Origin: Auricularia sp. M13
Lineage: Eukaryota > Basidiomycota > Agaricomycetes > Auriculariales > Auriculariaceae
Reading direction: 5' to 3'
Assembly (NCBI GenBank): GCA_037042915.1
Contig: CM073195.1
Span: 1,302,001-1,366,000 of the forward strand
Length of the DNA: 64,000 nt
Each line of letters starts with the position of its first letter. The first letter of the stretch is position 1. Shown piece after piece: positions 1 to 64,000 of this stretch. The notes beneath the pieces are model-generated. The model saw only the letters and a program-made list of their open reading frames with translations, did not search any database and had not been told where the DNA came from. A program made the position numbers and the translations under genes.

Positions 1-150
1 CCCGACGGGCGCCTGCTGCTGAGACCTGAACAGATTAAAACGTCAGGCCACGAACGTTCTTGAAACTACAAATCCGTCTTGATAAATGACTCTAATTGGA
101 GGTATAGAATTCATAATGATTATGTGCCAAACACGAGACGATAACGGGAT

Positions 151-1191
151 TCAAATTACAGCTGTGCTCGTCAGCAAAAGCAAACTGATGATCGAATGAG
201 GCGCACTCACATATTTCCCTTCGTACGTCTCCCTGACGCGAACGCCAGGTCTCACGCGATAGCAGCGATATTCGTATCGGTAAGTCTTCCGCCCGACACT
301 AACCATCTGATAACCGGGTTCCTCACATGGCACACGTTCAAACCACGCGTTGCGCCGCGCGGGATCCTCGACTTGGCTCGCGGCTTCGTTGACGCGATAG
401 TAGCCGGTCCTCGGGTTAGGTTCGACGTTATCAATGGGCGTAGGGTCGTAACGAGCTGCCTCCTTGAGAGTGAAGCGTAGGTTATGCAGATCTTGCGCTT
501 CCGCACGAACGGCGAGCCAGTCATCCTCTGAATTATGTGGGGCCCGGAGCCGGGCCATTCCCCAATCGATAATCGCATACGAACCATTAGGGCGTCTGAT
601 GACGTTCTGCCACATCAGATCTCTATGAACGACGCCGAGAGAGTGTGCTCTGCGCAGAACGGTGAGCGCGTCGTGGCCGTGCTTCTGATCCTCGTCCGAA
701 GGGGGCAAGCTTCTATCGACCGGAGGCGCACGATCTAGACTGTGTTCTTGAACGAATTCGAGCAAGACACCGTTGATGCACCTGATGGACGGGTGCGCAT
801 TTGCAGGCTCCGAGGTGCGCGTCAGCTGCACCCGACCATAGAACCTCGGAATGCCACGCCCCTGGAGCTCTTTCAGGCGACGGTAAGCCTGGGTTTCCAC
901 GTCACAGAGCCTCTGGAGACGATCCCAGCGATAAATCTCGATGTCCCAGTCGTCGTAATCGGAAATGTCGACCTCGTCCGCGTAAAACGATCCGAGATTC
1001 TGAACAGGCCGCCCGAGTCTCTTGCCTGCAGCAATGTCCTGCCAGGCTTGGCGGTACCGTTCTTCGACTTGGGGCGTCCACGGTCGGTCGAACACACGAC
1101 TGCCCGGGGAACAGAATCTTCGATCAAAGAGTTTTAGAGTCGCGGATGGTGGCAAGCCACGCAGAGGGCGAGACCCGAAGTCCACTAGCAT
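151..1191 (-). CDS. FunK1-like fungal protein kinase
   Basis: A 346-residue open frame with a kinase-like C-lobe. The catalytic loop reads VVHRDLMWQNVI (HRD at about 189-191, Asn at about 196) and the metal-binding motif is IIDWG (about 207-211, DWG replacing DFG). The acidic stretch ADEVDISDYDDWDIE near residue 71 and a Glu in DVETQAYRRL (about 99) fit the N-lobe, but I see no clean glycine-rich loop. This layout is typical of FunK1/aminoglycoside-phosphotransferase-like kinases that are expanded in basidiomycetes. The start is the ATG at 1191. The last ~15 residues (after TYEGKY) look like read-through past a GTGAGT donor at about 205, so a further 3' exon may lie left of it. The same GTGAGT is conserved in the decayed copy at 2950-3649. 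Substrate unknown. Confidence 0.75.
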   Translation of the reverse strand: MLVDFGSRPLRGLPPSATLKLFDRRFCSPGSRVFDRPWTPQVEERYRQAWQDIAAGKRLGRPVQNLGSFYADEVDISDYDDWDIEIYRWDRLQRLCDVETQAYRRLKELQGRGIPRFYGRVQLTRTSEPANAHPSIRCINGVLLEFVQEHSLDRAPPVDRSLPPSDEDQKHGHDALTVLRRAHSLGVVHRDLMWQNVIRRPNGSYAIIDWGMARLRAPHNSEDDWLAVRAEAQDLHNLRFTLKEAARYDPTPIDNVEPNPRTGYYRVNEAASQVEDPARRNAWFERVPCEEPGYQMVSVGRKTYRYEYRCYRVRPGVRVRETYEGKYVSAPHSIISLLLLTSTAVI

Positions 1192-2949
1192 GACGCATCC
1201 ATTGGACTGAACCTGGTTGAGCGTACGGCGAATGGTTGCTTGGACCTTGCTGTGCGCTCCGTCGCGCTCGCTCCAGATGTCCAGATCGAGTGTCCTGCCT
1301 ATAGTATATGGATCTGCGCTGTTTGTGCGGTGCGGTCGTCAGTGCTGGCTGAAAAACTGATAGCTGAGCACATGTACACTTCGCTGTCTGTCGTAGACGA
1401 CATAGCCCGGGAGAGGAGAGGCCGAACGCCGCGGTTGATGCGCGAGAGCATTGAAAGGGAGGTTCAAGTGCCTGCGTCGGAGCGTGAATATGTTATTGTG
1501 TCTGTCGCGGTATCGGATCTCGAGACTATACGGGCGAATTACATCCGCCACTTCACCTGCGCTTGCTCGAAACTTCGTTTCTACGAGCCCACCATCCACG
1601 GAAACAGATATGGCCGGCGCGAGCAAATTCAGGCTGCTACCTCGCCTGGGCAGCCAAACCCTTCATCATCAATAAACCATCTATCCCACTTTCTGTGCGG
1701 GACTGACGACTGCAAACCGCAACAGTCAATTCTGCTACATTCAATCCTGGGTCGCGAGTAACTGGGTCTGCTTCTCGGTGGTTTGGCCGGTCTCTGCGTC
1801 GCGCTGTATACTGTGGTATGGTTTTAGTCTTCGGTCGTATGACTGCTACATCTGACGGTGCTTGCTGGCAGAATTGACTTGAAGAATCGGTATGACGGCC
1901 ATGGACAACTGTGCGTCGGTGAAGAACGACGCAACTGTGCCTGCATCTAGGCCCATGGCGCACGAGGTGTCCGGCGACACCTCCACGAATGCCTCCACCG
2001 TCGCCGTGCACCATATCGCCCGATCTTCAGCATCGTCCTCGTTTTTGCCGCATAGCCGCGGCATTCACTTGTCGCTGGCTGGCGCGCCGCTCACCTCCGT
2101 CTGACACCCCGCCGCGTTGCCTCTGCCTGGCAAGGGCGCGCAAACGCCTGCCGCACCCGGACATGGTAGCGTGGAGACGCGACGAGATGGATTCCGTGCA
2201 CAATCCTCGCTTCACATCCGCCGTGCTCAATCTGTCGCCCTCACGACGACGATGCCGATGGGGTTGGCACATGAACGAGGGCGCAGACGTCTTCGTTTGT
2301 CGATTTTCAATCTTACTGCGCGATATGGGCAGTGAGGCACTTCACAAGCCTCTTCATGACGGACGTCTGCGTGCCGGCGGTGCCGCTTTGTCTGGTTTGC
2401 ACGTCAGTTGCAGGCCGCCGCCTCCCTTCCGGGCCTTCCCCGAGTGTCTCGGCCCCCTTCTTCAGGCGCGACACGCGTCGATGGACTACCGCGAGGCATA
2501 TAGACAGCGGTACAGAGCGGCACAGATTTCGGATGTTAACCGCGTGCTGCATTTTTCAGTGGCCGATGAGCGTGGCAGGGTGTCGAGTTACACAGTTCCT
2601 TGGTCGGTGTGGGGTGGCGGGAATGCCGCAATTGCAGAAGAGGAGCAGGGTATGCCGGATGAGGACTTCCGCGTGTCTTTCGACGGATGGATAGTGCGAG
2701 GTACGTCGACGCGTCGAATAGGCTGGATCCCACTCTCACGGCGTCCGATGGCAGACACGTTCTAGCGTGCCATTGCTGGCCGCAGGCACTTGCTTGCGAT
2801 GGTCGTGTCTTCCGGATTATTGACGATTCTCGACATGTCTGCTGATGCTTCCAGCGGCTGAGTTTCTGAATAGCATAGTAGTAGTTGATCCATCTACATT
2901 TCAAGTTCAAACCTGCGCTTCAATTGTCAGCTCACAACTCGCGGTGAAA
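1192..2949. other. Region between kinase copies, no supported gene
   Basis: About 1.76 kb between the kinase and its decayed copy. Short open stretches exist: minus strand 1846-2064 has a plausible peptide (VEAFVEVSPDTSCAMGL...), minus 1339-1626 is also open, and plus 1989-2765 is open for 258 codons, but the first half of that frame has low-complexity shadow-like composition. None shows a recognisable domain. They may be exons of a small unknown gene or chance frames. Confidence 0.4.
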
Positions 2950-3649
2950 TGATGCCCACTCACCACTTCTCCTTTGTACGTCTACCGAACGCGAACGCCC
3001 GGTCTGACGCGATAACAGCGATAGTCATATCGATTTCTCTCAGGTCCATCTCCCGCCAGGCTCCTCACACGGCACAGCTTCAAACTGGCACGCATCGCGC
3101 CTTACCGGATCCCTAACCTGTCTCGCAATTTTCTTCCACCTCGTAATAGCCCGTCATCGGGCATGGCTCGACGACGTTGACGGGCGTGGGGTCGTATCGC
3201 GCATCCTCCGCGAAAATGCAGCGCAAGTTGTGCTGATCGCGCGCCTGCGCACGGACGGCGAGCCAGTCGTCCTCCGAGTCTGAGTGTTGGGGCTCGCGTA
3301 GTTTGGCCTTCCCCCAGTCGATGATCACGCCGTCCGGACGCCTGACGACGTTCTGCCACAGCATGTCTCTGTGCACTACGCCCAGGGAGTGCGCTGTGCG
3401 CAGGACATTGAGCGCGGCTTGCCCGTGTGCCTGGTCCGCGTCCGAGGGAGGAAAGCTTCTGTCGATCGGGGGTGCACGATCTAGGCTGTCCCCTTCGATG
3501 ATTTCCAGCAAGAGGCCAGCGACGCTTGTCACAGATGGGTGTGCACAGTCAGTTTCGGCCTGCGATGGGAGCTCCAGCTGCACAGTGCCATAAAACCTTA
3601 GACTTTGACGTTCGAAGATAATCGTTCGCATAGCGATAACCAAGCACAC
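2950..3649 (-). pseudogene. Truncated FunK1-like kinase pseudogene
   Basis: A diverged copy of the kinase at 151-1191. The open part (3113-3649) retains LGVVHRDMLWQNVV, VIIDWG and the acidic SEDDWLAVRAQARDQHNLR block, all matching the first copy in order. The N-lobe is missing: similarity starts only at the segment equivalent to FYGRVQL, and sequence above about 3640 is unrelated. At the C-terminal side the frame stops after EENCETG. The matching sequence (VRDPVRRDACQFEAVPCEEPGG) continues one base out of frame, then meets further stops down to about 2950. One 5' truncation plus at least one frameshift make a functional kinase unlikely. Confidence 0.8.
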
Positions 3650-3918
3650 GTACTGTTTTCTGCTAGTGCCCCGTAAGAAGGACCGCGCGGTGGTTGACCC
3701 TGACGCGCAAGATCATAGTGGCTGGAGTTCAGGGTCCAATATCAGCGATCTAATCTCAGATCGTCCAACGGCACCGGTGATCAGAAGTACATTCAAAGCA
3801 GGTCAGTCAAAAGAGCCCAAGAAACTACAAAATACATCACAAAAAGCAGTCGACACCAAACAGGACTTACAAAATACCACAGTAAATACATCCCGCATCC
3901 AGCTGCCACACGCGGGAC

Positions 3919-5654
3919 TCAGCGCTTGCCCTTCTTCGGGAACGGCGTCCCGGCCGTCTTGCGCCGCTTGGGCGACGCAGACCGCTCGCGCCCGCGTGCG
4001 CGTCCGCGGTCGTGGCGATCAGCGATATCCAACGGTGCCGGGACATCGTCCGCGGCGTCGTCCTCCTCCTCCTCGGCATATTCGTCCTCGTAAGCATCCT
4101 CGTCGCGCTGCCGCCGCGAGCGCGAGTGACTGCGCGCCCGCCCGCGCGCATCCGAAACGCGGCGCCCGCCGGAACTGCTGGCGTTCGAACTGCCGACATG
4201 GACGCGGCGACTCGCGCTGGAGGCGGACGTGGCGGCGGGACGCAGCATCATCTCGTCCTCGCTGATATCCTCGTCGCCGAACGCCGCGCGCCGACTATAA
4301 CTCGCGCCCGCGTTGGTGAGCGTCTGCGGCGTCGTGGGCTCGTGCGTCTGGCGCGGCGTCGGCGGGTGCGTCGGCCGTTTGCGCTTCGTCTGCGCGGGCG
4401 CGGGCGCGGGGGGCGCGGGGTCGGTCTCCTCTTCCTTGATTCTTGGCGTGCCACGCAGCTCGAAGACCGCGGAGACCGTGCGCGCCTGCGGCGCGGGCGT
4501 GCCGCGGATGCGCGTCGACGAGGACGAGGATGCGTGGGGCTGCGGCGCCGGAGAGAGGATGCGCGCGGCCGGGGGTGGTGGGGACATGCGCGCGGAGATG
4601 TGGAAGGTGCCCACCGGCACCTGGGATGGTGTGGAAATCGATGTTGGAATCGGTGCGGGCGGCGCGCCGTCGTCCTCCTCTGGAAACGAGGCGCGGCCTT
4701 CCGTTACCGCTAAATCGTAGGACCATTTCTGGAAGGGATCAAGACGTGAGTAAGGCGACGGTGGTGAGGGCGTGCGGGGCTGCAAGCCTGCCAAGACGAC
4801 AACGCAGCGCCTCGAGTCTCAGCTCCGCGGTGCAGCCGTTGCGGCTTGCAGCTGCGCAATCCCGTATGATTGAGATGGGAGACGTACGATGAATTCTTGC
4901 AGTTGTTGCAGCTTCTCGTCGGTGTCGTGGAGCTTCTCAAGTGCACCGGTCGTTTGCTCTGCCTGCTTGCGCAGATGTTGGACTTCTTTGGCGTGGCTAT
5001 CGGCCTCCTGCCTCGCTTGCGACAGCTTGGGAGCAAAAAGAATGAGCGCCTCGAATGGCTACTGTACGCAGTCGTGAGCGTACCTTGTCATTCAACGATC
5101 TAATCTGCGAAGATGAAGCATGTCAGATAGAGCGCATATGACGGCGACCAGTACAACAGCGAGTCAGAACTCGCTGGAAACTCAAGACCGGCGTCAATGA
5201 GCGGGGCTGGTCCGAAACTGTGCAGTTTGGACCTCGAAAGCACAAGTCAAAATAGTGACCCGTGCATTTGCACCCCAGTTCCAACGGTATTCGAACGCAG
5301 GGAATTTCACCAGAGATCTGCAGCTCACCTGGCTCTCCAGTTCGTGCCGTTCCAGAGCGTGGTGTTGTGCAGCTTTCTGGGCCGCGAGCTGGGCGCTCAT
5401 GCGCGCCTCGACGGCGTCGTCGCGTTCCTGACGCAACTTGGCGACATCTGCGCGGTAGGCCGCGACCTCGGAGGCCATGCGCGACTCGAGCGCTTGGATC
5501 TACAGTGCGGCGATTCGAGTAAGCCGGACGGGAAATCTGGCGTGCTAGCTCAGGTCAGACGCACCGATTCCAGGTGCTTGTGCTTCGCAGTTTGGAACAG
5601 CTGGTCAAGCTCGATCTGCAGTGCCGCAGAGATGCTGCCTGCAAGGCCGGCCAT
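3919..5654 (-). CDS. Coiled-coil protein with basic, Ser/Pro-rich tail
   Basis: Five exons join in frame: 5654-5565, 5499-5329, 5104-5084 (21 nt micro-exon), 5007-4888 and 4779-3919, giving about 420 residues. It begins MAGLAGSISAALQIELDQLF. Residues about 15-135 form a heptad-rich coiled coil (for example KLRQERDDAVEARMSAQLAA, and QHLRKQAEQTTGALEKLHD). The C-terminal ~290 residues are disordered and rich in Pro, Ser, Ala, with acidic runs (EEEEDD) and several basic clusters (RRKTAGTPFPKKGKR at the end) that look like nuclear localisation signals. I do not recognise the family. A nuclear structural or chromatin role is only a guess from composition. The 21 nt exon and the acceptor of exon 4 are the least certain junctions. 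Confidence 0.6.
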
Positions 5655-6394
5655 AGCGTCCGACGGTCCGACGGGATGGAAGGAGGCCAACAGTGATATG
5701 CGGTAAATCCCGGCGCGACAGAGTGCTTTCACCGCGAACCGCGACGTGCTCCGCGGCACTCTTAAATCCCTGCAGCAGTCCCCCCGAAGGACTTTTGTTC
5801 GAATTTTACGATTGTTTGCTCACTGTCCGCAACAATGCGAACGACGATCTCGAACCGCAAGCTGACAGCGCCCGCAAGACTAGCCTGTTGAGCACCGAGC
5901 ACTGCACCATGCTCATGATGCAGCCATCTTGCATCCATCTATCATCTCGAGGCACGCAATCGGGCACCATGATCTGAGGCGATGCTTGTCACGTTCCTGC
6001 TGCAGGAGGCTCGATAACGCTGACAGTGACTGCCGGATATTGGCCGGAAATGCACTGGAGTGCGTAGCAGACCCAACTGCGTGCCATCCCCGCGGACAAT
6101 GGGATTCGACTCTGCTTTGTGCTCCTCATCCGGGCTGGTTTCAGCTGAACGCCCCGTAGCGCAATCACGTCTGTCAGCGGGCGATCTTCGCATGTCAAGG
6201 TAAGCTCTGCTCACCGCTCAATAAACACGTCGGCCGCTCTCATTTTTTCTGTCTCATTTCCCAGTATCTGCTCACCGGAGGAAAGGCCGTCTTAGGTATG
6301 TTGGTCAGCGTTGCGGGGATGGGCGAGCAACACCGCACGTTCTGGTCGCCATGATCTGGGATCATGATCTTTACAGCCACCGATTACGGCGCGC
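5655..6394. other. Intergenic region, divergent promoters
   Basis: About 740 bp between the divergently transcribed coiled-coil gene and the subtilase. Both strands are broken by frequent stops and no domain is visible. It should hold both promoters. Confidence 0.5.
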
Positions 6395-6400
6395 TATAAA
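6395..6400 (+). promoter_or_regulatory. TATA box upstream of subtilase
   Basis: A TATAAA within GCGCTATAAAACACG, 120 bp before the ATG at 6520. It is followed by a pyrimidine-rich stretch (about 6450-6505) of the kind often seen just before start codons of well expressed fungal genes. Confidence 0.55.
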
Positions 6401-6519
6401 ACACGCTCGCGCGAGCAGCAGTGATCCCCATCCCTGAAGGCCGTTCATTTCCTTCGTCTCCCAGGGTTTCTCATTCCCTTCTCAGGCTTTCCCAGCCCCC
6501 CCTCCTTAATTCAGGACTC

Positions 6520-9466
6520 ATGCGTTCGCTCGCCTCCTTCGTCACGCTCTCCGTCGCCCTCGCCGGCGGCGCGTCCGCGCTCAAGCCGATCCACCTGCGC
6601 CCGACGTTCCCGACGCTCGCCGACGGCGGCCGCGTCATCGTCGAGCTCGACGCGCCCACCACCGACGCGCTGGGCAAGCGCCTCGTCGACCCGCACGCCG
6701 CGCTCTTCGACCACCTCGACCGCCGCGGCGTGGCCTGGACGACGCACCAGAAGTTCGACTCGGACGTCTTCACCGGCGTGTCCGTCACGCTGCACTCCGC
6801 CGCCGACCTCGCGCAGCTCGAGAAGCTCGAGGGCGTCAAGTCCGTGCGGCCCGTGCGTCTCTTCGACGCCCCGAAGCCCATCAACCTGCGCGTGCTCAGC
6901 GGGCCCGAGGACAAGAACGTGCCCGAGGGCGACAACGACTCGGCGCACATCATGACCGGCGTCGACAAGCTGCACAAGGAGCACATCACCGGCAAGGGCA
7001 TCAAGATCGGCATCATCGACTCCGGCCTCGACTACTTGCACCCCAACCTCGGTGGCAAGTTCGGCCCTGGCAACAAGGTCGCCGGCGGCTACGACTTTGT
7101 CGGTGACGAGTACACCGGCCTCAACGACCCCCACCCCGATGACGACCCCATGGACTGCGGCGGACACGGCACCCACGTCGCCGGCATCATTGGCGCGAAC
7201 GCAGGCAACCCTTACAACATCACCGGTGTGTTTAGACAGCGCGCTACAAGTGCCAATCGCTCACTAGGACGCGTCAGGTGTCGCCAAGGACGCTGAGCTG
7301 CGCTCGTACCGGTGCGTCTAGCATACTGTCTGTCTGCCTATTGCCTCGACTAAGCTCAACTTGACAGTATCTTCGGGTGCGACGGTTCTACCGCCGACGA
7401 CATCATCGTCGAGGCGCTCCTCCGCGCGTACAAGGAGAAGAACGACGTGTACGCCTTTCATCTTTCGTGCGCTCGCCGTGTACCGAGCTAACGCATTCGT
7501 TTCGCAGCATCACGCTCAGCCTGGGTGGCGCCGACGGATGGACCGAGGCCGCGTCCGCCGTCGTCGCGAGCCGCATTGCACGCAAGGGCCGCGTCGTCAC
7601 CATCGCCGCAGGCAACTCTGGCGACCAGGGCGGCTGGTACACGTCGTCCCCGGGTAACGGTCTCGATGTCATCTCCGTCTCGTCTGCCGATAACACCGAG
7701 GTCTTCTACAACGCCCTGCGCACCGTCGGTGTCGACCACGATCCCATCGTACGTCCCTCATCGTTGCGTTGTCTCCAAGTTGACCCGCATGACAGCCATA
7801 CCTTTCTGACGGCAGCATCGTTCCCTTTAACGTGACTGAAGAGCTCCCCATCTATGCCCTGTCCACCGACACCACTGTCGTCGACGACGCATGCAACCCG
7901 CTCCCGGACAGCACCCCTGACCTTTCGGGCTTCATCACCATCATCCGCCGTGGTACCTGCAACTTCACCGTGAAGCTCCAGAACGTCGCTGCCAAGGGCG
8001 CAAAGGTGGCCATCGTGTACAACAACGGCGGCTCCTTCTCCCCCGTCGAGGTATGTACCTCCCTAAAATTAGGCTGCGCCATAGTATAGCAATGCTGACT
8101 ACTTCGCGCACAGTTCGGTGACGCCGTGCAGGCTGTCCTCGTCGAGGGCGCCGACGGCGAGTTCCTCGTCGACCAGTTCGTCAAGAAGACTGGTGTCAAG
8201 ATCACGTTCCCGCAGGAGAACGCCACCGTGAAGCGGCCCTCGGTGACCGGCGGTCTCATCTCGGACTTCACCTCGTTCGGCCCCAGCAACGACGTGTACT
8301 TCAAGCCCGCCGTCGCTGCGCCGGGCGGCAACATCATGTCGACGTACCCGCTCAAGAAGGGCAGCTTCGCGGTCGCCTCCGGCACGAGCATGGCCACGCC
8401 GCACCTGGCGGGCGCCGCGGCGCTCGTGCTGCAGGCGAAGGGCAAGAACGCGGACGTCGCGCGCGGCCTGCGCACGCTGTTCGAGACGACCGCGCGGCCC
8501 GTGGCGTCGGACAAGACGGACGGCGCGCCGCTGCAGACGCTCGCGCAGCAGGGCGCGGGCCTGGTGAACGTGTACGACGCGATCCACTACAAGACGACGC
8601 TCACGCCCGGCGAGCTGCTGCTCAACGACACCGCGCGCTGGCGCGCCCAGCACACCATCACGATCAAGAACACGAGCCAGAAGAAGCAGACGTACAAGCT
8701 CACGCACGTCCCCGCCGGCACCGCGCTCACGCTCGCCGAGGGCTCGCCGCTGCCCGCGCCGTACCCCCTGGAGCTCACCGCCTCCGCCGTCACCGCGCGC
8801 CTGAGCAAGTCCACCGTGACCATCGCGCCCGGCCGCAGCGCCAAGGTCGACATCACGTTCTCGCCGCCCAAGGACGTCGACGCCGCGCGCCTGCCGGTGC
8901 TCAGCGGCTACATCCAGGTCTCCGGCGCCGGCGAGACGCTCAAGGCGTCGTACCTCGGCGTCGCCGCGGCGCTGAAGGACGTGGCGGTCATCGACCCGTC
9001 GCCGGACTACTTCGGCGTGCAGACGCCGCTGCTGCTCAACAAGGACATGGACGAGCAGGCCGCGCCGACCAAGTACACGCTCGCCGATGGCGACGCGCCC
9101 ACGCTCCTCTTCCGCCTCGCCATGGGCTCGCCGCGCCTCGTCATCGACGTCGTCACCGCCGGCACGCAGCTGCCCACGACGCTCAACCCGGGCAGCGCCA
9201 AGTCCGCCAGCAAGGCCGCGGGCTCGTTCGACAAGGTCAAGACCGTCGGCCGCGTCGGCTCGCTCGAGTACATCAGCCGCGACGACACGTCCGAGGAGGG
9301 CTACCAGACCGTGCAACTCCCCAACACGTTCGAGGACGGCACGGCCATCCAGCCGGGCGAGTACCGCCTTCTTCTCCGCGTCCTCAAGATCTCGGGCGAC
9401 GCGAAGAAGGAGGAGGACTACGAGGTCTACCTTAGCCCCGCCTTCTCCGTAGTCAAGGCGGCATGA
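6520..9466 (+). CDS. Secreted S8 subtilisin-like protease, PA domain
   Basis: A secreted serine endopeptidase of about 880 residues. The N-terminus is a signal peptide ([20 protein letters not shown]), then an I9-like propeptide. The catalytic triad is visible: Asp about 167 in GIIDSGLD, His about 216 in GGHGTHVAG, Ser about 524 in SGTSMATP, with the oxyanion Asn in [11 protein letters not shown] protease-associated domain ([20 protein letters not shown]) is inserted between Asn and Ser, and a beta-rich Fn3-like C-terminal region follows, as in the basidiomycete PoSl/vpr-like group. Exons: 6520-7225, 7278-7311, 7368-7448, 7508-7748, about 7816-8050, 8114-9466. The junction 7748/7816 leaves the frame off by one with canonical GT-AG sites; either a non-canonical site or a small frameshift is present. 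TATA box at 6395. Confidence 0.9.
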
Positions 9467-9876
9467 GCAACGTCCCCACGACTCCTGACGATCTACTAGA
9501 TCTAATTACCCATACCTTTCTCCCTCCATTCTTCTTGGACTTTTTTGTTGGACTTAGCTTATTCCCCTTGCAGATTCCCATTGCGGCTGCCTTTTTGTTT
9601 TGTAGCCGCATCCAACTTTTGCCGCTCACTCGCATCTTACTCACAATCTATACCATAGGATGACCGCTTACGTAGACTCGTCCTTGCACCAGGTAGTAAA
9701 ATACACTGTGCATCACCCCCGACTTGCAGAATGGCGGCAAATATTCAAGTTGGCAAAAGCTTTTGATTACGGTGCGACAACTAAATGCGCCCGACATACG
9801 GTAAAGGAACGACAGATAACGAGTGTGTGCAAAGCGAGGGTATGTCGAGCGTTGCGACGGAGTCCGTGGTGGGTGT
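9467..9876. other. Convergent 3' region
   Basis: About 410 bp between the stops of the subtilase and the convergent membrane-protein gene. T-rich after the subtilase stop. No gene seen. Confidence 0.5.
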
Positions 9877-10592
9877 TCAGACGAGGAGGCCGGTGGACTT
9901 GAAGTCGTGGAGGATCTGGGTTCTCTGCTGCGCCCTCAGGCGTTTCTCGCGCATGAAGTCGTCGACGCTCTCGACGCCCTCGAGGCGGACCTGGCCCTCG
10001 GTGCGCGCGTGCTGGTCGCGCAGGACGGGGACGAGGACCTCGCAGAAGACGCGCACCCAGACGAAGCTGGCCATCGCGAGCGCGCCGCAGCCGAGGAAGA
10101 CGTGCAGCGCGAACTGGTGCTCGGGGACGATGGCGAGCAGCAGCAGCTCGAGCAGGCCGTGCAGCGTGAGTGTCGCGGCGACGCCCATCTGCGCGCCGAG
10201 CATGCCGCCGTGCGAGGGGAACATGATGAGCGACATGAGAAAGCCGAGGTACGGCAACAGCAGCGACGTGAGTAGGCCGCGCTTGAAGTCGCGGTGCTTG
10301 ACGAGCTCGCTGCGCCATCTGCTGGGCGGGGACGCGTCGCCTTGAAGCTCGGGGACGTCGATTAAAGGGGATATGGGTTCCGCCGCCACCACCGCTGGAC
10401 TGCCCGTTCTCTGCGCGTGGACGTCAGTCAGTTGTGCCCTTATGCATGCTGCCATTGCGCACTGACCGAGATTGCGGGCGTCAGCTCGCCGCACTCCTTG
10501 AGGCCCGCAGCTACGGTGTATTCATCGAATTTGGGTGTCGAGGTCGCAAAGAACGAGTGGTGGTGTCCGTCGGCGTCGGAGGAGCGGAACAT
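9877..10592 (-). CDS. Three-TM membrane protein, unknown function
   Basis: Two exons, 10592-10467 and 10410-9877 (intron with GTCAGT donor and CGCAG acceptor, phase 0), encode about 219 residues. Exon 1 gives a soluble N-terminus starting MFRSSDADGHHHSFF. Three hydrophobic spans follow: GLLTSLLLPYLGFLMSLIMF, VAATLTLHGLLELLLLAIV, and LHVFLGCGALAMASFVWVRV. The tail is charged (REKRLRAQQRTQILHDFKS). I do not recognise the family. The predicted topology is three helices with a cytosolic or lumenal basic tail. The gene is convergent with the subtilase. Confidence 0.7.
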
Positions 10593-11750
10593 GGCTGTCG
10601 TAGGAGAGATATAAGAGTATGGGTCGTGGATGCTTGAGGGTGAGGGTAAGGAGAGAAAAAAGGAGCAGGAGGCGGTTCGCGAACCGCCGTCGCGCGCTTA
10701 GTTTACCGTTGAATGCACAATACGTAATCAACTCACCGGAAGCTAACGATCGCGCATAAGCTGCATAGCACTTTGCATACATTCAGACATTCTCACCGTG
10801 TGTGAGAAAAGAATTGGCGGCTTGAGGAAGATTCAGCGCTTCGAACAGACTGTCGATCGACGGCTGCTCGAGCAAGTTGGACGCCGATGTTAAACAACCT
10901 TTCAGGTGAGTACAGACACGGTGCTTTTGAAGGCGCTAATTCGACCCAGTAGTACGTATTTTCACTGGAAATTTATGATTTATTCACTCTGATACTAATG
11001 TTGAAGGGGAAGCGATAACAAAATGAAGAGGAATCAGTGGTTGTACCCCGGCATTTGTGGGTGCTCTATCTCGCAGCCACACATGTGCAACTCTAGCAGC
11101 GCTATTTTACCCCGCACATGTCGTTATCCGGGGTTCTAAACGTCACCACCGGTCTCGGGAGATACGTTTCAGGTCTGACAGCAAGCTTCTAGTCTGGGCC
11201 AAGTCGCAATATAACCTGCTCGTGTGAGACGATGTCATTCTAAGCCACCTCTCACCAAATCGTGCTCTCGCCGGCCGGATATCATGGTGAGAGCGACTTC
11301 TTCCCCCTCCGCTATTTCAAGTCTACGAAGCTTACACTCGGGGGATCGTAGCCCTTTGAACTCGACGGAGCCAGGGCGTACGATCCCAGCGAGCGCGACC
11401 TGTCGACGCTGCAGCCCATGTCCTACCTCCTCGAGCCTCAGCTACGATTACGGCCTTCTCCGGAGCACGACACACGAACGATAGTCTTCGTCAACCGGCG
11501 AGCAGTCTGCGTCATCTTGTACGCGCTCGATGCTGCCGGACGCCGCGTTCAGCACGCCACTATCGCCCCGGCAGAGCGTGCAGCAAACGGCGCTATCTCA
11601 GCCCTGGATCGCTGTTGAGCGCACCCAATTCATCGACAAGCCGCTTAGCATCTGGCTTGCAGGGGAAAAGGACGGTGTAGCGTATATTGAGTGAAAGTGA
11701 TTGAAGTTCGTACAGCTTGTTATATTGTTCTCCGTGATTCAGGTTTCCAT
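10593..11750. other. Intergenic, no supported gene
   Basis: About 1.16 kb. Plus-strand frames at 11224-11618 are short, composition-neutral and have no domain. The section next to 10592 should hold the promoter of the three-TM gene. Confidence 0.45.
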
Positions 11751-12770
11751 TTATTCTAGGTTCAGATGTACTGTAACAGCAAGTCCAGCTCCTAATGCAT
11801 CCCCGTCGTCCAGTATAGGTCTGACCTGAGAGACTCTGCTATATAACGCACGACTGCAAAGCAGCTTATCGCCAGAAGCGCCAGAACAATCTCCTTCGAG
11901 TTCATAAAGCTGCCAGTCCTGCGAATCATGCGCGTGCACGAGCGATCTGCACCCTCGCTTCCCAAGTCCGCCCAAAATAGCAGGAATCTCCTCTGCATCG
12001 CGGAGATGCGCTCCCAGGCAAAGCATCTGCTCGACGTGGATCTGTTGATCCCCGGAGTCGGTGGTGCTCTCAAGTTCAGCATTCACAACCACCAAGTCAC
12101 CGAGCCTGAGGAATACAGCATGTGCGCCCTCGCGAGAGTTCAGGAACGTCACCACATATGGATTCCCAGAGATGCAGGGCAGGAGCGCGTGGGAGACGAG
12201 CGTGATGTTGCCTCTGTACGCACGGTCAGGCCACCCTCCGCTGCGCTGCGATTGAGGGCCGGGCGTGACAAGAAAGTCATCTTGAACCCAGGGAGAGCTC
12301 AGAAGGTATGCAAGCATCTCTCCCGTGAGTCCTTGGAGCAGGATGACGTAGGGATGGCGATGTTCGATCTCGAAGCCACTCGGCTCCGGACTGCGATGGC
12401 GACTCGGCAGCTCTGTCGAGTCAGCGCTGACTGGGACGAGCGTACGATGTTGGAGGTTAGGTGAGCACTCCTCCGCAAGCGCGGCGAACCGGACTGTTTT
12501 TGTGCGCGGTTTAGTCGATGGTATGGGTCGTAGCGGTGCCGCGCGTCGACGCAGCTCCCAGAGTGTCGTGCGTAGTATATCCAAAGCCTTCAAGTCAGAG
12601 CCGCAAAGACGCAGATTCCGGGAAATCAATGTGAAATGGGATACTGTAGAAGTCGAGTAGTGCTCCAGTGGTTGGGCGTTCCATCGTCGGATCGCTGCGT
12701 CGAAAGCGTACAAGGCCGTCGATACTCCCGGCCAAGTATCAGGCGGGGGCACGTAGTGAGAATGGCGCAT
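11751..12770 (-). CDS. Degenerate endonuclease/exonuclease/phosphatase-fold protein
   Basis: An uninterrupted 339-residue frame starting at ATG 12770. The second half resembles the EEP/TDP2-like fold in order: a YVILLQG strand where the family has a metal-binding LQE, a middle part with NITLVSHALLP, then LGDLVVVNAELES in place of the usual V-N-(T/A)-H-L-E-S, and AILGGLGKRG in place of the GDFN motif. At least the metal-ligand Glu (LQE to LQG), the His (NTHLES to NAELES) and the Asp/Asn of GDFN are absent. I infer a catalytically dead paralogue or an old pseudogene that is still open. No introns seen. The family assignment rests on motif order only. Confidence 0.45.
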   Translation of the reverse strand: MRHSHYVPPPDTWPGVSTALYAFDAAIRRWNAQPLEHYSTSTVSHFTLISRNLRLCGSDLKALDILRTTLWELRRRAAPLRPIPSTKPRTKTVRFAALAEECSPNLQHRTLVPVSADSTELPSRHRSPEPSGFEIEHRHPYVILLQGLTGEMLAYLLSSPWVQDDFLVTPGPQSQRSGGWPDRAYRGNITLVSHALLPCISGNPYVVTFLNSREGAHAVFLRLGDLVVVNAELESTTDSGDQQIHVEQMLCLGAHLRDAEEIPAILGGLGKRGCRSLVHAHDSQDWQLYELEGDCSGASGDKLLCSRALYSRVSQVRPILDDGDALGAGLAVTVHLNLE

Positions 12771-13263
12771 TACGGAGTACGTGGGGATAAACAGAGGTGG
12801 ATAGCCATCAGCTTTAAGAGCTCACGGACCTCCGCGGCGCGAACGCGGTCTGCTCTTTTTTGCTTTTCCGAGCGCCGGTTTCCTGGTGCGAGGAAGCGCG
12901 CGACATCGATCTCCCACGCATGCTGTTGACGAGTGGTGCAGTGTGGAGAAGTGGGTCGTATGCTGTAAGCTCACGTGATCATGTGCATGGTGAAAGGCGG
13001 AAGAAAGAGACAGGACGTAACCGCTGCGGAGTTTCGGCCGCGACGCATCTTGCTTTCAGACTCGCTACGCACCCGCTGCCCGCCCTGGGATACATCTTTC
13101 TGCTCTTGACCGCCAGAGGTACAGGGGTCGCATGACCAGCGCGCGTCACGTGCGCTGTAAAGCAGCAGCAAGAACACCAGAAGAACATCCTATAGTATTC
13201 ATTCTATCCATTTACTATTACAGTACGATTATGCTCATACATCCAGTCAGACAGACTCCAGAC
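12771..13263. other. Intergenic, no gene seen
   Basis: About 490 bp between the stop of the polytopic membrane gene (13264) and the start of the EEP-like gene (12770). Both lie on the minus strand, so this should be the promoter of the EEP-like gene. No domain or repeat noticed. Confidence 0.4.
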
Positions 13264-14923
13264 TCACGCGCGGCTTCTCAGCGTGACAGACGATGGGCTC
13301 AGGTGCAGCGAAGACACGAGAGCCGACTCAGGCGTCAGCAACAAAACTGCTCTTGCGTGATCCGGACTCGGCTGCAGCACATCGTGCCCATTCTCCCCAT
13401 GCCTCTCCTCGTGGCCCTTCGCTGGCTCCCGGCGCCCAAACCAACGATGGTTGAGCACCACGACGATCTGCCAGATAGGCACTAGGACGAGCAGCAGCGC
13501 GGCGACCTGGCCGAAGCCCCAGTCGCTGTTCTCGCTCAGCGCGAAGCAGTTCGACATCTGCTGCACCTCGGCGACGGCGACGAAGAACAGCGCAACCATC
13601 AGCGCGGACCACATGACCGCCTGCCGCCGCCGGCTGCCGTCCACGTCGACCTGCACTAGGAAGCGGCCAAGCCGCGAGCTCGTCGCGCGCGGGTGGTGCC
13701 GGCGCGAGGCGGCGCCTGAGAGGACGAGGAACGCGCCCCAGGTGAAGGTCACGCCCATGTTGAAGACCAGCCAGAGCACCCATGCGTAAAAGTATTTGCT
13801 GTTGATCTGCGACAGCGACAGTCAGTTTCACGGCGTGCGCTGAAATAGATCTACGGCGCGACGACGGGACGCACATCTGATGCCTTGAGCCGCGCGCCGA
13901 ACAGGACGACGACGGTGGACCTGCTGCACGACTTCTCGGCAAAGTACGGCGACGTGAAGAGCAGGACGGCGTAGCCCCACTGCAGGCCGACCTGCGCGAG
14001 TAGCGCGCACGACAGCACGATGCGCTGGTAGGTGACGTTGCTCCTGTTTGGCGCGTGGTGCTGGGGCACCGCCGGCTCGTCGTCTTCAGACTCGCTTTCC
14101 TCATCGGACTGGTGGCCAACGGGGAACGGCATCAAGGCCATGTCCGACTCGTTCGCCTGGCCCAGATATGGCAAGTGGTCCTGCTCCGGCGTGTCTGTGT
14201 GCTGCTCCTGCCGGTCGAGATAGCGCTGGCGCAGCGGCTCCGCGAGGCCCTTCTCGCGCCAGATCGGGCACAGCGGGGCGACTGCGAGCGAGGCGAGGGA
14301 CGAGAGCGTGGTGAAGACCAAGACGAGCGTGGCATGGTACAGCGTGAGCTCGCCCTGCTTCTTCTGCGCTATGGCTGGGATGACGATGGCGGCTGTGAGG
14401 AGCGTCGCGCCCCATGCTGCACGCGCATGCGCAGGATCCGTGAGACGGGTGCAGATAAGACGAGCAGCGCAGCCAGCTGACCTGCGCCGGGAGAGTCCTC
14501 CGGGGAGAGCGCAACGAGGCACGCGTTGAGCGCAGCCTGAAAGTAGAACGCGAGGCGGACGCCAAGGCCGGCCCTAAAGGGGATAGATTAGATTATGCTC
14601 CGGATTTGCAGGCACCGTCGCGGCATTGGCAACGATCAGTGCAGCGTGCAGCAGTGACGCACAGGTCGGCATTGGGGCAGATACCGTAGCACGGCCCCTC
14701 ACGGTTCGTCGCGCAGTAGAGCTCGGCGATAGTGTCGCGCGACAGCGAGATGGATTCCTGGCGGCAACGGATGAACAGGCGCGGGGCGGGGATAGCGGAC
14801 GGACATAGCGGCACGCACCCCGAATGCATGGAAGAGGGACGCGTTGAGCGCGGAGAACGCGCCGCCGGAGTCGTCCAGCGCAGGAAACTGGGGGATATCC
14901 AGCGTTGTGCACGCGTTACCCAT
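13264..14923 (-). CDS. Polytopic membrane protein, basidiomycete-specific type
   Basis: Five exons join in frame: 14923-14819, 14757-14663, 14573-14482, 14416-13875, 13806-13264, giving about 458 residues. The ectodomain-like N-terminus has conserved Cys (ELYCATNREGPCYGICPNA). Hydrophobic helices follow: LAFYFQAALNACLVALS, WGATLLTAAIVIPAIA, ATLVLVFTTLSSLASLAVAP, then an acidic loop (HQSDEESESEDDEP), then IVLSCALLAQVGLQWGYAVLL, FYAWVLWLVFNMGVTFTWGA, AVMWSALMVALFFVAVAEVQ and VAALLLVLVPIWQIVVVLNH. I recall proteins of this layout as common hypothetical proteins in Agaricomycetes, without known function. It is transcribed divergently from the permease at 15134, with about 210 bp between the starts. 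Confidence 0.75.
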
Positions 14924-17787
14924 TGAGGAGTTGGGAGTCGGAGGGCAAGGAGCGCTAGGCAACGTTTGACCTGACGAGTCAACCCCGCTGCCGGCTTTGC
15001 AGCGGAACTAGTCCGCGCCTCGTAAAGGCCGCCAAAAGGCCGCACAGGCTCTTATCTCCAGACAACTGACCCCCGCCTGCCCTCCGTCCTGCTTCCCTAC
15101 CCTCCGTCAGCCTCTGGTCAGACGAACCCTCAATGGCCGCGCGCGTCGGTCTGCGCCAGCGACTCTTCGACAAGACCTCGCCGCTGCCGCCTCAGGTCTC
15201 TCTGCGGTGAGCGCTCGAGCACCGCCAGGAATATAGGATATTTCCCGGATTCCAGGGCTGACGCTGCTTCTTGCACAGACATAGTGCGCCAGTTCCCCAC
15301 AGAATTGCGTGCGAGCTGCTGACGCGGTCGAGCAGTCAGCGCCATCTCCATTTGTGCGTGGCTTTCGACTTGGTCCCGCGAAGGATTTGCCCGGCTGAAC
15401 CGTGCACCCGCGCTGCGCAGGCTCTGTCGTGGGAACAGGGGTCTATATTTGTGCGCCTGCTCCTGCTCTGCGCTCCGCGGTCCCTGACTGACCCCTTGCG
15501 TGCAGCGTCGCTGTCGACCTCGCTGAGGGTGAGCAGGCATGATTTGCGTGACTTGCTTCGCGCGTGACCAGGCACCAGGATGCCGGCCCAGCAGGAGTAC
15601 TCATTGTGCGCCTATCCCCTACTACAACCGCGTCTTCTGCTTCTCGCAGTTCTCATACCATACCCAACGCAGGCCTACGCGCTGACCTCCAGCATTGTGT
15701 ACTGCACGGCGGTGTCCAACGGGGAAATGATGGTATGGTCAAGATTTGCCTGGCAGGGGATCGCCGTTGTACAACTGACTTTGCATTGCACGCAGGCGCA
15801 TCTGCCAAACGTCGGTGGTCCGGTCGGTATTCTTCCCTTCTGTCCAGCGCTCCGACATCTGCTTCACGTCTGCTCACGCAAGTCTCTGTCCGTTTCAGGT
15901 TGGCCTGGCGGATGTTTTCGTCGATCCTGCTTTGGTTCGTGGCGTTCCCAGGCGCGCGCAGCAGAATAAACTCATTGCTTATCGCGCGCGCAGGGGTTTG
16001 CAATGGGTGCGTATCGAGACCTCCCCCCATGGCGCCCGATGAATTTGTGACTGAGGCATGATCAGGCTGGAATGCGTGGTATCACTGGTACGGACCGATC
16101 CTCTCGCCTCTGTCTGGGCGGGATCGAGGCTGATCCTGGAACCAGGTCAATCATAGTACCAACACAGCTGGCTGCAGCAGGTCGTCTGGCGAAAGCATAC
16201 ATCTCTTCCAGCCCCACTCCATTAGCAAAGTATGAGGCCAAACTCTGCGATTCATACTGCTCACTCACCGCACCTCCTCTCGCAGTTCCGCCTATTATGC
16301 GTCTATCGCATTCTTCGTAAGCTCTCACTTCCCTCCTCCCGTCGGATTGCGGCAGAGCTGATCATGAAAAACTCCAGGTCGTGCTGGCTGTGGGCCTCAA
16401 CTTCATTGGTGCCCGGCGCTTCGGCCAGGTGCACGTCGCATTCGCGCTGCTCAAGGTGTTCACCCTTGTCGTCCTCGGTCAGTACCTAATGACCATTTCC
16501 ACGCCACGCCTCCCTCTGCCACCATCACTGTCGAGTCTAATAAACGCTGACCTTGACGTTGGCGCGCCGCGCAGTCTTCGTGGCGCTGATCATAGACTGG
16601 ACCCCGGTCCCGCGGTGCAACGCGTTCCCCGGGTCGACAGGCTGCGCAGCGGTGTCCGCCCCCAGCACCCTCCTGCCCGCGTGCGCCCGGCAGTTCGATA
16701 GCCCGCCGCCGGACATGGTCGTCATCGGATCGTCGTACTGGCGCTGCCCGGGCCCGTTCGTCCAGCCATTTGGGACGCATGGCATTAAGGGCAGCATCGC
16801 GGGAGTTTTCACCGTGCTCGTGCAGGTGCGGGAAACCTGTTCGTGATGGGATTTGGAACTTACTTCCTTGTCCGTGACGTGCAGGCCTGTTTTTCGTTCT
16901 TTGGGACGGAGATTGCGGGTGTGCCGGGACGCGAGGTGAGTGCTCAAGCATGTGTGCGTTTACTTTGGTTGTGGTGTACTGATGGAGGCGCCGATGTTCA
17001 ACAGATTCAGAACCCCACGACCAACATTCAGCGGGCGATTCGAAGAGTCTGGCTACGCATGTATGTTGGGTCTCCATCTGCGTCTGAGTCCATCTTCTCA
17101 TTCGTTCACAGCACCGTGTTGTACATTATGGCCGTTCTAGCTGCAGGGCTCGTCGTGCCATCAAACCACCCGAATTTGTCAACCACACCTCCAGGTTCAC
17201 CATGGATTATTGCCCTGCTCATTGCATCCGCGAGCTCCTTGGTACGTTCGAGTTTCGTCTAAGCTATCTTCTGTTTGTTCATGTTGGTGTGATAGCCACG
17301 GTATCTCCTCTCTGGGCTATTCATGGTCTCGGCGTTCTCAGCCGCGAGCGCAGATATCTACGTTTCGAGCCGCTATCTGTTCTACCTAGCACGGCGCGGT
17401 CACGCTCCCTGGGTCTTTGGATCGGTGTACAAGGGAAAGCCGAAAGCGTCGTTACCGGGCTACCATGGGCCCGATGAGCGTCGCCCCAGTGGCGCGATGA
17501 GCGAGCGCACACCCGTGGGGTCGCCCTCACTGCTCACCCGCAGCTTATCCAACATCGGGAAAGAGCCTGGGTCACCCCCTGAGATGCAGTCCCCGACGAG
17601 CCCGCCATCGACGCTGCCCCTTCTGCACTACACGCACACGCCCTCGCACTCGCGCGATAAAAGCGCCGACTTCCTCTCACCACCCTCGCCCGCGTCGCCG
17701 GCCTCGCTGACCAGCACGATTGGGCTGTTGGGGCACACGCGGCACGGGAGTCAGCTCTCGGGATCGTTCGCGCTGCCTGTGACGCCG

Positions 17788-17806
17788 CCGCCATCAGGAA
17801 AACCCC
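17788..17806 (+). repeat. Left terminal inverted repeat of Plavaka element
   Basis: CCGCCATCAGGAAAACCCC. It pairs with 25567-25585 at 17 of 19 positions. The first three bases (CCG) may be host sequence, since the related element at 34974 shares only (G)CCATC onward. Confidence 0.75.
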
Positions 17807-17844
17807 GCCACTCGGGAGCGGCCGACTTGCACCGAGTTGGCGGG

Positions 17845-17859
17845 GAGCGCTCAGGAGCA
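17845..17859 (+). repeat. Subterminal inverted motif, left
   Basis: GAGCGCTCAGGAGCA, a perfect inverted match to 25425-25439. It lies in a cluster of GGAGCG-like motifs that could be transposase binding sites (inference). Confidence 0.6.
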
Positions 17860-17972
17860 ACCGGAGCGGAGAGCGATCCCGGATCTGCTCCTGATCGCTC
17901 CCCACGTTGCTCGTTGCTGGCTGACGCTCCCGCGTCGGTTCTGCCTGTACACACGTATGTAGCCGCATCACC

Positions 17973-20900
17973 CTAGTATATCAATCGATATGCTGGTTTA
18001 TCTACATAATTATTCAACCAGAATTCCTTCCACCGCTCGTATAGGTTGTAAACGTTCAGATGCAACGGGATGCTTGGGTTGTGGCCACTCAGCTTCGCGA
18101 CAAGATGCGCGCTCCGTCTAATGTCAACCGCTTCAACCACACCGGCCTGCCGAACGTCTGCCTGTGCACCGGTCTTGAAGCTGCGCCGAATATTGTACAT
18201 GCCGGTAATGTCGTCTGCTTGCCCGAGCTTTGAAAACCACTCAACATACGCTAGTTTCCCGGGTGCAGGAAGCCGCAGGCGCTTGAAAATGGCAGTGACC
18301 TCGTCTGGAAGCGAGAACAACACGCGTAATTGGCCAATTCGGATACCTAGATGGCAGGTGAGCTCAGACAGGCATCTTGACGCGCAGCATAGCTCACCTT
18401 CCATGCCGCCTTCACCAGCAACGCCATCGCGATTTGTCTCCACCATGACGGGGTCGAAACGAGCCGGCGCTGTGCGTGCTTTCGTCTTGTGAGCAGGAGC
18501 GGCATGAGCGACGTCGTGCGTGGCAGGTGCGTGCAGCGTTTGGGTATCCGGCGTCCAGAATTTGACTTGATGCCAGACATTAAAGCCGACGCAGTCTGGT
18601 GAGGGAATGTCGTATCTTGGGACAGGTACGCCTGGGTTCTTCTTCCTCCACTCCTCGCGAACGTGCGCCTTGACAAAGTCGACCAGTTGTTCGCCGAAGA
18701 GTGCCGCACCATGTTCCTTCTTAATGTAATCCAGGCTGCGTGCCTTCGCATTCGGATGACGCGCAAAGCCTACGGCAGGGCGCACACGATTGGACGGCGG
18801 GCGCTTCAATGCAACGTGAGTCTTGCCCTCGAGATCATCCAAGTACGTCGCAAATCGGAATAGCTTTTCACGACGTTCGAGCCAGGTGCACATGAACGGT
18901 TTGATGTCGTCTTCGCGGTGGTTGGAGGCATTGTATGCCTCTTTCGCATAGTCGATGTGCAGGCGCTCCGTTTGCTCAGTGCTGTAGCCGCCTGTCGTGC
19001 CAAATAGACGAATCGACGGCGCGTAGTGTAGAAGCCCGTGGAGCTTGGGCAATTCGAGCGCTGCATCAGTGTCAGTCACGCATGGACCCATGGCATCGGT
19101 ACGAACATGTTGCAGCCCCAGTCGTCAAAAAGACGTCCTGATACTTGTTGAACTCGCGCAGGCATTCATCGAGCATCGCTAGGGTATCTTCGGAGTGGCA
19201 GGAATATTGCGCGATGTACGTAAAGTCAAGCAGAGCGCGCGCGGCACGAACAGCGTCCTTTTGCGGGATGCCCGCCATGCAAGCAAGCAGCTGCTTAGCA
19301 ATAGCTTTGTGCTCTTCACCAGAGACTCGCGATAGATGACTGATGCCGTCCTTGAAATGACGCAGGCCATGCGCAAGTCCTGCGCGCTTCATGCGGGCGT
19401 CGAGTTCGTCCTCGCCGACAATGGAAGTCGCCCAGTGAGTGAGGTGTTTGACCATGCCCTGGTACAGCTGATGAAGTACGTCGGGCGTTATAGAACGGTA
19501 TATGTCGGCGTGCGGCCAGTCCTTCCAGAACGGTTCTGGAATGTAATTGAGCCCATGCACCTTGAGCGCCTCGTCAATCGCAGAAAGAGAAGCGTCAGGC
19601 TGCGCGGCCTCGGCTATTGTCGCGAGCGTATCCTCCGGGGTGCGAGCGTCGCCGAGCTCGCCGCTGGCAAACTCGTCCTTGTCCGTCTTGCACTTCGGGC
19701 AGCGAGTGCTTCGGACACTGGCCGCAAGACACTGCTCTGGATAGTCACCGGCGTATACGGCGAGCAGTGGGTAGCATTTCCGGACCGCCCCATCGCTGCT
19801 CTTGAGGTTGACACCCTCTGCAGCGGCAATACGGAGAGGCTCGAGGATGGTCCGGACTGCGGCGTGGAATAAGCGTGCACGGGCGTTGCGCGCTGCGAGC
19901 TCAGTCAAGCCAGCAACGTCTATTGTGGACGTTGGTAGATATCCTATCAGAATCTGGGCTCGGCGAGAGGGCTGTCGGCGAATATGGTCGGCAATGTTGC
20001 CCACGGACATGTAGATAGGGTAAGCCGTCGCCTTTCCCGTAAACTGCGTGAGCTCTGTCTTGTCCGAGCTGATGATAATGGGTACGACGGTTGAGCCTCC
20101 TGGCAGCTTTCCCTAACGTTTGTGAGCGTCATACTGCCCATGATTAAACTACTGTACGTACCTGCATCTCAAACCAGAAATCCCCCGTCTTCATATCCGT
20201 ATAGAGGCGGATTTTGCGAGCTGCATCCGCATAGTGTTTCTCGGGTGCATATGACATGTAGTTCTTGAATGCGGGATCAGCCCACAGTGCCCTGAGGCAG
20301 TCCAGCGCGTCGCGGAAGAAGACTTCATGCTTGGACTCAGATACACCGTCCTGACCACCGACGGTAATCATAGTGCATTTCCAAGCCCCATAGCCCGGAA
20401 GTTCGTCGACCTTTTGGTTCAGCTGCCGGGCATTCTTCAGGTCGGGTATGGTTGCAGCGTGCTGACATCAAATGAGAAAGGAAACACTTTGTGCTGTAGG
20501 AGAACGCACGACGTTTAACTTGCAGTATCTGTCAATAGCATGATCAGGTAGCCCTTCGTTCTTCGCCCACTGGACAAATTCCCACTCGTCTCGGGTCGAA
20601 AATGGTGCATATTTATTATCAGAGTCACCTTTGAGGTGAGAGAACTGCTGCTGAAGCGGCGGGCGACCTGTGCGATGGATGCGGCCCGCCTGAGCCTCCT
20701 GGGGATATTGATCGATATATGTGTCCTCGTCGTCCTCATCCACATCGTCCTCCACCTGTGCGCGACGCGTCCTAGGACCAGATGTAGCACCGGTGTCCGC
20801 TGTTGCATCATCTTCGGCAGACGCTGTCTCGTCGTCGAGATCCATGGGTACGTCCTGCGGCTCTACTTCGACGGTCATGACACGAACGGCATGGTGCCTT

Positions 20901-21115
20901 GCTCGAAGTCGGGTCCGAAAGTCTGCAAGCTCCTTGCGCTTATCGAGGTAGGCGAGGATGGGATCCTTTTTCTTCGCAGCACGCTTGGCTTTGGCCGCGC
21001 ATGTTGCCGCTAGAGCCCGATGACGCTTTAGATCCTGTTCCCGCTGGAATACACGTTTACAGAAGCATTGATGTGGGCGTGGCTGCTCTGCTGAAGGAGG
21101 GTTCCGACGCGCCAT
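17973..21115 (-). CDS. Plavaka-family transposase (KDZ superfamily)
   Basis: Five exons join without a break: 21115-20513, 20461-20162, 20112-19107, 19060-18398, 18346-17973, giving about 981 residues. The N-terminus has a Cys/His finger (CFCKRVFQREQDLKRHRALA). Family landmarks follow in order: FFRDALDCLRALWADPAFKN, YAPEKHYADAARKIRLY, IIISSDKTELTQFTGKAT (candidate first catalytic Asp about 318), RRQPSRRAQILIGYLPTS, LLAVYAGDYPEQC (Asp about 424), CPKC, ITPDVLHQLYQGMVKHL, GISHLSRVSGEEHKAIAK, LPKLHGLLHYAPSIRLFGTT, ERLHIDYAKEAYNASNH, LAYVEWFSKLG, RRSAHLVAKLSG. All are typical of Plavaka. No stop or frameshift was found, so the gene is probably functional. Its stop overlaps the stop of the truncated permease frame (17974-17976). 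Confidence 0.92.
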
Positions 21116-21239
21116 GTACTGAGAGTAGTGGTAGTAGAAAACGACAGTAAGTACTCGGACTTGGAAAGCAAAATCGCGTGATTGCATGGCCTTAGGGATT
21201 TCCGGGAACTAGCGCGCCTAGCTTGTCCTCCTGCCCCAC

Positions 21240-23173
21240 ATGTCCAGGGCTAAGTCGACTTCTTCTAACAGTAATCGGTCAAAGAAGACCAAGGACAATG
21301 ACCCGGTCGATGACATGTCGGTCGAGGAAGCGCAGGAAGCAATGAAACGTTTGAAAAGCAAGATAGATAAGGCCAAAAAAACCGGTACGTATTCACGGTC
21401 GACCTGGTAACAACAGGAACTCATTCACCACCAGGAAAGCTGAACAAGAAAGCTGCGGGTCAGCGTGCGGAGGCCGAGGCAGAACGCCAGTATCAGGAGC
21501 AGCAGAAGCAGACCACATCTTCGCCAGCGCCGACGACGCCGAAGAACCGCGCAGACCAACAGAAAAAGAATCATCCTCGACAGCCGCAAGCAGCCAAGAC
21601 CTCTTCTGGGCGTTCCCGCGAAGACGATGCATATGCCATCCGTTTTGACGAAGCAGACGACGACTTGGTGGAAGAAAGTGAGCAGACAGGTTTTTTCGTC
21701 AGCGCAAAGCATTTATCAACAATGACAGCACGCAGGCAGATGTACGAGGGCGAGCCAGACTCAAGCCCCGTCGTATCCGAGCGCCAAAAGCGGAAGAACG
21801 ATGCTCGAAGCGATGCTGGAGATGACACCGGCGACGAGCGTTCCGCTGCCGCTGGGAATGCCGCAGTCCCGACCAAAAAGCTCAGGGGGGCCGGGGCAGC
21901 CACAGTAAGCTGAAAGAACATCCCTGTATTGACAGGAGCTCACGGTTCCAAGGTTCGCGTTGGCGCGGCTTCGCAGCCGCTTCGAAAGACGCTGCCCGGG
22001 CGCAAGGGTGCACCGAAGGTACCAAAGAAGGTCACGAAGATCCATGACACTTCAAGCGAAGAGAGCAGCGACGAAGACCGGCATATAGGCGAGCACACGC
22101 CGTACAATCGTGTCCTCAATCCGGGCGACAAAAATAAACCGAAACTGGAGGACTTGAGCCCGACGTCGGTAAAGATTGCTAAAAGTATCAGAACAGAGTA
22201 CGGGATGCTCATCTGCACGCTCAATGCATTTCCCGACGACGAGGCTGGAAACGAGATGGTCGACGGTCTTTTTCTCGAGGAGACAAACGACGCAGTCGAA
22301 GGTAGCAAACTGGCACGCCGGACGGAGCGATATGCTGCAGATGACGAGTATCAGACCGATATTCACAACTTGGTAAGTTGTATTCTCGACGTGCGCACCC
22401 TTGGTAACCATTAGCTGTGCCAGGGCAAGAACGTCGGCGCTGGATTCCGTGGCCGAGTTGCCGCAACCGCGCAGCCTCTTGTCGACGACAAATATGACTT
22501 TGAAAAGGACGACATGACAGTGGCGAAGCGCAAGGAGCGGGCGGTGACTCTGGTAAAGCAGGGCGCGTTTGCCCATCGTGATTGGAAGAACGTGAGTGAC
22601 GGCACATGTCAGTCGCAACTTTTACACTCAGCTGCTCCTCAGCGCAAGGGATATCTACAAAATCCCCTTATATGGCGGCTCCTAGCAAAGCATTTCCTTG
22701 CAAGGCGGGGGACCAAAGGCAAGCCCTTGGTCGAACCCGGTCCGCACATGTCGATGTTCAAGGAGATGCCCAACGAACTTATTGCATTCTTGTTGACCAC
22801 AGTGCGTCTGGAAATTTTCAATCATAAGCCTCTCTGATGTTCCAATGCTCAGATTCACTGTGCAATCGATGGTTGGAGCGATGGAACGTTCAAGAAGGCC
22901 GAGTTTTCCCAGACGGAATACGAGACCAAGTACAAGGCGCACCTTTCAACGATCAAAACCGTGGCCGATGGAAACGCCGCTTACATGACTAAAGTGCGAG
23001 AACTCATCTGGGATGAGGCATGGTATGTTGGAACTATTTCTACGATTCTTCCACGGTGCTGACGAGCAAATAGCAAGCTTGCCAACATCAGTCCGTCCAT
23101 TACAGTGCAAGAGGATGTCCAAGGCGAAATATACCTCACGGCCGAAGAGTTAGAAGGCCTGGGGGACGAGTGA
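21240..23173 (+). CDS. DUF6532-domain protein carried by Plavaka element
   Basis: Eight or so exons join in frame: 21240-21384, 21435-21904 (perhaps with an in-frame 51 nt intron at about 21676-21726), 21977-22372, 22424-22591, 22643-22801, 22853-23022, 23074-23173. The N-terminal half is charged and low-complexity (MSRAKSTSSNSNRSKKTKDN, long Gln/Lys/Glu stretches) and looks nuclear or DNA-associated. The C-terminal half matches DUF6532 in order: VGAGFRGRVAATAQPLV, YDFEK, an ALAxx-like block ending FAHRDWK, GYLQNPLIWRLLAKHF, MPNELIAFLLTTIHCAIDGW, then FSQTEYETKYKAHLSTIK. Function is unknown for the family. It starts 125 bp from the transposase ATG on the opposite strand, so the two share a promoter region inside the element. 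Confidence 0.85.
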
Positions 23174-25424
23174 GGAACGTCCGGGCCAGTGGGCAACGCA
23201 GGCAGTTCGAAAACGCGCTGATTAAGTCCGCGTCAGGGAAAGCTCGTAGCAGCACTGCTATACCGTGTCAAATCGTTAAAACAAAATCCGTAGCTTATTT
23301 ATGCATTGCGAAGTTGTGTCATTTTTTGCGATGGCTTGGAGCTGAACGAGCGAACGGATGGTCGAGTCGGACTTCAAAACACTGCTTGCCTTAAGCTTCC
23401 ACCCCCACCGCACGTCGCACCGCTCCATGGTGCTCATTGTCCGCTGCTGCACCGTGTGCGGAACAAGATTAAACTGCAAGACGCGCGTACGTGCAGCTGC
23501 AGTAGTTTGACCAATCTAACCAGAAGTTTTCGTTTTCAAGCCCTCATAACATTATTCCATCGTCTTGTACGCAACACCTCTTGTTTTGCAGTGGAATATC
23601 TCGCTGACACAACCTGAATGGTTTACCTTCGGGCTTGTACAATCCGTGAGTGAACCAACTTAACGACAGCACCACGCGGCTAACAACCAGCAGTATTGCA
23701 GCGTCAACCTCCTTTCCGAACATTTTTTGGCAGCGTGCTCGATAGTTGTATCCACCAAGGACCTGTCGCTCTGTAAGCCTGCCATTTTGCAGCATGTCCC
23801 CGTGTATCCCGCCTGTGCCCATCCCCTCCATCGTCATGCCCTCGAGTTGAGCGGCGCCGTTGTATGCATACTTGCATGACTCGGCAGCCGCTCTCGTCCA
23901 AAATCCCCAGCCACGAGATGTTGCACACATGCTCTGCGGCTTGCCCCACCGCGCAATCCCCTCGCGTCTGCGACGCCGACTCGCGTTGGGGCGTTGCATC
24001 GTACTCAATGCCCCGCAGCGCTGCCTCTCCACCCATCTATTCTGAGTGCCGGCAAGCTCCCCAGCGTCCAGTTTCTACGAGCAGCAAGGCCAGCAGTCCG
24101 TTCCGACGCCGATGATTTCCTGGACAACGAGGTCTGGGCCGAGCTCGCAGCAGCGCTGGACTCGACGCTTCGCGCGCAGCCACGGACTCCAAGCTCGCGG
24201 TCGCCACTCCCAACGCTCACTCCGGCGTGCGGTTGGCGACGTCCAGCAGGTGCGTGCTCATGCTGTTCATTCCAAGTCATGCTAATATTCATTTGTGTCG
24301 CGGTCACAGGCAGAGCAGGAGTAACACGGCGCTGCGGCCTTCTATTCAGCTTGGCTATGGACGACTATAAGAGCGCGCTCAGCGCTGCGCGTCATCCGCT
24401 CGTGCTGCCGAGCCGCACTTGCCGCCCGCCACCCGTTCCCTTCCATGCCCGCCAACGACACTGCGCGCAGTGAGCAATACGGCCGGCGCACAGCATCAAT
24501 GGCTGTACGTACCATCATAGTCCGATTGTCAACTGCTGGCGCTGAATGCCTTGCGCCGCATGTAGGCCAGGCCACCTGCTGTCGAGAACGTGCGTCCGAC
24601 GTCACGCCCGAAAGAGTCAGCCCTGTCTGCGTCGGTGTCAGCAACCGCATGCAGGCTGCGCGCGCGATCGCAGGCGCGCGTTCTGGCGGTGAGTTCTGGA
24701 GCGGATTGACAACATATCAATACAGTTGCTAACGGCTGCGCAGATTGTCAATGTACCCTCACCATCCAGCGCCCACGACGGCTCCAGCGTCTGCGAACGA
24801 TCCAGCGCGCGCCCGGCAATACCTACAAGGCGTATCAGCAGCAGTCCACGCGGCGGGCTCGCAAGAGACGTCGCGGTATGGCTTTGCCGCATCCGATCCC
24901 CAACCTGCAAATCGGTCCGCAGCTGTCAGGCCACTCGCAGGATGCATTCAAAGCTTCAATGTCGACCGGTACGCATTGATTTATTTGTTCCTTGACCGCT
25001 CATACACTGACCGCCCGCCGGCAGCACCGATCCAACTTGAGTGCGGCAACCTCACGCGGCCGGCGGCGCAAGGTGCCCGTCTCCGCCATGCGGGTCGCTC
25101 CGCTGTACCCAACGCTGAACGTGCATGGGCGCTGCCAGTGCCGCAGACGTGGGTGCGCCGCTCGGCGCTGGAACTCAAACGACGGTGCCACAGCGCACTG
25201 GGGCTGCATCTGTGCTCGACAAGCCGGCTCATTGTACACGATGCTGCCGCCCGGTGCAGCTCTTGAATAGCTACTAGTACTAGTTCTACATACTTGAATA
25301 CAGTGCCGCTACCTACCCAATTGAACCGCCATCTCCGTTCGGAAAGGATGGGCAAGCAAGCATACCTGTCAATTTGAGAGAACCGTTTCAGCAAGTTCCA
25401 CGGTGTTTTCTATCTCTCCCAGAC
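23174..25424. other. Unassigned part of Plavaka element
   Basis: About 2.25 kb between the DUF6532 stop and the right subterminal repeats. Plus-strand frames stay open in places (24745-25266; also around 24020-24250, with a fragment such as DDFLDNEVWAELAAALDSTL), and minus strand 23544-24032 is open for 162 codons. I cannot join these into a gene with a recognisable domain. No 2OG-Fe dioxygenase (TET/JBP) motif, which is known as cargo of some KDZ elements, was seen. Confidence 0.5.
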
Positions 25425-25439
25425 TGCTCCTGAGCGCTC
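25425..25439 (-). repeat. Subterminal inverted motif, right
   Basis: TGCTCCTGAGCGCTC, the reverse complement of 17845-17859. Confidence 0.6.
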
Positions 25440-25566
25440 TCCGTTCGTTCCCAGAGCACCCCGGAACGGTCAGCGGATTGCCTGATGCTCTTGATCACGG
25501 AAACCGGGGAGGGTCGCTCCCGCGCTCCGACCGATCCTGAACACCGGGAACGCTCCGGACCTACCC

Positions 25567-25585
25567 GGGTTTTTCCCGATGGCGG
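25567..25585 (-). repeat. Right terminal inverted repeat of Plavaka element
   Basis: GGGTTTTTCCCGATGGCGG, pairing with 17788-17806. Host permease coding sequence resumes at about 25583 (frame R-K-T-H-P-H-S-S-S). Confidence 0.75.
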
Positions 25586-26782
25586 AAGACGCATCCGCAT
25601 TCAAGCTCGCGCGCGTACTCGTTCCCACAGTCACATGCGCACTCCAACTCGCTCTCGGCCGCGCTGACCGTCGACACGCTCCGCCCGACCTCTGCCAGTG
25701 GCTCGCGGCCCAACACCGGACAATCGGCGCAGTCCGCGCTGTCGGGGGTGTCGTCTGCAACAGCGCACAGCGCTGGCCGCCCGTCGGACATGCCGCATTT
25801 TCCCTCCGCACCGCCGGCGCTGGGAGCGGGGTCGCCGCAGCGTCAGCCGCGGCTCAAGCGCTCAAGGGCAATTACGCCCGAGCCGCCCCCGGATATCTTC
25901 GTCCCCTGGGTCGGCGTGCTCGCTGCCGGGCTTGTGGGCTTGCTCGTGTTCCTGGCGCCCTCAGCGCAGAACGAGAAGAAGGTTGATGCGGTACGTGCAA
26001 TGCATCTTTTCTCCGAGTGTTTGCGCGGTGCTGACACCCAGTGGCAAATTGCAGACATTCAAGTTCTTCACTCAAATGACCAACTGCGCGTCGCTCATCG
26101 CGTGGGTCGGCATCCTCGTCACGTATCTTAGGTATGAATTTCTCAAATTTCATGCGACCGTTTTTGGCGGGATGTTGACGATTTGTGATCAGGTATTATC
26201 AGGGAACGAAACTTGCGGAGGAGAAGGACGAGAAATTCCGTATAACACATGACGAGAGCTTGTACAAGAATAGGCCGTGGGGTCAGCCATGGGTATGTTG
26301 ATGACGCCAGATCTCTGCACCCCATTGCTTACCCGCTGTAGCTTGCGCGGTACGCGTTGGTCTGGTGCATCGCGATATTGCTGGGCCAGGGATGGACGAG
26401 CTTCACCAACCCGGGCGTCAACCGCATCGGTAAGTTTGCAAGGCCTTGGTGCATACTCCAGCGGTCTGACGGCATGGGATAAAATGAAGCCGAGTTGGAC
26501 GGCGACGGCTCCGTGAAGGATAACGATTTCGACATGTCGTTTATCGTCAACTATCTCCCGATCGTGCGCTTCCCATCTCCAGCGTCAAAGCTAACAGGGC
26601 CTAACCCTTCCATGCAGGCAATGTTTCTCTTGCTTGCTTTCGGGTACAAACTTGTGTACCAGACGAACTTCGTCCGGTTGGAGGACATGAAGTTTGACCG
26701 CGGCAAGGTCCTCACTGGTCCCGAGCAGCGCGAGTCCCACTCCGACAATATCTGGGTGAGACTCTACAGATTCCTGCTCTGA

Positions 26783-27525
26783 GAGCGACGATTCGCATAT
26801 TTCCATGGCGTACATTATGACAGATAAGTAGCGGTAGTAACAAGTAGTAGTAGAACAGTGTACAGTACCTCTGCTTTTGTAGACTTGAGGATGTATTGAG
26901 TAATGCATATCATATTGCCCTCGTATACTATTTCCGACATAGTCAGCTGTGGCCCAGAAGTACGTCTTTGCGCATGCTTCTCCGAGATACCACGGGGTGT
27001 CCATGCTACCAGTAGCGCCCTGCTCAGGTGGCCGACTGACCCGCAAGGGCTTCCCAGTTGCTGCCCATTCGTGATAGTCAGGGTCTCTGGCAATCTGTGA
27101 AGGCCTTTTCGCATCCGATTCGTGATGTAGCGTGCAGTGCGATGAGTATGTAGCTAGGTTGACTCCTGTGACTCAAGCTCTTGAGATTATGAACCAACGC
27201 CACAGTATGGTCGCCGAGTCCGTTCCTTCCGCCACTCACGGAGATTTACGCCATTACAGTATCAGGCACATGTGAGCGTGCAATCTGGTGCAATCTGGTG
27301 CTTGCGTAGCGACCGGGACAACAGGTAGAAGCAAACAACGCCACCGGCTGCTGCGTGCGCGGGATCTGATTTGAAATTGCGAACGCGCCTGAAACCCTCA
27401 CCTGGCACCAACCGGGACACGCGACAAATTGGTTGTGTGCTGATTGAATGTGTATAGAACGTCGGGTTAGCAGCAACTCAGTTCTTCCACTCCCGTTTCT
27501 ACTCGCCTGGCGCGAGCACCTGTCG
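26783..27525. other. Intergenic, no gene seen
   Basis: About 740 bp between the permease stop and the next start, same strand. It should contain the permease 3' end and the promoter of the 27526 gene. Open stretches on the minus strand have no domain. Confidence 0.45.
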
Positions 27526-28011
27526 ATGTCGGCCGTCGCCAGCGTCGTTGCTCGCCCGGCCACAATGGAACCATCCTCCGCGCCGCGCGCTATCCCTCGT
27601 TATACGCAGCCACACCTGTCGCAGGTCATTTCGACACCTCAGCAGAACAAAGTCTCCACGGTCAGAGTGCTTCAAACCATTGTCGCACTCCTGTTTCTGG
27701 CTGGCACGACCGTAGGCTGGGTCTTCGCAACGATGCATGTCCCGCCTGAGATGAAGGGCATGCAGCTCTTCGTACACATTGCGTTCGCTGCTGTGACGCT
27801 CATGGTGCTTACCGCGCTGCTGCACATGGCAGTGCGGGACCGGCGTGCCCGAGGGAAAGACCACGAGCTCGCGTTGGGCGAGAATGATGCGCGAAGCACC
27901 GAAGAGCCGCCTCCGCCGTACGAGCGCCGGGGAAGTCTTGTCGGCTTGCTCTCAGGCGTACAGCGCCTTCCAACCATACCGGAGATGGAGGAAAGACCCC
28001 GAGGAACCTGA
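27526..28011 (+). CDS. Small two-TM protein with PPPPY motif
   Basis: Single exon, 161 residues from ATG 27526 (an upstream in-frame ATG at 27448 is less likely because the added residues look like leader DNA). Two hydrophobic helices, VLQTIVALLFLAGTTVGWVF and LFVHIAFAAVTLMVLTALLH, are joined by a short loop. Both tails should face the cytosol. The C-tail has PPPPYERR, a PY-type motif that in other membrane proteins recruits Rsp5/Nedd4 ubiquitin ligases (inference). Family not recognised. Confidence 0.65.
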   Translation: MSAVASVVARPATMEPSSAPRAIPRYTQPHLSQVISTPQQNKVSTVRVLQTIVALLFLAGTTVGWVFATMHVPPEMKGMQLFVHIAFAAVTLMVLTALLHMAVRDRRARGKDHELALGENDARSTEEPPPPYERRGSLVGLLSGVQRLPTIPEMEERPRGT

Positions 28012-28347
28012 GATCACACTGTCAGTCGCTCCTTCCACATCAAGGACAGTGTATACCATTACGCTATTGTAATATGTTGAGATAATTGAGTTTGCTCCTG
28101 TACTGTGGGATTCTTGTATATACCAGGCCACGCGCAACTGAATAACGTAGCCGTTCACACTGACGAGGTCGTGACTGCAGTGCAATGGTCATCCATATAA
28201 AACTAGGTCGTGATCATGAGGCCTTCATCTAACGGGTGTAGGCACATTAAGGAGCACAAAGGCACACGCAGTCAATGAGGTACAATCCAGGAATGTAGAT
28301 AGAGAGAGAAAGGAATCCCACGAACGGAGAGAAACAGGCGGGAGCGC

Positions 28348-31300
28348 TCATGATGCTGGAGCGCCCGCTTCGGCCGCGTCCGCCATCTGCATGACCTCCA
28401 TGAGGAAGGTCTGCTGGTCGACGGCTAGTGACGTCGTCGACGCCTGATAGACGGCGGGATTTTGCATTTGCAGCGCTGACAATGCGTCAGGCGAAGTTAC
28501 GAGGCCAACAGAGGAATGACTTACCGGTGAGCGCATGCTTGAATGTGGTGTATGGGTTGACAGTTTCGAGCGGGCTGAGATAGCCGAGCTCCTCCTCGAC
28601 GTCGTCCGACTCCTCAGAGCCAACGTCAGATTCGGAGTCTGCGCTAACGCCAGTCTTGCGCAGAGCAGCCGCCTGACAATTGGTGTGAGCAGCCAGACAC
28701 TCGCCTGCTTAAACCGTGTATTTACCTCCTTGGCGAGGAAATCGATGTACGCCGAGTCCTCATCCCAAACATCACCCTCTGCCGGAAGTCAGCACGATAC
28801 CCAGAAAAATGCGACGCTGCCATACCATCATCCTCGTTTTCGACAACATCGTCAACATCCTCTTCATCGGAATCGTCGCCCTTCTGGAACGCTTCCTCAA
28901 GAGCCTGGCGCTCTTTGCAGAACGTCAGCACTGAACTGCGGCGCATCAGTTGGCGGGACACGTACTGGCAATAGCAGCAGGCAGCTCCTTCAGCAGGTGC
29001 AGCACGCCCGCCACGATGCCCGTCCATCCCTCCTTGAGCTCGTCCGGCACCGACTGACCAGGCACCTTGAGCAGCTCGCACAGCGCCAAGATGCTGAGCT
29101 TCTTGTCGTGCACGCGCGGGAGCCCGTTCTCCTGGCGCACCGCCGTGAACCACTTGTCGAAGAACGCGCGCGCCTGGCCGGCCTGGCCCATGAGCTGCAG
29201 CGCTACGGGCGCGTTGTACAGCACGGCGTTGATGAGCACCTGCAGGTTCGCCAGGCGCGCCGAGCGCACGTGGTCGGGCTCCTTGAGGCCGCGCAGCGCC
29301 GTCGCGACGATCGTCGGCAGCGCGTCGTCCAGGTGGCCGCGGAGGTTCAGCAGCGCCGCCTCGATCAGCTTGGACGCGTTGCAGCGGTCCGCCGCGCCCA
29401 GATGCTCGTTGGTCATCGCGGAAGTATAGATGTCGACCACCATGTTGCGGTAGTCGGGGCGCGCGATGAAGACGTCCTGGCCCCAGGTCATGAAGTTCTC
29501 TATCGAGGGAAGCATTTCTGCGGCGGGAATATTAGAATTCAAAGCACGGATGCTCATGGGGACGCACCGTCAAGGAAGTCGGCAGCGTTGGTCTTGAATC
29601 GCTGGTAGGTCAGCTCGAAGACCTGCCACAAGCTCGGCGCGATGACGCGGAGTGTGAAGGTGAGGCCATCAACGAGGTCGAACATGTTGTCGTACAGCTC
29701 TGCAGTGAATGAGCACGACGTGAAGGATGCAAAATGGGCTGCGCCGCACCAATCGCCTGAACAGATTGCCTGCTGAGGGTGTAGGTAATGATGGGGACGA
29801 TGATCTCTTGGACCTGCAGCAGGATATCCTTCTGGCTCTCCAGCGACGAAACAATCTATGGATGGTATTTTAGTGATACGCAACACGGCCGCCGATGGTA
29901 AACTTACGGTGCGCAGCGTCTTCGCGGTGCCCATAGCCATGAACGTCTTGTCCTCAGCGCCGACGTCGTCGTCGTAGTTCATGCCCACATCCGACTCGTC
30001 CGGCTCCTCGGCAGCAACGTCTGCGACAAGACGCATGTACGTCAGGCACTGCAAACTCATCATTTAGATATACAAGCAAGCTGCAGAGAGCGAGCTGCTT
30101 ACGAGGCGCTGTGCGAGTTGCGTCGCGACGGGCATAAGCTCCTTGTCGAAGCACTCGACGAGCACCTCCATGCAGCTGTTGAGCACGTCCATATCCGTCT
30201 CGTCCGACAGCTTGAGGATATCTATACGCGCGACCGGTGGTCAACGAGAGCTACAGCACAGAAGAAAACTGCGCGACACGTACCCTGCACAACCTTGCCG
30301 ATGTTGCCCGACAGCGCGGTGCGCACGCTCTCGTGGTGGCTGACCATCTCGGAGATGGCGAGGGCGGCCTGGATGCGCGTGGGCAGCTCGGGATCGTCGA
30401 GTGCGGCCACGACGGCGCGGAAGTGCGGCTCGAGGGCCTCCGGCGCGGACCACTTGTACTCGCTCTTCTCGACGCTGACGATGACGTCGAGCGCGATGTT
30501 GCGCATGAAGCCCTCGGGGTGCGAGTACGCCGGCAGGACGTGCTGCCGCAGGAACGGCTCGAGGCTCGGGCGCACCGCGGGGTTGCGCACCATGTGCGGC
30601 ACGAGGATGGCCGTCATCTTCAGCGCGCCGTACTTCTGCGCCGCGCCCGCGCCGGCGTCGCCGAGGATGGTGTTGACGAAGGTGAGCACGGGGATGAACG
30701 CCACCTTGGCGCGCGCGCGCGCGAGCGTCAGGAGGAAGAACGTCGACTGAGACACGGGCGACGTGAAGTCCTCGTACTCGTCGATGCTCATCCGTGCGTA
30801 CTCGATCGGGTCCGACGCCCACAGCTCGCGATGGTACTCGGTGAAGCACAGGTGCGGGAACACGAACGACGAGACGAGCGTCATGAAGTGCGGCTTGAGG
30901 AGCAGCCAGGTGCTCTTCGGCTTGACGCACTCGCCGAAGTAGGAGAGCACCGCGCATTGGCACTTGCGCGAGAGCCACTCCTGGCCGCTCACGGCAAGCT
31001 CGACCTGCTGAAGGTACATCTTGAAGATCTCGGGAGCGAACGCGGTGACGAAGTGCTGGGCGAATGCGCCGTACTCAGCCTTGAACGTCTCCGGCAGCTG
31101 CGACGGGTTACCGTAGCTATGGCTAGTGTTAGCGAGAGGTCCAGTTCAGTCAAAAGTACGAGTGTACCGAGTGAAAAGGCGGTTGAGGCAGTTGTACGCC
31201 CACTTCTTGGCCTTCCACCATTCGCAGTGCTCGCGAGACTCTTCATTCTCGGGGACGACCTCCTTGGGCAGGCGGAGAGACACAACCTGGAAGAGCAGGC

Positions 31301-32207
31301 GTCCCCAGGGCACGATCGAGTCGTGCGACTGCTGGTGCGGCGACAGGCTCTGCGAGAGTGTCTGCTTGTACGTTTTTAGAATGAGGTGAAGGAGCGTCGG
31401 AATCTCGGGCGAAGCAGGCGTCAGCGGTGCAGGCGGTGACGCGAGAAGCTGCAGCGCAATGTTGACGAGGATAGGGAAGACCTGGGGCACAAAGGAATGC
31501 GTGAGTTCGTTGCCAGGCCGGTACCTATCGATGCAGAATGCAGATCATCAGCTGCGTGGCACAACGGAATGAAGGGCAATGGGAAGGCGGACCTGAAGGC
31601 CTTGGCGAGCTCAAGCACGGCGACGCAGCCGGCCACGACCTCCTGGATGCGCGAGCTCTGAAGGAGAGCCTTGATCTCGTCAATGAGGGTGGGCCAATTT
31701 TCGGGGTAATCGTGGGAGATGAGACTGCGCAGGCATTCTGCGAGCGGGGCGCGGATGGAGCGGGTGGGCGCAGCGACGATGAGCGGGAAGATGTGCTGCC
31801 TGATAGAGTTGCGATCGGAAGCCACGATGGGGTTCTGGTCGGGCAGCGACTTGTCCGGGTCGACGAAGTACGAGCGCCGGATACGGTTCTTGAGGTACAC
31901 GGCGCAGGCCAGCCTCACAGAGCTTAGCAGGGTAGTCAGCACAAGCTACCTGTATGCACTGTTGGCTTACACGTCGACACCATCGGTGCCAATGACCTGG
32001 ATCAGGCTGGCGAGCATGCCCTCCTGCCCACCGAACTAACCAGCGCAAAATTCGCAAAAGACAGCAAAAACGCGTGGATTAGAGCAGGAAACTGGCACTG
32101 GAAGACGTGGCACTCACCCTGCGAATCTCGAGCTCCGCGGCCTTGCGCACATTCGGGTCTGGGTTATAGGTTGTCGCGAAGAGATTGGACAGCGCTTGGG
32201 GGTCCAT
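28348..32207 (-). CDS. Importin-beta karyopherin, Sxm1/Nmd5 (importin-7/8) type
   Basis: A large multi-exon gene of roughly 1,000-1,050 residues. Exon 1 (from ATG 32207) gives MDPQALSNLFATTYNPDPNV RKAAELEIRR. Next comes the importin-beta N-terminal block GGQEGMLASLIQVIGTDGVD and LACAVYLKNRIRRSYF, then HEAT-repeat segments: IFPLIVAAPTRSIRAPLAEC, HDYPENWPTLIDEIKALLQS, WWKAKKWAYNCLNRLFTRYG, LSYFGECVKPKSTWLLLKPH, LWASDPIEYARMSIDEYEDF. The acidic C-terminal region (KGDDSDEEDVDDVVENEDD, ESDVGSEESDDVEEELGYLS) is typical of this class, which carries ribosomal proteins, histones and other cargo from cytosol to nucleus with Ran. About a dozen short introns. No break noticed. The exact exon edges in the 28.7-30.2 kb part were not all fixed. 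Confidence 0.88.
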
Positions 32208-33813
32208 CTGGAACGCCCAGTCAGCGAGGGCTTCAATAACACCAGCAGGCGCAGGTACGTGCTTTTGGCTCGCTCGTAGACAGCAGGCGATCGGGTGGCG
32301 GGGAGAAGGGATGAGGCTGTTGTCAAGAGCAAAATTTCTGGCACTCCGCTTCCTCGATCTCTTCAAGCTCCGACTCGCAGCGTGTGGCACGACCACCGCG
32401 AGGCATGCTTCATCAGCTCATCAGGCGTCAAGATCTCAGCTGTTTCTCATCTTCACACCCCCAGAGAAGATCGGGATGTAATGGGACACGAAAAGTGAAA
32501 ATTCCTTCACGCGTTGCACCTAAACGTAACTTATGCAGCAGCACGCGCCACATCCCGCTCGCTTCTCTGACTTGCTCAAAAGCGTACATTTGACTACGTG
32601 TTGGAATCCCGGACTTCTACGATCATGTCCTACAGGTTGCTGAATTATTACTTGGTTTGAATATCGAATGAGAGCTCCCATGAGGACTTTGGGCAATCTC
32701 AGAAGACGAAGACAAACCTATTCAATAGAGAGTGCAGGGAACACAGTCAGTTGAGACTTTGCGACGGGCATCGGTGGCAACTGCCATGAGACGCGTCCAC
32801 AAATCGGAGCTTTAAACCGCGTTCCGGCTATCTTCCCTTATAAAACCCGACAGCATGCCAAGTTGATCGTATACTGCGAATGCATACCATTGTGACTCCT
32901 CTGCACTACTTTCCAGACGTAGTGACAGAAGTAGAGCACGCGCTCATCATCCTGCTAGCCCACCCCGGGCGTACGCATATCCAGGGGGTATGCGATGAAG
33001 TGAGCAACACCGCGGCCTGGAGCAGTTCGCACCTGTGAGGTGTACCCACGTTGATGCGGTGGGTTGTGCATACACTGGCGCGTTCTGCACCGTGAGTTGT
33101 GCCCCCCGGTGCGTGTAGTTCTAATAGCAGCAAAAGTATGAAGACGACTCCTACGCTGACCCGTCAAACGCGCGATCCCAGGCCCGCTGTAGCAACGACG
33201 GGCGAGCCGTGGCGACGTAATCATCTGGTTGTTCAATGTCATACCAGCACTCAATGGCGACACGGACGATTCTCGAGTTCTCATCTCGCTTTGCGTGTCA
33301 ACCTCAGGCCGCCGCATGCACGTACAGTGGATCAGGCCCGCCAAGTGGCTCATTTCAATTCACGAGCCAGCCTCCGCTGATCCCTGGACAAGCAGCGTTG
33401 CTTCGAAAGAGCGCGGGGCGGTCATATTCTGCTCGTAAAATTTCTTCACAGGTAACTTGCCGAATCCTAGGCACGATCATCGCTCTCTCAGATTCGTAGC
33501 CCGTTCAAAATGGACCTAGGCTATCCCGAGTCTCCCTGCCTTGATTCTCGACCTTCAAGTAAGCTTGAAAAATACGCTGGTTCCCTCGACGGGCGCCATT
33601 CGTTCAATTGTCCTGGCAGCTACGAAGTCTACGATCCACGGCGCGCCGGAACGAATGACGTGACATAACCGCGGCAATCTGCTTTACTGCTCCCTCAACG
33701 CCTTAAAGTCGTGTCGGTGCCCCGTGTCAACTCCGTATTGTGCAGCCTTCCTTCGTCCCCCTCCCCCATTCCCTTGTGTAGCCTTCCTCCTCTAAGGAGA
33801 CTGCGCGCGCGAC
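32208..33813. other. Intergenic, divergent promoters
   Basis: About 1.6 kb between the importin start and the plus-strand gene at 33814. Short open frames on both strands (for example minus 32955-33353) lack any domain or consistent codon pattern. A pyrimidine-rich tract (about 33740-33795) lies directly before ATG 33814. Confidence 0.5.
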
Positions 33814-34973
33814 ATGCTACCTCGAGACCGCATGGTCGTCTTTAGACGCATGATGGACGGACTACAACCAATATCCCGCCTCGACATTCCCACGGCAGAC
33901 GAGACCTCCAACATCGCTGGCGGACTAGACAGCTTCATCGGCAAGATGACTGCTGTTGCTTCGTACAGCTGGGCTGATGTTCCCAGTCCGACTATCGTTA
34001 TCCCAGGTACGCGCCACATATTTGATTTCAGATTTTCCACAAACTGATTATCTCACACTTAAGGTTCGCCGCCAGTCTTGACCTTGGATGGAGTTTCATT
34101 CCCGTTGACCGTCACCGAGGACACGGCCGCGGACCACACCAAATACTGGCACATCCACGAGCTCCCCTTCAACCTCGAACCGCTCCTCTCATCTGTGCAG
34201 CATCTTCAGCCGGAGTTCCCATTCCAAAGCATCCATCTCGTTACGGAGAGAGCATTCCTCCTAAAGCTCCTCGGCTGGATACGCCGCTCAGCCGACCTGG
34301 ACTTCTGCTTCGACATTCAACTGGCAGGAAGCACGATGCTCTGCACGCATTGCGCTATACAGCCGAAGGGCGTAAGCAGAGGCGGGTACGGCAGGAACTT
34401 CGAGCACGCCGTCACCGCCCCAGCGCCGGTCGTGGTTGGTGTTGGCACATCGGAATCGGATGGGCCGAAGACTGCAGAGCAAATGGGACACTATCGCATC
34501 GTTCGCTACGTAAGCTCAGCTCTCAGTTTGTTTTTAGACTTAGAATCTGGTGCTGATTGGGAGGCTCGCAACAGAATTTCTGCGGCCTTGAGCTGCTGGT
34601 GCGGTACGAAGTCGACGCGTGCTTGCCTCCCGAGTCCCCGAGTAGTGAACCTCAGGCGGACTCGCCCTCATCGGCCCCATACCTGGGCCTGAGCAGCCAG
34701 CGGCTCGCGACTCCCTCCGGTATCAAGGTCATCCATGCCGGGACGCTCATTGAGCAGTCTGGCATCGTGGAGCTCAAGTCCCTCAGGCGGGCTACTCAGA
34801 CTAACAAGTTCTGGAAGAAGACGTTCCCGCAGCTGTTCTTCTCGCAGACGGAGCATCTTCTCGTGGGGCTGCACGAGCGCGGCGAGTTCACGGACATCGA
34901 GCCGCACACCCTCGAGTCCGTCCAAAACTACTGCGCTTGCGACGAGGAGGACTTCCGCAAGCTGGCGGCCGTG

Positions 34974-36103
34974 CCATCTGTAAAAACCCACCTATCTCCG
35001 GATCGCTCCGGAGGCTCCGGAACAGCCGGACCAGGCTGAGAAAGGTACCCCTTTCCGGAGCCTCCCGAGCTGCAGTTCAGAGCTCCGGAGCAGCCTGGAG
35101 CGCTCCTGGAAGCTCCTCCAGGTGCTGTTTTCTCACTTTACGGCTTATTTGGATGCTCTTCCTGATGCTTACTGCCTGCCAGGGCAGACAAAAACGAACA
35201 CAGATGAAAAGGAAAAACGTGGCATTGCAAAATAAATAGATACAGGATGCGATGACCCATTGTACGTCGAAGCAAGACACGCTCAGGGCCTGACACAAAG
35301 CGACAACGATCATGAATGGACTCACAACAACGTGAGGTCGTCGGCCACTGGCACGGTCCGCCGCTCCTCGTGCGTGCAGTGCGGCAGGTTGCTGCGCTGC
35401 GCACGTCGCATCACCTACCACCAACCGCCTGTCAGACAGGCAGAAAAGCACAGGTCTATGGACATACCAGTATCGGCGCCCGAAGCGGTCGGGTTGGGGG
35501 GAAAGTGTGAGCGGGAGGGCACTGTGACGAATGTCAGAACGGTGCGTGTGATCCATAATGCTTACTGCCTCGATAGTCTTGAGCGGCACCGTCGCGAAGA
35601 GTTGACCTGCAAACGACAAGTTAGTATGCAAATGAAAGCCCAGGTCGGTAGCTGCGAAAACAGAGCACGCCAGACCGCAAGACATGAACGAGCCCAGAGC
35701 CAGCACGACGAGAGAGACCACGAGCAGAGCTAAGCAGGCCTGAAGAGCAGCCCGAGATGACACAGAAAGCCCAATGCCAGAGCCGCATAGCCAGGAATGC
35801 GCCACGGACGGTGTCAAGCTAGGCGGGGCGGTTGGGGTGGTGGGGGAAAAGAGACAAGTCCGTTTGAAAGCCCGCTTGATGGGAATCAGCTCGTTGTCAA
35901 CCAGCATGTGGCCCATTCGATGGGAGCTGGGACGCGTTGATGGGAGCTGCTGGAGCTCGGATTGAACCGGAAACGCCAAGCATTTGGTCGTGGATTGCCT
36001 GGCCCGGTGCTCCCAACGCTTCGGCCGCTCAGATCAATCCGGAGCAGCCGGAGATGTCAGGAGCTTGATACCCAGCTCCGGAGCGGCGGGTTTTTACAGA
36101 TGG
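34974..36103. mobile_element. 1.1 kb element with Plavaka-like ends
   Basis: Perfect inverted ends: GCCATCTGTAAAAACCC at 34973-34989 and its reverse complement at 36088-36104. Compared with the big element (CCATC-AGGAAAACCCC / CCATC-GGGAAAAACCC), both share CCATC, two or three variable bases, then an A-run and CCC. Both are also bordered by dense CTCCGG/CCGGAG motifs (34995-35115 and 35940-36085). I read it as a short non-autonomous relative of the Plavaka element at 17791-25582. No transposase. No target duplication visible. Confidence 0.8.
35077..35979 (-). CDS. Possible membrane-protein ORF inside the 1.1 kb element
   Basis: Open for 300 codons on the minus strand across most of the element. 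It contains hydrophobic runs (ALLVVSLVVLALGSFMSCGL, VVVSPFMIVVALCQALSVSC, WVIASCIYLFCNATFFLFIC). Start unclear: ATG 35979 lies near the repeats, and an internal ATG (MGHMLVDNELIPIK) about 21 codons on is also possible. No family recognised. It may be a captured gene fragment or a fortuitous frame. Confidence 0.3.
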   Translation of the reverse strand: MAFPVQSELQQLPSTRPSSHRMGHMLVDNELIPIKRAFKRTCLFSPTTPTAPPSLTPSVAHSWLCGSGIGLSVSSRAALQACLALLVVSLVVLALGSFMSCGLACSVFAATDLGFHLHTNLSFAGQLFATVPLKTIEAVSIMDHTHRSDIRHSALPLTLSPQPDRFGRRYWYVHRPVLFCLSDRRLVVGDATCAAQQPAALHARGAADRASGRRPHVVVSPFMIVVALCQALSVSCFDVQWVIASCIYLFCNATFFLFICVRFCLPWQAVSIRKSIQISRKVRKQHLEELPGALQAAPEL

Positions 36104-36253
36104 CTTCATCGCATCTACGCGCTCGTTGTTGCGGAGGGAGACGGCACGACGCTGAGCCTCGCGTGTATAGGAAGGGAGTTGAAGCTATATCGGCGACGCG
36201 ATGGAAGGCAGGCCCTGCCTACTACTATGATGTCCCTGTTCAAATGCAAGTAG

Positions 36254-36601
36254 GTATCGTTAATGGCCTACCATCTTACAACGTACAGCTATGTTCGACG
36301 ATCAAGGAGAACCAGTCTCTGTACACAGAGTCCGGGGATAACGTTGAGAAAGAGGCGACGGGAGGGGGTTCAGAATGGAGTAAATATCTAAGCAAAAGTC
36401 TAAAGGGCCGGCATCACAGTGGGCTCGACGTTTAGACGTAAGAAGGGGCAATGACTCCTTCGTTGGTCAACGGATCTAAGAAGGATATGAGTGAGGGAGT
36501 GACTCTCAATGGAAACAGTACGTACAGTAACTGCTAGCGGTCCCACGCGCCGAACTGGCAGAACTGGTCTCGGACCGCTGATGATGCGAGTCAATGACGC
36601 T
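36254..36601. other. Convergent 3' region
   Basis: About 350 bp between the stop of the split gene and the stop of the minus-strand surface protein. The right part (36480-36600) has a diverged match at about 39880-39985, the edge of the tandem duplication. Confidence 0.45.
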
Positions 36602-38296
36602 TAACTATGCGAAAGCGTGTGGCTCACGAAAGCGCTGAGAATGGGAGCCACAGATCGACGCGCTTTCAAGTCGGCGCCTGGAATCGTAATAGCGAGCCTC
36701 GGAGGTCTGGGATCGACATCGCCCTCCGAGTCAGCGCCGCTCGGCGCCGGCACTAGAAGGCGCTGGTCCGCTTCTCCCATCGCATCCGGAGCGGTAGCAT
36801 CGCGGTCGTCTGCCTTGCGCCGGCGCCGGCGGAGGCACACAACACCGAGCACAGCAGCAGCGACTATAGTCAAGGTTGTGGCGACTGAAATCATGATGAT
36901 TGTTGTTGATGAGGGAGGAGAGCTATGGTGCTTCGGCTGAGAATCCACCTGGTCTGTACTGGATGAGAGCCTGTCCCTGGAGGTCGAGGTCGTGGGAGAA
37001 GAGTCGCTATCCGGACGAGGCGTTTCTTGGGCCTGAGAAACCGCGGGCGCCGATGGTGCTTTGGCGGATTGCGCGGTCAGTGATGCTGAGAGCCGACTCC
37101 TAGTGGTGACGGCCGCAGGAGAGCTTTGAATGTCGGAGCCAAAGGATTCTGCAGTCTGCGAGTTCTGCACTGATAGAGATGCCAATGACAGCGTCGGATG
37201 CACAGAAACGTGAGGTGTGGCTGTTGCCGTCTCCGAGTGATCTGCGGATGTCGTGGGATGGAAAGCAATCGAGGTGGGTGTAGAGCTCAAAGGACTGGAT
37301 ATAGGTCTCGATACACTGGACGTAGCGCTGGATGAAACGGGCGGAGAGCTTGATGAAACGGGCGGAGAGCTTGATGAAACTGGCGTAGAGCTCGATGGAG
37401 TTGGCTTGGTGCTCGAAGGAGTGAGTGAAAACCTCGACGCTGTAAGCGTAGAGCTCAATGACGCGGACGTAGAGGTCGATAACGTGGACGTAGAGCTTGC
37501 TTCTGGGGAAGTTGAGCTCGACAGAGTGGGCGTGGAGCTCGAGCTCGAGGTAGTGAACGAAGAACTCAATGCGACAGACGATGAGCTCGATGGATTAGTG
37601 GGAGGGGTCGGCAATACGGCGGTGAAGCTTAATCGTGTCAGCGCTGGGGCGAGGTTGCTTACAATATTGTGACGAACAGCAAGTAATCAAACCCCATTGT
37701 GTTGTTCTCTAAGTTCGTGAGCTTGATCATGTGCCCCGGTGTATTGGGGTCCACATGAGCCTCGAAGAGTTTCACTTGCGGCGTGCCGTAGGACAAAGGA
37801 CTATAGGTTGAGAGAGTAGTCGTCGCGCCATCGAGCTCGACCTAGAGAGTTCGGCATGGAAACATGATCACCCAGTTCGTTCGACATACCTGCATTAAGC
37901 CGTGCGTATAGTACAAGTCCGAGATGTATGCAACGTACGACCCTATAAGTGATGTGAGACTTCGCTTGAGATTTGGGAGGCTGGCCATGGTACCGTTGAA
38001 AGTGAGGGTAATAGATGCGCCTGCGTGGGAGTTGCTGATGTAACCCCCAGAATGATAATAGCTAGTGACTGATGAACCATTCGGACCAGGCTGGGGGTTG
38101 AAATTCGGTGACCAGGAGCTCTTTTCCGGAGAGAAAACGACTGGAGGATGATTAGTAAAGAAGTGATCTATCGATGAATCACGGAAGGTTGCTGCGACGT
38201 ACGAGATGGGTCATCCTCCTCCACAAGGACGTTGATCTGGGCTAGACATAAAAGAGGGCAGACGAGGATAGCACTCCATGCAAGGAGCTCGCGCAT
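36602..38296 (-). CDS. Ser/Thr-rich single-pass surface protein, copy A
   Basis: Exons about 38296-38203, 38140-37890, 37841-37663 and 37585-36602 give about 500 residues. Signal peptide MRELLAWSAILVCPLLCLAQ, then a beta-rich ectodomain (SYYHSGGYISNSHAGASITL, GSYVAYISDLYYTHG, TPGHMIKLTNLENNTMGFDY), a long Ser/Thr/Pro stalk that should be O-mannosylated, one TM helix (MISVATTLTIVAAAVLGVVC) and a basic stop-transfer RRRRRK with a short cytosolic tail. The layout recalls Mid2/Wsc-like wall sensors and a common Agaricomycete family, but no Wsc Cys pattern is present. The tail ends SHTLSHS. The acceptor of exon 4 (CGAG) is weak. A paralogue lies at 39699-41691. Confidence 0.8.
37331..37393. repeat. 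21 bp tandem repeats in stalk of copy A
   Basis: Three units of 21 bp (GATGAAACGGGCGGAGAGCTT; the first two identical, the third diverged). They encode a seven-residue PPVSSSS repeat in the Ser-rich stalk. In-frame repeats like this can vary stalk length. Confidence 0.7.
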
Positions 38297-39066
38297 AAGG
38301 AGAATGTAGCAAGTCAAGAGACGTAGAGAAACCGAGGGACGCTAGAACCAAAGGTGCTTGATAGATTCCGAAAACGCTGTGACGGGCTACTGCCTGCTGC
38401 GACACTGCCCAAGCGAGGCGGCCCGTTATCCTGAGCATGTGAGCGCGTGGAAGACATCTGGACCATTCCGAGACTTCATGCTGATGCCGCGCAGAATGGT
38501 GAATTAGTATATCATGTCTTTGACGAGACTCTGGTTTGAAGCTTAAAAGCATATATAGGTACAAGGCGAACCTTGTAGCTGTTTCACTGCCGAACCAGAT
38601 ACCCAGCTGCATGTAACCAAGCACCTAGCCAGCCGCAGGTCGTGATTGAGACCCTGATCTTCGTTCGAGACAAACTGCTGGAATCTGGTCGGGAAAGCAC
38701 GCCTAAAACGCGCCAGAAGCGCGTCTCCTGTTCGGTGTTCCGCAGCGCATCATCAGCATAGAAAGATCTTGCGTATTCAGAAGATCTCCCTGTGCGCGAG
38801 GCGCTTGGCCCTGGCGAGGAAACAGCTTCGCACGAGTTGCGCCGGATGTTGCGCTGCCCTGGACCAGCATAGTCAACGCGGAGCCAACGCACCAGCTACT
38901 GGGTAGGATTTTTTATGCCACCACTGAGCAGGTATGTCCCAATTGCAGTGCTGACAGTCTTTGGAGATGCCGAAACAGAGACAAGTTGAGGGAGCATCGC
39001 CGTGATGCTCAGTCCAACTCCGACCGCCACCCCAAGTTCCTCGCTGGAATGATCGAGCTCTGCCTA
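38297..39066. other. Duplicated intergenic DNA of unit A
   Basis: About 770 bp between the surface protein and the hydrolase stub. It aligns by eye with 41692-42235 plus 43446-43666 of unit B. Minus-strand open frames here are not conserved as proteins. Confidence 0.5.
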
Positions 39067-39700
39067 ATGCTAGACGGAGAGCAAAGTAAAATTTGAGGCA
39101 TGAAAGGAGCTCTCTGTTGCTCCGTACGGGAACGATGGGAACAACGCGTCGCAGTAGGCCCCGGGAAAAGTCTATATAAGGTCCGATCCGCGGGACCATC
39201 GAAACGGCCGATTTTTGGCCTGAGCTCCGATGCATGGGACCATCATCCGAGGGCAAATTTTCGACCATGTCTGATCCGACTGGGACCATCGTCTTCGAGC
39301 AAATTTTCTGAGGTCCGAGGCCCGGGACCATCAATTCCACCTGAATTTGCACCGGGCAAGCTTCCGTCAGATGAAAGAAGTAGTATCCACAGCTTGAGAG
39401 AGTCTTGAGGCTTTGAGATGTGCCTAGAAGCCTGTATACCCCTGGTAGCTCGGAATCAATGCCTCCGGATGTATATGCCGGCGCGAAGCGCCGGAAGCTC
39501 CGATCCGCTGGGACCATCGTCCTGGGCAGTTTTGGCATGTCCGATCCGTTGGGACCATTGGAATCGACCCTTACCAGCCCGACTTTGGGACCATCGTCCG
39601 GGGGGGGTCTGCGGATCGGACCTCAAATAGACCTTTCCCGGGGCCTGTCGCAGTCAACGCAATTCTCGACTACAGACCTGAAATCGTACAATGAGATTTC
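39067..39700 (+). pseudogene. GH105-like hydrolase stub with MITE insertion
   Basis: Matches the first exon of the gene at 43667: ATGCTAGAC start (39067), then a stop TGA at the tenth codon (39094-39096), then CGATGGGAACAACGCGTCGCAGT against GCTGGGAACAAGGCGTTGCAGCC. After the MITE (39156-39646) the match resumes with GTCAACGCAATTCTCGA and ends at about 39.68 kb. Only about 40 codons of the gene are present, and they are broken. Confidence 0.7.
39156..39646. mobile_element. 491 bp MITE with 8 bp target duplication
   Basis: Flanked by a perfect direct repeat GTCGCAGT at 39148-39155 and 39647-39654. The ends are inverted repeats starting AGGCCCCGGGAAA and continuing imperfectly for about 35 bp (TCTATATAAGGTCCGATCCGC on the left against TCTATTTGAGGTCCGATCCGC from the right). 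The interior repeats GGGACCATC at least seven times. No coding frame. An 8 bp duplication fits the hAT superfamily, among others. Removing it restores the alignment with the intact hydrolase gene. Confidence 0.9.
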
Positions 39701-41691
39701 AACATAAGCAACAATGTAGCTTGCAACCGTCCAGGGTCAACTTCGAGAAAGGGGCGGTTAGAGGAAAGTGGGAAATATGAAAATATCCATAGGAATCCGG
39801 CGGAAAAGCATTCGACGTTGGTTTCATACATCGACGTAGGAGGGAGGAATAACTCCACCATTCGTCAACGGTTCTGAATTGTGTATATGAATAAATGAGA
39901 GCATTTCTGCGCGCGTCACGTACGGTAACCGCCAGCGGTACCGCGCGCTGAACGGGCAGAACCAGCCTCGGGCCGCTGATGATGCGAGTCAGTGCGATTC
40001 GACTATGTGAAAGAGGGTGGCTTACAAAAGCGTTTACAGTGGGGGCTACCGATCGACGCGCTTTCAAGTCGGTACCTGGGATGGTAATTGCGAGCCTGGG
40101 AGACACAGGATCGACATCCGCGTCTGGATTGCTCGCCGGCACTAGAAGGCGCTGGTCTGCTTCTCCCATCGCATTCGCAGCGGCAACATCGCGGTCGCCT
40201 GCCTTGCGCCGGCGTCGGCGCAAGCACACCACACCGAGCACAGCAGCAGCGACTATCGTCAGGGTTGTAGCGACAGAAAGAGAGATTATTGTCGTTGACG
40301 CAGGAGGGGAGTCATGGTGTTTCGGCTGAGAATTTACCCTGTCAGTACTGTATGAGAACCGACCCCTCGTGGTCGATGTCAAGGGAGAAGTGCCGATACC
40401 CAGACGAGACGTTTCTGGGGTCTGAGAGACTGATGCCGCCGATGGGACTTTGGCGTACTGCGTGGTTAGTGACGTTGACGGTCGATTCTTGGTGGTGAAC
40501 GCCGCAGGAGAGCTGTGGGTTTTGGAAGCAGAAGTTACTGGAGTCTGCGAGCTCTGCAATGATAGGGATGCCAATGATAGCGTCGGAAGCCCAGAAACGC
40601 GAGGGGGTGTGGTGGTTGCCGTCTCTGACTGATCTGTCGATTTCAGAGAATGGGACATAGAAAAGGTGGGCGTAGAACTCAAAGCACTGAATGTCACAGT
40701 AGAGGTCGATAGACTGGAGGTAGAACTTGATGACAGGGGTGCAGAGCTCAATGAAAGGGGCGTAGAGTTCGGCAGAGTTGGCTTAATCATCGATGGAGTG
40801 AATGCAGAGCTCGAAAATGTGAGGGTAGAGCTTGATGAAGGGGACGCAGCGGTCGATGGCGCAGACGTTGCGATTGACGTTGTAGAAGTAGAGGTCACCG
40901 GCGTAGAAAAACCTTTCAAGGGAGTAAGCGCGGAGCTAGTGCTGGATGGAGCGGACGAAGAACTCGATGCGGGAGGCGAGGAACTCGAAGGCTCATGGCA
41001 ATGAGGAATGCTCGGTAACACTGCCGTGAAGCTTTGTCGTGTCAGCACTGTGATCAAATTGTTTGGAAAATGTTGAGACGAACAGCAAGTAATCGAACCC
41101 CATTGTTTTGTTCTCTAAGTTTGTGAGCTTAATCATGTGCCCCGGTGTATTGGGGTCCACATGAGCCTCGAAGAGCCTCACTTGCGGCGTGCCGTATTCC
41201 GAAGAATTGTAGGCTGAGAAAGTAGTCTTGACGCCGTCAAGATCGACCTGAAGAGTTCAGAATGGAAAGATAGACACGAGTTCGACATACCTCCATCTTG
41301 CCGTGCGCTTGGTGCTTGTCCGAGATGTATGCAACGTACGACCCTATAAGTGAGGTGAGACTCAGGTTGAGATTTGAGAGGCCGGCCATGGTACCGTTGA
41401 AAGTGAGGGAGATCGATGCGCCGGCCTGGGAGATGCAGATGTAACCCCCAGAATGATAATAGTCCGTAACTGATGAACCATTCGGACCAGGCTTAGGGTT
41501 GACTCTATGTCCCCATGAACTCTTTTCCGGAGAGAAAACGACTGGATGACGGTTAATAGAGGAAGTAATTTCTCACAGAACGTCGTTGCAAACATACGAG
41601 ACGGGTCATCCTCCTCCACAAGGACGTTGATCTGAGCTTGACATACAAGAAGGCACAGGAAGATAGCACTCAATGCAAAGGGTATGAGCAT
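39699..41691 (-). CDS. Ser/Thr-rich single-pass surface protein, copy B
   Basis: Paralogue of copy A. Exons about 41691-41598, 41541-41291, from 41247 and then the long stalk/TM/tail exon. Signal peptide MLIPFALSAIFLCLLVCQAQ, ectodomain with the same landmarks (TDYYHSGGYICISQAGASIS, TPGHMIKLTNLENKTMGFDY), Ser/Thr stalk, TM helix SLSVATTLTIVAAAVLGVVC, RRRRRK. Two changes suggest decay or altered splicing. The GT donor that ends exon 3 in copy A (ATATT-GTAAGC) is missing here. The stop after SHTLSHS in copy A is lost (SHPLSHSRIALT), so the frame runs on to 39699 unless a GTAAGC at about 40024 is used as a donor. Confidence 0.65.
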
Positions 41692-42235
41692 GAGGACAGT
41701 GTAGAGAGTCAAGGGACGGAGAGAAACCGAGGGATGCTATAACCAGTCGTGTTGATAGATTCCGAAAACGCTGTGTTGGGCTTCCACTCGTTGGGACACC
41801 GCCCAAGCGACTCGGCTGGTTATACTGAGCAACTGAGCGCGTGGAATGCATTGGCTTTGTCCCTTCCGAGACACAAGGCACTGCATCGTTAACTGCTATG
41901 TCAAATGTCAAGTCTTCGACGAGATATTCTGACGCATCAAGTTAAAGGCTCACCCTGCGCATGGTCAGAGATTCAGAGATTCAGAGGTACGCAGCTGATC
42001 ATTTAATCTCAGGCTATGACGGAGATCCTGCCCTTCGTGAGAAGCAAACCAGGTCGGAAATCTGGTTGGGAAAACATGCCTAAAACGCGCCAGAATCGCG
42101 TCTCCTCTGCCGCCAGAACAGTGCGACATCAGCATAGCAAGTTCCTGTGTTTGCAGAAGATCCCCCTGTGTGCGAGGCGCTTGGCGCTACTGAAACAGCT
42201 TCGCACAAGCCGCGCGCAAAGCAGGGCGACAGCGA
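41692..42235. other. Duplicated intergenic DNA of unit B
   Basis: About 540 bp corresponding to 38297-38830 of unit A. No gene seen. A near-palindromic AGATTCAGAGATTCAGAGG repeat sits at about 41968-41987. Confidence 0.45.
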
Positions 42236-42252
42236 GCGTGGACGCGTGCAGA

Positions 42253-43445
42253 CTATTGCACGGCGTTGTTGTTCTTCAGAAGGGTGTCGTACCACGCGTC
42301 GTACGGGTGGTTCGTCGCGAGGTAGTTGACGAGTGGCGTCGTCGCGCGGCTGGCAGAGTCAAAGTCCCACTCGCGCACGATCTTGCCGGCATTGCGCGCG
42401 TTGACCAGGAAGCTGGTGTCCGTTGCGGTCGCCGCGTAGAAGATGGCGCCGTCCTGCAGCTCGGCGCTGTTGCCCGCCTGGAACTCGACGAAGAAGAGCT
42501 GCTCGTACGCGATGCGGCGGCCGACGACGGACCCGGCTGACGTGACGAGCTTGCCCGCCGAATCCTTGTACACCTTGATGCCGTTGGTCTCGGACTTGTT
42601 GAACTGGCCGTCCGACGTCTTGCCGTTCCCGCTCCACGCGACGGACGACGCGCTGGTGTCGAGCTTGCCCGTCCACTGCCAGTTCTGGCTGTTGTTCTGG
42701 CTCTTGTGGATCTCGCGCACCGTGCTGGCGTCCGTGAAGCTCACCGACGGGTTCACGCCGTCGTCGTACTTCGCGCTCGGCGACCATGTGATCTCGCCGG
42801 TGGCGGCGTCGACACGGCCGACGCGGTACCACAGCTGCGTGAGGACGGAGCCCTGGTGCACCTCGACAAGCCAGCCGTCATCGTTGAGCGCAACCGCGGG
42901 CGTCTTGCCCGTATCGTACTTGCCGTGGCGCAGCCATGTGACGCTCCCGTCGCTGTTTATCTTGCCGCTCCAGTACCACAGGTTGCTGCCGCCGTCGTCG
43001 TGCACCAGCCAACGCCAGCCACATCAGATATCTCCCGCACGGGATCATTCGCATGTCATCCCCCGCGCACCTCGACAATCTGTCCTTTCGAGCTGCGTGC
43101 GATGGCGGGGTTGGAGCCCGTGTCGGACTTGTACTGCGAGCGCGTCGTCGCGTCGCCCGACATGATGGGCACAATTTTCCCGCGCAGCGCGTCGATGCTG
43201 GGCAGCCCGGCCGGCGCCTGATCCGCCCTGAGCAAGCGGCTCCCAAACGCGTCCTTGAGACGCTGGTTGAGCGCGGCGAGGTTGCCGGCGGCGAAGTTGG
43301 CGTTGTCTGTGAGGTCGTCCTTGACGTCGAGCGCGTGGGCGATGGGCGCGTGCGTAGGGTGCGCGACGGACGAGTCGTTGACGACCTTGAGCCAGTCGCG
43401 CAGGTTGTTCGACGCCGGGTTGCCCGCAGCGTGCGCCAGTTTTCT
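42253..43445 (-). pseudogene. 5'-truncated PI-PLC-like protein fragment
   Basis: Two open blocks. The upstream block (about 43445-43074) reads NLRDWLKVVNDSSVAHPTHA, then LDVKDDLTDNANFAAGNLAA, ALRGKIVPIMSGD, NPAIARSSKGQIVE. The downstream block (43005-42253) has repeats of the type LVEVHQGS...LWYRVGRVDAATGEITW and REIHKSQNNSQNWQWTGKLD. These are features of PI-specific phospholipase C-like proteins with bacterial-type C-terminal repeats. The N-terminal catalytic X-box half is absent. A GTGCGC donor follows GQIVE, but the expected acceptor before VHDDGG reads ...TTGGCTG with no AG, so splicing should fail. Unit A lacks this segment, so it was inserted into unit B. Confidence 0.7.
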
Positions 43446-43666
43446 GCGCTGCGTTGGACTGGCGCACTCGACGGGTATCCAGCGCGCCAGCTAATGAATA
43501 GGGGTGTTCATTCCAGCACCGAGCACGCATATTCCACTCGCAGTGCTGACAATTTTGGAAAAGTCGAAAGCTGTACGAGTTGAACTGAAGCCTAAGGAGC
43601 ATCGGGCCGCGCAGTCCGACAACTCCGACGACTGCCGTCCCAAGTCCCTCACGCCGCTGCACACTA

Positions 43667-44938
43667 ATGCTAGACGCACACCAGAATAAAATCCAAGCCG
43701 TAAAAAGCGTTCTCCTCGGCGCGGTGCGGAAGAGCTGGGAACAAGGCGTTGCAGCCAACGCAATTCTCGAGCTCGACTATCCAACCCTTAGTGTCTTTGG
43801 CCCAGCTCCTCTCGCGCCCCACTCGACGGTCCCTGAAGAGGTTCTCCATATTGCGCTCAGTGCGGCTTATCTGCAAGGGGACGACGGCCGCCTAAGCCAG
43901 AAGATCGGCAGCGGTACTGACGGTGCGGCATTAGACGGCGCATCAGCAGGCATAGCAGTGCTCATAGGTGCGTACATACGCGTCCCTGAGTATGAATACA
44001 GCATTAAAGTCGTGCAGGGGCTTGCACTGATCCTCAAGCTAAGCGGCGCGAGTTTTGGAAAGCCGCTGCCGACAAGCAACTTGCCTACGTCCGTGCACGC
44101 ACACATTGCGCCGCTGTAACTCATGTCTTACATGGACGTAGATCCTCGAGAAAGCGCCCCGTACTTTGACAGGTGCCATATCGCATCGCGCTTTCGATCG
44201 CGAGTATTGGAGCGATGCCATTTACATGGGTCCACCGTTTCTCGCGTACTACGCCTTGCGCTTTAACGATCCGTCTCTCCTTCGTCTTGCATTCCAACAG
44301 TGTCGCTTGTACCGAAGTGCACTGAAACTGGAAGACGGAGGAGCGTGGAGACATATTTATTCTGACGACCAGAAGAAATTCCTCGATGCAGGGTGCTGGG
44401 CAACGGGCAACGGGTGGGCCGCACTCGGTATGGTGCTCGTGCGGCGAGCAATCGAACTTTCAGCACACCGGTCTGAGTTGAGGACAGAGAGTGCGGATCT
44501 AGGGGCGTGGACGCACGAGATTCTCGAGGCCGCCCTGGACGCAGCTGCCCGCGTTCGTCCGCATTTCTCGGACTCAATGAGATCGTTGACAATATTATGC
44601 AGACGCCCGAGCACCTTGTGCCCAACTATCTGGATGCTGCACCAGAGGACACGTTCGGAGACTGTGCAGCGAGCGCGGCGATTATCGCATGCGCATACCG
44701 ATTTGCGACGTACTGGCCATCAGAGTTCACCCTGGATGTGCGCGTGGAGCGAGTCAGAGACGCTGTCGTCTCAGGCATAGATGACTTGGGCATTATGAAG
44801 CCTGTTGTGGACCCGCTGGGGGTCACGCCCACACTGGTCGGCCTCCTTAGCCCTGAGGCACAGGCATTTGGGCTCATGATGTTCGCCGCGTGGCGGGATT
44901 ACGACCAAGCTGTTTCCCAGACGAAGGGATCGACCTGA
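43667..44938 (+). CDS. GH105-like unsaturated glucuronyl/rhamnogalacturonyl hydrolase
   Basis: Four exons join in frame: 43667-43967, 44039-44088, 44142-44552, 44603-44938, about 365 residues. Six-hairpin glycosidase landmarks: WEQGVAANAILELDYPTLSV, DGAALDGASAGIAVLIG, FWKAAADKQLAYILEKAPRT, GAISHR, WSDAIYMGPPFLAYYALRF, DDQKKFLDAGCWATGNGWAA, HLVPNYLDAAPEDTFGDCAA. Members remove unsaturated uronic acid ends from pectin-derived oligosaccharides. No signal peptide is encoded at this start; either a 5' exon is missing or not recognised, or the protein is cytosolic. It is the only complete hydrolase copy; unit A has just a stub. Confidence 0.8.
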
Positions 44939-45078
44939 GCTTGATATCATGCACCTCTGACGATAGCGCCTCTGAACAACATTGTCATGCCATCGTTGGT
45001 ATGCATTTGTAACCATAATCAGCAATTCACTTCATGAGAATGTACACGCGGGTGCAAGTATTCCATCATAGAGCGTGC

Positions 45079-46678
45079 TCACTCGAAGTCCACAGATTTG
45101 TTTTCCTTTGCACTCCTCTTGGCGGCTTCGACGATCCTAATCCCCAGTTCCGCTTGCTCGGGGGTGACTTCCAAGTGTCCAGTGCCGTTGATGGCAGACG
45201 CGACGTTGCGGTAATAGTCGGTGTACGAGCCTGGAAGCGTTTTGATCCTGAGATCGAAAAGGCGTATCAGCCAGAGATGCATAGCCAATCAGGGCTAAGG
45301 ATACAGTACTTTCTGAAGGCTGTATTCCCGTTCTCGCGCTGGCCGAATTCTCCCCAGCGGTCCTCGGTTTCCTCGCCAAAGCCAGGGTCGAGAGGGGTCA
45401 TCCCCTGAGACATAATTTGTGGCTCTACTACTGTCATGAGACGCCAATCCGCAATATTAGACGCGACGCGCACCTTGAGGGTCCAAGCCATATTTGATGT
45501 AGCTAGTCTCCTTGCCTCGAATGATGAAGCGGATCTGCTGTGAAAGAACGGAGTGCAAGGCTGAGCGGAGGGTGACAATCATCGGCGAGGATGAGTAACG
45601 CAGGTGAATGGTGAACTATCAACGCAGTCGAAGTCGGTGCCCGGATGTTGGTCTGCAGGCGCACGTGGGACTCACAGAATCGTCCACATCGGGATGGCCT
45701 TCCCCGCGTCCATTCGCGAGCAGAGCGGTGACTGACTTGGGTGCTCCAAACAGAGCAACCACTTGGTCGATGAGATGGGTGCCGCTATATATTTGATATG
45801 AGCTTTGCACGTGATGCGCTCAAGCTTGTGCTTACAGCCCGTAGGTGATTCCAGCTGCGCCGCCAGGCGGTCCCATCGGCCAGTCAGCACGTAGATCGAA
45901 TCTTCGAACAGGTAAATCCATTATTGAATACAGCATCGCGCCTTGGAGAGCGCACCTCGACTCGAAATCAACGGGCTCCGCTAACTATGAGAGCGATGAG
46001 CGAACTTTCTGGATATCATAATGACCGGTTGACCTTGCCACTTTGGATCAGTGAGCGGACAGTTCTGAAATCTCCATCGAAGCGACGATTGTGGTATGGC
46101 GCGAGAACGACGTGCTTCTCCTTTGCGATTTTTATGAGGTCGCGCATTTCTTCGCTAGTTGCTGTAACCGGTTTCTCAAGGATTACTGAGGGTCACTGAG
46201 CCTTTCAAAATATGATATGGATGAGAGAAGAACTCACCATGCTTTCCAGCGAGCATTGCACCCTGGCTTGTAGTTCAGCTTTCCGAGTCCAAGCTACTCA
46301 ACAAGCATAGACTGACCTTCGAATATTCATAATGTGCATGATCCTTGACTGAAACGACAACCTGGTGGCGAGATGAAGGTACAGCAAATTTCAAATCTGA
46401 AGGGACGCACTAGGTCGACGTCGGGGTCACTGGTAATCTCACTAAAGGTGGTGACGACCTTGACGCCGAGATGGCCATACTTGTCACGGGCGACGCTTTG
46501 CTGGTCATTCGCCCGTCTTTCGAGGATAGAATGAAGCTTATAAACATCCGGCAGGGCGAGCTGGTTCCATGTCAAGTAAGTCGGGCTGTCATGCAAGTGG
46601 CAGACGCACAATGAACGGGATCTGGAAAACGGTCGCGGAGAAGCCCACGCCGAGAACGGCTACGCGAATGGGTGCCAT
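45079..46678 (-). CDS. Gfo/Idh/MocA-family NAD(P)-dependent oxidoreductase
   Basis: Multi-exon, start ATG 46678: MAPIRVAVLGVGFSATVFQI with the Rossmann GxGxxA-like turn. Exons give LALPDVYKLHSILERRAND, GVKVVTTFSEITSDPDVDL, VVVSVKDHAHYEYSK, AMLAGKHVILEKPVTATSEE (the EKP motif), LAPYHNRRFDGDFRTVRSLI, SHLIDQVVALFGAPKSVTAL, and the C-terminal SYTDYYRNVASAINGTGHLE with EVTPEQAELGIRIVEAAKRS. The ending KSVDFE is normal for the family. Substrate cannot be read from sequence; many members act on sugars, inositols or trans-dihydrodiols. About seven short introns. No break found. Confidence 0.85.
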
Positions 46679-47072
46679 CGAGCTATGCAACGGACGGCAA
46701 CCAGGACAATGGCAAGCAGCAGGGCTCTTATAGGAACTTTCGGCATGTGTACCTGATGACCGCATCCAGCGGGGCCCGGACCGCGACAGCGGCCAGCGTT
46801 CGCCACCGCGGATGCGTCCAAGTTGCGGCACCTTTACTCGAAAATAACAAGCCTCGCCGAGCAGGCCATGCTAATACTTGTGTTTGGCGACGATTACTAG
46901 TAGGAGTAGCACTGCAGCTGCTGACCCTCTGTTTCTTCTGCGCCAGCTATGATGCGGACGTATGAAAGCAAGGATGGTCCGACTTCGCTCCCGTAATGCG
47001 CATCGACGGCCAACGACGGAGCTTTCGAAGGCTTCAGCAGGCTGGTGATGCATAGAGAAGAGAGCTGCACTG
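46679..47072. other. Intergenic promoter region
   Basis: About 390 bp upstream of the oxidoreductase, ending at the inverted-repeat element. Nothing else recognised. Confidence 0.4.
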
Positions 47073-48678
47073 CGTAAAGCCGGTTGAATACGAGCGGCGT
47101 ATGCCGTCCGAATTCTCCGAATATAGCCATTATACGGGACACATACCGCCTGAATATCGTCGCGGATATTATAATTGTATACTCGGAATATGGCAGATAT
47201 ATATGCGGCATACGGACGGACTTGCTGACATCAACCAGCGCGTTCGGGTTCTGTACTCCGCCGTCGCGTCTTGTCCTCTTACTTATCGCCACGCTGCTCA
47301 CCGCCGAGCCACAGGACGAGTGCAGAGCCGATATGCGCGCGTACGCGCGGCTGCCCCTGGTGCTTGCATCCATGCGCATTCTGCCCGTCCTGGCCCACGC
47401 TGATACTGAGTATGATGCTCGACTGCCTTCACCAGCGGGGAGATCCAGGCAAGCTAACTTATAACATCTGCGCACCAACCCCTTCGGGTTCTTGAAGCTT
47501 AACTCTGTCGATGCTTTGCCACAGACCGTAAGCCGTTAGCCCTTTGTTTATTTTATACTGATATATGTGCCCCATTCACGCGAGCATGCAGGCGCAATTT
47601 TTCGCCATCCAGAGGGCCATCTGACGAGGCTCACTGGGCATTTCAGTATTCTAAATCGTGCTCTATCGCTGAGCATATCTACTACTCAAAGTGAGTCTTG
47701 CTCGTTGGGCACTGTCTTCTTCGAAGCTCATTGCACTTATATTTTCCCTGGGCTTCGATGTGTGCGTCCTTTACCTCTTTTTGCCAGCCTTGCCGCTTAC
47801 ACCGACGATTGAACCAGGCTCCTGCTGCCGTCCATGAGAATGTACTACTTGCGCCCGGGCGACTAACTTCAGTGCGTCGCATATACTCACAGTAGCCTGA
47901 ATTGCGACTCACTAAAACCGCATCTGCGCAGGCGCTGTCTATCCTGAGGCCACAGGCAGTGATCTGGAAGCACAGTGAGTTCTTTATACTACCAGTGCCG
48001 CTAGTTGATTCCTCGGCCGTCCTAGATTACGACGAAGATTGTGCACCCTGGTGAGTGTACCTCGCGAAGTGTGGCATGTGTGCTAACCTCTGGTTAATCA
48101 ATATTTTTGCAAGGAGGCCAATTGACAAGCGCGGCAGCTTACGACTGCGCGAAGTATCATTGTGAGTGTTCGTCGGCTTTTCGTCGTTGCACGCTTACAC
48201 CCATAGCTGCTTCAAGCGTGCGTTGACTCAGGTCCTATCAATTGCTGCAGATGTCAAATACCGTCTGCTCCATTGTCGTTGGGGCCGAGAGCCGGTGTGC
48301 ACGGCGCGATGCTGGTGAAGAGGGTATCCAGTCCGTATCTGGTGAGCTGAGTCGTCGTGTCCTCAAACTCTCCCACCTCGGCGGATTGCTTTTTGTAGAT
48401 AGTTGAATAGCATATATATCCATTTTCATCATTTACACGCCCTTCCGTGACGCGAATGGCTGCCTTTAACAATTGAAATTGAGACGACAAGCCGGGCTGG
48501 TTAATCCCGGCTGGCAGGTTGCTTCCGCGTCGCGTATATGTATGCCATATTCAGGCTAAATAGCGGAACCTCTGGCTCGAATATGGCCGGCTATATGCGA
48601 GTGGTATTTGACCCGAATGCGACCCATATTGAAGGACATTTGGACGGAATATGCCGCTCGTATTCAACCGGCTTTACG
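47073..48678. mobile_element. 1.6 kb non-coding element with 26 bp inverted ends
   Basis: Perfect 26 bp inverted repeats at 47073-47098 (starting CGTAAAGCCGGTTGAATACG) and 48653-48678. AT-rich subterminal parts (47100-47215 and 48530-48650) carry repeated GAATAT/ATATTC and GGCGTATGCC-like motifs. No transposase: frames are short with no DDE or zinc-finger features. If the outermost TA (47075-47076 and 48675-48676) is the target duplication, it would be Tc1/mariner-like, but that is uncertain. Probably a non-autonomous element. Confidence 0.75.
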
Positions 48679-49049
48679 TGGTGCTGACTCGGACTAGTCC
48701 AACTCGGAGTTGAACTCCGCCCGAACCGCGTTTTGCCCGCGTCACCGCCGCCCGTTTGTCAGTCGGCCGCCCTGTTGCCTCCCAGGACTGCCTAGACATT
48801 TTTTTCGACATCTTGAGTCTTATTTCGCGCTTATCTAACGAAAATATTGCTGCGTTCGCGTCGACACTCTCCCGCGGTTCTTCTCCGTGCCAACATGCTT
48901 GTTACAGTGCTGTCGACGCTGTCAGCAACGCCGCTCAGTGCGCCGCTCGCTGTTCCTGGGCCGTCTTAACCCATGCGAATGATTGCAGTTGCCAATAGAC
49001 CGTGATCGACACACCAAACCGAACGCAGGACAGCTTGTCAGCACGCAGC

Positions 49050-49055
49050 TATAAA
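49050..49055 (+). promoter_or_regulatory. TATA box for the PB1-like repeat gene
   Basis: TATAAA in GCAGCTATAAAGCC, 47 bp before ATG 49097. Confidence 0.5.
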
Positions 49056-49096
49056 GCCACCCGCGCTACCAGCAACACTTGCTAGCTCTTCCCCTC

Positions 49097-51276
49097 ATGG
49101 ATCGTGCTGGTCAAGAGCGTTTTGGATTCTCCGTCTGGCTCGGCGACGAGGAGCGCGTTGTGCCGTGGACCGATAAGTTAGCGAATGCACCGTGGAACGG
49201 CGTCGAGTGGGTGGCTATTCTGCACGACGCTGTCAAGTCCACGTTTGGTTACCCGAGAGCTTGCAAGCTGGATCTTGTGTACGAGGACAAGGCCGGCGAA
49301 GAGAAGAAACTGTACGTACGTTACCCCCCTGCATCCGACTCCCATACTCACCTTGGGAGCAGTCTCATTGGGCCTACAGGCATCAAGCGCTCCGAGTATT
49401 GGGGCTCGTTACCCGAGCGCGTCCGTGACGGTGTCAAATGCAAGAATGGACGTGTCGACATCAAGGGTGTGCGTGGGTTACCCAACCTCGACTTCAAGGT
49501 CTCGTTTCGTGGCGAAAAGAAGCTCGTCTCGTGGCCACGTCAGAAGGAAGTCGCGGACAGCGTTGCCAACGACGAGGAGCGACCATGGAAGACGATTCAT
49601 AATCTCATTCGTCAAGCATTTGATTTACCGTATGAGATCACCCTGGTGATCATGGTGGAGGACCCGGACGGTGACGAAGTGATGATGTGAGTATCACATA
49701 CTTAGCTTCGCTTTGCCTGAATGTTTCGCAGTGCAGACGCAAGGACGTGGAACAAATTCTTGACCTTCTTACCCCTTGAAAATGACGACCTCAGAACGAT
49801 TCAAATCAGAGCATGCGTACGCGGCGAGCCCTTGGTATGCCACCCATCCGGGAGAGATACACGTGCCTGACTGATCCTCTAGACCTCGAGCCGCCAGGCG
49901 ATCACTTCTGGTCCAGGCTTTCCTGTCCGTAAGATTGCAGGGAAAGCCGTTGCGCTCCCCATGAAGGCTCGGTTTCTTTCTGGAGAGAATGAGCTCGCCA
50001 CATTCTGGATTTCTGGCTCGATCGCAAAGGGCTCAGATGCTGAGCGCTGGATTGACAGCTGGGACAATGTCCGCGAGTCCCTGGAGGACGCCTTTCGCGT
50101 GCCCAGAACCCTCACACGGTCTCTGGAAATTGTAGATGCCGCAAAGACCGTGATCACCCTGTGCGTCTACCCGGTGACCCCGGAAGATTCTGGCATCTAA
50201 CGCACCTTCTTTCAGATCGACTCCCTGGTGCTGGAGAACGTTCTCCGAGCTGCTGAACGCATCCGAAAAACGCATCCGCCACCTGGAAGTCAATATATCG
50301 AGCCCGACACCTAACATTGTGCGCGTCCTCTACCTGCATCGCGTGATGCCCTCTCATGTGACTGCAGAAAATAATCGCGCCAGACACAGGCATCCAGGCA
50401 GGGGCAGGCGCAGTTTCTCCTTTCGAGGTCAGGCATATCAAGGATACGCCTGTTGTCTTCTTTGCGCTGGATTCTCCCGCCGGCCCTGGGGCCCGCACGG
50501 TCACCCATATCGCGAAGTGGGACAAGACCTCGGCGGACGAATCATGGGACGCTGAGTGGGCTCGCGTGCACAACCATATCCGGGAGCTGTTCGGCCTTGA
50601 CGAGGCGGCGTTGTACGCGCTCTACTATGTCGACGACGATAGGGACGAAATAGCTCTGTGAGTCCCTGCCAGCACGACAGGCTGTGGGCTCATGATTGGC
50701 GCAAAACTCAGGTCTACGCCGGACTGCTGGAAGAACTTCATCGCGTTCGTCAATAAGAACAAGAACGTCGTCCGCACTCTCCATGTGCGACTAGAAACCC
50801 CGCTTCGTCCACCCCTGGCAGATATTTCATCTCCGGTATGTGACAATACATCAGTTAGCTGTGTGGAAGCTGAGTTATGGCAGGCTATGGAGCCAGCATT
50901 CCATTTTGCAGGCGGATTCAGCGGGCCCGCGCTGGCCTCTGGTAGGAATGTTTCTGCGCATGGATGACCACTTTCTCAACTACTTGCAGACCCTCAGGCA
51001 CCGTTTTCGCCTGGCGGCGGCTCCACATCGAGTACGCTTCTCATGCAGGAGTTGACGGCAGAGAGCGAGACCCTGGCGCGTGAGCTCTCCCGCGCGAAGC
51101 AAGAGGTCCAGGCACAACGCGACGCACGTGCACAGCTCGCCCAGACGTTGTCGCAGACGACTTCTCGACTCACCCAGCAAATTGTAGAGCTCACCAACCA
51201 GGTCGCCAATCTTACCGCGGAAAATACGGCGCTGGCGGAGAAGAATGAGATGTTGCGAGCAGGTATGGCGTTCTGA
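49097..51276 (+). CDS. Four tandem PB1-like modules plus coiled coil
   Basis: Nine exons join exactly in frame: 49097-49311, 49363-49686, 49732-49834, 49883-50160, 50216-50318, 50368-50657, 50712-50835, 50912-50941, 50998-51276, about 581 residues. The same unit occurs four times: a W..I...I...F.LP helix, a strand ending in an acidic or GDEV-like turn, then ...(A/S/G)..W..F, and a closing strand. Examples: FDLPYEITLVIMVEDPDGDE + ADARTWNKFLTFL, FGLDEAALYALYYVDDDRDE + STPDCWKNFIAFV. A phase-2 intron splits every unit at the same place (KK-L, VM-I, IT-L, IA-L). The pattern recalls PB1/ubiquitin-like folds (inference). Residues about 510-575 are a coiled coil (LARELSRAKQEVQAQRDARA, QIVELTNQVANLTAENTAL). 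Family not recognised. A scaffold or self-assembly role is plausible but unproven. Confidence 0.75.
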
Positions 51277-54200
51277 ATATAGAGTCGTGTCCTACGAGCT
51301 CGATAGTGCTCAAATATCCTTAACGCTGCGCTTTTCGGCGTATAGGTAATGTCGCTCTGGCGTACAGAATGATTATCTCTCAGGGAGGTTCTCCTGCCAT
51401 TCCTGCTCATCCGAATGGCTCGGGTGTCTACTCAGAGATTCTCCAAGGATGTCCAACTGGCAGACCTGCGGACCTGTGGCGTGTGACTGCCGGCCAGGAT
51501 GGATCTCAACATCGCACTGACATGGTGGCGGCAAGGCGGGGCAGTACATGGGACTGATGCCCGTCAGAAGCCGTTGCGGATCATATCTAATCGGCGGAGG
51601 GGACCTGTACTGGACCTCTCCTCGAGACATGCGGCTCTGAATCAGTTTCAGTTAGGAGTGCCATGGTCCGCGAACGACGGGCATTCTCCCAACTGAATAT
51701 CTCAACTGAATGCTACGGCAGTCCGTTGTTCCCACGATCCCACAAAACAACGAATCAATCGAACCGGTCTCTCAGCTACAGGCTCATCGTTTCGGTTATC
51801 TGGACCCATTTACAGCGCCTGGGCCAATTTGCGCACGGGCGCGCACAGGTGCTGTCGTGGAAGACTGGCTGTGGCCGTTCCTACAAGTGCCGCCGCCGAC
51901 AAAGCACCGCCCACGCGCACGGACAGAGTCACACGTAAAGCAATGGTTCCATGTCATGGCTTTCTCCGCGACTACCTGCTTGTCTTCTGAAGCTTACTCT
52001 GAACTGTGTACACTGTACGATCTTGTGGGAAAGCGCGAAGAAGCTGCGATGCTTCTTCATAATCTCAAGGGTCACCCTGTAGTCTGGCCAGAGGCCCATT
52101 CAGATTCCGTAATGTCCCGATTCTTGCAGCAAAAGCATCCACGCGCAAGCATCTGCCATTGAGTGCTCACTGCCATGTTCACCACAGAGTCAGATCGTCC
52201 CGAAATGTGCCGGACCGTGACGTGATGCTTGTTTGTCTCTGAATGATGGGACCTGACGATCATGCTGTCACTTCAGTGCTGAGTGAATGTCTGCCGTCCA
52301 CCCCTTGAATCTACCGCACTCCGCTGATAGATGCAAAATCGGCATGGCAGCACCTTGTGTCTCTTGTCTTCTAGCTCCATGCAGCATTTCACGGACAAAT
52401 GGGAAGACACAGAGTACCCTCCAGATGAGCGGCAGCTGCCCATGAGCCGGCTCTATCGGCGTGGCAAGCTGTTGACGGGCGCCTCGAACAAAGAGTCGCA
52501 ATGCGCGCTATGCGACTTCTCCCGGCCCTGATGTGGCTCGAATAGGACATGATCTGAATCTCGTATCTGACACCAAAGCGCCGTGGCCCGTTGTGCTATA
52601 GCCTGGAGTCTATGTATATACATTGGCGCCTGGAAGCTTGTAGCGCAGACACTCTGACGATGTCTCCACACCCCCCACGGGTTCGGATTGATTATACGTC
52701 CACATCCGGCGATGCATGTGACTGCAGCTGTCTGGAATGAACAAATGAGTGTTCCGAGAAGCAGGGTTCGTTGTTGTTGGTACAGGCATCGCCGCCGAGT
52801 CGAACAGCTAGGCTCCCGACGAAGACTTGCGCTTCGGTGCTCTGAGTCTTCTTGCACACAGCATTCACTGCGTCATTTAGAGACTGTGAATCGTGAAGTT
52901 CAGGCACGCGCACCGCCTGCATTGCCTTCGCCCCGGATCCGGCGATCTGCGCGTTCATGCTGGTTCTAGGGACGTTCGGATCGCCACCCGACCGACGGCG
53001 AACGTCGGATCGCTCGCATTAATCTGAACGCTTATTCCACGCAGCGCGACCATCATATCAGTCTCAGAGGGGTCGCGAACGGTGGAGCCTGCGCGTTTCA
53101 GCGCGAGGTGGATGCGATGAATGCAGCGACGCGTGATCTCCAGGCCCTGCGCGCGCGGGATTAATGTCGGGGTTACGTAAGCCGCTCTCGCGCTGGCGTG
53201 AAGTTGACTGTTTGCATGCTGCCAGCGCCATGTCCATGCCAGCCTCCCGGCGGCGGAGGACGCATAGGACGCTATGCTGGTGTGTGCTGATCTTGATAAC
53301 AACGTCAATCCGAAACCCGATGCAGGAGACTCGCGCCCATATGTCGATGCCGATGCATTTATCAACGGCGCGGCTGCGCGCAGGTGCTGCCCCCCGTTTT
53401 CCGAACCTGACTGTGAATCTGAGGTACACAGAGGTCTACATGACTACGACCGGAAATGAATCCGCTGTGGGGCCAGGAAAAATAAATGCTGGGGAAAATG
53501 ACTTTGGCACGGGTCACTGCGCGTCATGCATAGATGGCCAGAGAACAGCTGCGAGAGTGCCTCATAGATAGGGTCGCTGATTACAAACCCGAAGCCTGTT
53601 GAGGTGGCAGTTCCCAGCAGCTGGCTAGAGCCTGGAAAGAATAATCGGTCCGAGATTCTATCGGTGGTACCACAGCACGGCGGTCGAGATCGAGCTCCAC
53701 TGGCAACATTCCGCAACACTATGCCACAGTGACAACACTGAGAAGCATACAGGTAGCCACAAGCCACATCTGTAAAGCGAGATGTTTCCAGCATAGAGCA
53801 ATAATGGACGAGGACCGAAGCTTTCACAGCCGGTCGGGAGCACTGCTCAGCATTCCGCATAGTGTGGCAGCGCGCCGCCCGTTTCCAGCGTCCACGATCG
53901 CTCCACACAGCCCCGCGAGAGGACTCGCCGCTTCTTGCAGGTCGTATCCACCGTCATGCCGGATGGGAGCGAGGATCGACAAGGGGCTGTGCCGCCGCCG
54001 GTCTTGTCCATCTTGCCACACCGAGGCGATGAGACTGTTGCTTCGCGTCCCGGCGGAGAGAGGTTGCAACAGCAGTGGAGCAGTCTCCCTCGCGCTCGTG
54101 CAGTTTGCCTGAGCTAGCTGTGGATCTCGCCACAGCGGGAGCAGACTCCCTTAAGTTACAGCACGATAACGCTCCGAGTCCGCGTCGCAAACAGAGCCTT

Positions 54201-55316
54201 CGACGACGCATGCAAGGCGTCAGCAGATGTGTCAACGCTGACTCTGAGCCCGGGGGAGGGCCTAGTCCTCGTCCGCGCGCGGGCTGGTCGGCCATGCTGA
54301 CAGCGGGACGGGGCGGTGGCGCCCTGAAAGCTCGCGCGCTGCCAGTGCAGCGAAATCTCAGCGCGCTGAATCCTCCCGCCGGGGCAGCCCTGCAGTCCGC
54401 GTCATGTTCCGATTGAGCACAAGACTCCCAGGAAGCCCGGGAGCGGCTCGGCACGCCCGGCCCAGAGATCCTGGCACGAGCAGGCGTGGACACCCAGGCC
54501 TCGTCGCTCGGTTGTGTCCCCATCCTGCAGCGATCGCGCCTATCCCAGAACAATAGCCGCGGCGAGGATCCTTTGTGCCCTTGTGCGCGCCTGCGAGGCA
54601 CGCATTGACAATGAACGAAGACTCGGAACGCGCTGCAGAGAACAAAGAAACAGTCTAGAAGCTGATATCGGGCTCGCTGCGTGCGCGTGTAGGTAACAAG
54701 CAATAAGCAGATGTCCGTGCACCTTTGCAAGCTTGCAAGTTGGGACGCATTCAAATGCGAGATCGTGAACGCACAACGCGTGCGCGTGCCTGCGCGTGGA
54801 ACAAGCATCGATGTCGGAATCGAGCAACAAGCTTCACAAGAACTCCGAAGTTCATTGGCGATCGCAAGCGACAAGTCCCCGTCCCAACTTCAACTTGAGG
54901 CTCACACGCGAGAATCGATGATACAGTACAAGGATACTGCGAAGCCAACTAATATTCTCCAGGCGCGGCCCACGCCCCTCCCGTCATACCCCCCTACAGA
55001 AGAAGGCAGAACGTAAAAACTACTACAGCCCAAAGCGAATCCAGAGCAGGAGGCTACTACCCTACGCCGAGCGAGCCAGAACTAATACCCTAAATAGTAC
55101 AGATAGATATCTACAAACAAGGGGGGGAGGGGCCGCGCATGCAGTGCTCACAGCTAGAGATACACTTTGCTTTCGAAGTGGAAGTCGGGTCGGGAAAGAA
55201 TTTTCGCGCGCGCTGCGCGGGGGGTCTACACTATGTGGAACATGGTCCGTGGCGAGCGAGGTGAGCGTCCGTCCGCAAGAGCCCGAAACGAGGGGAGGCG
55301 ACGGCGGCGACGACGA
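51277..55316. other. Four-kilobase region without a supported gene
   Basis: Many short frames, none with a domain, consistent exon joins or good codon pattern. The most protein-like are plus 51710-52162 (AYSELCTLYDLVGKREEAAM) and minus 52955-53365 (GLEITRRCIHRIHLALKRAG). Both could be eroded fragments. No inverted or direct repeats longer than about 15 bp were noticed. Confidence 0.4.
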
Positions 55317-55334
55317 GTGTGTGTGTGTGTGTGT
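55317..55334. repeat. (GT)9 microsatellite
   Basis: Nine GT units in the presumed 3' flank of the Zn2Cys6 gene. Confidence 0.9.
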
Positions 55335-55673
55335 CCGGGTGCGACTAAGCGGTGTGGGAGTAGCGTATGAAGGGGGTCCTGGACCGGGATTAGACCGAGG
55401 CGAGTGGTGTGTCCGTGTGGAGTGCGAGTAGCGCGCGATGCGCAAAACGACAGCAGAGGGTCAGAGCAGAGAGCGACGACGTGAGGGTTTCGTTTTTTTC
55501 CGTGGTGTGGTGTGAAGGTCGTAGAGTAAGGCGTGGAGGCCGGTCCAAGAAGGGTGGCGAAGGTGAAGGCGGCGCGCCGGACTAGCGGGCGGCTGGGTGT
55601 CGTCGTGTGCGCGGTGGTGGCGGAGGGCTCTGGCGAGCGGACCCGGGAAGTGGGAACATTTTGGGTCGGCTGC

Positions 55674-57346
55674 CTAGTACGCGGCGGCGCGGAGGACGTA
55701 GGCGTTATGTTGCTGGTGCTGGGCGTGGCCGCAGAAGTCGTACGACGAGTCGAACGAGGACCTGGCGCTGGGCGTCATGTCGTAATCATGCGCGGCGGCG
55801 TAGTGCGGCGTCTGCTGCGGCGCGTAGAATTGCGGCTGCTGCTGCTGCTGGTGATGGTGCTGGTGCTGGTGCTGGCCGTACGAGCCCATGGCGGCGAGCG
55901 AGTTGAGCGCGTCGCGCTCGAGCTCGTGCTGCACCGTCGTGGGGATTGCGCCGTAGCCCGTGGAGGCCGTGCCGCTCGACGTCGCGCTCAGTGCAGGCGA
56001 CGAGACGTGGTGCTGGTGACCGGCATCGGGCGGGCCCATGAGGCCGGGCGAGGGCGAGCTGCCGCCGTTGCTGTAGCTGTCCCACGGATGCGCAGACGTC
56101 GTGCCGGAATGCGACGAGAGCGGGGGCGTGATGAGGCCGTTGGGCGTGTGCGGCGCAGACGACGCAGCGCTGTAGTGTGCGCTGGCGCCGCCGGGCGGAG
56201 GCGGGCGCAGGTTGAAGCTGTCTGGCACGCCCTGGGCGATGGACGCCTGGAAGGCCAGCGGCACCGCGACCGACAGCGGGCCGCCGCGACCGTGCGCGGG
56301 CGGGCTCGGCTGCGAGATCTGGGGCACCTGTTGCTGCTGCTGTTGCTGCTGCTGCGGGAGGGCGGCCAAGGCAGCGGACCGCGTGGACATGCTGTCGGAC
56401 AGCGCATGGCGCATGGTGAGCAACGATTGGACGCGAAGCAAGGCGCGCGCGCATGCACGACTCACGCAATCAGGTCCTGCAGACGGGCCATCTCGGCGTA
56501 GATGGCGCAGCGCTCGTCGGGGCTGGTGGGCGGGGCGTCGGGCGAGGTCGGCGAGTGGCGGACGGCGGCGAGCGTGTTGATGGCGGAGCGCAGGTAGTTG
56601 TCGAGGTCGCCGAGCGCGTTGTAGGCGGCGGTGTTGGTCAGGCACTCGCAGCCGACGGGCGTGATGGGCGGCGAGTCGGCCGAGCGCACGGACACCGGCG
56701 ACGAGAAGGCGTCGTCGGAGCCGACGCGGAAGCCGTCGCCCATGGTGTAGTGGCCGTCGAGGCTGAAGAACTCGTGGCCGCCCTCGAGCTTGACGGACGA
56801 GGGCCCGCCGGCGCCGTCGAGCTCGTACAGCTCGTCGCCGTTCTCGAGCTTGCGCTTCTTGACGAGGCGCGAGTGCTGCGAGCGCGTGTGGAACGAGGCC
56901 GGCGTCTCGGACGAGGCCTGCGTCGCCCAGCGCGGGTGCGGCTTGTTCTTGAGCTCGCGGATGACGCCCTCGAGCTCGGCGATGCGCTTGCGCAGCCGGG
57001 TGAGCTCGTCGACGTTGGGGTCGTCGGCGACGGTGGGGTCGTCGACCTCGTAGACGCAGAGCCCGGTCTGCAGCGTAAAGAGTGAGCAAGCAAATAATTA
57101 TAAAGCAGCGCAATATACGCACGAGGCCGAGCTGCGTGCAGCGCGAGCACGGACGCTTCCTGTCACACTGTAGACGTCGTCTCAGCACCTCGATCGCACA
57201 GGGCGCATACAGGCAGCACGCACCTTGCGCTTGGTCGTGTGGCAATTAATGCACGAGTGGGTGGTGCGGTTGCGGCGTTTCTTGCGGTGGTCGATGTCGG
57301 CGGCCAGTCCCTCGACCGGAAACGAGCTCGTGGAGGCAGCGTTCAT
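55674..57346 (-). CDS. Zn2Cys6 binuclear-cluster transcription factor
   Basis: Exons 57346-57224, 57167-57123, 57067-56466, 56391-55674 give about 495 residues. The DNA-binding cluster has the exact spacing CX2CX6CX5CX2CX8C, reading CINCHTTKRKC then DRKRPCSRCTQLGLTGLC, at residues about 33-62, preceded by basic KKRRNR. A short coiled-coil linker follows (DELTRLRKRIAELEGVIREL), which normally mediates dimerisation. The rest is low-complexity: Ser/Pro-rich segments, a run of nine Gln at about 56328-56360, and Gln/His-rich stretches. It lacks an obvious fungal-specific middle homology domain. Start chosen at ATG 57346 because the upstream frame has no other ATG. Target genes unknown. Confidence 0.9.
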
Positions 57347-57597
57347 GAGAGCAAAATCGGAAAAGGACGCCACAGCGGGGATTCGAACGGGGGGACGGGG
57401 AGGAGAGTGGGGGCCGAGGTGAGGACGGGGAGGAGGAGGGAGGAGGACGAGGTGTTTTAAGTGCCCGCGGCCAGATCCGACAACAGAGTCCTGTCGGTAA
57501 AGGCCCCCTGATCGGAGCGAAGAACGGCCCGTGATGCGTGACGCCCCGCGCGCCCAAACAATCCGTCTGTCACGCCGCTGTATTTTTCACGCAATAT

Positions 57598-59391
57598 CTA
57601 CTTTCTGGGATCGAAGGCCACGCCGTCCGATTGGGACTGCATCCAGCTGCTCATTGCTGCCGCGCTTCCCACAATCCGGGCGGCCAATAGTCCCCCGTTC
57701 GTCCCATTGTCGATCGCTACAGACGCGACGGGGATCCCACGCTGAGGTCTCGTTGTCAGCATCACCATAATCCTGAGAGGGACGCAAAATCCCGTCCAAT
57801 GAATGCGCTCACCGGCATCTGTACGATGCTGTACAGCGAGTCCACGCCGCTCAGCGCTGTCGTCTTGACCGGAACACCCACCACCGGCAGCGGCGTCAGG
57901 GCAGCCACCATCCCGGGCAAATGCGCCGCGCCGCCCGCGCCCGCGACGATACACCGCACGCCGCGCGCCTCTGCGCCCTTCGCGAACGCATACAGCCGGT
58001 CGGGCGTGCGGTGCGCACTGACGATGAGCATTTCGTACGGGATCGCAAACTCGTCGAGCACGTCGGCGGCCTTTTGCATGCACGGCAGGTCCGTCTTGGA
58101 GCCCATGACGATGGACACGAGCGGGAACGCGTGGTTGACGCCGCGCGGCGGCGCCTCGGGCGCGTACGCGTCGACGTCCGGGTCGTCGATGGCGAGCAAA
58201 ATGGGCCGCAGACGCGTGCGCAGCTGCGCGTCCGAGTCCGCGACGACGTTGACATGGCCGAGCTTGCGGCCCGCGCGCCACGTCTTGCCGTACACATGCA
58301 CGCTCGCGCCCTCGACCTCCATCGCGACGCGCACGGCCTCATCAAAGTCCCAGTCGCCGCCGATGAGGTTGACCATCGCCGCGCACGGCGCGACCATCGC
58401 GGTGCTGCCCAGCGGGCGCCCGAGGACAGCGCGCACGTGGTTCTCGAACTGCGACGTCGCGCAGCCGGCCTCCGTCCAGTGCCCGCCGTTGTGCACGCGC
58501 GGCGCGATCTCGTTCACGACGACCGCGCCGCCCTCCAGCAGGAAGAGCTCGACGCCAAACACGCCGGCGCCGCCGAACGCGCGCACCGCGTCCTCCGCAA
58601 CGGCCCGCGCGCGCGCCACATCGTCCTGCGCGGCGCGCAGCGGCGCCAGCACGAGCCTGCAGATGTTCTCGCGCTGGACGGTCTCCGCGGGGTCGTAGGA
58701 GCGCATCTCGCCGTGCGTGTCGCGGACGACCATCACTGCGACCTCCTTGACGAACGGCGCCCAGCGCTCCGCATACAAGCCATAATCGGTCGAATCGTCA
58801 CTGGCGCCCAGAGCCGCCAGGGCGCCGTCGAGCTGGCGCAGCTCGCGCAGGACAAAGTTGCCGCGGCCGTCGTAGGCGCCCGCGCGGCGCTTGAGCATGA
58901 GCGGCAGGCCGAGCGCGTCGACGGCGCGCTCGGCGGCGGCGCGCGAGTCGACGGGCAGGGCGTCGCACACGGGCACGCCGCGCGCCTTGAGGTGCTTTTT
59001 CTGCACGAACTTGTCCTGGATGAGCCTGAGCGTCTCCGCGGACGGCTCGACGCGGTGCCCGGCGAGCGCGTCGACGTCGATGTGCTCGATCTCGGGCGTG
59101 ATCACCGCGCACTGCGCCGCCAGGCGGGACACGCCGGGCCCGCCGCCGACGGCGTACGCGGCGTCGACGTGCGCGGAGCCCAGCGGCGGCACGGACACCT
59201 GCTTCGCGGGACAGTGCGCGTCCGGGTCGAGCACGAGCGTCGCGACCGCCAGTCTGTTCGCGGCCAGGGCTATCATCCGGCCCAGCTGGCCGCCGCCTGC
59301 AGTAGCCGTCAGCGTCAGCGTCAGCGCCAGGGCCGCCGGCGTCGGGCCAGCCACAACGCGCACCTATAATGCCAATCGTGTCCTTCGCCAT
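57598..59391 (-). CDS. ADE2: Phosphoribosylaminoimidazole carboxylase (bifunctional PurK-PurE)
   Basis: Exons 59391-59364, 59296-57813, 57741-57598, 551 residues, close to the usual ~570 for fungal Ade2. It catalyses AIR to CAIR in de novo purine synthesis in the cytosol. The N-terminal half is the PurK-like ATP-grasp part: [89 protein letters not shown]. The C-terminal half is PurE-like: [87 protein letters not shown]. Very high GC at third positions makes a false 482-codon frame on the opposite strand. No defect seen. Confidence 0.97.
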
Positions 59392-62300
59392 GCTGGCTGC
59401 CCGGGGGTCGTCAATCCAGTCCAAATCGCGGAACGACAGCGGCAGCCGGCCTCACATGTCACGTCCGTCGGCGTCGCGCGCGGAAACGAGCTCGGGCGTC
59501 GGCTAATACCGGGGCACTTGTCATGTCTGTCACGCCCGACGCTTCACGGCTCCGAAAGGATCGACGGGCGTGCAAGCGTCGGCTCCGCGCCTCCTAGAAA
59601 GATTAAAAAGGTGCGATCCTCCTATCATTAAGCCATTTAGACTTTACAAATCGAATATCGCAGCCTTGGACTCGATTCTTTTGTTTCTTTCACTGCACGA
59701 AGGTTCTGTCAGACGCGTCTCTCCGCCAAGCAACCGACTGTGTATACGGAAAGCTCCATCTGACTGCACAATACGCGAGACGGGTTATATTGCGCGTTTC
59801 TAGCCGCCGTGGGATTTGATGTGAACGGCAGGCTCTGCACGCACGCGGCGCGAGTCGTCCCCATTCCAACCAGCGGTGCGGGCGGTGCGTTGACCCGGTT
59901 GGACGATTGGGGACGGGCCATGACGCCTAAGTAGCTGGCAAGGCTCAAACTGGGGCAGGAGTCTGTGCTCTGGCGCATTAGACTCGCGGCGGCAGATGCA
60001 AGCTTGAGCTCAAACAGCAAGCAGCGCCTGTCCGAGCCAGAGCGGACTGCCGGCCACCATATGTAACGGGCGTGCACGCCAGCCTGAGCCCGGAACCGAG
60101 CATGCGACCGTCGGTGGACGGGCTGGCGGGCGGGCGCTTGGATCCTCTGTTGTTTACGTCTTCCAGGCACAGGTCCCGCGTCGCAGCACAGCTTTTGTGT
60201 GCGCCCGGGACGAGTGCCGGACGGTGTGCTTGGAGGAGGATCCCCCGCCAGGGTTCTGCGCACCCTCCGCGCGCGGCCGGGCGTCATCGCGAAAGATCCA
60301 GGCACCGCTGCTGTATCACCGTTACCGTATGCATATCTGAATCTGTAACAGTATCAGCGTTTCGAGCCTGGAGATCAGAGCGCGACAATAAAGGCCCGAA
60401 AAGGCAACATGCAATCAGTCTCCTGCCACTCCAGTTTGCCTCCGACCGACCTCCGCCTCGCCGCGCATTTTTCATTCGCGCCCGTGTGGGCTGCTGCGCC
60501 TCGCGCTACTGTAGCCCATGCGCATGCAGCCGGGGGGGATGCGCGACAGCTCCGGGCGATGGGACGCGCCGGGAGAGCTACCGCCTGCCACAGCGTACCC
60601 TAGAGCCTGGCTAGGTTCACACGCGTCCGCTCCGCTCCCGAGCCCGCTGCTTGGCGTGTGCCAGACGAGGTATCCGGCCGCCTCCGGGCACAATGACCCC
60701 GCCACGTGTGCGAGCGCGTGGGAACGTGTCACTCGCTGCTTCAGCTCCAGTCGAGTCTCAGTCCGAATCCGAGCCCCGAGCCGTACGTACCGTTCCAGTG
60801 CACATACAGATGGCAGTATAGTATACGTATCTATCCGTCTGCCGCATCTGCATTCGTGCCTGCACGCCCATCATCCCACATTGACCCGCCGCGCAGCACG
60901 GAACGCACGCGCAACAACAATACGTCGACTGAATGGGCAGCCTGATCCTCCCGTCCCCAGCCCAAAGCCGCATTCCCAGCGCGCGCACCACACTCACGCT
61001 CGCCCGCATCCGTATCGATTATCCGCCGATGAACCGCGATGCCAGTTTTCCACGCAGGGCCTCAATGAGCCTGAGTCTGGTCTGATGGTCCTGCGTAGCG
61101 CCAGTACAGCGGGAACTCCAGGCTTCGTGCTTCGAGGTCGGATCCTGCGGGTTTCAATTGCACCAGAGCTGCAGTCCCAGTTCTCTGTTCTCAGTTCTGG
61201 TCCCGCGCGCCGTGCTCTTGAGATGGATTGGCGCTGGCACATCCTAACGCTGCACGCTTGCTGCAAGTCCCTCCCCCTTGCAGACCACCTCCAACAGCGC
61301 TAGCCTCTGGGTCTGCTCTGGGCGCAGTATGCACATCCCATACAGTATGTGCCTGATCCGCAGACCCATGCTCAGCAGCCTAATCGCGGATGATCTCATT
61401 GTTGATCGGCGGTGTAATCTCTCGCGGATCATCCTTTTTTAGCAATTCTCATTTGCAATTCGTCTGTGCAAGCCAGTCTAAGTGCATCTCGGTATCCCGA
61501 CGGATGGGCCTGAAAACACGCGCAGCTGGAGCTCACTTGAAGGAGCAATCTGGAAACTGCTGAGGGTTGCGATTACGGAATCAGCAACCGTGTATCCCTG
61601 GGCAAGGATGCATGTGCTCAGCGGCCAAGATCAAGACTGCCATCCACCACAGAACAACTGACGCTGCAAGTGCGTATCGCATCGTCCGCGTCCACGCGAA
61701 TCTGCGGCTGGCGCCCAGATCTAGGCCTTCAAGCCAGGATTCCCTCTCCCAGCCGGTGATCCGGGGTATGCGTGCACACCAAACGCCCGCCCGGCCCACT
61801 CAGTTCGCGAATCGCTGCTTGCATCGGGCAGGCGCGATCTGGCCTGGTCGGCTCTGCAGGACTGTAGAGGATTAAAGAAGCTAGGCTTACTTTGACGCCC
61901 CCTGTCAACTTTAACGGCTCGCGTGTTTCCCTGGGCCACTTGCAGACCGTCCCTGCACAGTGTGCCTGCAGCTGCTTTGCCTTTATCGGACATGAGCTGG
62001 ATCTGCGCTCTGTGCTTCGCTCGCATCTACAGTATCCTAGATCTCACTGCTGCGTCAGTTAACTGGCTGTGGCCCAGACCCAGATTCCGAGTCGCAGCTG
62101 CCAGTTGCAGCGCGTCACGGTAGCAGCCCATGTTCTGGACGACGACGTTCTGCCATCGCATCCCTGCCAGTGCATTCTCGTGTTCCAGCGTCGCGTTCCA
62201 GCTTGATGGCCTGATACGCATTTCCAACTGGAGACCACGGCCATCGCTGCTTGGGCACGCAGACTAGCATTCCCGCCTGGAAATCATCACCCGCTCTTCT

Positions 62301-64000
62301 ATTTGGCGTTCCCCGAACAATCCGCCCCTGGTCCTGATTGTTATCATCCCCCGCATCGTTTCAACCGATGCACGGGCGAGTCCTGACGCGTTGTTTCAAC
62401 CTTCGCATCCGGTGGCGTCGAAGATCGCACCGGAAAGGACTCTTTATCGCGGCTTTGGACAGATTGCAACAGTCCGGATGAGCTTGTAGATCTTGTGTAG
62501 TGGGCAGTCCGTGCGTCGACTTGACGGACAGGCCATCATGGGATGGGGGGACTCGGGCGCACTTGCCTGCGGCTGCAATGCACTGCACGCGGCGGAACAA
62601 CTCCGCCGCACGACGACAACAACCCGCCTGAGCTCTCCGTGACCCAGGGCTCTGTGACTGATAACTCGCGGGACGATATGCAGACCTGTCTCGCCATCTT
62701 ATGACGAGATCTCCGAGTCTGGCGAGGGAATCTCGGCGGCGGCCTGCGTGGCACTGGACGAATCCTGGGCTTCTGCCAGTTGCGCTTTCTCGAACACCGT
62801 GGGAGCCGGCCCTCCCAGCGAGTCGCTAGCGCACTATCCTTGCTGCAAATGACGCCGTGGGGGCTACGCAGCGTCATAGGCCGTGAGGGCATATCTGACT
62901 CAGGGCGTCCATTGCTTAGGACTGTACTCTACAGAGCTTCGGCGCGGCAGTTTTGCCAACACCCAAGTCACTTGCCCACGCTCGCAGTCCCTGCATTCCT
63001 GAGCTGCGGAGGCCTTATCAGGAACGACGCGTGCGTCATACAGCGCTTCGTCGCGCGAGCCAGCGACCGTGCGGCGGACATCTCTGGAACGCCTCGGAAC
63101 GCAGCACGCTTCGCGTTCTGCACGATGTGATGGTCGTCGCTGCACTCGCAATCCCGGCCACGCGCGCCACAAATTTGAGAGGCAAAAAGCCAACCCTGGC
63201 CTCGCGCAGTGCCGTATTTTGAGATTTACGCTTGCACGCGGGCCGTTCGGCGAGTAACACTTTTGGCGGTCCCGGCGTCGAGGAAGGCATGGCCGGGCGC
63301 CCGTCGCACTGGCAGTCAAATCAGAGTAGAGCACAAGCCTGTTTGGACGCTGCATCTGACCTAACACCCCGGAGCAGGCTGCACGCATGAGGAAATGTGC
63401 GGAGAGTCTGCCAGTGCGAGTTGTGCAGCCAGCCGATGACTAAACTTACCAGTAACTGCGCTGCAACTTGGAACGCGTTTCCCACTGCGCACACTGCAGC
63501 CTCATCACGAGGCCTTCCTCGGAGAAACGATTTATTCCTGCGCAGATCCCTAGGTTTCTCTTGCTTTCGGCGCATGCTTTGATTCCTGCGGATCCCCGAG
63601 CTTTTTACAATTGCCGTCAGGGTCACGGCGCCTCTGCACGAGACTGTATGCGTCATACCAGAACAAAGCAGGGTTCCGTCAGAGTAAGAGCACAGTGTTG
63701 CTGACCATTGAGTAGACTGATCCGTGCGCTCGACGTAGGTAGGGACCGCCAGCTGGAGCAACGGCAGGCCGTTTTTCATAGGTCAGAGACTTCCCGTGCT
63801 CTCCGCGTCTCAGCACAAAGACAACTTAGACGCGAGCTTCACTGAATACAGTGGCTTCGAGCATGATCTGGGAACATGCAGGGTCAGATCACTGCTACAA
63901 GTGACCGAGGTCGTGAGTGCCATGCGAAACAGCCGAGCGCGCGGGTGTTGCAGTCTGAAGCAATCATCGCATCGCATATCGCAATTCGCGTCCCATTCTG
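59392..64000. other. Terminal 4.6 kb without a supported gene
   Basis: Contains the ADE2 promoter at its left edge. Many short frames on both strands (longest plus 60518-61303), with no domain, no convincing intron joins, and composition like translated non-coding DNA. Possibly a gene-poor or repeat-derived stretch; a repeat search is needed to classify it. Confidence 0.4.

Follow-up and report, generated by a model that had tools for sequence, protein, structure and literature searches.

A structurally autonomous Plavaka transposon in an amino-acid permease gene of Auricularia sp. M13, with a DUF6532 gene as its proposed helper

The 64,000-nucleotide stretch of DNA analysed here (the window, part of contig C3) carries, with a probability that we place at roughly 0.9, a structurally autonomous Plavaka transposon inserted into exon 18 of an otherwise intact amino-acid permease gene, with a second element-borne gene, encoding a DUF6532 protein, as its proposed helper. 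The original prediction that a Plavaka transposon lies inside such a gene was borne out by a full PF18759 domain within the element, by colinear halves of a PF00324 domain to either side of it and by a duplicated GC at its borders. The insertion is of a known kind, i.e. a Plavaka transposon in a gene, to which are added here an exact target site duplication (TSD), the second gene and a genome-wide pairing of DUF6532 with Plavaka; the interest lies in the association with DUF6532, the insertion itself being ordinary in kind. Literature on transposons in permease genes yielded, in the portions of the sources available, only an unrelated genome survey. With a transporter gene cleanly and naturally interrupted by a structurally complete element whose ends and TSD are exact, the locus represents a test case for the mobility of the little-studied Plavaka transposons, while the genome-wide pairing provides DUF6532, a fungal domain without an assigned function, with a concrete and testable context.

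Ends of the element and duplication of its target site

The element comprises 7,790 bp (17792-25581), bears the terminal sequences CATCAGGAAAAC...TTTTTCCCGATG and is flanked by the two copies of a 2-bp GC duplication (17790-17791 and 25582-25583). The left end has the sequence CATCAGGAAAACCCC and the right end, when reversed, CATCGGGAAAAACCC, together representing an imperfect terminal inverted repeat of approximately 29-31 bp (17792-17820 on the plus strand and 25551-25581 on the minus strand), the left copy of which is followed by GGAGCG-rich subterminal DNA. Six GGAGCG motifs are located in the first 500 bp of the element and three in the last 290 bp, these being the parts in which they are densest. 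With respect to the fifth base, the left end is exactly CATCA while the right end is CATCG.

The assembly comprises 52.1 Mb in 14 contigs, and its gene style and transposons suggest a basidiomycete. It was searched with the end pattern CATCRGGAAAAM, which produced 91 matches as compared to five for the same pattern read backwards as a control. Among these matches, 27 pairs of ends face each other at distances of up to 20 kb, where 2,000 random placements gave 0.8 such pairs on average and never more than five. Twenty of the pairs are 226-2,232 bp long and resemble non-autonomous elements. A second end motif, CATCDGTAAAAM, returned 37 matches (15 in the control), from which eight pairs were assembled by eye, one of them being a 1,128-bp element within the window. 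The flanks of 26 pairs were inspected (17 of the 27 CATCRGGAAAAM pairs, the eight CATCDGTAAAAM pairs and one pair with a looser match), and an exact 2-bp TSD was present in 22, where a chance rate of 1 in 16 leads one to expect approximately 1.6. The four pairs without an exact TSD are those at C9:1117384, C12:626755, C1:5331998 and C4:3228474, the last of which spans 16.5 kb and may join two elements. Two related elements show CATCA at both ends. A 3-bp TSD was rejected, having been found in none of 20 end-pairs. Since the 22 pairs duplicate 2 bp directly outside CATC/GATG, the ends originally proposed (CCATC/GATGG) were replaced by CATC/GATG with a GC TSD; the outer C/G of the former belongs to the duplication, although the sequence obtained upon rejoining the flanks is identical with either cut.

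The most likely sequence of events is that the DDE transposase would bind the CATC ends and the GGAGCG-rich subterminal repeats as its putative binding sites, would cut the element from its donor and would insert it at GC through a cut staggered by 2 bp, a chemistry consistent with the GC now present on both flanks. Two element-borne genes and repeated subterminal motifs, as in the window element, are also features of EnSpm/CACTA transposons; these, however, have CAC ends and a 3-bp TSD, whereas the window element has CATC ends, a 2-bp TSD and divergent genes. Plavaka and EnSpm/CACTA are assigned to the same wider transposase clade in the available text of PMC12730594. The same text describes PlavakaB elements of Agaricomycetes as having CATCA..TGATG termini and 2- or 3-bp TSDs, and the window element resembles them in its Plavaka transposase, its C(2)C and H(3)H motifs, its CATC termini and its 2-bp TSD, but departs from them in the CATCG of its right end and in carrying a DUF6532 gene, which that portion of PMC12730594 does not mention for PlavakaB. 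Pfam scans of the window element revealed no TET/JBP gene, and no Rfam match reached the gathering score in the region 15000-27500.

The transposase gene and its probable DUF6532 partner

The transposase gene (17973-21115, minus strand) consists of five exons (21115-20513, 20461-20162, 20112-19107, 19060-18398 and 18346-17973) and encodes 981 aa without an internal stop, in agreement with the earlier description of a five-exon gene free of defects. Its product covers the full PF18759 domain (positions 2-324 of 325, E 6.2e-108), the presence of which is used as a criterion for autonomous Plavaka elements in the accessible part of PMC8290104. The motifs SDKT, GDYPEQ, CPKC, PDVLHQL, LPKLHGLLHY and TEQTERLHID follow one another in this order. 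According to the available text of PMC12730594, the region from the second D to the last E of Plavaka transposases contains C(2)C and H(3-4)H, and the corresponding series of D, D, C2C, H3H and E (SDKT, GDYPEQ, CPKC, HGLLH and TEQTER) is complete in the window protein, the assignment of catalytic residues being our own, made from the sequence with that text as a guide. The series is common to most of the relatives tried, while two loci, L054 and L056, show three of the five patterns searched. A suspected frameshift near 19.1 kb was ruled out as the same break occurs in eight of ten loci examined (the eight representing seven distinct genomic locations) and represents an intron; the remaining two alignments stop short of this spot.

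Head to head with the transposase gene lies a gene overlooked in the original prediction (21240-23173, plus strand), which is composed of eight exons and encodes a 526-aa protein with a complete DUF6532 domain (PF20149, positions 6-193 of 194, E 3.6e-38), the gene being intact. The 124 bp between the two divergent gene models (21116-21239) constitute the upstream region of both and probably act as a two-way promoter. The window DUF6532 protein had no sequence match in the PDB up to E 1, and AlphaFold, applied with three sequences to a one-exon DUF6532 fragment of another locus, returned a mean pLDDT of 38.9. Beyond the DUF6532 gene, a stretch of non-coding appearance (24056-24870) shares 72% identity with two places on contig C8. 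The possibility of a third gene at 23.2-25.4 kb was considered and rejected based on the lack of a Pfam match (none was obtained at 23.5-25.3 kb in the five frames tried) and on the many non-triplet gaps relative to the 72% identical sequences. Thus, the claim that the element is undamaged holds for the transposase and DUF6532 genes, but does not extend to the whole interior.

A six-frame search of the genome identified at least 41 DUF6532 and at least 87 Plavaka matches, which were merged into 25 and 49 loci, respectively. For 23 of the 25 DUF6532 loci a Plavaka transposase is situated at a distance of 0.6 to 11.3 kb, in every case head to head, the two loci without one being C11:1368784 and C7:2594906; the surroundings of Plavaka loci, taken out to 15 kb, make up approximately 2.8% of the genome. 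Among the 25 Plavaka loci scoring above 150 bits, 23 have a DUF6532 partner, C3:2457895 has none and C5:4296234 could not be scored, while the 24 weaker loci, which include a fragment of the C5 copy described below, all lack DUF6532 within 15 kb. Furthermore, all five elements for which both ends were located (the window element, C6:3772802-3781679, C10:3464120-3473648, C3:2268406-2277213 and C11:124617-132381) contain both genes and are flanked by an exact 2-bp TSD. For the C11 element the outer forward motif was chosen, as its TSD fits; a further forward match lies between the two ends, and an element starting there would exclude the transposase. On this pattern, DUF6532 appears to be a regular partner of these transposons, although the paired loci are related by descent and hence do not constitute independent trials.

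By analogy with the accessory proteins of other cut-and-paste transposons, we lean towards DUF6532 being a dedicated second protein of CATC-ended Plavaka elements, needed for or protective of transposition; the protein would accordingly serve as an element-encoded helper, either of transposition itself or of escape from silencing, and be kept as a partner in that capacity. It is also conceivable, if distinctly less probable, that DUF6532 is passenger cargo, acquired a single time in an ancestor and passed down to the present elements without any role in their movement. Such a history would be compatible with all links having been observed in a single genome, in which the families share ancestry, and with the wide range of distances (0.6 to 11.3 kb) between the two domains. 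It sits less easily with the retention of DUF6532, in the same layout, by 23 of the 25 strong Plavaka loci, and with the persistence of copies that are strongly diverged (only one of 12 loci tried was clearly matched by the window protein in tblastn). No stated link between DUF6532 and Plavaka was found in the literature searched, though one may have been published; the available part of PMC8955403 lists the two domains next to each other within a single sentence but draws no link.

Copies, constraint and age of the insertion

Near-identical copies of the element, a search for which had been proposed as a check, did not emerge when the readable part of the genome was queried with five DNA stretches (17787-18060, 18500-19500, 20100-23180, 23180-25400 and 25270-25590). 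The nearest copy, on contig C5, is 85% identical over 17792-19908 and is interrupted: the match stops and is taken up again by a second piece, the two sharing 5 bp (19904-19908), which suggests that a large insertion duplicated 5 bp here. The remainder of this copy extends into unreadable sequence. Comparison of the two transposase genes over 612 codons gave a dS of 0.87, a dN of 0.028 and a dN/dS of 0.032, with neither a stop nor a coding indel, while the introns are 68% (66/97) and the terminal 181 bp 89% (161/181) identical. The transposase protein and the end of the element have both been held under strong constraint along these lineages, a pattern that fits a lately active lineage and would be expected of a line of working transposons.

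The time elapsed since insertion can be bounded by the open frame of the interrupted permease gene. Stops alone set a limit of approximately 0.04 neutral substitutions per site (95% bound), inclusion of the splice letters lowers this to approximately 0.018 (the script used 23 introns where the model has 22, with an effect of approximately 0.0005), and an assumed indel rate of 0.1 per substitution reduces it to 0.008. The insertion had been called very recent; recent is a fair description, but the qualifier is not established, the open host frame permitting approximately 4% neutral change. The suggestion of possible activity is upheld indirectly by the intact gene pair, the perfect TSD, the dN/dS of 0.03 and the many end-pairs with a TSD, but the proposed check for near-identical copies found none with the five query stretches. 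A static copy, i.e. an older insertion retained by chance without recent movement, would account for this result, and the looseness of the permease-derived age bound leaves room for it; however, the perfect TSD, the two intact multi-exon genes, the open host gene and the low dN/dS make this reading unlikely.

The interrupted permease gene

The left part of the permease gene (15133-17791, plus strand) contains exons 1-17 and the left piece of exon 18 (17296-17791), while the right part (25584-26782, plus strand) contains the remainder of exon 18 and five further exons. The model thus has 23 exons (15133-26782), present as 24 pieces since exon 18 is cut, and the element interrupts that exon in the Ser/Pro-rich loop of the protein. 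All 22 permease introns are GT-AG and measure 31 to 99 bp. Removal of the element together with one GC generates a coding sequence of 2,472 bp that specifies 823 aa in one frame without an internal stop. The splice sites were picked by hand along permease homology, so that an open frame by itself proves little. The part of the model of which we are least sure is its beginning, where the exons are tiny and one intron has 31 bp. Independent proof comes from the fit to PF00324.

Once joined, the protein shows a match to PF00324 in two stretches (E 3.5e-58), the better of which covers positions 4-327, and the right part alone covers positions 329-465 of a model of 470. As the halves fill adjoining parts of the same domain, they represent complementary pieces of one permease; in comparison with the amino-acid permease family, which is matched in both halves, the protein is distinguished by its long Ser/Pro loop and by being split by a transposon. 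The clean rejoining foreseen for an excision is supported, and the frame that had been described as open and in phase over 15421-26782 is indeed free of internal stops, although it starts at 15133 rather than 15421.

That the two parts are fragments or neighbouring genes rather than one gene is very improbable: the junction does fall in a low-complexity Ser/Pro loop outside the Pfam match, beyond the reach of the homology check, but the left part ends in PF00324 where the right part begins, the phase of the cut exon is maintained over the TSD and no second DNA copy of the 3' part was found in the assembly. With no such second copy, no empty allele was seen. Equally far-fetched is an old insertion spliced out as a large intron of a still working permease, for, open and in phase as the exons are, no GT-AG boundary is found at the ends of the element, which at 7.8 kb and with genes on both strands is far removed from the introns of this gene. 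Now split by the transposon, the permease gene is presumably null in this nucleus. This permease was absent from the 26 matches of a six-frame PF00324 search of the genome, in which 24 of 39 candidates were scored; genes made up of many small exons are difficult for such a search to detect. The closest other proteins of the genome are 39% (contig C2) and 43% (contig C3) identical to it, over parts of their length.

Transposase groups and DUF6532 partners

In the genome-wide six-frame search, in which match counts are lower bounds, a DUF6532 partner was found within 15 kb at 23 of the 25 strong Plavaka loci (>150 bits), whereas none of the 24 weak loci (<82 bits) had such a partner; the two groups are perhaps separate sublineages. 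Two DUF6532 loci, C11:1368784 and C7:2594906, lie without a nearby Plavaka transposase and are candidates for either element remnants or copies kept by the host.

Related end-pairs

A non-autonomous relative (1,128 bp, window 34975-36102), with the ends CATCTGTAAAAA, is flanked by its own GC target duplication. Larger pairs of facing CATC-type terminal motifs, each with an exact 2-bp target duplication, were located at C3:2180806-2185095 (4.3 kb), C2:4789488-4795031 (5.5 kb) and C7:3728572-3735460 (6.9 kb). No Plavaka match inside these three was among those listed from the six-frame genome search, and they may contain other cargo.

Right third of the main element

Window 24056-24870, in the right third of the main element, displays 72% identity to two places on C8, L062 and L063, approximately 9 kb apart. 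L062, the one examined, adjoins a weak, below-cutoff Sortilin-Vps10 match.
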